Of a stretch of DNA of 48,179 bases, positions 1 to 48,179 are shown one piece after another (the first letter of the stretch is position 1; each line of letters begins with the position of its first letter). The notes under the pieces were generated by a model. The model made no database searches and was not told where the DNA came from. It worked only from the letters and a program-made list of their open reading frames with translations. The DNA is from Deltaproteobacteria bacterium (GTDB lineage Bacteria; Myxococcota_A; UBA9160; SZUA-336), in contig VGRW01000022.1 in assembly GCA_016875225.1 (NCBI GenBank), forward strand, positions 1-48,179. Reading direction: 5' to 3'. The translations under genes and the position numbers were made by a program.

Positions 1-1077
1 TGGGCCGGCCACACGGGCGCGGTCGTCGCGCTCGATCCGCGCACCGGCGAGGTCCTGGTGCTCGCGAGCCGCCCCGCGTTCGACCCGAACGGCTTTGCGA
101 CCGGGATCGATCCAGAGGTCTGGAAGAGCCTGAAGGACGACCCGTACAAGCCGTTCATGAACCGCGCGCTGCAGGGGCAGTACCCGCCCGGCTCCACCTA
201 CAAGGTCGTCACCGCGATCGCGGGGCTGGAGGAGAAGCTCGTCGACGAGCACACGCAGGTGCACTGCGGCGGCTCGTTCCGGCTGGGGCGGCGCACCTAC
301 CGCTGCTGGAAGAAGGAAGGCCACGGAACCGTCGACCTGAACCGCGCGATCGTGCAGTCCTGCGACGTCTACTTCTACAAGCTCGGGCTCGAGCTCGGCG
401 TGAACCGGCTCGCGTACTACGCGCGCTCGCTCGGGCTGGGCGCGCGCACCGGGATCGAGCTCGGCGGGGAGATGCCGGGGCTCGTGCCGACGAAGGAGTG
501 GCGGCAGCTCCGCGACGGAACTCCCTGGGTCGAGGGCGACACCGTCTCGGTGTCGATCGGTCAGGGCGCGAATCTGTGGACGCCGCTGCAGCTCGCGGCC
601 GCGTACGCCGCGATCGCCAACGGCGGAATCCGCTACCGGCCGCGGCTCGTGCAGCGGATCGAGGAGCCCGACGGCACGCTCGTGAAGAGCTTCGGACCCG
701 AGGTCGCAGGCGAGGTTCCGGTCTCGGCCGAGACGTTCGCTCTGATCCGGAAGGGCCTCGCCGACGTCGTCGGCGGGCCGCACGGAACCGGCGCGGTGAT
801 GCGCAACCTGCCCGGCGGGGTGCTCGCGGCCGGCAAGACCGGCACCGCGCAGGTCGTCGCAATGGCCGCCGGTGAGCGCGTCGATTCCAAGGATCTGCAG
901 CGCCAGCACCGCGACCACGCTTGGTTCGTGACCTACGCGCCAGCCGAAGACCCGCGCATCGTCGTGGCCGTGCTCGCCGAGCACGGCGGCCACGGCGGCA
1001 GCGCGGCCGCGCCGATCGCGCGCGACGTGGTGGTCCGATTCCTGGAGCAGGAGGCGGGGATGTATGCAGGGAATTGA
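1..1077 (+). CDS. mrdA: Penicillin-binding protein 2 (peptidoglycan transpeptidase), 5' end outside window
   Basis: C-terminal part of the class B transpeptidase that crosslinks septum-independent (lateral) peptidoglycan as partner of RodA; it acts in the periplasm, anchored by an N-terminal helix that lies upstream of the window. The reading frame is open from base 1, so the true start is not seen. Catalytic motifs are present in order: SxxK as S-T-Y-K (Ser codon 193-195, Lys codon 202-204), the second motif as S-C-D (358-366, the SxD form usual in PBP2), and K-T-G (835-843). The family is normally about 600-650 residues, so roughly 360 remain here. It overlaps rodA by 14 bases, the usual mrdA-rodA arrangement, which supports PBP2 rather than PBP3. 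Identity is strong; only the 5' boundary is unknown. Confidence 0.93.
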   Translation, partial: WAGHTGAVVALDPRTGEVLVLASRPAFDPNGFATGIDPEVWKSLKDDPYKPFMNRALQGQYPPGSTYKVVTAIAGLEEKLVDEHTQVHCGGSFRLGRRTYRCWKKEGHGTVDLNRAIVQSCDVYFYKLGLELGVNRLAYYARSLGLGARTGIELGGEMPGLVPTKEWRQLRDGTPWVEGDTVSVSIGQGANLWTPLQLAAAYAAIANGGIRYRPRLVQRIEEPDGTLVKSFGPEVAGEVPVSAETFALIRKGLADVVGGPHGTGAVMRNLPGGVLAAGKTGTAQVVAMAAGERVDSKDLQRQHRDHAWFVTYAPAEDPRIVVAVLAEHGGHGGSAAAPIARDVVVRFLEQEAGMYAGN

Positions 1078-2173
1078 TCGCCGGCTGATCCAGAACTTCG
1101 AGTGGCCGCTTTTCACGATGGCGCTTCTCGTGGCGGGAATCGGGATCGTGAACCTGGTCTCGGCCTCGCCCGACCAGACCGCCTCGGGTCTGCCCGGCAC
1201 CGCTCTGCGTCAGCTCGCCTGGCTCGGAATCGGCGTCGTGCTGATGCTCGCGACGCTGGTGCCGGACTACCGCACGCTGGAGCGCTTCGCGTTTCCGTTC
1301 TACGTGCTCGTCGTGGCCCTGCTGGTCGGCGTGTTCTTCGGCGGCCGTGTCGTGAACGGCTCGCGGCGCTGGCTCGATCTGGGGCCGCTGAACCTGCAGC
1401 CGTCGGAGCTCGCGAAGCTGGCGATGATCCTGGTCTTCGCGCGCATCCTGGCGCGGCGCAGCAGCGCCTCGCCGGTCGGGCTCCGCGACCTGATCGTGCC
1501 GGCCGTCCTGATCGCGATCCCGGCCGCGCTGATCGTGAAGCAGCCCGACCTGGGCACGACGCTGGTCGTCTGCATCGTCTCGGCGAGCTTCCTGGTGCTG
1601 ACACGCGTGCGCGTGTTCTCGTTCGTGCTCCTCGCCGCGATCGGCGTCGTCGGCGCGACGGTCGGCTGGTTCTACTTCCTGCACGACTACCAGAAGGAGC
1701 GGGTCTTCACGTTCCTCGACCCCGAGCGCGACCCGCTTGGCACGGCGTACCACGCCATCCAGAGCCAGATCGCGGTCGGCTCCGGGGGCCTGTTCGGCAA
1801 GGGCTTCGGCCTGGGCTCGCAGAGCCAGCTCGACTTCCTGCCCGAGCAGCAGACCGATTTCGTCTTCTCGGTGCTCGGCGAGGAGTGGGGCTTCGTCGGC
1901 AGCGCAGTCGTGCTCGCGCTCTACCTGGGCATCCTGATCCGCGGGCTGATGATCGCCCACTCGTCGAAGGACTCGTTCGGCTCCTACCTGGCGGTGGGCA
2001 TCGTGGCGCTGTTCTTCTGGGCGGGGCTGATCAACGTGGGCATGGTGATCGGCGTGGTTCCGGTCGTCGGAGTGCCGCTGCCGATGCTCTCCTACGGCGG
2101 GTCCGCGCTGCTCACCTGCATGATCGCGATCGGGCTGCTGATGAACGTATCGATGCGCCGCTACGTGTTCTGA
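1064..2173 (+). CDS. rodA: RodA, SEDS peptidoglycan glycosyltransferase
   Basis: 369-residue polytopic inner-membrane protein of the SEDS family, which polymerises lipid II into glycan strands in the elongasome together with PBP2. About ten hydrophobic segments are visible. The loop with RRWLDLGPLNLQPSELAK and the later FLPEQQTDFVFSV segment, which contains the conserved Asp equivalent to the catalytic Asp of characterised RodA, are both intact, as is the C-terminal GVPLPMLSYGGSALL signature. Length matches the family. The ATG overlaps the end of the PBP2 gene by 14 bases, so the two are probably translated together. FtsW is the alternative, but pairing with PBP2 favours RodA. Confidence 0.95.
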   Translation: MQGIDRRLIQNFEWPLFTMALLVAGIGIVNLVSASPDQTASGLPGTALRQLAWLGIGVVLMLATLVPDYRTLERFAFPFYVLVVALLVGVFFGGRVVNGSRRWLDLGPLNLQPSELAKLAMILVFARILARRSSASPVGLRDLIVPAVLIAIPAALIVKQPDLGTTLVVCIVSASFLVLTRVRVFSFVLLAAIGVVGATVGWFYFLHDYQKERVFTFLDPERDPLGTAYHAIQSQIAVGSGGLFGKGFGLGSQSQLDFLPEQQTDFVFSVLGEEWGFVGSAVVLALYLGILIRGLMIAHSSKDSFGSYLAVGIVALFFWAGLINVGMVIGVVPVVGVPLPMLSYGGSALLTCMIAIGLLMNVSMRRYVF

Positions 2174-2189
2174 CGGCTAGAATCGAGGC

Positions 2190-2873
2190 GTGCCGAGAGC
2201 CAGGCCCGCGAACATCGGAGCGTTCTTCGACGTCGACAAGACGATCCTCGCCGAGAACTCCGGCACCGCCTATCTGAAGGTCCTGTACGAGCGCGGCGAG
2301 ATCGACTGGAAGACCGTGGTCGCGGGTCTGGGCTCGTACCTGCGCTACAAGCTGAACCTGCTCGACATCGAGCGCTGGACCGAGCGGAACAGCTCGGCGT
2401 TCGCGGGCCGCAGCGAGTCCGCGACCTCGCGCGAGGCCGCGGAGCTGTTTCAGACCGCCCTCCTGCCGTCGATCTACCCCGAGGCCGAGGAGCGCGTGCG
2501 CTGGCACCTGGGGCAGGGCCACCTGGTGGCGCTGGTCTCCGGCTCGACGAAGTTCGTGCTCGATCCGCTCGCGGAGCACCTGGGCGTGAAGCACCTGCTC
2601 TGCACGCAGCTCGAGGCGAGCGAAGGCGTGTTCACGGGGCGGGTGGTGCGGCCGATCTGCTTCGGCGAGGGGAAGATCTACTGGATCCAGCAGCTGATCG
2701 AGCGCGAGCTGCTCGATCTGGCCCGCTGCTGGTTCTACACCGACTCGATCACCGACCTGCCGCTTCTCGATCTGGTCGGACACCCGGTGATCGTGAATCC
2801 CGACCCGCTGCTGTACCGAAAGGCGCTGCAGCGCCACTGGCCGGTGCGCTTCTTCCAGCGCCCGTCGCGCTAG
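2190..2873 (+). CDS. HAD-IB family phosphatase (SerB-like)
   Basis: 227-residue cytoplasmic HAD-superfamily hydrolase of subfamily IB, the group containing phosphoserine phosphatase and many phospholipid or polyprenyl phosphate phosphatases. Motif I is F-D-V-D-K-T with the nucleophile Asp14 and general acid Asp16; motif II is the V-S-G-S stretch in the middle; motif III/IV is the C-terminal F-Y-T-D-S-I-T-D-L-P-L-L segment. The alpha-helical cap typical of IB lies between motifs I and II. It starts with GTG 16 bases after rodA, so it may be cotranscribed with the elongation genes. Substrate cannot be read from sequence; a role in phospholipid or serine metabolism is possible but not shown. Confidence 0.85.
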   Translation: MPRARPANIGAFFDVDKTILAENSGTAYLKVLYERGEIDWKTVVAGLGSYLRYKLNLLDIERWTERNSSAFAGRSESATSREAAELFQTALLPSIYPEAEERVRWHLGQGHLVALVSGSTKFVLDPLAEHLGVKHLLCTQLEASEGVFTGRVVRPICFGEGKIYWIQQLIERELLDLARCWFYTDSITDLPLLDLVGHPVIVNPDPLLYRKALQRHWPVRFFQRPSR

Positions 2874-2882
2874 AAGCCGCCG

Positions 2883-3206
2883 CTAGAGCGCAGGGTTGAT
2901 CAGCGCCTTGATCTTGTCCTTGGGCTGGCGGCCCACGAGCGCGCCGACGACCGCCCCGCCCTTGATCACGAGCAGCGTCGGCATCGCGCGGACCTGCATC
3001 TTGGCCGCGGTGCCCGGATTCGCGTCGACGTCGACCTTCACCACGCGCAGCTTCTCGCCATATTCCTCGGCCAGCTCCTTGACCGTGGGCGCTAGCTGCC
3101 GGCACGGCGCGCACCACTCGGCCCAGAAGTCCACCAGCACCGGGACGTCGGACTTCAGCACGCTCGCCTCGAACGTGGCGTCGGTGACATCAAGAATCTT
3201 CGCCAC
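2883..3206 (-). CDS. trxA: Thioredoxin
   Basis: 107-residue thioredoxin, a cytoplasmic dithiol reductant. The active site is W-C-A-P-C with Cys32 and Cys35; Ala replaces the usual Gly of WCGPC. The cis-Pro loop R-A-M-P-T-L is intact and length equals E. coli TrxA. The GTG at 3206 is chosen because a strong AGGAGG sits 4-9 bases upstream (3211-3217 on this strand) and because it places the first beta strand at the normal distance; a longer in-frame reading to 3263 runs through the upstream gene. It overlaps that lipoprotein gene by 17 bases, so the two form a coupled pair. It ends 9 bases from the convergent HAD gene. Confidence 0.93.
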   Translation of the reverse strand: MAKILDVTDATFEASVLKSDVPVLVDFWAEWCAPCRQLAPTVKELAEEYGEKLRVVKVDVDANPGTAAKMQVRAMPTLLVIKGGAVVGALVGRQPKDKIKALINPAL

Positions 3207-3564
3207 GTGGATCCTCCTTGGCGGGGCTGGCGACAGCATAGAACCTGCCGCGTTCGTCCGCATCGCGTGGGACGAAGACCAGCACGGGGCGGTTTCCGGC
3301 CCGCGCGAGCGCCGCAGCTCGAGCGCGGGTCGCCGCTTCGCTCACTCCGAAGACGAGCACCGCGGCGCCTGGCGGAGTCGGCTCGCCGACCGAGGGTGCG
3401 CTCGTCGCCAGCTCAGGCGCCTCGACCAGAACCACTTCGCGCGTCTCGACCAGCCGCTTCGCCTCGTCGAGGTCGACGACCCGAAACGACACCGGCGGCG
3501 CCGGGCACGCGCAGAGAGCGGCGCAAGAGATCGCGATCAGCAGCGCGCGGGCACTCGGAGGCAT
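3190..3564 (-). CDS. Small predicted lipoprotein, unknown function
   Basis: 124 residues. The N-terminus has a signal sequence ending in a lipobox-like L-C-A-C with Cys20 as the likely lipidated residue, then Pro-rich linker and a roughly 95-residue alpha/beta domain with two strong beta strands (VVLVE and AAVLVFGV, PVLVFVP). The arrangement faintly recalls a rhodanese-like fold without a catalytic Cys; this is a weak impression. The start ATG at 3564 is the first in-frame start that gives a signal sequence. Its 3' end overlaps thioredoxin by 17 bases, suggesting coupled translation and perhaps a role near envelope redox or stress, which is inference. Confidence 0.6.
   Translation of the reverse strand: MPPSARALLIAISCAALCACPAPPVSFRVVDLDEAKRLVETREVVLVEAPELATSAPSVGEPTPPGAAVLVFGVSEAATRARAAALARAGNRPVLVFVPRDADERGRFYAVASPAKEDPRGEDS
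3207..3218 (-). promoter_or_regulatory. Strong ribosome binding site fixing the trxA start
   Basis: On the minus strand the sequence reads AAGGAGGATCCAC then GTG. The full AGGAGG, a near-perfect anti-SD match, selects GTG 3206 over longer in-frame readings. Confidence 0.7.
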
Positions 3565-3636
3565 TCGGCCAAGCCTACCGGAGGCCGTCCCTCGGTGCTT
3601 GCCGCGCCTGTCCGCGGGCGCGAAGATCCAGCGTCG

Positions 3637-4173
3637 ATGGGCCGGATTCTGCTTTCGGAGGGCGATATTACGGCGCTCGCCGTGGACGCGATCGTGAACG
3701 CGGCCAACACCGATCTGCGCCTGGGAACCGGAGTTGCCGGTGCGATTCGCGAGCTCGGTGGCCCGGGGATCCAGGCCGAGTGCGACGCGATCGGCCCGAT
3801 CGCGCTCGGGGCCGCCGCCCTGACGGGCGCGGGCGCGCTCCCGGCCCGCCACGTGATCCACGCAGCCGCGATGCGCCCCGGCGAGAAGGTGAGCGCGGAG
3901 TCGCTTCGAGCCGCGACCCGCGCGAGCCTTGAGCTCGCGCGCGAGAACGGGCTGCACTCGATCGCGTTTCCCGCGCTCGGCACGGGCGTCGGCGGCTTCT
4001 CGGTTGCCGCCTGCGCCGAGGTCATGCTCGAGGAGGTGCGCGCGCACCTCGCCGGCGCGACCAGCCTCGAGACCGTGCACTTCGTGCTCTTTGGTGAGCC
4101 CGCGTACCGCGTCTTCGAACAGGTCGAAGACGCGGAGCGCGTGCGCGCGACACTTGCGAGGTTCACCCGTTGA
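3637..4173 (+). CDS. Macro-domain protein (ADP-ribose hydrolase/deacetylase type)
   Basis: 178-residue single-domain protein of the macro (Appr-1''-p processing) family that binds ADP-ribose and often removes it or deacetylates O-acetyl-ADP-ribose. Visible signatures are the N-terminal G-D-I-T strand, the V-N-A-A-N-T loop (Asn21 and Asn24) followed by a glycine-rich G-T-G-V-A-G-A-I helix start, and the later P-A-L-G-T-G-V-G-G-F diphosphate-binding loop. ATG 3637 is chosen as it begins exactly at the domain; the frame is open further upstream but shows no family sequence. The stop overlaps the next gene by 3 bases (TTGA), so it is probably the first gene of the downstream tetrapyrrole operon or merely read into it. 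Confidence 0.88.
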   Translation: MGRILLSEGDITALAVDAIVNAANTDLRLGTGVAGAIRELGGPGIQAECDAIGPIALGAAALTGAGALPARHVIHAAAMRPGEKVSAESLRAATRASLELARENGLHSIAFPALGTGVGGFSVAACAEVMLEEVRAHLAGATSLETVHFVLFGEPAYRVFEQVEDAERVRATLARFTR

Positions 4174-4961
4174 CGCTTGCCGCCCACGGCTTTGCCACCG
4201 CGCTGTATCTGTTCGCAGCTTTCCTGGGCTGGACGCGCAGGGGCGCGGGCAACGGAAAGCGCAGGGTTCCGTACCTGATCGCGCTCGCCGCGCTGATCCA
4301 CGCCTCGGGGATCTGGGCGCTGCACGTCTCGGAGCCCGTGGTGCCGCTCTCGAGCTTTCCCGCCGCGCTCTCGATGATCGGCTGGCTCACCGCGCTCGCC
4401 TGGCTCGGCGTGTTGCGAAACGTGAGGCTGCGCGGCGCGGGGCCCTGGGTCGGGTCGGTCGCCGCCGCGTTCACGCTGATGGCCGAGATCGGGCTGCAGA
4501 TCGCTGCTCCCGCGCTCGAGGCCGAGGGCGAGTCGGTCGCCTGGTCGCACGCGCACGTCCTGCTCGGCACGTCGGGGTTCGCGCTCCTCGCGCTCTCGAG
4601 CATGGCGGGGCTGGGCTACCTGTCGAAGGAGCGCGCGCTGAAGCGGAGGCGCGGCTTCGGGCTCTCGCTGCCCGCGCTCGAGAGCCTCGATCGCGGCGAG
4701 CACCTGACGCTCGCGCTCGGCTTCGCGCTGCTGACGCTCGGCGTCGCGACCGGCTTCGCCTGGGACGTGAACCGCGGGAACTACCCGTGGACCCGCCACA
4801 CCGTCTTCCTGCTCTCCGCGTGGTGCGTGTACCTGCTTCCCGTCGGCGCGCGGATCGTGCGCCAGCAGCAAGGGCCCGCGCCGGCGCGCGGTGTGGTGTG
4901 GAGCTTCGCGTTCCTCGCCTTCTCGTACATCGGCATTCGCGTGATCGGGGGAATGGTTTGA
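4170..4961 (+). CDS. HemX/CcsA-like cytochrome c assembly membrane protein
   Basis: 263-residue integral membrane protein with about eight hydrophobic segments, of the CcmC/CcsA/HemX superfamily involved in heme handling and cytochrome c biogenesis. Conserved-looking His residues lie at membrane edges (S-H-A-H-V-L-L-G, W-T-R-H-T-V-F), matching the pattern of heme-ligating His in this superfamily. It precedes hemA, as hemX does in Bacillus and in many deltaproteobacteria, where it can also regulate HemA levels. Start TTG overlaps the macro gene stop in a TTGA; its own stop overlaps hemA in a second TTGA. The classical W-rich WWD motif of CcmC is not obvious, so HemX-like is preferred. Confidence 0.82.
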   Translation: MTLAAHGFATALYLFAAFLGWTRRGAGNGKRRVPYLIALAALIHASGIWALHVSEPVVPLSSFPAALSMIGWLTALAWLGVLRNVRLRGAGPWVGSVAAAFTLMAEIGLQIAAPALEAEGESVAWSHAHVLLGTSGFALLALSSMAGLGYLSKERALKRRRGFGLSLPALESLDRGEHLTLALGFALLTLGVATGFAWDVNRGNYPWTRHTVFLLSAWCVYLLPVGARIVRQQQGPAPARGVVWSFAFLAFSYIGIRVIGGMV

Positions 4962-6229
4962 ATTTGTTCCTGGTCGGGATGAGCTATCGCACCGCGCCGG
5001 TCGCCGTGCGCGAGCGCTACGCCGTCCCCGCCGCGCAGATCGTCGAGCGCGACGCGAAGCTGCTGCGCAGCGTGAGCCTCGACGAGGGCGCGATCCTCTC
5101 CACCTGCAACCGCACCGAGCTGCTCGGCGCGTCGCGCGCGGGCGAGCCGGCGCTGGAGGGCATGCACCGCTTCCTGCGCGAGGAGCTCGGCGACGGCTCG
5201 GCGTCTGCGAGCCACGTCTACGAGCTGCGCGGCGGCGACGTCGTGCGGCACCTGTTCCGCGTCGCGGGCGGGCTCGACTCGATGGTGCTCGGCGAGGCGC
5301 AGATCCTCGGCCAGCTGAAGCTTGCCTACCGCGCGGCCGTCGAGGCGCGCAGCACCGGCCCGGTGCTCAATCGCCTGTTCCAGCACGCCTTCCACGCCGC
5401 GAAGAGGATCCGCAGCGAGACGGGGCTCGGCGCGGCGACCGTGTCGGTGGCGCGCGTGGGCGTGCAGCTCGTCGGCGAGGTCTTCGAGAGCTTCGCGGGA
5501 AAGCGCGTGCTGCTGGTCGGAGCCGGCGAGATGGCGGAGTCGGCGCTCTTTGGCCTGCGCGAGGCCGGCGCGACGGATCCGTGCGTCGTGAACCGAACGC
5601 TTGCGGCGGCGGTCGAGCTCGCCGCGCGGCACGGCGGCAGCGCGCGACCGCTCGACGCGCTGGCCGAGGAACTCGAGCGCGCCGACGTCGTGATCACGTC
5701 GGTGTCGCTGGATCGGCCGATCATCGGCCGGCCCGAGCTCGAGCGCGCGCTTCCGAACCGGCGCGGCCGGCCGCTGCTGCTGCTCGACCTGGGCATCCCC
5801 AGAAACGTCGACCCGGCCGTGCAGGAGCTCGAGAACGTCTACGTCTACGACCTCGACGACCTCGAGACGACCGCGGAGCGCGGGCGCGCGAGCCGCGCCG
5901 CAGCCGCCGATCGGGCCGGCGCGATCACCCGGGCCGAGTCGGATCGCTTCCTGCACTGGCTCGAGGTGCTTCCGCACGCGCCGACGATCCGCGAGCTGAA
6001 CCAGCGACTGGAACGGCTCGCGCTCGACGAGGTCCGCCGCATCATGTCGCGGCCGGGCGCGCCGCCCGAGAGCGTGCAGCCGGAGCTCGAGCGCCTGGCG
6101 CACGCGATCGTCGCGAAGCTTCTGCACCGGCCGTTCGAGGAGCTTCGCCGCGAGGCGTCGAACGGCGGCGCGCAGTACTATGCCGGGGCGCTTCGGGAGC
6201 TCTTCGGTCTCGAAGAGGAGGACCCGTGA
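4958..6229 (+). CDS. hemA: Glutamyl-tRNA reductase
   Basis: 423-residue enzyme that reduces Glu-tRNA(Glu) to glutamate-1-semialdehyde with NADPH, the first committed step of C5-pathway tetrapyrrole synthesis. The catalytic S-T-C-N-R-T-E motif places the nucleophile at Cys50, as in characterised enzymes. The G-L-D-S-M-V-L-G-E-A-Q-I-L-G segment, the Rossmann V-L-L-V-G-A-G-E-M loop and the helical dimerisation tail are present. The TTG start at 4958 overlaps the preceding stop (TTGA); a second in-frame TTG lies two codons on, so the start is sure to within two residues. The stop overlaps hemC (GTGA). No hemL is seen in the window. Confidence 0.96.
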   Translation: MNLFLVGMSYRTAPVAVRERYAVPAAQIVERDAKLLRSVSLDEGAILSTCNRTELLGASRAGEPALEGMHRFLREELGDGSASASHVYELRGGDVVRHLFRVAGGLDSMVLGEAQILGQLKLAYRAAVEARSTGPVLNRLFQHAFHAAKRIRSETGLGAATVSVARVGVQLVGEVFESFAGKRVLLVGAGEMAESALFGLREAGATDPCVVNRTLAAAVELAARHGGSARPLDALAEELERADVVITSVSLDRPIIGRPELERALPNRRGRPLLLLDLGIPRNVDPAVQELENVYVYDLDDLETTAERGRASRAAAADRAGAITRAESDRFLHWLEVLPHAPTIRELNQRLERLALDEVRRIMSRPGAPPESVQPELERLAHAIVAKLLHRPFEELRREASNGGAQYYAGALRELFGLEEEDP

Positions 6230-7134
6230 CGCAGCTCAAGCTCGGTACGCGTGGGAGCCAGCTCGCGCTCGCGCAGGCGGAGACGATCGCCAAACAGCTG
6301 CGTGCGAACGGCCACGAGGTCGAGATCGTGAAGATCGTCACGACCGGCGACCGCATCGAGGGTCCGGTCGCGGCGCACGGCGGCAAGCAGGTCTGGGTGC
6401 GCGAGATCGAGACCGCGCTGCTGCAGGGCACGATCGATCTCGCGGTGCACTCGGCCAAGGACCTGCCGATGCAGCTCGCCGATGGGCTCACCGTCGGCGC
6501 GTACCCGCAGCGCGAGGACCCGCGCGACGCGTTCGTCGGCGCGCCCGGGCAGCGCTTCACGGCGCTCGCGCCCGGCGCGCGGGTCGGCACGGGCTCGACG
6601 CGCCGGATCGCGCTGCTGCGCGCGCTGCGGCCGGAGCTCGAGCCGGTGCCGATCCGCGGCAACGTGCCGACGCGGATCGCGAAGATCGAGACGCTCGGCC
6701 TGGCCGGCGTGATCCTCGCCTCGGCGGGCCTGATCCGGCTCGGGCTCGAGGATCACGTGCTCGATCCGCTCGATCCGGAGCGCTACGTGCCCGCCGGCGG
6801 CCAGGGAGCGCTGGCGCTCGAGACGCGGATCGACGACGACGACGTGCAGCAGATCGTCGGCGAGCTCGAGGACTCCGACGTCGCCGCGCAGATCCGCGCC
6901 GAGCGCGCGTTTCTGTTCGAGCTCGGCGGCGACTGCACCACGCCGATCGCGGCGTATGCGTCGATCCACGGCGTGCGGCTGCGCCTGCGCGCGCTGGTGA
7001 TGTCGCTCGACGGGCGCGAGCGCGTCGAGGGCACGGCGGAGGGCGAGCTGTCGGCGCCGGAGATGCTCGGCACCACGCTCGGGCGCGAGCTTCTCGCGCG
7101 CGGCGCGCGCAGGCTGATCGAGGGACGCGGTTGA
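6226..7134 (+). CDS. hemC: Hydroxymethylbilane synthase (porphobilinogen deaminase)
   Basis: 302-residue cytoplasmic enzyme that condenses four porphobilinogens into hydroxymethylbilane. Signatures include the N-terminal L-G-T-R-G-S-Q-L-A-L-A-Q strand, the D-L-A-V-H-S-A-K-D-L-P stretch, G-T-G-S-T-R-R, and the cofactor-attachment loop G-G-D-C-T-T-P with Cys237 as the dipyrromethane anchor. The GTG start follows a GAGGAGGA ribosome binding site inside the end of hemA and overlaps its stop as GTGA; the gene ends overlapping the next start as TTGA. Length is standard. Confidence 0.96.
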   Translation: MTQLKLGTRGSQLALAQAETIAKQLRANGHEVEIVKIVTTGDRIEGPVAAHGGKQVWVREIETALLQGTIDLAVHSAKDLPMQLADGLTVGAYPQREDPRDAFVGAPGQRFTALAPGARVGTGSTRRIALLRALRPELEPVPIRGNVPTRIAKIETLGLAGVILASAGLIRLGLEDHVLDPLDPERYVPAGGQGALALETRIDDDDVQQIVGELEDSDVAAQIRAERAFLFELGGDCTTPIAAYASIHGVRLRLRALVMSLDGRERVEGTAEGELSAPEMLGTTLGRELLARGARRLIEGRG

Positions 7135-8660
7135 GTGGCCGCGTGCTGCTGGTCGGCGCGGGGCCGGGCGATCCCGACCTGCTCACCGTGCGCGCGCTTC
7201 GCGAGCTCGAGCGCGCCGAGGTGCTGCTCTACGACGCTCTGATCGATCCCGCGATCCTGTCGCTCGTGCCGGAGAGCTGCGAGCGCATCGACGTGGGCAA
7301 GCGCGGCGACGGATCGAAGGGAATTGCGCAGGACCAGATCGCCGATCTTCTGCTCGAGAAGGCGCGCTCGGGCCGGCGCGTCGTTCGGCTCAAGGGCGGC
7401 GATCCGTTCGTCTTCGGGCGCGGCGGCGAAGAGGCGACCCGGCTTCGCGAAGCCGGAATCCCGTTCGAGATCGTGCCCGGGATCAGCTCTGCGATCGCGG
7501 TGCCCGCCTATGCCGGAATCCCCGTCACGGATCGCCGGCTCTCGTCGTCGCTCGCGATCGTCACCGGCCACCGCGGCGCGGGCGAGCAGGGCGCGAAGAT
7601 CGACTGGGAGGGGCTCTCGCGCAGCGCGCAGACGCTGGTGATCCTGATGGGCACGGCGTGGGCGGAAGAGATCGTGGCTCGCGTGCTGGCCGGGGGCCGC
7701 GACCCGAAGACGCCGGCGGCCGCGATCTCGCGCGGCTCGACGCCGCGACAGCGCGTGGTGGTGGCGAAGCTCGACGAGCTGCCGGCGCAGATCCGCGCGG
7801 CCGGAATCGAGGCGCCCGCGGTGATCGTGATCGGCGACGTGGTGGGCTGCCGCGAGCAGATCGCCTGGTTCGAGCGCTTGCCGCTGTTCGGCCGGCGCGT
7901 GCTGGTCGCGCGCGCGAGCGGGCAGGGCGCGGACCTCGCGCTCGAGCTGCGCCGTCGCGCTGCCGAGCCCGTGATCGTCCCGCTTCTCGAGCTCGTCCCG
8001 GCCGCCGACCCCGCGGCGCTCGCGGAGGCGCTCGCGCGCGCGTCGACGTACGACTGGATCGTCTACACCTCCGCCAACGCGGTTCGCTTCGCGACGCCGC
8101 CCGCGCAATCGCTCGGGCGTGCGCGCGTGGCCTGCATCGGCCTTGCGACCGCGCGCGAGGCGCGATCGCGCGGCTTGCGCGTGGATCTCGTTCCGGACGG
8201 CGAGAGCACCCCGGAGCGACTCGCCGAGGCGCTCGATGCGGCGGGCGGGCTCGCGGGCCGGAGCGTCCTGCTGCCGCGCGCGGAGCTCGCGCGCGAGGTG
8301 CTGCCCCGCGCGCTCGCCTCGCGCGGCGCGCGCGTCGACGCGGTCCACGCCTACCGAAATCGCGCGCCCGTCGACGCGGGCGAGCGGCTCGCCGCGGAGC
8401 TCGCGCTCGGGATCGACGCGGTGCTGCTCACCAGCCCCTCGACGGTCGAGCGATTGTTCGCGCTGCTCGCGCCGGCGGAGCGCGCCCGGCTCGCCGCTCG
8501 CGCGGCCTTCGCCTGCATCGGCCCGACCACGGCGGAAGCGCTCGCGCGCGCACTCGGCGGCGCACCGGCGCGCGCCTGGACCGCGCAGCTCCAGAACACG
8601 ACCGCCCTCGTCGATGCACTCGAACGCGGGTTCGCGGAGGACTCCCATGGCCTTTCCTGA
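7131..8660 (+). CDS. cobA-hemD: Fused uroporphyrinogen-III C-methyltransferase / uroporphyrinogen-III synthase
   Basis: 509-residue two-domain protein. Residues about 1-245 are a SUMT (CobA) domain that methylates uroporphyrinogen III to precorrin-2 using [15 protein letters not shown] near the start, [16 protein letters not shown] in the middle, and V-P-G-I-S-S-A. Residues about 255-505 are HemD, which cyclises hydroxymethylbilane to uroporphyrinogen III, with the Y-T-S-A-N-A-V-R-F and [10 protein letters not shown] segments. Such fusions are known from clostridia and deltaproteobacteria. The fusion couples formation of uroporphyrinogen III to the siroheme/cobalamin/alternative-heme branch. 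TTG start overlaps hemC stop; its end overlaps hemB by 14 bases. Confidence 0.94.
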
Positions 8661-9621
8661 GCAGCGGCTTCGCAGGCTGCGCCGGACCCCGGCGCTTCGC
8701 GCGCTCGCGCGCGAGACGCGCCTGCACCCCGGCGACCTGATCGACGCGCTCTTCGTGGTCGAGGGCCGCGCGGTTCGCGAGCCGATCTCGTCGATGCCGG
8801 GCGTGCTGCGCCTCTCCGTCGACCAGCTCGCCGACGAGGCGAAGCGGATCTGCGACCTGGGCCTGGGCGGCGTGATCCTGTTCGGGATTCCGGCCCACAA
8901 GGACGCGCTGGGTACCAGCGGCTACGACCCCGACGGCATCATCGCGCGCGCGATCCGGACCATGAAGAGCGCCTCGCCCGAGCTCGTGGTGATCGCCGAC
9001 ATCTGCATGTGCGAGTACACCGATCACGGTCACTGCGGCGTGGTCCACGACGGCGCCGTGTCGAACGACGAGACGCTTCCGCTGCTCGCGCGCTCCGCGG
9101 TCGTCGCGGCGGAGGCGGGCGCGGACGTGGTCGCGCCGAGCGACATGATGGACGGGCGCGTCGCCGCGATCCGGCGCGGGCTCGACGCGGCCGGGCTCTC
9201 CGGGACGCCGATCCTCTCCTACGCGGCGAAGTACGCCTCGGCCTTCTACGGGCCGTTCCGCGAGGCCGCCGAATCGGCCCCGAAGAGCGGCGACCGGCGC
9301 GGCTACCAGATGGACGCGGGCAACGCGCGCGAGGCGCTGCGCGAGATCGCGGCCGACGTCGAGGAGGGCGCCGACATGGTGATGGTGAAGCCCGCGATGC
9401 CCTGCCTGGACGTGGTGCGACAGGCGCGCGAGCACTTCGACCTGCCGATCTTCGCCTATCAGGTGAGCGGCGAGTACAGCATGCTGCAGGCCGCGATCTC
9501 GCGCGGCTGGCTCGAGGCGCCGCGCGTCGTCGACGAGAGCCTGCTCGCGATCCGGCGCGCGGGCGCGGACCGGATCGTGACCTACTTCGCGAAGGATTTC
9601 GCGGGGCGTTACCGTGGCTAG
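8647..9621 (+). CDS. hemB: Delta-aminolevulinic acid dehydratase (porphobilinogen synthase)
   Basis: 324-residue enzyme that joins two 5-aminolevulinates into porphobilinogen. Catalytic lysines are seen as Lys195 ([11 protein letters not shown]) and the Schiff-base Lys248 (M-V-M-V-K-P-A). The [12 protein letters not shown] loop carries the three cysteines of the zinc-dependent class, so the enzyme is probably Zn-type. ATG 8647 lies in the end of the cobA-hemD gene with GGAGGACTCCC just upstream as ribosome binding site. It is placed after its product-consuming enzymes, but the operon order is common in deltaproteobacteria. Confidence 0.96.
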
Positions 9622-9802
9622 CGTCGTCTACAAAGTCGTCGAGACCTCGTCGGTCACCGAGGACGAGATCGAGCGGATCCTGAACGAGCGCGTTGCCGAG
9701 GGCTGGGTCTTCGACGGAATGCAGTTCGCGATGCGCGAGTCGTCCAAGCGCCCCTCGATGGCGTTCCTGCTCTTCACGCGCGACGCGGACTCGAAGGAGT
9801 AG
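9614..9802 (+). CDS. Small DUF4177-like protein
   Basis: 62 residues, predicted cytoplasmic. The pattern Y-K-V-V-E ... [17 protein letters not shown] followed by a second strand M-A-F-L-L-F-T-R matches the small DUF4177 family (beta-alpha-beta-beta, function unknown). It starts with GTG inside the last codons of hemB (8-base overlap) and ends 3 bases before the next gene, so it is part of the same transcript. Role unknown. Confidence 0.65.
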
Positions 9803-9805
9803 CGC

Positions 9806-11107
9806 TTGCGCGCGCCCGCCGCGTCCGCGCTCTGCGTCTCGCTCGCGCTCGCCGCGTGTCTGGGCGGGCCCATGCCCGTCTCGGTCGCGCCGCATCTGGA
9901 CTGGGCGATCGCGGCCGACCGGGCGAGCTCCGGGCGCCCCGGCCTCGGGCTCGGCGCGATCGCGGACCTGCGCCCCGACGCGATGCGAAGCGGCTCGCGG
10001 CCCGCGCTCGAGCTCGGCCTTGGCGGAGTCGTGCGCGAGGGGATCGAGCGCACCGGCGACGACGCCTTCGACGCGCCGGTGCTCGACGCCGTGCGCGGCG
10101 ACCTGCTGGCCACGCTGCTGCGCTCGGGCACGTTCGCGAACGTCGAGTCGGTCGGCTTCGATCCGCGCGACCCGGCCGCCTGGCCGGCGCCATCGGCGCC
10201 GGACTTCGTCCTGATCGGCGAGCTCGAGGAGCTCTCGGGATCGCAGTGGCACAGCTTCGTGGTGACACCGTTCCGCGTCGGGTTCGTGCGGGATCGCTGG
10301 GGCACGCCGCTCGGCCGCATGGCCCTGCGCTTCGAGCTCTGGTCGCGCGAGGGCCTGGTTCTGCGCGACCGCGTCGCGACGCGAACCGAGAGCTCCCGCG
10401 GGGGGCTCGCGGACGCCGCGCTCGAGGCGCTCGCGCTCGGCGGCGAAGCGCTGGCGGCGCGCCTCGACGCGGAGCTCCGCGACGCGAGCCGGACGCCGCG
10501 CCTGCTCGATCTGCGGCTTCTCGACGCCTGCGCGCTGGGGGCGGACGGCGCGCGGCGTCTGATCGCGCAGACGACAGAGGTCTTCACGCGCGAGGCCGAT
10601 GTCGCGCTGGTCGCGCGGCCCGAGAGCTGGACGCCGCCCGCGAGCGCCCGCGACCTCGACGCGCTGCTCGAGGCGGCCTCGCGGGTCGCGGCCCCGCCCG
10701 GGGGTGTCGTGCTCGCGCTGGCCCCGGCCGGTTCCCTTCGCGAGCTCTCGATCGGCGCGCGGCGAACCGGGCTTGCGATCCCGCTCGGCACGCATGCGGT
10801 CGCGCTCTGTCCGGCGGAGGGCGAGGCGAGCGTGCTCACCGCGGCGCACGAGCTCGCGCATCTCTTCGGCGCGGTGCACGTGCGGGAGTCGGCGTCGATC
10901 ATGAACGACACCGCGGAGTTCGACGCGCGTTTCTTCGATCCGCTGAACCGACGCATCCTGCGCGAGCTGCGCGAGCGCGACTTCGCGCGGCCGCTCGACG
11001 CCGCGACCAGCGCGCGGCTGGCGGCGATCTACCGCGCCGCGGAGCGATTTCCAGAGCGCGTCGATCCGGCCGCGCTCGACAGCGCCCTGCGGGCGCTCGA
11101 GGAGTAG
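9806..11107 (+). CDS. Predicted lipoprotein with metzincin-type zinc protease site
   Basis: 433 residues. A signal peptide ends in the lipobox L-A-A-C (Cys18), so it should be attached to a membrane outside the cytoplasm. Residues about 40-210 form a domain I do not recognise. Residues about 240-400 hold H-E-L-A-H-L-F-G-A-V-H: His348, Glu349, His352 and His358 fit the extended HExxHxxGxxH zinc motif of metzincins, and S-I-M-N-D just after supplies the expected Met-turn (Met366). The start is TTG at 9806, three bases after the DUF4177 gene. All catalytic residues are present, so an active peptidase is plausible; substrate is unknown. The downstream neighbour converges 6 bases away. Confidence 0.75.
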   Translation: MRAPAASALCVSLALAACLGGPMPVSVAPHLDWAIAADRASSGRPGLGLGAIADLRPDAMRSGSRPALELGLGGVVREGIERTGDDAFDAPVLDAVRGDLLATLLRSGTFANVESVGFDPRDPAAWPAPSAPDFVLIGELEELSGSQWHSFVVTPFRVGFVRDRWGTPLGRMALRFELWSREGLVLRDRVATRTESSRGGLADAALEALALGGEALAARLDAELRDASRTPRLLDLRLLDACALGADGARRLIAQTTEVFTREADVALVARPESWTPPASARDLDALLEAASRVAAPPGGVVLALAPAGSLRELSIGARRTGLAIPLGTHAVALCPAEGEASVLTAAHELAHLFGAVHVRESASIMNDTAEFDARFFDPLNRRILRELRERDFARPLDAATSARLAAIYRAAERFPERVDPAALDSALRALEE

Positions 11108-11113
11108 CCGGGC

Positions 11114-12076
11114 CTAGAAACCTTCGGCGAGCTCGGCCAGGCCCTCGAGCGCGGCTTCGACCTCGGCGGGCTCGGCCGCGGGAACCTGCACGCGCGCGAT
11201 CAGGTGGGTCATGCCGATCACCTCGCGGTAGCGAGCGATCCCCTCGGCGACCTGCGAGGCCTCGCCCACCAGAGCGAAGCTCGAGACCTGGGACTCCGAG
11301 GCGCGGCGAAGGCTCGCGGCGCGCGAGGCCGCGAGCGCCGCGGTCTGCGCTGCGAGCGCCTCGCGCACGCGCTCGGCGAGCGCTTCGCTCTTGCAGATGA
11401 AGACCGTGCGCATCACGGGCACGGCCAGCGTCTCCGCCCGCGAAGCGTCGTCCAACACGCTGCGGTGTCGCTCGTGGTTTGCGACGAGCGTCTCGAGCGA
11501 CTCGATCGGCGAGGCCAGGTACGGCAGTCCCAGGCGTCCGGCCTGCTCGACGGCCTTCGGCCCGAACGCCGCGACCCAGAGCGGCGGGTGCGGCTGCTGC
11601 ACGGGCAGGGGCGCGAGTCGGAACTCCTCGCCACCCGCCGCGTCGCGCGTGATCGGCTCGCCGCTCCAGGCGCGTAGGATCTGCTCGAGCGCGCTGTGGA
11701 AGCGATCGCGCTTCTCGTTCGGGGGCACCTCGAACGCGGTGAACAGCTCGGATCGGAAGCCGCGACCGATGCCGAGGATCACGCGACCTTCCGAGAGCCG
11801 GTCGAGCACCGCGACGTCCTCCGCGACCTGGAGCGGGTGTCGCACGGGCAGGAGGTAGGAGGTGGTGCCGAGCCTGAGCTTGCGCGTGCGCGCGGCGACC
11901 GCGGCGAGCAGCAGGAGTGGCTGGGGCAGCGCGCCGCGGGCGTTGAAGTGACTTTCCGGCAGCCAGAACGAATCGAAGCCCAGTGACTCCGCGCGCTCGC
12001 CCTGCGCGGCGAGCGGGCCGGCCGCGCCTTGCGGATCGGTGCGCCAGGGCGTGAGCCCGACGTGGAGTCGGCTCAT
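11114..12076 (-). CDS. LLM class flavin-dependent oxidoreductase
   Basis: 320-residue TIM-barrel protein of the bacterial luciferase-like family, which uses FMN or F420 to oxidise varied substrates. Typical segments are G-L-T-P-W near the start, G-F-D-S-F-W-L-P-E-S-H-F, R-L-G-T-T-S-Y-L-L-P-V-R-H-P, and G-R-V-I-L-G-I-G-R-G-F. The ATG overlaps the stop of the upstream kinase gene as ATGA, so the two are translationally coupled. A cofactor choice between FMN and F420 cannot be made from sequence. Confidence 0.88.
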   Translation of the reverse strand: MSRLHVGLTPWRTDPQGAAGPLAAQGERAESLGFDSFWLPESHFNARGALPQPLLLLAAVAARTRKLRLGTTSYLLPVRHPLQVAEDVAVLDRLSEGRVILGIGRGFRSELFTAFEVPPNEKRDRFHSALEQILRAWSGEPITRDAAGGEEFRLAPLPVQQPHPPLWVAAFGPKAVEQAGRLGLPYLASPIESLETLVANHERHRSVLDDASRAETLAVPVMRTVFICKSEALAERVREALAAQTAALAASRAASLRRASESQVSSFALVGEASQVAEGIARYREVIGMTHLIARVQVPAAEPAEVEAALEGLAELAEGF

Positions 12077-13398
12077 CGTCCCTCGAAGAGCCGCGGCAGC
12101 AGCGCGCGAATCGGGTTGATCCGCACGCCGAGCTGGGCGGCGACGCCGGATAGCAGGCCGAGCACGCGTCCGAGCAGAAAGACGTGCGGGGGAACGCTCG
12201 CGAGCGGGTCCTCGCGCAAGAGCTCGCCGATCTCGCTTCCGAGCGCCGCGACGAGCGTCGCGAATCCGTCCGCATCGGCCCGACGCAGCGCCGACGTGAT
12301 CCGCTCCGCGATCCGCTCGATCGTGCGCGCTGCCGGGTCGCGCGTCTCGAGCCCGAGCGCGTACAGCGCGGCGGCGACCGACGTCGCGTCGCGCGCGAGC
12401 AGCGACTGGACCAGCGCGACCACTCCCGGATGAAAGCCCGCGGGAACTTCCTGCACGATCCCGAAGTCGACGAAGCAGAGCTCGAAGCTTCCGGCGCGGC
12501 CCGGCAGCACGAGCAGGTTTCCCGGGTGGGGATCGCCGTGGAAGAAACCGTGGCCGAACACCTGCGCCGTGTAGGCGTCGAACAGGACGTCGAGCACGCG
12601 CGCGCAGTCGAGCCCCGCGCGCGTCCGGCGCGCGCGGTCGGTCACTCGGATGCCCGGCAGATACTCGGTCACCAACACGCGCGTGCGGGTGAACTCCGGC
12701 ACGACGTACGGAATCCGCACGCATGCATCGCCCGCGAAATTCCGCGCCATTCGCTCGGCGCTCTCGGCTTCGAGGCGGAAGTCGAGCTCTCGATCTAGGC
12801 TCTGCTCGAGCTGGTCGAGAAGGATCGAGAAGCCGAGTGTCCCCTCGATGCTCTGGATCGCGCGCACCGCCAGCCGGAGCGTGCCGAGATCCGCGCGCAG
12901 CGCGCTGCGCACGTCGGGGCGCTGGATCTTGATCGCCACCTCGCGGCCATCCAGGAGCGTGGCGCGGTGCACCTGCGCGAGCGACGCGGAGGCGATCGGG
13001 CGGCGCCAGATCCTCGCGAAGAGCGTCTCGGGCTCGGTGCCGAGCTCCGCGCACAGAACGCAGCGCACGTCCGCGTACGGGATCGGCCGCGCGCGGTCCT
13101 GAAGGCGCGCCAGCCGCTCGATGTACGCGGGCGGCAGGACGTCGGCGCGCGTGGCCAGGAACTGCCCGGCCTTGAGCAGCACACCCCCGAGGTCGGTCGC
13201 AGCGTCGTTCAGCGTCGATGCCGAGAAGCGGTCCCACTGGCGGCGCGCGACGCCGACCACGCCGCGCAGGGCGCCGCGGTCGAGCCAGTGCAGGCCCTTG
13301 TAGCCGATGTAGATGCCCGCGATGGCTCCTCCCGTGCGTGCCGCGCGGCGCAGGCGTTCACGCGGGCCGAGCTCGATTTCCGTCGCCGCCGTCGTCAC
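12073..13398 (-). CDS. ABC1/AarF/UbiB-family atypical kinase
   Basis: 441-residue protein of the UbiB/ADCK family, linked to isoprenoid quinone synthesis and lipid homeostasis. The family KxGQ motif (L-L-K-A-G-Q-F) precedes the nucleotide pocket; the A-I-K-I-Q-R-P lysine strand, H-G-D-P-H-P-G-N catalytic loop and V-D-F-G metal site are all intact. The long upstream reading is not supported; GTG at 13398 overlaps the preceding stop as GTGA (a second GTG one codon earlier is equally possible). A hydrophobic stretch near the C-terminus (L-L-G-R-V-L-G-L-L-S-G-V-A-A) may anchor it to the membrane. Coupled to both neighbours; quinone-related role is inference. Confidence 0.88.
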   Translation of the reverse strand: MTTAATEIELGPRERLRRAARTGGAIAGIYIGYKGLHWLDRGALRGVVGVARRQWDRFSASTLNDAATDLGGVLLKAGQFLATRADVLPPAYIERLARLQDRARPIPYADVRCVLCAELGTEPETLFARIWRRPIASASLAQVHRATLLDGREVAIKIQRPDVRSALRADLGTLRLAVRAIQSIEGTLGFSILLDQLEQSLDRELDFRLEAESAERMARNFAGDACVRIPYVVPEFTRTRVLVTEYLPGIRVTDRARRTRAGLDCARVLDVLFDAYTAQVFGHGFFHGDPHPGNLLVLPGRAGSFELCFVDFGIVQEVPAGFHPGVVALVQSLLARDATSVAAALYALGLETRDPAARTIERIAERITSALRRADADGFATLVAALGSEIGELLREDPLASVPPHVFLLGRVLGLLSGVAAQLGVRINPIRALLPRLFEGR

Positions 13399-14768
13399 CA
13401 CAGCTTCGGGGGCTCCTCCGGGCAGCTCCAGGATCCCTCGAGGCCGCGCTCCGCGAGTCTTGCCGCGAGCTCCCGATCCTCGGCCGTCGGCTCGCGCTTC
13501 GCGGCGACGTCGGGCGCATCCGAGGGCTCGGCCGCGGCGTCGGACTCGCCCGCCTCCGCGCCGACGGCCTCTTCCTCGTCGAGCTCCCCCGGATCCGCAC
13601 CGGCGAACTCGTAGGGCGGGCTGTACTGACACTGGACCCAGAGGACGCTCGCGAACTCGAGCGCGTAGGAGTCACCATAATTGGAGTAGGCGAAGCGGTC
13701 GTCGTCGTCGCGAATCAGGCCGATCGCCGGGCGGGGCACCTCTTGGAGATACTCGGGCACGAGATCCTCGAGTGTCTCGGGGTAGGTGTCCCGCTCGCGC
13801 TTGTAGGCTTCGAGGGCGACCAGAAGATCGAGCGCGGTCTGGTCGCGTGCGGCGCGTTGCAGCGCCGCGGCGACCTGGTCGGAGCCGAAGATCGCGGCCA
13901 GCAGGAGCGCGCCGGCGGCGAGCCGGAACAGGCCGGTGCGCTGCGCTTCCCGAGCGTCGCGAGGCGCGAGCGCCAGGCACAGGACCGCGAAGATCGCCGC
14001 GAAGACCGCCACCGCGATCCAGCCGCGCGGCGCGCTGAAGACGAGCGCGCCCGCCAGCCCGCCGACGGGAAGCGCGAGCAAGGCCCCGAGCGCGAAGCCG
14101 CGCGCGCCTCCGATCCGCGCGCGAAGCCAGACCGCCGCGCCGCCCGCCGTGTGCGCCGCGGCCAACGTCGCGCCGACCAGAAGCAGGCCCACCAGCGTCA
14201 CGATCGGCCACGGGCTCACGTTGAACGGCATGTCGGTGTTGGTGCCGGTGACCTCGGTCGACAGCAGGAAGATTCCCGCGATCGAGCCCGCGACCCCGAG
14301 AGCGGCAAGCCACGGAGATCTCCGTGCGAGGCAGCGCAGCAGCGAAGGAGAGTACGCGACCGCGCTGGTCACGGCCGCGAACGCGAGCGCCACCGCGGCG
14401 AAGCGCCACTCGAAGAAGCGCCAGACCTGCTCCGCGCGATAGCCGTACCAGACGAAGATGCACATCGCCATCGCCAGGAAGAACGCGTAGGCGCGAGCTG
14501 CGGCGTTCTCGCGGAACACAGCGTGCGCGGCGGCGAGGAGGGCGAGCGGCGGCCCGCAGAAGAGCGCGAACGGCGCGAGCGCGTCCGGGAGGCCCGCGCG
14601 CGCCATCGCCGTGAGGCCGGCCAGCGGCAGCCAGCGCACCAGCGTTCCCCAAGGCCGCCACCACTCGAGGTCCTCCAGGTACTCGGAGGCGGACGGCCCG
14701 GCGCCGAAGCCGAAGTAGTAGACCCCCGCGAGGGCCGTAACGCCCGCGAGGAAGCCGAGCCTGCCCAT
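13395..14768 (-). CDS. Polytopic membrane protein with soluble C-terminal domain
   Basis: 457 residues, not recognised as a named family. The first about 320 residues hold around nine hydrophobic segments. The C-terminal 130 residues are soluble: A-L-E-A-Y-K-R-E-R-D-T-Y-P-E-T-L-E-D-L-V-P-E-Y-L resembles the segment after the first helix in type II pseudopilin/GspG-like proteins, followed by an Asp/Glu/Ala-rich low-complexity stretch and a final basic-acidic tail. ATG 14768 has GGGAGG 5-6 bases upstream; a GTG one codon earlier is an alternative. It lies between a small unknown and the ABC1 kinase, overlapping the latter by 4 bases. Confidence 0.65.
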   Translation of the reverse strand: MGRLGFLAGVTALAGVYYFGFGAGPSASEYLEDLEWWRPWGTLVRWLPLAGLTAMARAGLPDALAPFALFCGPPLALLAAAHAVFRENAAARAYAFFLAMAMCIFVWYGYRAEQVWRFFEWRFAAVALAFAAVTSAVAYSPSLLRCLARRSPWLAALGVAGSIAGIFLLSTEVTGTNTDMPFNVSPWPIVTLVGLLLVGATLAAAHTAGGAAVWLRARIGGARGFALGALLALPVGGLAGALVFSAPRGWIAVAVFAAIFAVLCLALAPRDAREAQRTGLFRLAAGALLLAAIFGSDQVAAALQRAARDQTALDLLVALEAYKRERDTYPETLEDLVPEYLQEVPRPAIGLIRDDDDRFAYSNYGDSYALEFASVLWVQCQYSPPYEFAGADPGELDEEEAVGAEAGESDAAAEPSDAPDVAAKREPTAEDRELAARLAERGLEGSWSCPEEPPKLW

Positions 14769-14791
14769 CACAAACCTCCCGCGGAGCTTCT

Positions 14792-15199
14792 CTACTTGCT
14801 GCGCTTCGTGACCAGCGAGAGCTCCGGCGAGCGCTCGGCGCCGCGTCGCCCGCCCGAGATCGAGACGCGAAGCTCGACGTCGTTCTCTGCGAGCAGCTTG
14901 CCCATGACTTGCGCGAGGTCGATCGTGCGCAGCCAGGCGCCGAACTCCCCAGACATGCGCTCGATCATCTCGGAGCGAAGCTCCGTGCTCTGCCGGTTCG
15001 CGTAGTCGACCCAGTCCCGCGGAACCGCCTCGGAGAAGGCGCGGCGCACGGCGTCCTCGGTCGCGAAGAAGCTCGAGAAGCCGACCTGGGCCGTGCGCCG
15101 GATCGCCTCGTGGAGCAGCGCCTCGAACAGGCCCGCCCTGCGCTGCGCATCGCGCTCCAGCTCGACCTCGTCGTCCCGGTCCCGACCCATGCGTCCCAT
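14792..15199 (-). CDS. Conserved-looking small protein of unknown function
   Basis: 135 residues, soluble, mostly helical, charged at both ends. The core R-T-A-Q-V-G-F-S-S-F-F-A-T-E-D-A-V-R-R-A-F with R-D-W-V-D-Y downstream has the look of a conserved domain, and helix-rich spacing recalls phasin-like or coiled proteins, but I cannot name a family. It heads a minus-strand run (this gene, membrane protein, ABC1 kinase, LLM enzyme), 23 bases upstream of the membrane protein gene. ATG 15199 is used; a second ATG three codons in is possible. Confidence 0.5.
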   Translation of the reverse strand: MGRMGRDRDDEVELERDAQRRAGLFEALLHEAIRRTAQVGFSSFFATEDAVRRAFSEAVPRDWVDYANRQSTELRSEMIERMSGEFGAWLRTIDLAQVMGKLLAENDVELRVSISGGRRGAERSPELSLVTKRSK

Positions 15200-15256
15200 G
15201 ATAGCAGCCGCGCGCGGGAGCGTCCGAGATTGTCACCCCTTGGCTCCGCGTGGTAG

Positions 15257-15688
15257 ATGAGGCGCGTGGTTCCCGTCCGCGAGGTCATGAAGAAGAACGT
15301 GGTGCGGATCTCCGCGGACGACACGCTGTGGATCGTCAAGGAGATCATGGATCTCGGCAGCGTCCGACACATTCCGGTGGTGGACCGCGGGGCGTTGGTC
15401 GGCGTGGTCTCGCAGCGGGACCTGCTGCGCGCGTCGCTCTCGAACATCATCGGGATCTCGGCCGAGGAGCAGAAGATCTTCCTCGAGGGCGTGCGCATCG
15501 CCGAGGTCATGTCCACCCCGCCGCGCACGATCGGGCCCGACGAGGGAATCCAGACCGCCGCGCAGCTCATGGCCGAGAACAAGATCGGCTGCCTGCCCGT
15601 CGTCGATGGCCGCGAGATCGTCGGCATCCTCACCGAGACGGACGTGCTGCGCTATTTCGCGCTGCTCCCCGCGTCCGGCGCGAGCTGA
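15257..15688 (+). CDS. CBS-domain pair protein
   Basis: 143 residues made up of two CBS motifs (about 8-62 and 78-137), a module that binds adenine nucleotides and senses energy state. The repeats share V-x-x-V-M, x-T-x-x-x-A, the H-I-P-V-V-D / C-L-P-V-V-D strands and V-G-V-V-S-Q-R-D / V-G-I-L-T-E-T-D turns. No other domain is attached, so it probably acts as a free regulatory subunit. ATG 15257 is used; GTG at 15266 would also work. It converges on the MATE gene with one base between the stop codons. Confidence 0.88.
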   Translation: MRRVVPVREVMKKNVVRISADDTLWIVKEIMDLGSVRHIPVVDRGALVGVVSQRDLLRASLSNIIGISAEEQKIFLEGVRIAEVMSTPPRTIGPDEGIQTAAQLMAENKIGCLPVVDGREIVGILTETDVLRYFALLPASGAS

Positions 15689-15689
15689 G

Positions 15690-17114
15690 CTAGACCTCGA
15701 GCGTCTTCCAGCGCCCGCGCCGGAAGCGCCACAGCAGCAGCGCGGCCTTCAGCGTGTAGTCGAGCACGAGCATGCTCCAGACCACCTGCACGCTGGCGCC
15801 GAACACGTAGGCCGCGATCGCCGCCGGAAGCAAGCGGCAGCTGAAGAGCCCCGCGAAGATCGCGAAGAGCGGAAAGCGCGTGTCGCCTGCGCCGCGCAGC
15901 GCACCGCCGATCGTGTATTCGATCGCCATCAGCGGCTGCACCGCGCCTAGCGTCCAGATGAAGTCGACCGTGAGCTCGATCACCCGCGGGTCGTTGCTGA
16001 AGATCCCGGCGAGACGCGGCGCCGCGGCGATCGTCGCCGCGCCGAGCACGCTCATCGACAGGATCGCGCCCCACATCGAGCGCCATGCCGAGCGCTCGGC
16101 CAGCCGCGGCTCGCGCTCGCCGAGGTGCTGTCCGACCAGCGTCGCCGCCGCGGTCGCGAAGCCGAGCCCGGGCAGGAACGAGAACGACAGGATCTGCGCG
16201 CCGACGTTGTACGCGGCGATCGCCGCCGTCTCGTAGCCGCCGAGCACGCGCATGAACGCGAGCAGCCCGCTCTGGAAGATCACGCCCTCGAACGCGGCCG
16301 GATAGCCGATCCGGAAGATCCGCCCCAGCACCTCGCGATCCGGCCACGCGCTCGCGCCCGACGGCTTGAGCGCGAGCCGGCCGGTCTGCCAGAGCCACCA
16401 GAACGCCGGCAGCTGCAGCGAGACGGCGATCGTCGACGCGATTCCCGCTCCCGCGACCCCGAGCGCGGGAAATCCGAACTGCCCGTAGATGAGCGCCCAG
16501 CACAGCCCGACGTTCAGCAGGTTGGCGAACGCCCCGATCCAGAGCGGCGTGCGCGTGTCGCCGGCTCCGCGAAGCGCGGCGCCGAAGACGATCGCGAGCG
16601 TCATCGGCACGTTTCCGACGATGGTCCAGAACAGGTAGACGCCGCCGAGCGCGACCACGTTCTCGTTCACGCCGTAGAGCGAGATCGCAAAATGGGAGAG
16701 CGGCAGGAGCGCTGCGGTCGCGGCGCCGCCGATTCCCAGGCCGAGCCAGAGGCCCTGGCGAAGGCTCGCGTCGGCGAGCCGTTCGTCGCGTGCGCCGACC
16801 GCGCGCGAGAGCAGCGCGACGATTCCCGTCGGCGCGAGCGTGGCCAGCGACTGCACCAGCCAGAAGAACTGATTGCCGATGCCGACCGCGGCGAGCGCGT
16901 CCGCGCCGAGGTCGCCGACCATCGCGAAGTTGACCCAGCGCACCGCGAACTGGGTCATGAACGAGAGGATCGTCGGCCAGGCCAGATCCCAGACGCCGAG
17001 CGACGCGGGCGATGCGGCCGGTGGCGAGGAGCCCTCCTCGTACAGGTCGACGAGGTCCGAGGCGAGCTCGGCTCGGGTCTCCGGCTCGCCGGAGGTGTGG
17101 CGCGTCCCGCTCAC
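15690..17114 (-). CDS. MATE-family multidrug/metabolite exporter
   Basis: 474-residue inner-membrane antiporter of the MATE family with about twelve helices in two halves. Each half carries the family's G-A-L-R-G-A-G-D-T-R-x-P-L motif (A-A-L-R-G-A-G-D-T-R-T-P-L and G-A-L-R-G-A-G-D-T-R-F-P-L), which identifies the pseudo-twofold repeat. A 40-residue acidic cytoplasmic extension precedes the first helix. Start GTG 17114. It is divergent from the aldehyde dehydrogenase. A second, clearly related MATE gene lies at 41710-43203. Confidence 0.9.
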   Translation of the reverse strand: MSGTRHTSGEPETRAELASDLVDLYEEGSSPPAASPASLGVWDLAWPTILSFMTQFAVRWVNFAMVGDLGADALAAVGIGNQFFWLVQSLATLAPTGIVALLSRAVGARDERLADASLRQGLWLGLGIGGAATAALLPLSHFAISLYGVNENVVALGGVYLFWTIVGNVPMTLAIVFGAALRGAGDTRTPLWIGAFANLLNVGLCWALIYGQFGFPALGVAGAGIASTIAVSLQLPAFWWLWQTGRLALKPSGASAWPDREVLGRIFRIGYPAAFEGVIFQSGLLAFMRVLGGYETAAIAAYNVGAQILSFSFLPGLGFATAAATLVGQHLGEREPRLAERSAWRSMWGAILSMSVLGAATIAAAPRLAGIFSNDPRVIELTVDFIWTLGAVQPLMAIEYTIGGALRGAGDTRFPLFAIFAGLFSCRLLPAAIAAYVFGASVQVVWSMLVLDYTLKAALLLWRFRRGRWKTLEV

Positions 17115-17162
17115 GGCGCGCGGTTTATCTCACAGGCGCTCGCACGCGTCAAAATCCTCGCA

Positions 17163-17191
17163 TTGACACCGATTTTGCGATCTTCTAGCAA
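17163..17191 (+). promoter_or_regulatory. Candidate sigma70-type promoter for the aldehyde dehydrogenase gene
   Basis: TTGACA at 17163-17168 is a perfect -35 hexamer. Seventeen bases on, TAGCAA (17186-17191) matches TATAAT in 3 of 6 positions. It lies in the only AT-richer patch of this 116-base divergent intergenic gap, 40 bases upstream of the start codon. Confidence 0.4.
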
Positions 17192-17197
17192 TCGACG

Positions 17198-17214
17198 GCC
17201 GGCGCTGCGCCGGC
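17198..17214. promoter_or_regulatory. Perfect 8+1+8 inverted repeat in the aldehyde dehydrogenase leader
   Basis: GCCGGCGC-T-GCGCCGGC lies between the candidate promoter and the ribosome binding site (GGGGAGGTG). It could be an operator for a repressor or an RNA hairpin. High GC raises the chance of a random palindrome. Confidence 0.35.
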
Positions 17215-17230
17215 GTGGGGAGGTGAAGAC

Positions 17231-18775
17231 ATGGCGTTGCTCCAGCCGGTGACTCCGCGCGAGCTTCACGGCCGCCGCAAGCTCGAGGTGTTCGCGCCCG
17301 CGACGCTCGAGCGGCTCGGCGAGATCGAGGTCGCGAGCCCCGAGGACGTGAGCGCAGCCGTCGGCCGCGCTCGCGTCGCGCAGGTCGAGTGGGCGGCGCG
17401 GAGCTTCGACGAGCGCGAGCGCCTCCTGCTCCGCGCCCGCGCCCTGCTCGTCGAACGCGCCGACGAGATCGCCGACGTGATCTGCAGCGACACCGGCAAG
17501 CCGAGGCTCGAGGCGATGACCGCGGAGATCCTCGGCGGCTGCGACGCGCTCACGTTCTACGCGAAGAACGCCAGGCGGCTGCTGCGCGACGAGAAGAAGC
17601 GCCTGCACCTGATGAAGACGAAGAAGCTGGTGCTCTCCTACCGGCCGATGGGCGTGATCGGGATCATCACGCCCTGGAACTTCCCGTTCATGCTCTCGCT
17701 GAACCCGACCGCGCAGGCGCTCGCGGCCGGCAACGCCGTCGTGCTCAAGCCCTCCGAGATCACGCCCTTCGTGGGCCTGGCGCTGGCGAAGCTCTTCGCC
17801 GACTCGGGGCTGCCCGAGAACGTGTTCCAGGTGGTGACCGGCGACGGCTCCACCGGCGCGGCGCTGGTCGACGCGGGCTGCGACAAGATCTCGTTCACGG
17901 GCTCAGCGCGCACCGGCCGGCGGATCGCCGAGGCCTGCGGACGCGCGCTCGTGCCGTGCACGCTCGAGCTCGGCGGCAAGGACCCGATGATCGTCTGCGA
18001 CGACGCCGACATCGAGCGCGCCGCGCGCGGCGCGGTCTGGGGCGCGTTCACGAACTCGGGTCAGGTCTGCATGTCGACCGAGCGCGTGTACGTGGTCGAG
18101 AAGGTCGCGAGCGCGTTCACCGGGCGCGTGGTCGAGCTCACGCGCGAGCTGCGCCAGGGGCCCGAGACCGAGGGCGACGTCGATCTCGGCGCGATCACGA
18201 GCCCCGCACAGCTCGAGATCATCGAGCAGCACGTCGCCGACGCCGTGGCCAAGGGGGCGAAGATCCTGACCGGCGGCCGGCGCAATCCCGCCTGGCCGGG
18301 GCTCTTCTTCGAGCCGACCGTGCTCGTCGACGTGAATCACGAGATGGCGATCATGCGCGAGGAGACCTTCGGCCCGTGTCTTCCGATCCAGGTGGTGAGC
18401 GACGAGGAAGAGGCGCTGCGTCTGGCGAACGATTCCTGCTACGGGCTGCAGGCCAGCGTCTGGACGCGCGACACCTGGAAGGGAAAGCGTCTGGCGAATC
18501 GGATCGCGGCGGGCGGCGTGGTGGTGGACGACTGCATGGTCACCTACGGGATCTCCGAGAGCCCGTTCGGCGGCGTGAAGGAGAGCGGGATCGGGCGCGT
18601 GAACGGAGAGCTCGGCCTGAAGAGCTTCTGCCACGTGCAGTCGGTGGTGCTGCCGCGAATGCGCGGGAAGTCCGAGCCGCTCTGGTACCCGTACAGCACA
18701 CGGACGCTGCGGCTGGCCAGGCGCGCGCTCGGGCTCCTGTACCGCTCGCCGCTCGGCAAGCTGCTCGGGAGCTGA
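17231..18775 (+). CDS. NAD(P)-dependent aldehyde dehydrogenase
   Basis: 514-residue ALDH-superfamily enzyme oxidising an aldehyde to a carboxylate. The catalytic general base Glu246 (L-E-L-G-G-K-D-P) and nucleophile Cys280 (G-Q-V-C-M-S) are present, as is the I-I-T-P-W-N-F-P-F cofactor segment and the late E-T-F-G-P-C-L-P motif. The last 40 residues are basic and partly hydrophobic and could associate with membrane, as in fatty aldehyde dehydrogenases; this is a hint only. ATG 17231 follows GGGGAGGTGAAGAC. lpxD follows after 7 bases. Substrate not determinable. Confidence 0.92.
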   Translation: MALLQPVTPRELHGRRKLEVFAPATLERLGEIEVASPEDVSAAVGRARVAQVEWAARSFDERERLLLRARALLVERADEIADVICSDTGKPRLEAMTAEILGGCDALTFYAKNARRLLRDEKKRLHLMKTKKLVLSYRPMGVIGIITPWNFPFMLSLNPTAQALAAGNAVVLKPSEITPFVGLALAKLFADSGLPENVFQVVTGDGSTGAALVDAGCDKISFTGSARTGRRIAEACGRALVPCTLELGGKDPMIVCDDADIERAARGAVWGAFTNSGQVCMSTERVYVVEKVASAFTGRVVELTRELRQGPETEGDVDLGAITSPAQLEIIEQHVADAVAKGAKILTGGRRNPAWPGLFFEPTVLVDVNHEMAIMREETFGPCLPIQVVSDEEEALRLANDSCYGLQASVWTRDTWKGKRLANRIAAGGVVVDDCMVTYGISESPFGGVKESGIGRVNGELGLKSFCHVQSVVLPRMRGKSEPLWYPYSTRTLRLARRALGLLYRSPLGKLLGS

Positions 18776-18782
18776 GACGGCG

Positions 18783-19838
18783 TTGCGTCTTGCGGAGCTC
18801 GCAGCCGCGCTCTCGCTCCCGCTCGAGGGCGACGGGTCCGTCTCGCTCGACGGGCTCGCGAGCCTGGAAGACGCGGGTCCCGCCGAGCTCGCGTTCGTCA
18901 CAGGCGCGAAGTACCAGGCCGCCTTCGCTTCGTCTCGCGCGGGCGCGTTCCTGCTCCCGCCCGGCTTCGAGCGGCTGGGCCGGCCCTGTCTGCGCTCGCC
19001 CGCGGCCTACGCCGACTTCGCGCGCGCGATCGATCTGTTCCACCCGCGGCCGGCGCAAGCCAAGGGCGTCCATCCGAGCGCGGTCGTCGCGCCCGATGCG
19101 TGGCTCGGACAGGACGTCTCGATCGGAGCCTGCGCGGTGATCGGGGCGGGAGCCCGGATCGGCGCGCGCGTGCGCATCCACCCACACGTGACGGTGTACC
19201 CGGGAGTGGAGATCGGCGAGGACGCGGAAGTCCACTCCGGGGCGCAGCTCCGCGAGGGCGTGCGCATCGGAAAGCGCGTGCTGATCAACAACGGCGCGGT
19301 GATCGGCGCGCCGGGCTTCGGCTTCACCGCGCGCGCCGACGGCGTGCGCGTGCGGATCCCGCACGTCTGCCCGGTCGAGATCGGCGACGACAGCGAGATC
19401 GGCGCGAATACCACCATCGACGCGTCGCACCCGGGCCACCCGAGGCGCGGCCATGCACAGGTCCGCACGAGGATCGGCGTCGGCGTGAAGATCGACAACG
19501 GCGTGCAGATCGCGCACGGCTGCGAGATCGGCGACCACTCGACGCTCTGCGCCCAGGTCGGCCTGGCGGGAAGCACCGTGGTCGGTCGCTTCGTCTACAT
19601 GGCTGGCAAGGCGGCGAGCGCCGGGCACGTCACGATCGGCGACTTCTCGCTGGTCGGCGCCATGGCCGCGACAGCCAGCGACCTGCCGCCTGGCTCGCAA
19701 GTGCTCGGCGCGCCGGCGGTCGAGCGCAAGCTCTTCGGCCGGATCGTCGCCGCGCAGAAGCGCCTGCCCGAGCTGCTGAGGCGCGTGCGCAGGATCGAGA
19801 AGCGGCTCGGCGTCGACGAAGCGGACGCGGGGGACTAG
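18783..19838 (+). CDS. lpxD: UDP-3-O-(3-hydroxyacyl)glucosamine N-acyltransferase
   Basis: 351-residue enzyme of lipid A synthesis that adds the second, N-linked 3-hydroxyacyl chain from acyl-ACP. The N-terminal uridine-binding domain (L-R-L-A-E-L-A to about residue 100) is followed by a left-handed beta-helix of hexapeptide repeats and a C-terminal helix. The conserved catalytic His is in V-K-I-D-N-G-V-Q-I-A-H-G-C-E-I-G-D-H. TTG start 18783 gives the standard length. Directly followed by rnhB; the fabZ, lpxA and lpxB genes that usually lie between are absent here. It proves a Gram-negative envelope. Confidence 0.94.
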   Translation: MRLAELAAALSLPLEGDGSVSLDGLASLEDAGPAELAFVTGAKYQAAFASSRAGAFLLPPGFERLGRPCLRSPAAYADFARAIDLFHPRPAQAKGVHPSAVVAPDAWLGQDVSIGACAVIGAGARIGARVRIHPHVTVYPGVEIGEDAEVHSGAQLREGVRIGKRVLINNGAVIGAPGFGFTARADGVRVRIPHVCPVEIGDDSEIGANTTIDASHPGHPRRGHAQVRTRIGVGVKIDNGVQIAHGCEIGDHSTLCAQVGLAGSTVVGRFVYMAGKAASAGHVTIGDFSLVGAMAATASDLPPGSQVLGAPAVERKLFGRIVAAQKRLPELLRRVRRIEKRLGVDEADAGD

Positions 19839-19843
19839 CCGCC

Positions 19844-20653
19844 GTGGAGCTCGCGCGCGTCGCGCTGGCACGGCTTCGGGAGCGCTACGCGCCCGGCGCG
19901 CAAGACGTGACGCCCGACCTGATCCGCGCGCTGCGCGCCGACCCGCGCGAAGGCGCGCGGGAGCTCGCTGAAGCGCTCGCGGCGCGCGCACGTCGCGAGG
20001 TCGCGGAGCGCGGCCGGCTCGCGCAGCTCTTTGCACTCGAGCGCAAGCTCGCCTCCGAAGGTCACGCGCGAATCGCCGGCGTCGACGAGGTCGGGATGGG
20101 ACCGCTCGCGGGCCCGGTCGTCGCGGCCGCCGTGATCCTGCCCGCGGATGCCTGGCTTCCGGGTCTGGACGACTCCAAACGCCTGTCGCGCGTCGCGCGC
20201 GAGCGGCTCGCGCGCGAGATCGAGCGCATCGCGCTCGGGGTCGGCGTTGGCTCGGTCGAGCCGGACGAGATCGACCGCGTGAACGTGTTCCATGCCGGGC
20301 TGCTCGCGATGCGGCGCGCCGTCGAGGCGCTCGCGACCGCACCCGACGCGCTCGTCGTCGATGCTCGCCGAGTTCCGGGGGTCCCCTGCCGCCAGGAGTC
20401 GCTCGTCGGGGGCGACTCGCGGGTCGCCGCGATCGCCGCGGCCTCGATCGTCGCGAAGGTCTTCCGCGATGCCCGAATGGCGGAGCTCGACCGACACCAT
20501 CCGGGGTACGGCTTCGCGCGGCACGCCGGCTACGGAACGCCGGAGCACCTGGCGGCGCTTTCGAAGCTCGGGCCGAGCCCGATCCACCGGCACTCGTTCG
20601 AGCCGGTGCGCGCCTGCGCCTCGCGCGCGGGGAACCCATGCCGCACGTCGTGA
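19844..20653 (+). CDS. rnhB: Ribonuclease HII with N-terminal extension
   Basis: 269-residue enzyme that nicks RNA at RNA-DNA junctions. The catalytic core starts near residue 70: G-V-D-E-V-G-M-G-P-L-A-G-P-V-V (first Asp-Glu pair), L-D-D-S-K, V-D-A-R and A-S-I-V-A-K-V-F-R-D. The D-E-V-G-M-G form replaces the common D-E-A-G-R-G. Residues 1-68 are a helical extension not found in E. coli RnhB; start GTG 19844, six bases after lpxD, gives this length and a shorter start is possible. The end overlaps the next gene by 16 bases. Confidence 0.9.
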   Translation: MELARVALARLRERYAPGAQDVTPDLIRALRADPREGARELAEALAARARREVAERGRLAQLFALERKLASEGHARIAGVDEVGMGPLAGPVVAAAVILPADAWLPGLDDSKRLSRVARERLAREIERIALGVGVGSVEPDEIDRVNVFHAGLLAMRRAVEALATAPDALVVDARRVPGVPCRQESLVGGDSRVAAIAAASIVAKVFRDARMAELDRHHPGYGFARHAGYGTPEHLAALSKLGPSPIHRHSFEPVRACASRAGNPCRTS

Positions 20654-21011
20654 TCGAGGGCGTCGCCGATCTCTCGGAGTTCGAGCGCGCCTGGCAGCCG
20701 TTCGTGCTGCGCCGCGGCGCGGACATCCTGCGCGCGGATCACCTGTACCTCTCGCCCGATGCGCGCGCCGCTCTGATCGAAGCGCTCTGCGTCGAGGCGG
20801 GCCGAAAGCAGCCCTTCTACGTGAAGCTCGCCGTGCACGACCGCGGCAGCGCCACGGTTCGCGTCGACCCGATGACCCACCCGGAGCGAAGCCCGGGCGT
20901 GCGCGATCTGGTCGCCCATGTCGGCGCGCTGCTCCTGCGCGCGTCGCCGGGCGGACGGATCGGAGTCACCAACCTCGTGGTACCATCCCTGGGCGACGGA
21001 GGTGAACCGCG

Positions 21012-21015
<4 letters not shown>
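20638..21015 (+). CDS. Small protein of unknown function between rnhB and cysK
   Basis: 125 residues, soluble, alpha/beta, with no motif I can place. Regularly spaced charged and hydrophobic residues suggest a compact folded domain; no signal or membrane segment. It starts inside rnhB (16-base overlap) and its stop overlaps the cysK start in ATGA, so it is translated with both. Codon use is like its neighbours, so it looks like a genuine gene rather than a shadow. Confidence 0.55.
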
Positions 21016-21961
<946 letters not shown>

Positions 21962-21965
<4 letters not shown>

Positions 21966-22582
21966 AGCCGGGCGCCAGGCGGGGGGAGCGCAGCCGCAAG
22001 CGCATCGTCGACTCCGCACGCCAGGTCTTCTTCGAGCAGGGATTCGAGCGCGCGAATCTCGACGAGGTCGCGCGCCGAGCCGGCCTCGCCAAGGGCACGA
22101 TCTACCGCCACTTCGAGAGCAAGGCCGAGCTCTACGTCGAGATCTTGGCCCAGAACGCGGAGACCTTCGTTCAGCGCATGGCGCGGGTGATCGATCCGGA
22201 CCTGCCCGCGGCCGACCAGATCCGCAGGCTCGCGACCTTCTACTTCGATCACTACACGACGCAGCTCGAGTACTTCCGGATCTTCTGGGCGATCGACAAC
22301 CAGAGCCTGATCGGGCAGCTCCCGCCGAACCTGGTCGCGCTGGTGACGGACGTGTGGAAGCGCGCGCTGCTCCTGCTCGCGCAGGTGATCGAGCGCGGCG
22401 TCGCGACCGGCGAGTTCGAGCCGAGCGACCCGTGGCTGAGCGCGAACGTGGTCTGGGTCGGCGCGAACGCGGTGATCCAGACGCTCGAGGTGCCCGAACG
22501 CCGCGCCCTCTGGGAGCGCGACGTCCCGCTCGTCTACCACGAGGCGATCGAATTCTTCCTTCGCGGTCTTTCGAAGCGCTGA
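21962..22582 (+). CDS. TetR/AcrR-family transcriptional regulator, apparent CTG start
   Basis: 206-residue regulator. The N-terminal helix-turn-helix is clear: [14 protein letters not shown] then [19 protein letters not shown]. The C-terminal ligand domain is helical with hydrophobic W/F-rich faces ([10 protein letters not shown]), resembling regulators of acyl-CoA or lipid genes. The CTG at 21962 overlaps the cysK stop as CTGA, copying the 4-base overlaps elsewhere in the window. Target unknown; it may act on the genes around it, but no operator is evident next to it. Confidence 0.82.
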
Positions 22583-22595
22583 GGCCGCTCGACGA

Positions 22596-22970
22596 CTAGT
22601 TGTTGTCGACCCGCCACTGCGCGCTGCACGCCACGGTTCCGGCCGGGCAAGTCAGCTCCACGGTCTCGAGCGAATCGAGGCAGAGCGAGCCGCTGCCCGA
22701 GACAGGAACGTCGATCGAAGACGTGCCGTTGCCGTCCAGGGTCACGGTCAGCGCGACTCTCCCGGTGTTCACCACCGTCGCGCAGGCATTCGCGTTGCCC
22801 GAGGTGTCGGTGTAGACGGTTTCGGTGCTGTTGGCGGCGAGGCTCCTCGAGCCCGGACCCGCGAGCGTGCGCCCGCCCGGCGCGAGCGATGCGGACTTGG
22901 CCGCGAGCGCGGGCGTGGCCAGCGCGAGCACGAGTGCAGTCGAAAGTGCGATCGAAAAAATCCTGTTCAT
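22596..22970 (-). CDS. Secreted four-cysteine protein, paralogue B
   Basis: 124 residues with a clean signal peptide (hydrophobic 5-18, cleavage near A-L-A-A, residue 23/24). The mature protein is beta-rich with Thr/Ser/Val. Four Cys at 63, 97, 108 and 115 align with those of the upstream neighbour, as do L-A-P-G-G-R-T-L-A-G-P-G, A-C-A-T-V-V-N and A-Q-W-R-V-D. Two disulfides are likely. It is preceded by a strong GAGGAGG ribosome binding site, 33 bases after its paralogue, so both are probably in one transcript. Function unrecognised. Confidence 0.72.
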   Translation of the reverse strand: MNRIFSIALSTALVLALATPALAAKSASLAPGGRTLAGPGSRSLAANSTETVYTDTSGNANACATVVNTGRVALTVTLDGNGTSSIDVPVSGSGSLCLDSLETVELTCPAGTVACSAQWRVDNN

Positions 22971-23003
22971 GTCGATTTCCTCCTCTCGTGGTCGAGCGTC
23001 TGG

Positions 23004-23369
23004 TCAGTTGTCGTCGACGCGCCACTGCGCGGCGCACGCGGTCGTGCCGGTGCAGATCAGATCCACCTGCTCGAGCGCCAGCCTGCACAGCGCGGCGCTG
23101 TCGCCGGCGTCGATGGTGATCGCTGTCGTGGTGCCAGCCGTCACCGACAGTTGCAGCGTGGATCTGCCGGAGTTCACCACCGTCGCGCAGGCGTCGCGAT
23201 CGCCGTTGCTGAAGACCGTCTCCGTCCCGGCGATCGCGATGCTCGCCGTACCCGGACCCGCGAGCGTGCGCCCGCCGGGCGCGAGCGCCGCGGTGCTGGC
23301 CGCGAGCGCGGGCGCCGCCAGAGCCGAGATCACTGCGACCGCGAGGGTCGTCGTTCCCCATCTGCCCAT
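23004..23369 (-). CDS. Secreted four-cysteine protein, paralogue A
   Basis: 121 residues, signal peptide with hydrophobic core at about 7-19 and A-P-A-L-A-A cleavage region. Shares with the downstream paralogue the segments L-A-P-G-G-R-T-L-A-G-P-G, A-C-A-T-V-V-N and A-Q-W-R-V-D-D-N at the C-terminus, and all four cysteines (61, 95, 106, 112). Between these the sequences differ considerably, so this is an old duplication. Predicted periplasmic or extracellular; no known enzyme motif. It stands divergent from the acpP gene across 182 bases. Confidence 0.72.
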   Translation of the reverse strand: MGRWGTTTLAVAVISALAAPALAASTAALAPGGRTLAGPGTASIAIAGTETVFSNGDRDACATVVNSGRSTLQLSVTAGTTTAITIDAGDSAALCRLALEQVDLICTGTTACAAQWRVDDN

Positions 23370-23440
23370 CGAATGCCCCCCTTCTTAGCAGCCCGATGCC
23401 GAGCCGCGTCCACCTGTTGAGCAGCGGAGCGAGGGATTCG

Positions 23441-23469
23441 TTGACAAGCCGCGGACCGTCGGGAAAACT
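23441..23469 (+). promoter_or_regulatory. Candidate promoter for acpP-fabH
   Basis: TTGACA at 23441-23446 is a perfect -35 hexamer; 17 bases later AAAACT (23464-23469) matches the -10 consensus in 3 of 6. It lies in the 182-base gap between the divergent secreted-protein pair and acpP. Confidence 0.4.
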
Positions 23470-23482
23470 CAATCGAGCGGAA

Positions 23483-23499
23483 TGTGACCCTGAGTCACA
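23483..23499. promoter_or_regulatory. Inverted repeat TGTGAC-N5-GTCACA before acpP, candidate operator
   Basis: Perfect 6-base arms with 5-base spacer, 14 bases after the candidate -10 and 53 bases before the acpP start. It would cover the first transcribed bases. It resembles a CRP/FNR-type dyad (TGTGA...TCACA) but the spacing is 7 instead of 6 bases, so a different regulator is as likely. Confidence 0.4.
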
Positions 23500-23551
23500 A
23501 TTCGGATCCAGATCAAACGGCCCGTTCGCGGAGCCTGGGGAGGAGAGGACG

Positions 23552-23794
23552 ATGGATCTCGGTGAGCGGATCGTTGCGATCGTTGGCGAGCAGCTGGGGG
23601 TGGACAAGGAGACGCTCGTTCCCGAGGCGAATCTTCTCGACGACCTGGGCGCCGACTCGCTGGACGTCGTCGAGCTCGTGATGGCGATCGAAGAGGAATT
23701 CGGCATCGAGGTGCCGGACTCCGACGCCGAGAACATCCGCACCCTCGGAGACATCCTGAGCTACATCGAGGCGCGCGTAGCGACCGCTGCTTGA
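23552..23794 (+). CDS. acpP: Acyl carrier protein
   Basis: 80-residue acidic four-helix protein. The phosphopantetheine attachment motif is L-G-A-D-S-L-D with Ser36. Sequence around it (D-D-L-G-A-D-S-L-D-V-V-E-L-V-M) is that of the fatty-acid ACP rather than a polyketide domain. The ATG follows a strong GGGGAGGAGAGG. Its stop overlaps fabH (TTGA). No fabD, fabG or fabF follow, so this is either a split fatty-acid cluster or a second ACP. Confidence 0.94.
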   Translation: MDLGERIVAIVGEQLGVDKETLVPEANLLDDLGADSLDVVELVMAIEEEFGIEVPDSDAENIRTLGDILSYIEARVATAA

Positions 23795-24783
23795 GCACGC
23801 TGATCCGCGGAACCGGCTCGGCGCTGCCGGAACGGGTGATCTCGAACGCCGACCTCGAGAAGATGGTCGAGACGAGTGACGAGTGGATCGTCACGCGTAC
23901 GGGCATCCGCGAGCGGCGCATGCTCGCGCCGGAAGAGGCGACGAGCGACATCGTCACGCGCGCGGCGCGGCGCGCTCTGGAGCAGGCGGGGCTCGCGCCC
24001 GAGGATCTCGATCTGATCGTGGTCGCGACCTGCACCCCAGACACGTTCACTCCGGCGACGGCGAATCACGTGCACCGGAATCTGTGTCGCGGGTCCACGA
24101 TTCCGGCCTTCGACGTGAACGCGGCCTGCTCCGGATTCGTGTACGGCCTCGAGGTCGTGACCAGCATGCTGCAGTCGGGAGGCTATCGGCGCGCGCTTCT
24201 GGCCGGCGGCGAGGGGCTGACGCGCTTCATGGACTACCAGGAGCGCTCGGTCTGCATCCTCTTCGGCGATGCCGCGGGGGCGGTGGTGCTCGAGCGCAGC
24301 GACGGGCCCGGCGGAGTCCTCGCCACGACGCTCAAGTCGGACGGGCAGTACAGCGAGATGATCCAGATTCCCGGCGGCGCGGCGCGCATGCCCGCCTCGC
24401 CGGAAATGCTCGCCCGGCGCGAGGTGTTCGTGCGCATGAACGGCCCGCAGGTCTTCAAGGTGGCCGTGCAGTCGATGGAGCAGGTCGCCCGCGACACGCT
24501 CGCGAAGGTCGGCTGGAGCATCGGTGACGTCGACTGGGTGATCGCCCATCAGGCGAACCAGCGCATCCTGAGCGCGGTGGCGGATCGGCTGGAGATTCCG
24601 TCGGAGAAGATGCCGACGAACCTCCAGGTGCGTGGAAACACCTCGGCCGCCTCGATTCCCGTCCTGCTCGACGAGTGCAATCGCGCGGGGCGCTTCAGGC
24701 GCGGCGACAAGCTGCTGCTGGTCGCGTTCGGCGGTGGCCTGACCTGGGGCGCGTCGGCCGTGGAGTGGACTCGAGACGCCTAG
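23791..24783 (+). CDS. fabH: Beta-ketoacyl-ACP synthase III
   Basis: 330-residue thiolase-fold enzyme condensing acetyl-CoA (or branched acyl-CoA) with malonyl-ACP to start fatty-acid synthesis. Catalytic triad is complete: Cys113 (A-A-C-S-G-F), His253 (H-Q-A-N-Q-R) and Asn283 (G-N-T-S-A-A-S). Length is standard. Start TTG overlaps acpP stop, so the two are stoichiometrically linked. Its stop and that of the convergent small gene share the CTAG at 24780-24783. Coupling of fabH directly to acpP is unusual but not unique; a role in making a special primer cannot be excluded. Confidence 0.94.
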   Translation: MSTLIRGTGSALPERVISNADLEKMVETSDEWIVTRTGIRERRMLAPEEATSDIVTRAARRALEQAGLAPEDLDLIVVATCTPDTFTPATANHVHRNLCRGSTIPAFDVNAACSGFVYGLEVVTSMLQSGGYRRALLAGGEGLTRFMDYQERSVCILFGDAAGAVVLERSDGPGGVLATTLKSDGQYSEMIQIPGGAARMPASPEMLARREVFVRMNGPQVFKVAVQSMEQVARDTLAKVGWSIGDVDWVIAHQANQRILSAVADRLEIPSEKMPTNLQVRGNTSAASIPVLLDECNRAGRFRRGDKLLLVAFGGGLTWGASAVEWTRDA

Positions 24784-25007
24784 GAGCGCCTCGTCCGCCA
24801 GGCGCCGATCGCCCCCACGATCACGAACGACGCAGCGAGGAGCCAGGTCACCTTGCCGTCGAGATGCGACTTGACCCGCTCGGCCGTGTAGGAGGGGATC
24901 GCCCCTTCCGGCGGTGACTCGAGCAGCACCGGGAGCGAGTAGAGCAGGGTCACCACCAGGAACAGCGCAAAGCCCGCGAGCACGGTCAGCGTCATGCGCG
25001 GAACCAT
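24780..25007 (-). CDS. Small two-helix membrane protein
   Basis: 75 residues. Two hydrophobic segments (about 6-27 and 54-69) flank a polar loop with E-S-P-P-E-G-A-I-P and a lysine-rich part, so it is probably an inner-membrane protein. No family recognised. ATG 25007 is chosen as it gives only the two-helix core; an extended frame reaches 25127 without hydrophobic or conserved content. Stop codon shares CTAG with fabH. Divergent from the uridylyltransferase gene. Confidence 0.5.
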   Translation of the reverse strand: MVPRMTLTVLAGFALFLVVTLLYSLPVLLESPPEGAIPSYTAERVKSHLDGKVTWLLAASFVIVGAIGAWRTRRS

Positions 25008-25101
25008 GCTCGGCGAACGCGCCGGTGCGGGACCCCTCTGCACGGCGCAGAGATACGCGGCCTTGTCGGACGTCGCAAGTCCGGCGAGATTAAGGCGCGC
25101 G

Positions 25102-26229
25102 ATGCAGTTCGACTGGACCGAGATCATGAAGGACGTGGACGCTCAGCTCGACGGCGTCGGTCTGGTCGCGCACGAGGACGTGGCGCTCGACCCGGAGCTG
25201 ATCGAGTCGCACGCGCGCGCGATCGCGGCCGGCCGCTTGTCGAAGTCCACGAGCGTCGTGTCCGGTCCGATCCGGCTCGCGGGTCGCGAACACGTCGAGA
25301 ACCTGGAGCGCGCCAGCACCCGCGAGCGGTCCGAGCTCGAGGCGCTCGGCCGCGAGGCGATCGTCCGCGGCCGCGTCGCCGTCGCGGTCCTGAACGGCGG
25401 CATGGCCACGCGCTTCGGCGGCGACGTGAAGGGCATCATCGAGGCCGTCGGCGGCCGCAGCTTCCTGGAAGTGAAGCTGGCGCAGGCACAGCGGTTCGGG
25501 CGGGTTCCATTCCTGATCATGAACAGCTTCGCGACCCACGCGCGAACGCTCCAGTTCCTGGCCGGGCACCAGCTCGGCGACGTCGCGGAGGTCTTCCTGC
25601 AGAGCGTGAGCCTGCGTCTGACACCGCGCGGTGACGTATTTCGCGAGGCCTCGGGCCGGGTCTCGCTCTACGCGCCCGGACACGGCGACTTTCCTGGGAG
25701 CCTGCGACGTTCGGGACTTCTGGCGCGGCTCGCGGAGCGCGGCGTCGAGACGCTTCTGCTCTCGAACATCGACAACCTCGGCGCGGAGCTCGATCCGCTC
25801 CTGATCGGATTCCATCTCGCGCGCGGGCGAGCGCTCACGGCCGAGCTCGCCGAGACCCTTCCCGGAGACGTCGGTGGCGCGCCCGCGTTCGTGGGCGACG
25901 AGCTGCAGATCGTCGAGGGATTCCGCTTCCCGGCCGGCTTCGACTTCGCGCGCGTTCCCTTCATGGCGACCAACACGTTCGCGATCTCGCTCGCGCTGCT
26001 CGAACGCGAGTACCCGCTCTCGTGGCTCTACGTCGAGAAGCAAGTGGACGGGCGCACGGCGGTGCAGATGGAGCGGCTCGTGAACGAGCTCTCGAGCTTC
26101 GTTCCGACCAGCTACCTGGTCACGCCGCGCGGCGGCGAGCGCGGCCGCTTCTTCCCGATCAAGACGCGCGCCGATCTCGAGGCGCTTCGTGCGGACGAGG
26201 CGCTCGTCCGGCGCTTCTCCGGGATATGA
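25102..26229 (+). CDS. UDPGP-family nucleotidyltransferase (UTP-glucose-1-phosphate uridylyltransferase type)
   Basis: 375-residue enzyme of the eukaryote-like UDPGP type 1 family, which makes UDP-sugars (usually UDP-glucose) from a sugar-1-phosphate and UTP. The nucleotide-binding loop is V-L-N-G-G-M-A-T-R-F-G-G with the V-K-G lysine; F-L-I-M-N-S-F and L-S-N-I-D-N-L-G follow as in UGPases, and N-T-F-A-I-S resembles the sugar site. It is unlike bacterial GalU. ATG 25102 starts the fold; the frame is open upstream. polA begins 9 bases later. UDP-N-acetylhexosamine pyrophosphorylase is an alternative activity. Confidence 0.8.
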   Translation: MQFDWTEIMKDVDAQLDGVGLVAHEDVALDPELIESHARAIAAGRLSKSTSVVSGPIRLAGREHVENLERASTRERSELEALGREAIVRGRVAVAVLNGGMATRFGGDVKGIIEAVGGRSFLEVKLAQAQRFGRVPFLIMNSFATHARTLQFLAGHQLGDVAEVFLQSVSLRLTPRGDVFREASGRVSLYAPGHGDFPGSLRRSGLLARLAERGVETLLLSNIDNLGAELDPLLIGFHLARGRALTAELAETLPGDVGGAPAFVGDELQIVEGFRFPAGFDFARVPFMATNTFAISLALLEREYPLSWLYVEKQVDGRTAVQMERLVNELSSFVPTSYLVTPRGGERGRFFPIKTRADLEALRADEALVRRFSGI

Positions 26230-26238
26230 TTCGAGCCG

Positions 26239-28911
26239 ATGCAGAAGAAGCTGCTCCTGGTCGACGCGAGCTCGAGCGTCTTCCGCGCGTTCTTCGCGAT
26301 CCCCGCGCTCGCGAATAGCGCGGGCGTTCCCACCAACGCCGCGCTCGGCTTCACGACGATGCTGCAGAAGCTGCTGCGCGAGACACGGCCCGACTACGTC
26401 GCCGTGGTGTGGGACGCGCCCGGACCCAAACGCCGCAAGGCGATCTATCCCGCCTACAAGGCGACGCGCGACGCCATGCCCGAGGAGCTGCGCGCGCAGT
26501 TCCCGTGGATTCGCAGGATCGTGGACGCCTACCGGCTCGCCGCGCTGGAGTACGACGGAGAGGAAGCCGACGACGTGATCGCGACGCTCGCGCGCTCCGC
26601 GGAGCGCGCGGGAGTGCGGGTCGAGATCGCGTCGACGGACAAGGATCTGATGCAGCTCGTCTCGGAGGACGTGACGCTCGTCGACACGATGCGCGATCGG
26701 CGCTTCTCGCCGGAGGCGGTCGAGGCGCGATTCGGAGTGCCGCCAGCGCAGATGCTCGACCTTCGCGCACTGATCGGAGACAGCTCCGACAACATCCCGG
26801 GTGTGAAGGGCATCGGCGAGAAGGGCGCGGCGCAGCTGCTCCGTGAGCACGGATCGCTCGATGCGCTGCTCGCAAACCCGGATGCGATCGCGCAGAAGCG
26901 CGCGCGCGAAGCGCTTCGAGACGGCGCCGAGATGGCGCGGCTCTCGCGCGAGCTCTCGCGACTGCGCGAGGATCTGCCGCTCGAGTTCGACGCCGCGAAG
27001 ATGGCGCTGCGCGAGCCCGATGCCGCGGCGCTCTCCGAGCTCTTCCGCGAGCTCGAGTTCAGGCGCCTGCTCGAGGATCTTGGCGCGCCGGCGCCGGCGG
27101 CGGTCGCGAGCGACCCGAAGCCCGATCATCCGGTCGAGACGCGGATCGTCGTCGGCGCGGAAGCGCTGGCGGAGCTGGCTCGCTCTCTCGAAGCGGCCGC
27201 GATGCTCTCGATCGAGCCCGTGCTCGAGCCCGACGATCCGATGCGCGGCGAGCTGCTCGCGCTCGCGCTCTCGGGCTCGCCAGGCGAGGCGGCGCTCGTT
27301 CCCCTCCGCGGCGGAGCCGGCGAGGCCGCGCTCGAGGCGCTTCGCCCGCTTCTCGAAGCGCGCGAGCGCGTCTTCGTCGGCTTCGATCTGAAGCGCAGCG
27401 CGATCGCGCTCTCGCGGCGCGGGGTGCGGCTCTCGGGTGAGCTTCGCGACGTCGCGGTCGCGGCCTACGTGGCCAACCCCGCGCAGGCCGTCGATCGCCC
27501 CGAGGCGCTCGCGAGGACCCATCTCGATCGCAGCGTGAGCTCCGCGGCGGAGCGCTTCGGTGCCGGCGCGAAACGCAGGCCGTTCGATCAGGTCTCGGAG
27601 GCAGAGCTCGCCTCGCACTTCGCGGCGCTCGCGGCACTCGACCACGCGCTTCTGCCCGCGCTCGAGCGCGAGCTCGACCGCAGCGGCCAGCGCGCGATCT
27701 ACGACGAGCTCGAGGTGCCGCTGGTCGCGGTGCTCGCGCGAATGGAGCTCGCCGGCGTGCGGATCGATCTGGCCAGGCTCGCCGAGCTCGGCAAACGCCT
27801 CGAGCACGAGCTCGCCGAGTCGCGGCGCCGCATCTTCGCGCTGGCCGGCGAGGAGTTCAACATCGGCTCGCCCAAACAGCTGCAAGGCATCCTGTTCGAC
27901 AAGCTCGCGCTCGCGCCCACCAAGCGCACCAAGACGGGCTTCTCCACCGACGAGTCCGTGCTCGAGGAGCTCGCGCTCACGCACGAGCTACCGGGCGAGA
28001 TCCTGCACCACCGGCAGCTCGCGAAGCTCTCGAGCACCTACGTCGAGGCGCTTCCCGGGCTCGTGCACCCCGAGACCGGGCGCATCCACTGCACCTTCAA
28101 TCAGACCGTCGCCGCGACGGGGCGGCTCTCGTCGTCGAAGCCGAACCTGCAGAACATCCCGATCCGCACGCCGCTCGGACAGGAGATCCGCGCGGCGTTC
28201 GTTCCCGAGGAGGGCCGGCTGCTGCTCTCGGCCGACTACAGCCAGATCGAGCTGCGCATCCTGGCGCACGTCTCGGAGGACCCGGAGCTCGTGAAGGCGT
28301 TCCGCGAGGGCGCCGACATCCACGTGCGCACGGCGTCGCAGGTGTTCGGCATTCCCGAGTCGGAGGTCAGCCCCGAGCAGCGCGCCCGGACCAAGGCGAT
28401 CAACTTCGGAATCATCTACGGGCAGTCGGGCTTCGGATTGGCGCGGGCGCTGGGCATCTCCCAGACCGACGCGCGCGAGCAGATCGAGACCTACTTCGCG
28501 CGCTATCCGGGCGTCCGCACCTTCATCGACGCCGCGATCCGGAGCGCCCGCGAACAGGGCTTCGCCCGCACCCTGTCCGGGCGCCGCCGCTACCTGCCCG
28601 AGCTCGAGTCCGGCAATCGCGCGCTGCGTCAGGCCGCGGAGCGCATGGCGGTGAACTCGGTCATCCAGGGCACCGCGGCCGACGTGATCAAGCGCGCGAT
28701 GGTCGATCTGGATGCGGATCTGCGAGCGGGCGCCGCCCCGAGCGCCCGGATGATCCTGCAGGTCCACGACGAGCTGGTCTTCGAGGTCGCACCGGGCGAT
28801 CGCGAGGCGCTCTCGCGCTGCGTGCTCGAGCGCATGCAGAACGCCGTCCAACTGAGCGTCCCGCTGGTCGTCCACGTCGGATACGGGCCCCATTGGCTCG
28901 CGGCGCACTGA
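26239..28911 (+). CDS. polA: DNA polymerase I
   Basis: 890-residue three-domain polymerase for Okazaki processing and repair. Residues about 1-290 are the 5'-3' flap nuclease (V-D-A-S-S-S-V-F-R-A-F, D-G-E-E-A-D-D-V, G-D-S-S-D-N-I-P-G-V-K-G-I-G). Residues 300-480 are the 3'-5' exonuclease fold with the metal residues lost. The polymerase domain follows with motif A L-S-A-D-Y-S-Q-I-E-L-R (Asp666), motif B R-T-K-A-I-N-F-G-I-I-Y-G, and motif C V-H-D-E-L (Asp844). It therefore should polymerise but not proofread, like Taq polymerase. Length is slightly below E. coli (928). Confidence 0.95.
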   Translation: MQKKLLLVDASSSVFRAFFAIPALANSAGVPTNAALGFTTMLQKLLRETRPDYVAVVWDAPGPKRRKAIYPAYKATRDAMPEELRAQFPWIRRIVDAYRLAALEYDGEEADDVIATLARSAERAGVRVEIASTDKDLMQLVSEDVTLVDTMRDRRFSPEAVEARFGVPPAQMLDLRALIGDSSDNIPGVKGIGEKGAAQLLREHGSLDALLANPDAIAQKRAREALRDGAEMARLSRELSRLREDLPLEFDAAKMALREPDAAALSELFRELEFRRLLEDLGAPAPAAVASDPKPDHPVETRIVVGAEALAELARSLEAAAMLSIEPVLEPDDPMRGELLALALSGSPGEAALVPLRGGAGEAALEALRPLLEARERVFVGFDLKRSAIALSRRGVRLSGELRDVAVAAYVANPAQAVDRPEALARTHLDRSVSSAAERFGAGAKRRPFDQVSEAELASHFAALAALDHALLPALERELDRSGQRAIYDELEVPLVAVLARMELAGVRIDLARLAELGKRLEHELAESRRRIFALAGEEFNIGSPKQLQGILFDKLALAPTKRTKTGFSTDESVLEELALTHELPGEILHHRQLAKLSSTYVEALPGLVHPETGRIHCTFNQTVAATGRLSSSKPNLQNIPIRTPLGQEIRAAFVPEEGRLLLSADYSQIELRILAHVSEDPELVKAFREGADIHVRTASQVFGIPESEVSPEQRARTKAINFGIIYGQSGFGLARALGISQTDAREQIETYFARYPGVRTFIDAAIRSAREQGFARTLSGRRRYLPELESGNRALRQAAERMAVNSVIQGTAADVIKRAMVDLDADLRAGAAPSARMILQVHDELVFEVAPGDREALSRCVLERMQNAVQLSVPLVVHVGYGPHWLAAH

Positions 28912-28914
28912 GCC

Positions 28915-29643
28915 GTGCCGCAGGGCCGGCCGCACTGGCCGAATGCGGCGGGCCGGGCGATGGTCGAAGCCGTGGGTGAACAGGACCGGAAGGACGAGCC
29001 GCGCGTGGATGCCGTGACCACCCTGGGTCGCTTGCCGGGCATGGGCCGGACCGAGAGCGTCGTTCGGACCGATGCCGAGCTGATCCGAGAGGCGCAGGCC
29101 AACGACCACTCGGCCTTCGAGACGCTGGTTCGCCGCCCCGCGGAACGGGCCTTCCGCGCCGCGTATCGCGTCGTGCGAGACCAGCAGGCGGCCGAGGAGG
29201 TCCTGCAGGAGGCGCTGATCAAGGCCTACCGGGCGCTGCCCCGCTTCGAGGCGCGCTCGTCCTTCTACACCTGGCTGTATCGGATCACGGTCAACCTGGC
29301 GCTCGATCGCCGGCGCCGTGGCAAGCGCGAGCCGACGCTGGAGTGGGACGACGCGATCGCGCACCAGGTCGATCCGCGCGCGCAGGTGTCCGTGGCGCAC
29401 GACCCGGAGATCGACCTGCGCCGGCAGGAGGTCCGCGCCCTGGTCGCCGAGGGGATCCAGACGCTGCCCGACGCCCAGCGCGAGGTGCTGCTGCTTCGCG
29501 AGGTCGACGGGCTGTCGTACGAAGAGATCGCGGAGTCGATGAGAATCTCGAAGGGGACGGTGATGAGCCGGCTACATTACGCACGCAAGAAGATGATCGT
29601 GTTCCTCGCGCAGCGAGGCGTCGATCCCGAGGATGTGATTTGA
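28915..29643 (+). CDS. ECF-type RNA polymerase sigma factor
   Basis: 242 residues from GTG 28915, or about 190 from the later ATG at 29041; the N-terminal 50 residues are low in recognisable structure. Region 2: A-F-E-T-L-V-R-R-P ... R-V-V-R-D-Q-Q-A-A-E-E-V-L-Q-E-A, then F-Y-T-W-L-Y-R-I; region 4: L-P-D-A-Q-R-E-V-L-L-L-R-E-V-D-G-L-S-Y-E-E-I-A with S-K-G-T-V-M-S-R-L recognition helix. No region 3, as in ECF (RpoE-like) factors. The gene overlaps its likely anti-sigma gene as TTGA. It follows polA by 3 bases, so it may ride on that transcript too. Confidence 0.92.
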   Translation: MPQGRPHWPNAAGRAMVEAVGEQDRKDEPRVDAVTTLGRLPGMGRTESVVRTDAELIREAQANDHSAFETLVRRPAERAFRAAYRVVRDQQAAEEVLQEALIKAYRALPRFEARSSFYTWLYRITVNLALDRRRRGKREPTLEWDDAIAHQVDPRAQVSVAHDPEIDLRRQEVRALVAEGIQTLPDAQREVLLLREVDGLSYEEIAESMRISKGTVMSRLHYARKKMIVFLAQRGVDPEDVI

Positions 29644-30305
29644 AGGACACCGACCTCGAAAAGCGGATCTCCGCGTACCTGGACGGTGCGCTGGTGGAGG
29701 CCAGGCGCGATCGGCTCGAGCGCGAGCTCGAGCAGGACCCGGGGCTCCGGAAGCAGCTCGAGCGATCGCGCGCGCTCGCGCACTTGGTGAGAGAGGCCTG
29801 GACCGAGGGCCCGCCGTCGCCGTCGCCCGACGTCCTGCTCGCCGCGCTTCGGCCGCAGCTCGCAGCGATCTCGCGTGAGCGGCGCGCGCGGCCGGGCTGG
29901 CTGCAGACCCTCGAGCAGGCGCGGATCCGGCTCTCCGGTTGGTTCGGCCCGATGCCGGTCGCGACCTCGGCGGCTCTGGCGTTCCTGCTCGCTCTCGCGT
30001 TCCTGCCCCGCCCCTCGGGCGGTCCGATCCCCGGCCTCTCGGCCGTGCTTCCGCCGCAGGGCGAGGCGGCGCTACAGTCTGCGCCGATGCCTGGTGCCGC
30101 GACCCCGAGCACGCATTCGAGACGATCGACGTCGTCCTTCGCGCCCGCGAATCTCTTGCGGGATCCGGCGGCCGGCGTGTACGACGTGTCGCCGCGCGAG
30201 ACGCCCGCGATGATCTTCCAGAACCCGGACGGCTCTACGCTGCTCTGGCTGCTCGAGAACGACGATCTGTCGCGACGCCTCGAGCGCCTGGACCGGTGGA
30301 GCTGA
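29640..30305 (+). CDS. Putative membrane-anchored anti-sigma factor without zinc motif
   Basis: 221 residues. The N-terminal 55 residues (I-S-A-Y-L-D-G-A-L, E-R-E-L-E-Q-D-P) resemble an anti-sigma N-domain in position and helix pattern, but the H-x3-C-x2-C zinc motif of ZAS proteins is absent. One transmembrane helix lies at about 105-123, followed by a Ser/Pro-rich periplasmic tail of about 95 residues. Start TTG overlaps the sigma stop (TTGA), the usual sigma/anti-sigma coupling. It is therefore probably RseA-like; the signal sensed is unknown. Confidence 0.75.
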   Translation: MKDTDLEKRISAYLDGALVEARRDRLERELEQDPGLRKQLERSRALAHLVREAWTEGPPSPSPDVLLAALRPQLAAISRERRARPGWLQTLEQARIRLSGWFGPMPVATSAALAFLLALAFLPRPSGGPIPGLSAVLPPQGEAALQSAPMPGAATPSTHSRRSTSSFAPANLLRDPAAGVYDVSPRETPAMIFQNPDGSTLLWLLENDDLSRRLERLDRWS

Positions 30306-30877
30306 TGCAGCTTGCAGGCGCGGGACTGACGCCGCTCGCAGTGGCCGCCGCGCTGGTGCTGGCCGGTCTCGCTCCGTTCGAGCTCCGAGCGCAGACGACG
30401 ACGTCGCTCGGCCCGGAATCGGAGCGGGCGACCGAGGCGATTCCGCCGATCCCGCCGATCACGATTCGCATCGCGATCGCGACGGCGAGCGAGGAAGACG
30501 GAGCGCTCGATCCGGCCGCGCGCGACATCTACGAGCAGCTCCCGGCGAAGTACCACTCGATCCGAATGATCGAGGAGCGCACGATCGAGGTGCTCTTCGG
30601 CGAGCAGGCGCGGGTCGTGCTGCCGACCGGATCCGAGGTGCACCTGATTCCCGTCGCGGTTCACGGTGGGCAGCTCCATCTCCAGCTCGAGATGCCGGAG
30701 CTGCTGAACACGAGCATGCGCATGGCGAACAATCGCGCCTTCTACGTCGGCGGCGTTCCCTACCAGAACGGCACGCTCGTGTTCAAGCTGGTGCCGGAGT
30801 TCAGCGCTTACGTCGAGGCGCCCGCGGCCGGGCGCCCCGATCCGCCGGAGACGCGCAAGGCACGCAGCGACCGTTAG
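30305..30877 (+). CDS. Exported protein, third gene of the sigma operon
   Basis: 190 residues with a signal peptide (hydrophobic 8-22, cleavage near L-R-A-Q, residue 29/30). The mature part has an I-P-P-I-P-P-I-T segment and a long beta/alpha region rich in Glu and Val; no cysteines, no family recognised. Its ATG overlaps the anti-sigma stop by one base. As the third gene behind a sigma/anti-sigma pair it may be a periplasmic sensor or regulator in place of RseB, but it does not look like RseB. Inference only. Confidence 0.65.
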   Translation: MQLAGAGLTPLAVAAALVLAGLAPFELRAQTTTSLGPESERATEAIPPIPPITIRIAIATASEEDGALDPAARDIYEQLPAKYHSIRMIEERTIEVLFGEQARVVLPTGSEVHLIPVAVHGGQLHLQLEMPELLNTSMRMANNRAFYVGGVPYQNGTLVFKLVPEFSAYVEAPAAGRPDPPETRKARSDR

Positions 30878-30919
30878 CGCGATCCGACTCGTGTAGACTC
30901 CTGCTCCGCGCGGATCGCG
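30878..30919. promoter_or_regulatory. Nine-base inverted repeat in the gap before the acyl-CoA dehydrogenases
   Basis: CGCGATCCG (30878-30886) and CGGATCGCG (30911-30919) pair perfectly around 24 bases containing TAGACT, a weak -10-like element. It could be a regulator dyad for the acyl-CoA dehydrogenase pair or a terminator-like stem; it lacks a T-run. Confidence 0.3.
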
Positions 30920-30931
30920 TGCGGGGGCGGG

Positions 30932-32011
30932 ATGAACTTCGGTCTTTCGGACGAGCAGGAGCTGCTGCAGGAGGCGCTTCGCGGCTTCTGCGCGAACGAG
31001 TGTCCGCCGAACCGACTGCGCGAGCTCTTCGACGCCGCGAGCGGACACGACGCGTCGCTCTGGAAGGGGCTCGCGGAGCTCGGGGTCCTCGGCCTGATCG
31101 TGCCCGAGGCGTACGGAGGGGCGGGGCTCGAGCTGCTCGACCTCGCGCTCGTGGCCGAGGTCATGGGACAGGCCGCGCTGCCGGGACCGTTTCTCGGACA
31201 CCAGCTGGTGTCGCTCGCGGTCGCGAGCGCCGGAAGCGAGGAGCAGAAGCGTGTCTGGCTGCCGCGGCTGGCCTCGGGCGAGGCGATCGGCACGGTCGCG
31301 CTGGCGGAGGATGCCGCCGCTTGGGAGCCCGAGAGCTTTCGCGCGCAGGTCCAAGGGAATCGCATCAGCGGCTCGAAGTGCTTCGTCCCGGGCGCCGCGG
31401 ATGCGGACCTGTTTCTCGTCGGCGTCGCGGGAGGCGGGCTCGCGCTGGTCGAGCGCAAGGACGCGGGCGTCTCGATCGCGGACCAGAACGGAGTCGATCG
31501 CACGCGACCGATCTCGCGCGTCGAGCTTTCAGGGGCGCGCTGCGAGCCCCTGTCGGGCGGCGCGCAGACCGCCCGGCACGTGCGCGACGCGGGGCTCTGC
31601 GTTCTGGCGGCCGATGCGTTCGGCGCGGCCTCGAAGCTGCTCCAGATCACTCTCGCCTACACGGGAACGCGCCAGCAGTTCGGAAGCGTACTCACCCAGT
31701 TTCAGGCCGTGAAGCACCAGCTCGCGAACATGGCGACCGAGCTCGAGCCGACGCGCGCGCTCTGGTGGTACGCCGCGCACGCGTTCGACCAGATTGCGTC
31801 GGAGTCGGAGCGCGCGGCGGCGATCGCCAAGGCGCACGTCACGGACCGCGCGCTCGATGTCGCGCGCGGCGCGGTCGAGCTCCACGGCGGGATCGGCTTC
31901 ACCTGGGAGTGCGACGTGCAGATCTGGTTCAAACGCCTGATGTTCGACCGGGCGTTCCTGGGAAACCCCGAGCTTCACCGCGAGCGCAGCGCGCGCCTCG
32001 CGGGCTGGTAG
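30932..32011 (+). CDS. Acyl-CoA dehydrogenase, small-type subunit
   Basis: 359-residue flavoprotein of the acyl-CoA dehydrogenase family, introducing the alpha-beta double bond into an acyl-CoA. It is short for the family. The C-terminal E-L-H-G-G-I-G-F-T-W-E-C-D signature is typical of one subunit in heteromeric (alpha2beta2) enzymes such as the mycobacterial steroid side-chain FadE pairs. The canonical Y-E-G glutamate is not seen. It is followed after 7 bases by a second, longer member. Substrate is probably a branched, aromatic or steroid-like acyl-CoA, which is inference from that class. Confidence 0.85.
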   Translation: MNFGLSDEQELLQEALRGFCANECPPNRLRELFDAASGHDASLWKGLAELGVLGLIVPEAYGGAGLELLDLALVAEVMGQAALPGPFLGHQLVSLAVASAGSEEQKRVWLPRLASGEAIGTVALAEDAAAWEPESFRAQVQGNRISGSKCFVPGAADADLFLVGVAGGGLALVERKDAGVSIADQNGVDRTRPISRVELSGARCEPLSGGAQTARHVRDAGLCVLAADAFGAASKLLQITLAYTGTRQQFGSVLTQFQAVKHQLANMATELEPTRALWWYAAHAFDQIASESERAAAIAKAHVTDRALDVARGAVELHGGIGFTWECDVQIWFKRLMFDRAFLGNPELHRERSARLAGW

Positions 32012-32018
32012 GTGCGCG

Positions 32019-33227
32019 ATGGACCTTCGCCTGGGAGAGAAATACGAGGCGTTCCGCAGCGAGGTTCGCGCCTTTCTGCGCGAGCACTGGCCACTGCGCG
32101 GCGCCGACGCGCAGCTTGCACCGGAGCGGCAGGAGAAGCTCTTCCGCGAGCGCGCGCTCGCGCGCGGCTACGTGTACCGGGGCTTTCCGCGCCTCTACGG
32201 GGGATCCGAGCAGGCGCCGGATGCGCTGGAGGACATGATCCTCGACCAGGAGTTCCGCACCGCCGGCGCGCCGCGCGACATCCGCGGCATCGGGCCTGCG
32301 ATGCTCGCTCCGACTCTTCTCGACTGCGGTAGCGAAGAGCAGCGCATACGCTTCATTCCGCCCACGCTGCGCGGTGACCTGCGCTGGTGTCAGGGGTACA
32401 GCGAGCCGGGAGCGGGGAGCGATCTCGCGGCGCTCTCCAGCCGCGCGGTTCTGGACGGCGACAGCTGGAGGATCGACGGCCACAAGATCTGGACCAGCGA
32501 AGCGCAGTCCGCCGACTACATGTTCGGCCTGTTCCGGACCGAGCCCGACGCTCCCAAGCACGCGGGCATCTCCTATCTGCTGATCGACATGCGCTCGAAG
32601 GGGATCGAGGTGCGTCCGCTGCGGCAGATGACCGGCGGCGCGGATTTCAACGAGGTCTTCTTCAGCGACGTGCGCATCCCGGCCGATTCGATCGTCGGGC
32701 GGCGCGGCGAGGGTTGGAAGGTCTCGCGCTCGACGCTGAAGCACGAGCGCAACTTGATTGGCGACCCGCGCTACCTGCGCAATTCCTTCGATTCGCTCGT
32801 GGAGCTCGCGCGGCGGTCGCAGAGAAACGGCCGTCCCGCACTCGAGGACTCGAGCGTGCGCCAGCGGCTCGCCGAGATCGAGGGCTACGTCTGCAGTCAG
32901 GAGTACTCCGGTCAGCGCCAGTTCTCGGCCGCGCTGCGCGGCCAGGAGCTCGCGACGCTGCTTCCGATCCTGATGAACAAACTCTACTCGACCGACGCGA
33001 TGCAGCGGATCACGCGCCTCGCCTTCGACCTGCTCGGCGGCGACGGCCTGGTCGCGCCGGTGGCCGAGGAGTACGGGATGGCCTCGCAGCTGCGCACCTC
33101 GGGCGGCTGGGTCGCTCAGTACATGTTCGCGATCGCGAACTCGATCGCGGGCGGCGCTTCGAACATCCAGCGCAACATCATCGGCGAGCGCGGACTCGGG
33201 CTGCCGAGAGATCCGCGCGCGAAGTAG
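32019..33227 (+). CDS. Acyl-CoA dehydrogenase, large-type subunit
   Basis: 402-residue member of the same family. The central Y-S-E-P-G-A-G-S-D-L-A-A-L segment (acyl/flavin binding) and I-W-T-S near it are clear. The C-terminus is A-G-G-A-S-N-I-Q-R-N-I-I-G-E-R: the family's E-I-Q is N-I-Q, and the glutamate of Y-E-G is absent, as in heteromeric FadE partners. It probably forms a complex with the upstream subunit. Its last 50 bases overlap the convergent end of the apbE gene (33178-33227). Confidence 0.86.
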   Translation: MDLRLGEKYEAFRSEVRAFLREHWPLRGADAQLAPERQEKLFRERALARGYVYRGFPRLYGGSEQAPDALEDMILDQEFRTAGAPRDIRGIGPAMLAPTLLDCGSEEQRIRFIPPTLRGDLRWCQGYSEPGAGSDLAALSSRAVLDGDSWRIDGHKIWTSEAQSADYMFGLFRTEPDAPKHAGISYLLIDMRSKGIEVRPLRQMTGGADFNEVFFSDVRIPADSIVGRRGEGWKVSRSTLKHERNLIGDPRYLRNSFDSLVELARRSQRNGRPALEDSSVRQRLAEIEGYVCSQEYSGQRQFSAALRGQELATLLPILMNKLYSTDAMQRITRLAFDLLGGDGLVAPVAEEYGMASQLRTSGGWVAQYMFAIANSIAGGASNIQRNIIGERGLGLPRDPRAK

Positions 33228-34275
33228 GGCTCGCGCTCGCGGCCGCGCCGGGCCAGTCGGGCGAGAATCGGGTCTCCCGGGTCCAGCCCGAGGTCTGCCA
33301 GCTCGCGCCGCTCTCGTCGATCAGGATGCCTTCGGCATCCGGCAGCGATTCGAGCAGCTCGATCCCGTCGCTCTCGCCCAGGATCAGCAGCGCCTTCGAG
33401 AGCGCCTCTGCGCGCGCGCCGTCCGCCGCCAGCGCCGCCGCGACACGCGCGCGTGTCAGCGGCTCTCCCGTTCTGGGATCGATCACGTGGCCGTAGCGAC
33501 GCCCCGCGATCTCGGCGTACTGGCCGAGGCTCCCGGAGACCGAGATCGAGCGGTCGTCGAGCTGCGCGGTTCCCGCGAAGCCCCCGGAGGCGTCACCGAG
33601 CAGGATGCCCCAGCCGTCCCAGCCCACGGGCTTCCCGAGCGCGCAGATGCTGCTCTGGCCGAACGCGAGCAGCGCGCGGGAGATGCCGGCGTCGCGCAAC
33701 TTCTCGGCCAGGCGGTCGAGCGTCCATCCTTTCGCGATCCCGCCGAGGTCGAGCATCGCGCCCGAGTGCCGGAGCTCCACCGTGCTCGCGGACCGATCGA
33801 CCCCGACCCCCGCGGCGCCGACGCGGGACCGGGCGGTCGCCAGAGCCTCGGCCGAGGGCAGTTTTCCCGCGCGTTCGGCCTCGAGCCAGAGCGCGACCAG
33901 CGGGCCGATCGTCACGTCGAACGCGCCGCGGGTGAGCGCGGTGTACCCGATCGAGAGCTCCGTGAGATCGGCGAGGGGTGCCGCGACCGGGATCGGACCC
34001 GAGCCCGCGGCGCGGTTCAGCCGCGACAGATCGCTCGTCTCGTCGTGGCGCGAGAACATTCGCTCGAGCCGCGCGACCTCCGCGAAGAGCTCGGAGAGCT
34101 GTGCTTCGCCGCGCTCGCGTTCGGACACGCAGAGGCTGATCTCGAGGACGGTGCCCATCAGGTACCGGCCGTCGGAGACGGTCACGGGACAGAGCTGCTC
34201 CGGCTCCTCGTGCGGCGACGGACGCGCGCAGCCGGAGAGCGCCACGAGGGCGATCGCGGCCGCGAGTCGCCTCAA
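33178..34275 (-). CDS. apbE: ApbE-type FAD:protein FMN transferase, lipoprotein
   Basis: 365-residue periplasmic lipoprotein (lipobox L-S-G-C, Cys16) that moves FMN from FAD onto a Thr or Ser of target proteins. The family's Gly-Met start strand M-G-T-V-L-E-I, the L-D-L-G-G-I-A-K-G-W flavin loop and H-V-I-D-P-R-T-G catalytic region are present. The start is TTG 34275, overlapping the upstream membrane gene stop (TTGA), giving a proper signal peptide; a longer reading has no signal. The end of the coding region runs 50 bases into the convergent acyl-CoA dehydrogenase. Target is most likely the FMN-binding protein two genes up. Confidence 0.9.
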   Translation of the reverse strand: MRRLAAAIALVALSGCARPSPHEEPEQLCPVTVSDGRYLMGTVLEISLCVSERERGEAQLSELFAEVARLERMFSRHDETSDLSRLNRAAGSGPIPVAAPLADLTELSIGYTALTRGAFDVTIGPLVALWLEAERAGKLPSAEALATARSRVGAAGVGVDRSASTVELRHSGAMLDLGGIAKGWTLDRLAEKLRDAGISRALLAFGQSSICALGKPVGWDGWGILLGDASGGFAGTAQLDDRSISVSGSLGQYAEIAGRRYGHVIDPRTGEPLTRARVAAALAADGARAEALSKALLILGESDGIELLESLPDAEGILIDESGASWQTSGWTRETRFSPDWPGAAASASPTSRADLSAARVRARR

Positions 34276-34775
34276 TCCTCTCCGCTCCGATAGCGATCGT
34301 TCGTGCCGCGAAACGCCGACCAGAGCGAGAGCCCGATCAGTGCGGCCAGGCTGGTCTGCAGGGCGAGAAATCCCGCGATCTTCGCCCAGGCGAAGTGCGG
34401 GGACGCGAAGCGGACCAACCAGCCCGAGCCCTCGTCGACCAGCGCCGACACGAATGGCAGTGCGATCATCCACGCCTTGGCGCGATTGGCGAGCGGCACG
34501 AAGAGCACCAGGTGCGTGAGCACGAGCAGAAGCATTCCCATCGCGAAGAGATGGAAGTGACTGACCTCGAGCAGCCCCGCGTAACTTCGCGGCTCGCGGA
34601 ACTGCTCCTCCGAGCCGAGGTAGTGCGCGACCACGGACTCCGGAGACAGCCCCATCCGGTCGAAGTAGAGCAGGGCATTGGAGACCCAGAGAAGTGCCAC
34701 GTAGAGCGAGTAGAGCGCGATGATCACCTGGAGCAGGCGATTGCGGTTCATCTCTCCGGTGACCACGAACCTCAA
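34272..34775 (-). CDS. Four-helix membrane protein, His-rich, in flavinylation operon
   Basis: 167 residues with four hydrophobic helices. Helix 2 carries E-V-S-H-F-H-L-F-A-M-G and, 13 residues after the second His, L-T-H-L; another His sits before helix 4 (S-P-H-F). Two His 13 residues apart in one helix can coordinate b-type hemes in four-helix bundles, so a quinol/heme conduit is thinkable but unproven. TTG 34775 is chosen because GGAG lies 6 bases upstream; ATG 34751 is a shorter alternative. Overlaps apbE as TTGA, and lies 12 bases after the FMN-binding gene. No family recognised. Confidence 0.6.
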   Translation of the reverse strand: MRFVVTGEMNRNRLLQVIIALYSLYVALLWVSNALLYFDRMGLSPESVVAHYLGSEEQFREPRSYAGLLEVSHFHLFAMGMLLLVLTHLVLFVPLANRAKAWMIALPFVSALVDEGSGWLVRFASPHFAWAKIAGFLALQTSLAALIGLSLWSAFRGTNDRYRSGED

Positions 34776-34787
34776 CTGGCGCTCCGG

Positions 34788-35360
34788 CTACTCGGCTGGA
34801 TTCTGGCTCTCGAACAGGACCTGATATAGCGCGAGCGCGGTGCGGACGCTGCGCGTCACGGCGTGCGACGACAGGGTCGCCCCGGCGATGCTGTGGATTC
34901 CTCGCTTCAGGTGGAGATCCGGTCCGAGCTGCCGGCTCTCGATTCCCGCGAGCCAGCGCGCGGATGGCTGGTACTCGGTCGGCTCGTGGAACGCGAGGAT
35001 GCGCAGCGAACGCACCGTGCCGTCCGGGGCGATCACGACCAGGAGCGCCTCCGGCAGCGTGCGCACGTTGCGTACGTCGATCACTGCAGCGCCGAGCAGC
35101 CGATCCGCGCGATACGCCAGATAGAGCGTCCAGATCTGCCGCTCGAGCGGAGCGGCCGCGAGCTCCTCGATCGACCGAGCCTGGTCTTCGGTCAGGACGA
35201 AGCTCTTCTCCTCGATCCGATCGGCGTCGGCGAAGGCTTCGCGAAGCGCTTCCTGCTTGCTCGCGTACACCGTCGCGCGTGCCTGCGGGACGGCCAGCGC
35301 AGAGAGCAGGGCGAACGCGGCGCAGCCGGCGAGCGCTCTAGAAAATGAGACCGAAGCCAA
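34788..35360 (-). CDS. Periplasmic FMN-binding domain protein, predicted flavinylated
   Basis: 190 residues. Signal peptide with cleavage near A-R-A-T (residue 29/30). The C-terminal half resembles the FMN_bind domain of NqrC/RnfG-type proteins: R-L-L-G-A-A-V-I-D, R-S-L-R-I-L-A-F-H-E-P and the attachment motif A-G-A-T-L-S-S, with Thr162 as likely covalent FMN site. Start TTG 35360 overlaps the porin end by 23 bases. The partner ApbE is encoded two genes on. An extracytoplasmic electron carrier is the natural reading. Confidence 0.82.
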   Translation of the reverse strand: MASVSFSRALAGCAAFALLSALAVPQARATVYASKQEALREAFADADRIEEKSFVLTEDQARSIEELAAAPLERQIWTLYLAYRADRLLGAAVIDVRNVRTLPEALLVVIAPDGTVRSLRILAFHEPTEYQPSARWLAGIESRQLGPDLHLKRGIHSIAGATLSSHAVTRSVRTALALYQVLFESQNPAE

Positions 35361-36687
35361 GGCTCACCTCGTCACGGCTGCTCTGCGCGAAGTCGTCGAC
35401 CTTGCGGTAGTCGAGCTTCACGACCACGTTCGGGATCGGCTTGAACTGCAGACCCGGGATGTAGATGCGTTGCTTGTAGGCGCGATTCGCGCTGAATCCG
35501 CTCGGCACGTCGTTCTGCGTGTCGACGTACTCGAAGCGGAAGAACGGCTCGAGCGACATCTCGGAGCCGGGGAAGAACAGCGGAACGATGTCGTAGGCGA
35601 TCTCTCCGTAGCCGCCGATCATGCGGCGCGCGACCACTGCGTTGCTGGCGCCGGACGCGGTCAGCAGGTTCGAAAGAGCTCCCGCGTCGGCGACGTGCGC
35701 CTGGGTCCAGAGAGCGCGCGCGGTGAGCGCCTGCCAGCGGTACTCGCCGTGCACCTCCCAGATCGTCGTGCGCGCGTCGGGAAGCGAGACGTCGGAGCCG
35801 GCGATCTCGATGTCCTGGTCCTGCCCGGAGTTGCCGGAGTAGAACGAGCTGCCGACCCGCATGCCCTCGAACAAGTCGAGGTCGAGGCGGCCGACCAGCG
35901 CGAGATCGTTCGCGATCGCCTCGCTTCCGCTCTGCCGGCCGCTGCGCAGCCCGCTGGACCTGAAGTCACTGGCGACCATGCCGTTCACCGCGTAGACCCG
36001 GTAGCTGAGCCGCTCGCCCAGGTTGCCGAAGATGCCGAGCCCGTTCTCGCGCCAGGTCGACGGGATGATCACGCGCTCCGGCGTGGGGCGGAACGTCGAG
36101 TAGTAGAACGGAGGCTCGTGGAACTCGTTCACGAAGCCCATCGGGATCAGGACCTCGCCGGCGCGGATGTTGAGCTCGGGCATGAGCAGGAAATCCAGCG
36201 TCGCGAACTCCACACTCACGGAGCCGTTCTCCGCCGTGGTGCCGTGTTCGAACTCGATCTCGGTGTTGAAGACGATCCAGTCGTTGAACTTGTAGCCGAG
36301 GTAGGCGACGACCCTCGTCATGTCCGCCTCGTCGTCGGCTCCCGAGTCCCGGCGCCGGTAGTAACCCTCCGCGTAGCCGCCGATCGAGAGGCCACGCGCG
36401 ATGCCGTACACCTTCGAGGCGGCGGGACCCAGACCGTACTGGCTCTCCAGTCCGCCGGCAGGCTCGGGCGCCGCGACCTGCGTGCGCAGCGTCTCGAGCT
36501 CGGTCACGACCACGCCGAGCTTCCGCTTGAGCTCGGCGATCTCGTCGTCGCGCGCGATCTCGCGGTCGCTCGACTCCTGCGCCCCGCCCGTCGAGGCCCA
36601 CGACACGCCCAGGAGCAGGATCAGTGCCGGACCATGAACCCACCGCTTCGGAAATCCCACGACGCCCTCCGCCATTCGAGACGACAC
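35338..36687 (-). CDS. Outer-membrane beta-barrel porin with N-terminal coiled coil
   Basis: 449 residues from GTG 36687, or 445 from ATG 36675. A signal peptide (hydrophobic G-P-A-L-I-L-L-L-G-V-S-W, cleavage near G-G-A-Q) is followed by a short coiled coil (D-D-E-I-A-E-L-K-R-K-L), then alternating amphipathic strands with many aromatic girdle residues and a terminal Phe, the sign of a BAM-assembled barrel. This architecture is that of phosphate-selective or carbohydrate-type porins; the cargo is unknown. It leads the operon porin, FMN-bind, membrane protein, ApbE. Confidence 0.85.
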   Translation of the reverse strand: MSSRMAEGVVGFPKRWVHGPALILLLGVSWASTGGAQESSDREIARDDEIAELKRKLGVVVTELETLRTQVAAPEPAGGLESQYGLGPAASKVYGIARGLSIGGYAEGYYRRRDSGADDEADMTRVVAYLGYKFNDWIVFNTEIEFEHGTTAENGSVSVEFATLDFLLMPELNIRAGEVLIPMGFVNEFHEPPFYYSTFRPTPERVIIPSTWRENGLGIFGNLGERLSYRVYAVNGMVASDFRSSGLRSGRQSGSEAIANDLALVGRLDLDLFEGMRVGSSFYSGNSGQDQDIEIAGSDVSLPDARTTIWEVHGEYRWQALTARALWTQAHVADAGALSNLLTASGASNAVVARRMIGGYGEIAYDIVPLFFPGSEMSLEPFFRFEYVDTQNDVPSGFSANRAYKQRIYIPGLQFKPIPNVVVKLDYRKVDDFAQSSRDEVSLGFGLIF

Positions 36688-36702
36688 TGATAATCGCTCT
36701 CA
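36688..36702. promoter_or_regulatory. Fur-box-like sequence upstream of the porin/ApbE operon
   Basis: TGATAATCGCTCTCA matches the 7-1-7 Fur core (TGATAATnATTATCA): left half 7/7, right half 4/7. It touches the porin start region, a position where a repressor would block initiation. A single moderate match in a GC-rich genome has some weight because it is AT-rich locally. Iron regulation is inference. Confidence 0.35.
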
Positions 36703-36851
36703 ACGCGAACCTAACGGGGAGGTGGTCGGCGTGTCAAGAGAGCAGCGATTTCGGCGAGGTCCATGGACCGCGGATGGAGTGGTGTATCGTGGGCGCCGTG
36801 AAGCCACGGCGCCCGGCGCGAAGTCGACGGAGCCGCGGAACAGGACACCGC

Positions 36852-38012
36852 ATGTCGCTCGAACTCACCCCACGCGCGCGCGCCGCCCGCACCTCGCCGA
36901 TCCGCAGCATGACGGCGGAGTGCGCGCGCGTCGGCGGGATCAACCTGGCGCAGGGCGTCTGCGACACCCCGGTTCCAGAGCTGGTGCGGCGCGCGGCACA
37001 GGCGGCGATCGAGGACGGCGCGAACAGCTACTCGCGCTCCGAGGGGCTGCCGGAGCTGCGGCGCGCGCTCGCGGCGAAGATGCGCCGCGACGATCGGCTC
37101 GACTACGATCCGGACTCCGAGATCGTCGTGACCAGCGGGGCGACCGGCGCGTTCTACGTGGTCTGTCAGGCGCTTCTGCAGCCCGGCGACGAGGTGATCC
37201 TCTTCGAGCCGTACTACGGCTACCACCGCAACACGCTCGAGGCGCTCGGGGTCGTCCCGCGCTACGTGACGCTGCGCGGGCCGGACTTCGCGCTTCCGCT
37301 CGGCGAGCTCGAGATCGCGCTCTCTTCGCGAACGCGCGCGATCGTCGTGAACACGCCGGGAAATCCCTCGGGCAAGGTCTGCACCCGAGCCGAGCTCGAG
37401 GCGCTCGGCGCGATCGCGCGCGAGCGGGACGTCTTCCTGCTCACCGACGAAGTCTACGAGCACTTCGTGTACGACGGCCGCGAGCACGTGAGTCCTGCCT
37501 CGCTTCCCGGCCTGCGCGAGCGCACGATCACGATGAACGCGCTCTCGAAAACGTTCGCGGTCACGGGCTGGCGGATCGGCTGGGTCGCGGCGCCGCGTCG
37601 CTTCGCCGAAGCGTTCACACACCTGCACGATCTGGTCTACGTATGCGCGCCGACGCCGTTGCAGCTCGCCTGCGCAATCGGGCTCGAGCGTCTCGGTCCG
37701 GAGTACTACGCCGCGATCTCGGTCGAGTACCAGCGCAAGCGCGATCAGCTCTGCGAGGCGCTCGCAGCGGCTCGGCTCGCGCCGCTGCGGCCGCAAGGGT
37801 CCTACTTCGCGCTGGCGGACATCTCGCGCATGCCCGGCGCGAACGGGGACGAGCGCGCGCTCGCGCTGCTGCGCGAATGCGGCGTCGCCTGCGTTCCCGG
37901 GACGGCGTTCTGGCGCGACGGAGACGCGCACCGGCTGGGTCGCTTCTGCTTCGGCAAGACCGACGCCGATCTCGCCGAAGCCTGTCGTCGGCTCAGAAAC
38001 CTGCAGGTTTGA
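36852..38012 (+). CDS. PLP-dependent aminotransferase, class I/II
   Basis: 386-residue fold-type I aminotransferase. The PLP Lys is in N-A-L-S-K-T-F with following T-G-W-R-I-G-W; N-T-P-G-N-P-S-G and D-E-V-Y-E are the expected Asn-Pro-Gly and Asp-Tyr positions. Closest in feel to kynurenine/methionine/glutamine-K type transaminases (I-gamma) rather than AspC. ATG 36852 starts at the domain. It is divergent from the porin operon (164 bases) and followed by a TetR gene. Donor/acceptor not determinable. Confidence 0.87.
   Translation: MSLELTPRARAARTSPIRSMTAECARVGGINLAQGVCDTPVPELVRRAAQAAIEDGANSYSRSEGLPELRRALAAKMRRDDRLDYDPDSEIVVTSGATGAFYVVCQALLQPGDEVILFEPYYGYHRNTLEALGVVPRYVTLRGPDFALPLGELEIALSSRTRAIVVNTPGNPSGKVCTRAELEALGAIARERDVFLLTDEVYEHFVYDGREHVSPASLPGLRERTITMNALSKTFAVTGWRIGWVAAPRRFAEAFTHLHDLVYVCAPTPLQLACAIGLERLGPEYYAAISVEYQRKRDQLCEALAAARLAPLRPQGSYFALADISRMPGANGDERALALLRECGVACVPGTAFWRDGDAHRLGRFCFGKTDADLAEACRRLRNLQV
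37997..38010. promoter_or_regulatory. 14-base palindrome upstream of the TetR gene, candidate operator
   Basis: AAACCTGCAGGTTT is a perfect palindrome, 58 bases before the TTG of the TetR gene and touching the aminotransferase stop codon. Its AT arms stand out against the local GC. A palindrome of this length is expected only a few times by chance in the window. Confidence 0.4.
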
Positions 38013-38067
38013 CGGTTTCTGCGGGCTCGACTAGAGTCCGGCCGCTCCCACCCGACCCGAGGTCTGC

Positions 38068-38727
38068 TTGGCCCCCTGCACCCGCGAAGCCGTTCTGCGC
38101 GCGCCGCGCTCGCGCCGGACACAGGAGCAGCGCAGTGCGGACACGCGCACGCGACTGCTCGACGCGACGGTCGCCTCGCTGGTCGAGGTCGGCTACGCGG
38201 CGACGACGACCACGGAGGTCTGCGCGCGCGCCGGCCTCTCGCGCGGTGCGCAGCTGCACCACTTCCCCACGCGCGCGGATCTGGTCGTCCATGCCGTGGC
38301 GCACCTGGCGAAGCGCCGCGCGGACGAGGTGCGCCGGGATCTCGAGCCCCGTGACGCCGCGCCGGATCGGCTCGAACGTGCGCTCGACGCGCTCTGGGCG
38401 AGCTTCTCGGGTCCGCTCTTCTACGCGTCGCTCGAGCTCTGGGTCGCCTCGCGCAGCGACGCGCAGCTCCGCGCGAGCCTGGTGCGCTTCGAGCGCGGCG
38501 TCGGGCGCGAGATGGCGAAGCTCTGGCGCGAGCTGGCCGGCTCCGAGGCCACGAAGGCGCCGCACTTCGAGGACCTTCTGGAGCTGAGCTTCCACATCAT
38601 GCGCGGAATGGCCCTGCAGCGGATCCTTCGCGACGACGACACCGAGCGGCGACGGCTCTTCGAGCTCTGGAAGCGCATGGTGTACGCGTGCCTCGAATCC
38701 CCCGTACAGAAGGAGAGAAGGCGATGA
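38068..38727 (+). CDS. TetR-family regulator of the downstream beta-oxidation genes
   Basis: 219 residues. Helix-turn-helix: R-T-R-L-L-D-A-T-V-A-S-L-V-E-V-G-Y ... V-C-A-R-A-G-L-S-R-G-A-Q-L-H-H-F. A basic N-terminal tail precedes it. The ligand domain is helical, length typical. The stop overlaps the SDR gene start (ATGA), so it is cotranscribed with, and likely controls, the three following enzymes in response to an acyl-CoA. TTG start 38068 is assigned; a shorter start is possible. Confidence 0.85.
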   Translation: MAPCTREAVLRAPRSRRTQEQRSADTRTRLLDATVASLVEVGYAATTTTEVCARAGLSRGAQLHHFPTRADLVVHAVAHLAKRRADEVRRDLEPRDAAPDRLERALDALWASFSGPLFYASLELWVASRSDAQLRASLVRFERGVGREMAKLWRELAGSEATKAPHFEDLLELSFHIMRGMALQRILRDDDTERRRLFELWKRMVYACLESPVQKERRR

Positions 38728-39629
38728 GCGAGATTCGTTTCGATGGACGGGTCGCCGTGATCACCGGCGCAGGAGGCGGCCTCGGAAAGACCTACGCGCT
38801 CGAGCTCGCCCGTCGCGGCGCGCACGTGGTCGTGAACGACCTCGGCGGCGCTCCCGATGGCAGCGGCAAGTCGACCTCGATGGCCGACGTGACCGTGAAC
38901 GAGATCAAGGCGGCCGGCGGGCAGGCCGTCGCGAGCTACGACTCGGTCGCGACGCCGGCGGGAGGCGAGGCGATCATCAAGAAGGCGATCGACTCGTTCG
39001 GCCGCGTCGACATCGTGATCAACAACGCGGGCATCCTGCGCGACAAGAGCTTTTTGAAGCTCGAGCCGCAGGACCTCGAGATCGTTCTCGACGTGCACCT
39101 GAAGGGCGCCTTCTACGTCTCGCAGCCGGCCTACCGCGTGATGAAGGAGCAGAACTACGGCCGCTTCCTGTTCACCGCTTCGGCCGCCGGCATCTTCGGG
39201 AACTTCGGCCAGACCAACTACGGCGCCGCGAAGATGGGGCTGGTCGGGCTGTCGAACGTGCTCGCGGTGGAAGGCGCGAAGAACGGCATCAAGTCGAACG
39301 TGATCGCGCCGATCGCGCGCACGCGGCTGACCGAGAACCTGCTCGGCCCGATCGCGAGCGCCCTCGACCCGTCGACGGTGATGCCGCTCGCCTGCTATCT
39401 GGTCTCGGAAGCCTGCGAGCTCTCGCACGAGGTCTTCTCCGTCGGCGGCGGGCGCTTCGCACGCGTCTTCGTCGGCCTCGCACCGGGCTGGTTCGCGGGC
39501 AAGGGCAAGGTCGTCTCGCTCGAGGACGTGCGCGACAACCTGGGACGGATCATGGACGAGAAGAACTACATCGTGCCCAAGAGCGTCGGCGACGAGATGC
39601 GTCTCATCGCCAAAGACCTGCTGGGATAG
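38724..39629 (+). CDS. SDR, (3R)-hydroxyacyl-CoA dehydrogenase (MFE-2 type)
   Basis: 301-residue short-chain dehydrogenase. NAD(P) loop T-G-A-G-G-G-L-G, N-N-A-G-I-L-R-D, and catalytic Tyr166/Lys170 in N-Y-G-A-A-K are present. V-N-D-L-G-G-A and the W-F-x-G-K/C-terminal tail extending beyond a plain FabG match the dehydrogenase domain of peroxisomal multifunctional enzyme 2 (17-beta-HSD4). The acidic residue after the second strand favours NAD. It follows AAGGAGAG and is the first enzyme in TetR-SDR-MaoC-thiolase. Confidence 0.9.
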   Translation: MSEIRFDGRVAVITGAGGGLGKTYALELARRGAHVVVNDLGGAPDGSGKSTSMADVTVNEIKAAGGQAVASYDSVATPAGGEAIIKKAIDSFGRVDIVINNAGILRDKSFLKLEPQDLEIVLDVHLKGAFYVSQPAYRVMKEQNYGRFLFTASAAGIFGNFGQTNYGAAKMGLVGLSNVLAVEGAKNGIKSNVIAPIARTRLTENLLGPIASALDPSTVMPLACYLVSEACELSHEVFSVGGGRFARVFVGLAPGWFAGKGKVVSLEDVRDNLGRIMDEKNYIVPKSVGDEMRLIAKDLLG

Positions 39630-39638
39630 GAGTCGAAC

Positions 39639-40496
39639 ATGCCGATCGATCTCGAGAAAGCGCGCGGAGCGAAGCTCGCCACCACGACCGGCGAGTGGGG
39701 CCAGGACCAGGTGATCCTCTACCACCTCGGAATCGGGGCCGGGACGGCCCGACCGACCGATCCGAAGGAGCTGGAATACACCTACGAGAAGAACCTGAAG
39801 GTGTTGCCGAGCTACGGGGTGATCCCGGTCTTCGGCGCGGTCGGCGGCATGGCCGGCGTGCCCGGCATCCAGATCAACTTCGCGCTCGTGCTGCACGGCG
39901 AGCAGGACATCGAGATCCACCGCCCGATCCCGGTGCGAGCGAAGATCGAGAGCGCGGGCCGGATCGCGGGAATCTACGACAAGGGCAAGGCCGCGCTGAT
40001 CGTGATCGAGGTCGAGACCCGCGAGGTCGGTGGGGACAAGCTCTTCACCAACCGCTTCTCGATCTTCGCGCGCGGCGAGGGCGGCTTCGGCGGGGACGCG
40101 GGCCCCAAGGCCGGGAACGACGCACCGTCGCGCGCGCCCGACGCGGTGGTCTCGTCGCCGACGCTTCCGCACCAGGCGCTGCTGTACCGCCTGTCCGGCG
40201 ACAAGAATCCGCTGCACGCGGATCCCGACTTCGCCAAGCTCGGTGGCTTCGACAAGCCGATCCTGCACGGACTCTGCTCCTTCGGGATCGTCTGCAAGGC
40301 GGTCGTCGACGAGCTGCTCGGCGGGGACGTGAAGCGCGTCGCGCGCTACCAGGTGCGATTCGCGGGCGTCGTCTTCCCGGGCGAGACGATCGAGACTTCG
40401 ATGTGGCGCGAGGGGAACAAGATCCTGATCGCGGCCAAGACCAAGGAACGCGGCACGCCGGTGATCAGCAACGCCGCCATCACGCTTCGAGACTGA
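39639..40496 (+). CDS. MaoC-like (R)-specific enoyl-CoA hydratase (double hot-dog)
   Basis: 285-residue protein with two hot-dog folds, as in hydratase 2 of multifunctional enzyme 2. Only the second carries the hydratase motif: S-G-D-K-N-P-L-H with Asp188 and His193, then [10 protein letters not shown]. The first half is the substrate-binding fold. It makes the (3R)-hydroxyacyl-CoA used by the upstream dehydrogenase. Begins 9 bases after it with GGAG upstream. Dehydrogenase and hydratase are thus the two halves of MFE-2, encoded separately. Confidence 0.9.
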
Positions 40497-40509
40497 GAGG
40501 TACACGAAA

Positions 40510-41706
40510 ATGGGTCGGAAGGTGTTCGTGGTCGGCGTCGGCATGACGAAGTTCGAGAAACCCGGTTCCAAGGCCTGGGACTACCCCGACATGGGTCGCG
40601 AGGCGGGACAGAAGGCGCTGGCCGATGCCGGCATCCCCTTCGACGCCGTCGAGCAGGCGGCCGTGGGCTACTGCTACGGCGACTCCACGGCCGGCGAGCG
40701 CGCGTTCTACGAGCTGGGGCTCTCCGGAATTCCCATCTACAACGTGAACAACAACTGCTCGACGGGATCGACGGCGCTGTTCATGGCCAAGCAGCTCGTC
40801 GAGGGCGGCCTCGCCGAGTGCACGATGGCGCTCGGCTTCGAGAAGATGGAAAAGGGTTCGCTCGGCGTGAAGTACACCGACCGCACCACGCCGATGGACA
40901 AGCACTTCAAGCTGATGGTCGAGCAGCGCGGCTTCGCCAAGGCGCCCGCCGCGCCGCAGATGTTCGGCAACGCCGGTCTGGAGCACAACGAGCGCTACGG
41001 CACCACGCCGCTGCACTTCGCGAAGATCGGCTGGAAGAACCACAAGCACTCGGTGAACAACCCGTACTCGCAGTTCCAGGACGAGTACACGCTCGAGCAG
41101 ATCCTCGCGGCTCCGCAGGTCTACGGTCCGCTCACGAAGCTGCAGTGCTGCCCGACCTCGGACGGCGGCGGCGCGGCGGTGCTGGCGAGCGAGGACTTCG
41201 TGCACAAGCACGAGCTCGAGTCGAAGGCGGTCGAGATCCTCGGCATGGCGATGGCGACCGACATGCCGAGCACCTTCGACGAGAAGAGCATGATCAAGCT
41301 GGTCGGCTTCGACCTGACCAAGAAGGCGGCCGAGAAGGTGTACGTGCAGTCGGGTCTCGGTCCCGAGAACGTCGACGTCGTGGAGCTGCACGACTGCTTC
41401 TCGTGCAACGAGCTGATCACCTACGAGGGCCTCGGTCTCTGTCCGATCGGGAAGGCCGGCGAGTTCGTCGATTCCGGCGCGAACACCTACGGCGGCAAGG
41501 TCGTCGTGAATCCGTCGGGCGGGCTGATCTCGAAGGGGCATCCGCTCGGCGCCACGGGGCTGGCGCAGTGCGCCGAGCTCAACTGGCAGCTTCGCGGCGA
41601 GGCGGAGAAGCGCCAGGTCGCGGGCGCGAAGGTGGCGCTGCAGCACAACCTGGGCCTCGGCGGCGCGGCGGTGGTCGCGATGTACCGCAAGGCGCGCTTC
41701 GTCTGA
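40510..41706 (+). CDS. SCP-x/SCP2-type thiolase (acetyl-CoA acyltransferase)
   Basis: 398-residue thiolase of the lipid-transfer (SCP2-thiolase) group, which cleaves 3-ketoacyl-CoA, often with branched or steroid side chains. Cys83 (N-N-N-C-S-T-G-S) is the acyl nucleophile; the active-site His residues are in H-D-C-F (His294) and K-G-H-P-L-G (His344). The H-D-C-F-S-C-N-E loop replaces the N-E-A-F loop of common thiolases, as in SCP-x. Placed after the hydratase by 13 bases, it completes a beta-oxidation round. No SCP2 sterol-carrier domain is fused. Confidence 0.9.
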
Positions 41707-41709
41707 TGC

Positions 41710-43203
41710 GTGGACGACAGGCGGTCTGACCCAGAGCTCGACGACCCGTCCGATCCCGAGATCGGTGCCGGGGCGAACCCGGCGGGAGCGGTCGCCGCCG
41801 CGGCCGGTGCGCCGACGCGTGACGAGCTGCGTCGGCGCACCGATCGCGACATCCTCCGGCTCGCCTGGCCCGCGATCGTCTCGCAGGTCCTCGCGAGCGC
41901 CGTCTCTCTGATCGACATCGGGATGCTCGGCCGGCTCGGCACCGACGCGCTGGCCGCCGTCGGCTACACCTCGCAGTTCTTCCAGCTCGCGCAGGCCGCG
42001 CTGCTCGCGCTCTCGGTCGCGTGCGTGGCGCTGATGGCCCGCGCTCTAGGCGCGGGCGAGCCCGAGCGCGCGCGCGGAGCGCTCGCGGCGTCGCTAGTGC
42101 TCGCACTAGGCTCTGCGGCCGCGATCTGCGTGGTCTCGATCGTGTTTCCGGCGTTCCTGCTCGGCGCGCTGAACGCCGATCCCGCCGTGATCGAGCGAGC
42201 CGTGCCTTACTTCAGGCTCACGCTCGGCTCGACACTTCTGCTCGCCGTGACGCTGACGATCGAGAGCGCATTCCGCTCGGCGCGAAACACGACCATGCCG
42301 CTCTTGATCGCGGGCGTGGTCACGGTCGTGAAGCTCGGACTGAACTGGCTCTTGATCTTCGGAACGTTCGGATTTCCTCGGCTCGATCTGGTCGGCGCCG
42401 GGATCGCCACGCTTCTCTCGCAGCTCGTCGGCGTCCTGCTCTTCATCGCAGCGGCCAGCAGGCGCGATCGGCCCGAATCGGAGGCGGTCCGGCTGCGCCG
42501 CGCGGACTTCGCGAAGGTGCGCGAGGGGCTGCCCGAGACCGTACGCGTCTCCTGGCCCGCGCTCGGCGAGCGCGTGCTGCTGAACGGCGCGCTGCTGATC
42601 TACTTCTGGGTGCTCTCGGACTACGGACCGGTCGCGATCGCGGCCTACACCGTGGGAGTCCGCCTGCTCTCGTTCTCGTGGATCCCCGGTGTGGGCATCT
42701 CCATCGCGGCCTCGACGCTGGTCGGCCAGGCGCTCGGCGCAGGAGACGTGCGGCTCGCCGCCCGCGCGGGCTGGCGCAGCGCGCGCCTCTCGCTGCTCGT
42801 GTCGCTGGTGCTCTTCGTCGTGTTCGCGCTGCTGCGCAAGACGCTCGCCGAAGGGTTCACCGACGATGCCGAGGTGATCGCGGCGCTGGAGCCGTTCATG
42901 CTCCTGCTCGGAATCGCGCAGCCCTTCCTCGGCGTGCACTTCACGCTCGCCGGTGCGCTTCGCGGCGCGGGCGACACCGTGACACCGCTCTGGTCCGCGA
43001 CGCTCGGCAACTGGGTCTTCCGAGTACCGCTGGCGATGCTCGTCGCGAAGGTCTTTCACGCGGACGTCGTCTGGGTCTGGGGGACGCTGGTCTTCGATCA
43101 CGTGACGCGCGCGATCTGGCTCGCCTGGGCGTTCCGCCGCGAGCGCTGGGCGCTGAACCTGGGCGCGGGGCTGGGCAAAGCGCGCCGACCAGGCGCACAC
43201 TGA
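41710..43203 (+). CDS. MATE-family exporter, second copy
   Basis: 497 residues, about twelve helices; an Asp/Ala-rich cytoplasmic tail of 40 residues precedes the first helix. The G-A-L-R-G-A-G-D-T-V-T-P-L repeat signature is in the second half; the first half has A-F-R-S-A-R-N-T-T-M-P-L instead. L-A-W-P-A-I-V-S-Q and I-D-I-G-M-L-G-R-L-G are in the first helices. Start GTG 41710, 3 bases after the thiolase stop, so it may be in the same transcript, perhaps exporting a metabolite; this is inference. Related to the MATE gene at 15690. Confidence 0.88.
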   Translation: MDDRRSDPELDDPSDPEIGAGANPAGAVAAAAGAPTRDELRRRTDRDILRLAWPAIVSQVLASAVSLIDIGMLGRLGTDALAAVGYTSQFFQLAQAALLALSVACVALMARALGAGEPERARGALAASLVLALGSAAAICVVSIVFPAFLLGALNADPAVIERAVPYFRLTLGSTLLLAVTLTIESAFRSARNTTMPLLIAGVVTVVKLGLNWLLIFGTFGFPRLDLVGAGIATLLSQLVGVLLFIAAASRRDRPESEAVRLRRADFAKVREGLPETVRVSWPALGERVLLNGALLIYFWVLSDYGPVAIAAYTVGVRLLSFSWIPGVGISIAASTLVGQALGAGDVRLAARAGWRSARLSLLVSLVLFVVFALLRKTLAEGFTDDAEVIAALEPFMLLLGIAQPFLGVHFTLAGALRGAGDTVTPLWSATLGNWVFRVPLAMLVAKVFHADVVWVWGTLVFDHVTRAIWLAWAFRRERWALNLGAGLGKARRPGAH

Positions 43204-43218
43204 GACAGGAGGCGTACG

Positions 43219-43626
43219 ATGCCAGAGCACGACTGGAAGAAGATCCTCTCGCCCGAGGCGTTCGCGGTGCTCTTCGAAGAGGCGACCGAGCGGCCCGGCT
43301 CGAGCCCGCTCCTCGCCGAGAAGCGCCGCGGCCAGTTCGTCTGCGGGGCCTGCTTTCTGCCGCTCTTCTCCTCGGAGTCGAAGTACGAGAGCGGTACCGG
43401 CTGGCCGAGCTTCTTCGAGCCCGTCGCCGGAAACGTCGCGACCAAGCGCGACTGGAAGCTGGTCCTGCCGCGCACCGAGTACCACTGCGCGCGCTGCGGC
43501 GGACACCAGGGGCACGTCTTCAACGATGGCCCGCAGCCGACCGGCCGCCGCTACTGCAACAACGGGGCCGCGCTGTGCTTCGTTGCCGAGGGCGAGCCCC
43601 TGCCCGAGGAGCGAAAGCCCGGATGA
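43219..43626 (+). CDS. msrB: Peptide-methionine (R)-S-oxide reductase
   Basis: 135-residue repair enzyme that reduces Met-(R)-sulfoxide, cytoplasmic as no signal is seen. Two C-x-x-C pairs (C-G-A-C and C-A-R-C) bind structural zinc. Catalytic Cys113 is in G-R-R-Y-C-N-N-G; the family normally reads R-Y-C-x-N-S, so N-G for N-S is a small variation. S-G-T-G-W-P-S-F-F is intact. ATG 43219 follows ACAGGAGG. Stop overlaps the next gene (ATGA). Confidence 0.94.
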   Translation: MPEHDWKKILSPEAFAVLFEEATERPGSSPLLAEKRRGQFVCGACFLPLFSSESKYESGTGWPSFFEPVAGNVATKRDWKLVLPRTEYHCARCGGHQGHVFNDGPQPTGRRYCNNGAALCFVAEGEPLPEERKPG

Positions 43627-44096
43627 CCGAGCCCGCGGCGGACGAGCGCCTCGAGGTCGATCTGCGCGCGCGCGAACGGCGCGTCTACGACCGCCTGCGC
43701 GCGCGGGTCGTCGAGGCCGAGCCCGGCGCGAGCGCGGGCGTGCGCGACCTGCTGCTCTTCCTTCCCGACCTGGTCGTCCTGTTGCTGCGGCTGGTGCGCG
43801 ACCCGCGCGTCCCGGCGGGCGCGAAGGCGGTCGCGCTGCTCGGCGTCGGCTACGCACTCTCGCCGATCGATCTGGTCCCCGAGATCCTGTTCGGCCCGCT
43901 CGGCTTTCTCGACGATCTCCTGATCGCGACCGCATCCGTCTCGTGGGTCGTGAACCACGTGCATCCGGATCTCGTGCGCGCGCACTGGTCCGGATCCGGC
44001 GACGTGCTCGACGTCGTGAAGTCGGTGCTCGGCTGGTCCGAGAAGCTCGTCGGCAAGACGCTCTCGCGCTTGATCGGATTGCGCGAGAAGAGCTGA
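43623..44096 (+). CDS. DUF1232 (YkvA-like) membrane-associated protein
   Basis: 157 residues. The DUF1232 core is clear: V-R-D-P-R-V-P-A-G-A-K-A-V-A-L-L-G-V-G-Y-A-L-S-P-I-D-L-V-P-E, then L-G-F-L-D-D-L-L-I. It has two hydrophobic stretches and is probably membrane-bound; function unknown in general. ATG overlaps the msrB stop (ATGA), so it is coupled to methionine sulfoxide repair. The downstream neighbour converges 26 bases later. Confidence 0.85.
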   Translation: MTEPAADERLEVDLRARERRVYDRLRARVVEAEPGASAGVRDLLLFLPDLVVLLLRLVRDPRVPAGAKAVALLGVGYALSPIDLVPEILFGPLGFLDDLLIATASVSWVVNHVHPDLVRAHWSGSGDVLDVVKSVLGWSEKLVGKTLSRLIGLREKS

Positions 44097-44102
44097 TCGG
44101 CG

Positions 44103-44115
44103 GCGCTTCGAGCGC
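44103..44115. terminator. Weak hairpin between convergent genes
   Basis: GCGCT-TCG-AGCGC is a short perfect stem in the 26-base gap between the DUF1232 gene and the convergent ModA-like gene. There is no T-run; it could act as a bidirectional stop only weakly. Confidence 0.2.
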
Positions 44116-44122
44116 GCGGCGG

Positions 44123-44962
44123 CTAGCGGAGCTTCGCGCCGATGGGCAGGAAGCCGGCGTCGCCGAGCAGCTCCTGGCCGACCGGCCCCAGCGCCAGCGC
44201 CCGGAAATCCGCCGCGGCGCGCGGCTCCGCCGGCTCGCGCGCCGCGGAGATCGAGTAGAGCGCGGGAGTGTTCTGCTCGCTCGGCACGTCGATGCGCTGC
44301 ACGCCGCTGCCGGCGCCGGCGAAGCTCGTCGCGTAGACGATTCCGGCGTCCGCTTCCCCGGCTGCGACCTTCGCCAGCACCTCATCCGCCGTAGCGGCTT
44401 CGACAGCCGGATCCGGCGCGAGCTCGAGCCGCGACAGCACCCAGCGGGAATGGCGACCGATCGACGACGTGCGCGCGCCCAGCGCCAGGCGCAGGTCTTT
44501 GCGGCCCAGGTCGGCCAGGCCCTGCACCTGCTTCGGATTGCCGCTCGCGACGGCGATCGCGACGCGGTTTCGGGCGAGCTCGGCCGGGCTGCCGACGGCG
44601 GTGTGGCCCGCCGAGGTGATCCGGGCCATCACCGAGCTGTCGCCCACCGCGATCACGTCGCAGCGCTCTCCTGCGTTCATCGCGGCGAGAAGCTGCGTGC
44701 CGCCGTCGAAGTGCAGCGTGACGCTCGCGCCCGGGTGCTCCTGCTCGTAGCGTCGGGCGATCGCCTCGAACGCGCGGCGCAGCGAAGCGGTCGCGCAGAC
44801 CGCGAGAGTGTGCGGGCCCGAGGGCGCCTCGATCGCCGCGCCCGGCGCCGCCGGATCGGAAGCCGGGGAGGTTTCGCCTCCACATGCGCAGAGCAGCAGC
44901 AAGGTCGGGAGCGTGCCTCGCACGAGCGGTCCGAGTGCGCAGCGGGCGGAGCGGCTCGTCAT
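44123..44962 (-). CDS. ModA-like molybdate/sulfate-type solute-binding lipoprotein
   Basis: 279 residues. Lipobox L-C-A-C (Cys27) after a signal sequence. Mature domain is a two-lobe periplasmic binding fold of the ModA kind: A-T-A-S-L-R-R-A-F, F-D-G-G-T-Q-L-L, D-V-I-A-V-G-D and D-A-G-I-V-Y-A-T-S. Ligand is inferred as an oxyanion, probably molybdate or tungstate. No modB or modC is near. The ATG overlaps the acyl-CoA ligase stop (ATGA). Confidence 0.85.
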   Translation of the reverse strand: MTSRSARCALGPLVRGTLPTLLLLCACGGETSPASDPAAPGAAIEAPSGPHTLAVCATASLRRAFEAIARRYEQEHPGASVTLHFDGGTQLLAAMNAGERCDVIAVGDSSVMARITSAGHTAVGSPAELARNRVAIAVASGNPKQVQGLADLGRKDLRLALGARTSSIGRHSRWVLSRLELAPDPAVEAATADEVLAKVAAGEADAGIVYATSFAGAGSGVQRIDVPSEQNTPALYSISAAREPAEPRAAADFRALALGPVGQELLGDAGFLPIGAKLR

Positions 44963-46752
44963 CGGTCGAGCAGGTCCTCTCGCTCGGCCGCGCGGAACAC
45001 GGCGCGCAGGCGCTCGAAGTCGGCGGGCGTGAACGGCCGGTACGAGCTGTCGCCCCGCTCGCGGAAGAACAGCGGATCGCGCACACGGCGCGGATCGAAA
45101 TGCACCTTCTTCAAATTGCGCACGAGCACCTTCTGCGTGCCCGTGTACTCGAAGTCCGGGACGATCCGCACGAAGTCGGGGAACCACTTGCGGTCCATCC
45201 CGCCGTCGCGGATCTGTCGCTCGCAGAACTCGAAGAACTCCTTCGGGTCGAAGCTCGCGCCCTCGCGGAGCTTCAGCGCCGTCATCAGGAGCTCGTCGGA
45301 GACCGCGCACGGAACGCCGTAGGCGGCCGCGAGCGGCACGTCCGGATGCTCGGAGAGCAGACGGGCGACCTGCAGCGCGGAGAAGTTCTCGCCGTCCTTG
45401 CGGATCCAGTCGTCGGTGCGACCGTCGAAGAACAGGTAGCGCTTGCCGTTGCGCACGAGCACGTGCCCGAGATCGCCCGAGTGGTAGACGCCGTCGCGGT
45501 ACTTGGAGCTGTTCGCGTCCGGGTTGTCGAAGTAGCCCTGGAACAGCCCGGTCTCGGGGGCCTTCCGGCAGATCTCGCCGACCGCGGCGTCGTAGTTCAC
45601 GATCTTGCCCTCGGCGTCGAGCTCCGCAGGCGCGCACTCGCCGCCGCGCTCGTCGAGGATCTTCACGTTGGGGTCGGTGATCTCGCCGACGCTTCCGCGC
45701 GGATCGCCCATGCGCCGGAAGGTGCTAATCGCCGCCTCGGTCGAGCCGTAGAGCTCGAACATGTCGTCGAGACCCAGCCAGGCCGTGAACTTGTCGATGT
45801 CGACCGGCGAGGCGCCGTTGCCGATCGCGAAGCGAAGCCGGTTGCGCGCGTTCTCGGTCACCTCGCGCCGGATGCGCTCGGGATCCCCGCCGTGCTCCTT
45901 CTCGATCGCAGCGAGCACGTAGTGGACCGGCTCGCCCACGTAGTTCCACATGCTGACGCCGTACTCGAAGCAGTCGGGCACGAATCGGCTGCCGCTGAAG
46001 CGCTCGCGCAGTCCCATTCCGCCGCCGACCCAGAAGCAGGGCATGAGCCCGACGAAGAGCGAGTTCGAGTGGAACAGCGGCATGCACGCGTAGCCGATGT
46101 CGTCGCGGTGCATTCCGGTGTTCATCGACACGCCGACGCCCGTCGCGCAGAGCTTGAAGTGGTTGTTGATGATGCCCTTGGGCAGGCCCGTCGTGCCCGA
46201 GGTGTAGATCACCATCAGGTTGGTCTGCGGCGTGACGACGACGTCGGGGTAGGGCCGCGCCGCCTCTGCCGGGCCGACCTCCGCGTCGAGGCATCTTCGC
46301 AGCTCCGAGAGCGTGACGATGTTCTCGCGCGCCACGGTTCGCAGCTCCGCGCGCACGCGGTCGACCTCGGGCAGGAGCTTGTCGTCGACGACGAGCAGAC
46401 GAGAGCGCGAGTGATTGACGACCCCCGCCAGAACCTCCCCGCGCAGGCCCGTGTTGATGCCGAAGAGGGTCGCGCCCGCGATCCCGCAGCCGCCGAAGAG
46501 CGCAACCAGCTCCAGGTGGTTCTCGAGCAGCATCGCGACGTGCGGCGGCCGCTTCTCGTCGCTCGCGCCGAGCCTCCCCAGCACGAAGTGCGCCACTCGC
46601 GTCGCCTCGTCGCGGAAGCGCCGGTAGCTCCAGCGCCGCGCGTCGTGCATCAGGAAAACCTTGTCCGCGGTCTCGGGGTGCTCGGCGCGCACGCGGATCT
46701 GCTCGCGGAGGGTGAGTTCGGCCGGGGGAAACGAGATCGGTGTCTGGCTCAT
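44959..46752 (-). CDS. Acyl-CoA ligase (AMP-forming; FadD-like)
   Basis: 597-residue ANL-superfamily enzyme that makes acyl-CoA from fatty or aromatic acids via acyl-adenylate. P-loop-like Y-T-S-G-T-T-G-L-P-K-G, Y-G-S-T-E-A, Y-H-S-G-D and the A10 region with lysine in Y-T-G-T-Q-K-V are intact. It resembles FadD17/FATP-type ligases more than acetate ligases. Possible substrate source for the acyl-CoA dehydrogenase and MFE-2-like genes in this window. Divergent from mazG with 30 bases between starts. Confidence 0.9.
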   Translation of the reverse strand: MSQTPISFPPAELTLREQIRVRAEHPETADKVFLMHDARRWSYRRFRDEATRVAHFVLGRLGASDEKRPPHVAMLLENHLELVALFGGCGIAGATLFGINTGLRGEVLAGVVNHSRSRLLVVDDKLLPEVDRVRAELRTVARENIVTLSELRRCLDAEVGPAEAARPYPDVVVTPQTNLMVIYTSGTTGLPKGIINNHFKLCATGVGVSMNTGMHRDDIGYACMPLFHSNSLFVGLMPCFWVGGGMGLRERFSGSRFVPDCFEYGVSMWNYVGEPVHYVLAAIEKEHGGDPERIRREVTENARNRLRFAIGNGASPVDIDKFTAWLGLDDMFELYGSTEAAISTFRRMGDPRGSVGEITDPNVKILDERGGECAPAELDAEGKIVNYDAAVGEICRKAPETGLFQGYFDNPDANSSKYRDGVYHSGDLGHVLVRNGKRYLFFDGRTDDWIRKDGENFSALQVARLLSEHPDVPLAAAYGVPCAVSDELLMTALKLREGASFDPKEFFEFCERQIRDGGMDRKWFPDFVRIVPDFEYTGTQKVLVRNLKKVHFDPRRVRDPLFFRERGDSSYRPFTPADFERLRAVFRAAEREDLLDR

Positions 46753-46782
46753 GGGTCGCCGATCTTACCGTAAGATCACCGG

Positions 46783-47409
46783 ATGCCGAAGATCGACCGC
46801 CTGCTGCAGCTGATGGCTCGTCTGCGCGACCCGGCGGGCGGCTGCCCGTGGGATCTCGCCCAGAGCTTCGCGACCATCGCGCCGTACACGATCGAGGAGG
46901 CCTACGAGGTCGACGACGCGATCCGCAGAGCGGCCTGGCCCGAGCTCTGCGACGAGCTCGGGGACCTGCTGCTCCAGGTCGTCTTCCACGCGCAGATCGC
47001 GCGCGAGGCTGGGCTGTTCGACTTCGACGACGTGGTCGAAGCGATCTCGGCCAAGCTCGTGCGCCGGCATCCGAACGTCTTCGGCGACGCGCGCGTCGAG
47101 ACGGCCGCGGAGCAATCGCTCGCCTGGGACGCGCACAAGGCCGCCGAGCGCGAAGCCCGCGGCGTGGACGACCTGGACGCCGTGCCGCGCGCTCTCCCCG
47201 CGCTGATGCAGGCCGCAAAGCTCGCGCGCCGCGCGGACCGCGCCGGGCGGCGGTCGCGCGAGGGCGAACCGATCGGCGCAGCGGACGAGACGGCGGTGGG
47301 CGACGCGCTCTTCGAGCTCGCTCGCGGCGCCGCGCTTCGCGGCATCGATCCGGAGACCGCGCTGCGCAGGGCCTGTGAGCGCTTCCGCGCCCGAGCGCCG
47401 CGCGGCTAG
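46783..47409 (+). CDS. mazG: MazG-family nucleoside triphosphate pyrophosphohydrolase, short form
   Basis: 208-residue protein; E. coli MazG has 263. The N-terminal MazG domain is complete: R-L-R-D-P-x-G-G-C-P-W-D, T-I-E-E-A-Y-E-V and D-E-L-G-D-L-L-L-Q-V-V-F-H-A, the Glu/Asp metal cluster. The C-terminal second domain is shortened and lacks a clear repeat. It hydrolyses NTPs such as dGTP-like or damaged nucleotides. Followed after 15 bases by the CoA-transferase gene. Confidence 0.88.
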   Translation: MPKIDRLLQLMARLRDPAGGCPWDLAQSFATIAPYTIEEAYEVDDAIRRAAWPELCDELGDLLLQVVFHAQIAREAGLFDFDDVVEAISAKLVRRHPNVFGDARVETAAEQSLAWDAHKAAEREARGVDDLDAVPRALPALMQAAKLARRADRAGRRSREGEPIGAADETAVGDALFELARGAALRGIDPETALRRACERFRARAPRG

Positions 47410-47424
47410 GTTAGGATCGCGGCG

Positions 47425-48179
47425 ATGCTCGACGGCCTGCGCGTTCTAGATCTGAGCGACGAGCGGGGTCTGCTCTGCGGCCAGATCCTCGCGGATCTCG
47501 GCGCCGACGTGATCCTGATCGAGCCGCCGTCGGGATCTCCCGCGCGCCGGCTCGGTCCGTTCCTCGGGGACGCGCGCGATCCCGAGCGCTCGCTCTTCTT
47601 CTGGGCCTACGCGCGCGGCCGGCGCGGCGTGGTGCTCGACCTCGACAGCGTCGACGGACGCGCGCGCCTGCGCGAGCTCGCGCGCCGAGCGGACTTCCTG
47701 ATCGAGTCGTGGGCGCCGGGCCGGATGCGGGAGCTCGGTCTCGACCACGAGAGCCTCGCGCGCGACAACCCCGCGCTGATCGGCGTCTCGATCACGCCGT
47801 TCGGGCAGGACGGTCCGAAGTCCGGCTACGTTGCAACGGACCTGATCGCGATGGCGTCGGGCGGGCCCCTGTACCTGACCGGAGACGCCGACCGTGCGCC
47901 GCTTCGCGTCTCCGCGCCGCAGGCCTTCCACTTCGCGGCGGCCGAGGCGGCGATGGCGGCGCTCGTGGCGCATTTCGAGCGCGAGCGCTCCGGTCGCGGC
48001 CAACACGTGGATGTGTCGGCCCAACAGGCGCTCGGGCTCGCGACGCTGTACCGGATCCTGGACGCGCCCTGGGGGCAGGCGCCGGCGGAGCGCAGCTCCG
48101 GCGGGCTGCAGCTCGGCAAGCTCTTCATGCGCATGCGCTTCCCGACCCGCGACGGCTGGGTGGTGCTCGGCCCGGGCTT
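47425..48179 (+). CDS. CaiB/BaiF-type (family III) CoA-transferase, 3' end outside window
   Basis: First 251 residues of a family III CoA-transferase, the class transferring CoA between carboxylic acids. The N-terminal L-D-G-L-R-V-L-D-L-S-D, L-A-D-L-G-A-D-V-I-L-I-E-P and R-R-G-V-V-L-D-L are characteristic, and Asp139 in V-A-T-D-L-I is the family's catalytic Asp. The gene runs off the window. Lying after acyl-CoA-using genes, it fits the window's acyl-CoA theme. Confidence 0.9.
   Translation, partial: MLDGLRVLDLSDERGLLCGQILADLGADVILIEPPSGSPARRLGPFLGDARDPERSLFFWAYARGRRGVVLDLDSVDGRARLRELARRADFLIESWAPGRMRELGLDHESLARDNPALIGVSITPFGQDGPKSGYVATDLIAMASGGPLYLTGDADRAPLRVSAPQAFHFAAAEAAMAALVAHFERERSGRGQHVDVSAQQALGLATLYRILDAPWGQAPAERSSGGLQLGKLFMRMRFPTRDGWVVLGPG

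Follow-up and report, generated by a model that had tools for sequence, protein, structure and literature searches.

We describe an operon encoding an outer-membrane porin, a secreted FMN_bind protein, a four-helix membrane protein and an ApbE lipoprotein, which probably specifies a Fur-repressed envelope module that serves iron assimilation through flavin-based reduction of ferric iron in the periplasm. The operon lies in a 48,179 nt stretch of DNA, hereafter called the window, from a 3.87 Mb draft genome whose relatives are Myxococcota/‘Deltaproteobacteria’ MAGs. The genes follow one another on the minus strand in the order porin, FMN_bind, membrane protein, ApbE, and the features are:

36688..36702, minus strand: Fur-box-like palindrome TGAGAGCGATTATCA heading the operon, from a consensus scan of the window
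35338..36687, minus strand: outer-membrane porin with signal peptide, predicted coiled coil at about residues 43–72 and 16-strand barrel
34788..35360, minus strand: secreted FMN_bind protein with motif A-G-A-T-L-S (PF04205, RnfG profile match)
34875..34877, minus strand: codon of Thr162, the predicted covalent FMN site (conserved flavinylation motif)
34272..34775, minus strand: four-helix inner-membrane protein of an unnamed family (helix model and homologues)
33178..34275, minus strand: ApbE lipoprotein, FAD:protein FMN transferase (PF02424)

A preliminary description of this DNA had reported four minus-strand genes in close succession, and all four are indeed found at these positions, overlapping or nearly abutting. 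The end of the porin gene is overlapped by the start of the FMN_bind gene, the latter lies 12 bases from the membrane-protein gene, and in the sequence TTGA the stop codon of this last gene overlaps the ApbE start codon TTG at 34275. Judged from this shared TTGA, ApbE is translationally coupled to the gene before it. The flanking acyl-CoA dehydrogenase and divergent aminotransferase genes lie outside the four-gene set. A consensus promoter scan found no promoter, and a plasmid search gave no match.

The porin frame spans 35338–36687, with a likely start at the GTG at 36660, which is preceded by GGAGG. A Pfam search with the porin gave nothing above cut-off. The predicted structure is a barrel of 16 strands preceded by an N-terminal helix, for which Foldseek returned OmpC and OmpU at E ∼1e-12 and OprO at 1e-11, and the C-terminal residue is Phe. 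The barrel porin of the preliminary description thus has the fold of an outer-membrane general porin, and as it resembles general porins, specificity for iron is not required of it.

The second gene had been described as coding for a secreted FMN_bind protein that bears an A-G-A-T-L-S-S attachment site, which agrees with our results. The protein scores 26.5 bits to PF04205 (Pfam cut-off 22), the profile of its family matches RnfG (9eri_G) in the PDB at 9e-8, and the GA(T/S)xS motif is conserved in most of its relatives, a minority having GSTxS. A match above the curated cut-off combined with a GA[T/S]x[S/T] motif is what we take to mark an ApbE substrate, and Thr162 is the predicted site of covalent FMN. 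RnfG and NqrC share the FMN_bind fold and the flavinylation motif, but the FMN_bind protein of the window stands alone: no NQR or RNF partner subunits are present in the operon, and the only FMN_bind protein of the genome is that of the operon, so that an Nqr or Rnf FMN_bind subunit is lacking. The genome also has a single ApbE, which consequently has one evident substrate. This protein, previously noted as a lipoprotein, matches PF02424 at 2e-59 (Pfam). Its open frame extends to 34473, and the lipoprotein begins at the TTG at 34275 and has an LSGC lipobox. It carries an export signal and the MGT, GGIAKG and H-x-I-D-P-R-x-G motifs; in the ADA(L/W)STAL motif the usual Asp is replaced by Glu, as is often the case in operon-linked members.

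The model of the membrane protein (mean pLDDT 84) consists of four helices at residues 7–40, 65–90, 97–123 and 128–165, and the paired histidines pointed out earlier are His73 and His75. Sequence searches against Pfam, NCBIfam and the PDB gave chance matches only, and Foldseek with the model gave weak matches to MAPEG and four-helix-bundle proteins, none below E 0.4. Seven residues are invariant in the core family (E70, H73, H75, H88, E115, W119 and K132, numbered as in the protein of the window). Glu70, His73, His75, His88 and Trp119 are invariant also across distant members from other Myxococcota, whose neighbor is an FMN_bind gene in all of the 16 loci that were fetched. We define here a four-helix HxH membrane family by an H-x-H on helix 2 and a Trp on helix 3, both of which are present in the protein of the window.

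A gammaproteobacterial branch retains the HxH and the Trp and has, in addition, a CxxCH heme site in the loop that joins helix 1 to helix 2. Profile comparison of this branch gave a probability of 97.7% (1.9e-12) against the core family and of 98.8% against an intermediate set, and by this measure the membrane protein and the gammaproteobacterial CxxCH four-helix proteins are distantly homologous. Eighteen distant gammaproteobacterial members were inspected: thirteen have the CxxCH and no FMN_bind neighbour in a 3-kb locus, four have His/Met-rich loops and adjoin an FMN_bind gene whose product lacks the attachment motif, and one has neither CxxCH nor an FMN_bind neighbour. The CxxCH form is present in 95 of 121 Methylococcales genomes, where it is found behind COX2, COX1 and diheme cytochrome c genes and, in 7 of 13 decaheme loci, directly behind the genes for the MtrA decaheme protein and the MtrB/PioB barrel. 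The fourth gene of the MtrAB locus of an electrogenic Methylobacter likewise encodes a four-helix inner-membrane monoheme cytochrome (PMC13322032). The CxxCH homology and these MtrAB and oxidase settings support a scaffold that would carry electrons out of the membrane into the periplasm. In the operon described here, the FMN_bind protein apparently substitutes for the heme-c domain of the CxxCH forms.

The same settings could speak for respiratory or extracellular electron transfer, in which quinol electrons would pass to the flavoprotein and on to an acceptor or shuttle admitted by the porin, making the operon a flavin counterpart of MtrAB. In Methylococcales MtrA-MtrB loci, as in PMC13322032, the inner-membrane component is the distant CxxCH homologue, and further CxxCH copies stand behind oxidase genes. 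However, we consider this role unlikely, as the operons have no decaheme or other outer-membrane redox protein, the barrel is that of a common porin with 16 strands, and Fur boxes mark the FMN_bind operons, whereas the CxxCH genes examined have no strong box (see below).

To assess conservation of the neighborhood we scanned a genome collection, which yielded 80 loci, all from Myxococcota or Methylococcales. The FMN_bind gene directly precedes the membrane-protein gene wherever the contig extends far enough to tell (79 of 79). All 42 Myxococcota loci that hold a porin gene have it next to these genes in the same orientation, as do 17 of 27 Methylococcales loci. Of 48 Myxococcota loci, 40 have ApbE downstream as the fourth gene. 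In another seven of the 48 it is convergent and, in those examined, belongs to a neighboring Nqr operon; several Myxococcota triads face a convergent Nqr operon that includes an ApbE gene (Nqr subunits recognised by eye in the sequences). No ApbE gene is adjacent to the triad in the Methylococcales loci. The conserved unit is the porin/FMN_bind/membrane-protein triad, with ApbE as fourth gene in Myxococcota only, and the four-gene neighborhood put forward in the preliminary description is therefore upheld across two phyla for the triad but not for ApbE. Among 60 relatives, 44 carry both core genes (FMN_bind and membrane protein) and 14 carry neither, while one core gene alone was seen in two, one of these cases lying at a contig edge. 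That unrelated genes are neighbors by coincidence is hardly conceivable, since the adjacency is kept between Myxococcota and Gammaproteobacteria operons at a protein identity of ∼50%, and conservation across two phyla rules out chance.

Taken together, the single FMN_bind protein and ApbE of the genome, the conserved motif, the adjacency and the homology to heme-c proteins make a dedicated extracytoplasmic flavin electron-transfer module a well-supported reading of these genes.

The palindrome TGAGAGCGATTATCA at 36688–36702, just upstream of the porin gene, is the only site in the 48 kb of the window with three or fewer mismatches from the Fur consensus TGATAATNATTATCA, where 0.03 such sites are expected. 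It agrees at 11 of 14 positions with this general consensus and at 10 of 14 with the delta-proteobacterial one, which is TGAAAATNATTTTCA according to PMC545781. In the relatives, 450-base regions upstream of the porin were scanned at a threshold of 11/14, with windows from the same loci as controls. This level of agreement with TGAAAATNATTTTCA was reached by 32 of 37 upstream regions from Myxococcota (controls 6/837) and by 18 of 25 from Methylococcales (controls 31/512), counts that are not independent because the loci are related. The Methylococcales boxes are mostly TGAGAATGATTTGCA or TGATAATGATTTGCA, and boxes scoring 12/14 were found for several distant clusters as well, in some cases where the operon begins. 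Directly before FMN_bind genes that lie apart from the porin there is as a rule no Fur box, and a box of at least 12/14 was found upstream of none of 20 CxxCH-form genes. With 11/14 in the window and strong boxes in most relatives, the operon has the promoter of a putative Fur regulon member.

The genome carries FeoB and two Fur-family genes. Its own feoB stretch has no box above 10/14. The feoB loci of close relatives have a similar box, which is TGAAAATCATTTTCA in one locus and scores 14/14 in one; TGAGAGTCATTCTCA or TGAGAATGGTTATCA occurs in the feoB loci of two close relatives of the same family. In three loci only (L043, L048 and L050) feoB is divergent beside the porin, with the box between the two. 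These iron signals, the Fur boxes and the divergent feoB, do not figure in the preliminary description, and they make the reduction of ferric iron for uptake more likely than a part in respiration or extracellular electron transfer. The earlier proposal of an extracytoplasmic flavin electron-transfer system is likely right with regard to the module, for which iron uptake is a more plausible role than respiration.

Fur-like control could also reflect an iron-sparing swap, in which the flavin version would replace a heme-c membrane carrier and iron would be the signal rather than the substrate. Such a replacement is familiar from flavodoxin, which takes the place of ferredoxin under iron shortage. 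In keeping with a swap, CxxCH forms have no FMN_bind neighbor in their 3-kb loci and FMN-partnered forms have no CxxCH, many Methylococcales have one to five CxxCH copies, Methylomonas LW13 has both types of membrane protein, and it is the FMN-partnered operons that show the Fur-like control. Still, this account leaves the porin and the divergent feoB unexplained, and we regard it, too, as unlikely. Less likely again, to the point of being improbable, is a module acting on another metal such as copper, with its redox state as the lever. The related four-helix genes with His/Met-rich loops adjoin DUF4198 (in the flanks read) and DUF3347 genes, and in some methanotroph loci a gene for a MauG-type peroxidase stands between those for the porin and the FMN_bind protein; but the boxes before the core operons fit Fur, and the His/Met-rich forms branch off separately and have FMN_bind partners that lack a GAT motif.

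The genes, the motif, their adjacency, the Fur-like boxes, the feoB linkage of some loci and the homology to heme-c membrane proteins can all be read in the sequences, and they fit the following scheme for ferric reduction. Under iron shortage, the porin would admit small ferric complexes into the periplasm. ApbE would attach FMN to Thr162 of the secreted FMN_bind protein, and the four-helix inner-membrane protein would take electrons from the membrane, most likely from quinol, and pass them to the Thr162-bound FMN. Within the membrane protein the electrons would probably pass through a heme b or a quinone site. The positive residues in the loops of the protein lead us to infer that both of its ends are in the cytoplasm, which would put Glu70, His73, His75, Glu115 and Trp119 close to the periplasm and His88 close to the cytoplasm. 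The site would be held at about the periplasmic face by Glu70, His73, His75 and Glu115/Trp119 and, farther into the membrane, by His88. The flavoprotein would then reduce Fe(III), and FeoB would import the resulting Fe(II). The electron donor, the heme, the direction of flow and iron as the substrate are those that we infer.

Related systems are known. The PepSY-type flavinylation clusters offer a precedent, being reported as Fur-repressed and proposed to be ferric reducers (PMC8238504), and transposon data exist for Caulobacter (CCNA_03155–03159; PMC11870441). These PepSY-like/DUF2271/ApbE systems share with the operon an ApbE, a secreted flavinylation substrate and a small membrane protein, as well as the reported Fur control and proposed periplasmic ferric reduction, and one branch of the four-helix HxH family adjoins DUF4198. 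However, the membrane protein of the window is not PepSY, its substrate is FMN_bind rather than DUF2271, and the operon includes a porin; PF03929, PF16357 and DUF2271 gave no match in 50 family members or in the operon. DUF4405/FezC proteins are likewise small His-rich membrane proteins proposed to feed flavinylated proteins, and DUF4405 occurs near ApbE (PMC10979944). The protein of the window differs in having H-x-H ... H on one helix, and it has no match to the Pfam DUF4405 model PF14358; the profile probability was 0.6%, two DUF4405 sequences being compared. Neither NapH-like, MsrQ-like nor DsbD families matched it in Pfam, and it has no conserved Cys. The Methylobacter MtrAB locus (PMC13322032) is related through the four-helix CxxCH protein of equivalent loci, a distant homologue, but the operon of the window has neither a heme-c site (CxxCH is absent from all four proteins) nor a decaheme or an MtrB barrel: its barrel is of the OmpC/OprO type, and a flavoprotein replaces the heme domain. 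Finally, the Fur-controlled porins of Geobacter and Desulfuromonas also stand behind a TGAAAATNATTTTCA box and are linked to feoB, one of them sharing an operon with feoAB; in the available text of PMC545781 no flavoprotein or four-helix protein is reported there, and the likeness is one of gene arrangement and box.

The set with this four-helix protein had not been recognised in the preliminary description, and the membrane protein indeed falls outside the flavinylation-associated membrane classes in the available texts of PMC8238504 and PMC10979944, although such clusters may have been listed earlier as unassigned. In the literature we found the operon described neither in methanotrophs nor as an iron-responsive set. 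The protein is a candidate for a new class of membrane electron-transfer protein, and as such a candidate addition to the classes that feed flavinylated proteins; the tie to iron starvation rests on promoter boxes in two phyla. More speculatively, and with little confidence, a single four-helix scaffold may come in two forms that can replace one another: a form that contains a heme c itself and a form with a covalent-flavin partner under Fur, iron status selecting the route. If true, the heme-c form would serve respiratory or extracellular transfer and the flavin form would be used when iron is short. The proposal gives an unnamed protein family an explanation and a Fur-linked porin a testable role, and as cultured methanotrophs (Methylomonas) carry the triad, it can be tested now.

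The fourth gene of the operon, found beside the triad of porin, FMN_bind and membrane-protein genes only in Myxococcota, lies in the window as follows:

33178-34275, minus strand, operon-linked ApbE

Within the ADA(L/W)STAL motif of the operon-linked ApbE proteins the usual metal-ligand Asp is often replaced by Glu, and the position of the common GG motif is often taken by GQSS. Judged by these substitutions, they constitute a distinct ApbE subfamily. In Myxococcota loci L025, L042, L049, L058, L072 and L093, and also in L055, L059, L060 and L070, the triad faces a converging Nqr operon whose last gene is an ApbE of its own. In some methanotrophs (L074, L097) the gene order is porin, MauG-type diheme peroxidase (Pfam check covering L074), FMN_bind.

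The four-helix branch of L147-L149, L151, L163-L165 and L167 is marked by a His/Met-rich first loop and adjoined by DUF4198 and DUF3347 genes and by an FMN_bind-like protein without the GAT flavinylation motif; this branch is possibly a metal-handling variant.

The window's membrane protein is a distant homologue of the four-helix CxxCH protein encoded directly behind the MtrA-MtrB/PioB genes in Methylococcales (L264, L266, L268, L272-L275). The same type of CxxCH protein is encoded by the last gene of operons that also carry the genes for subunits II and I of a cytochrome oxidase, along with one for a diheme cytochrome c (L225, L229, L232, L236, L241; gene identities checked against Pfam in L229), which suggests that it is an unrecognised membrane electron-transfer subunit.
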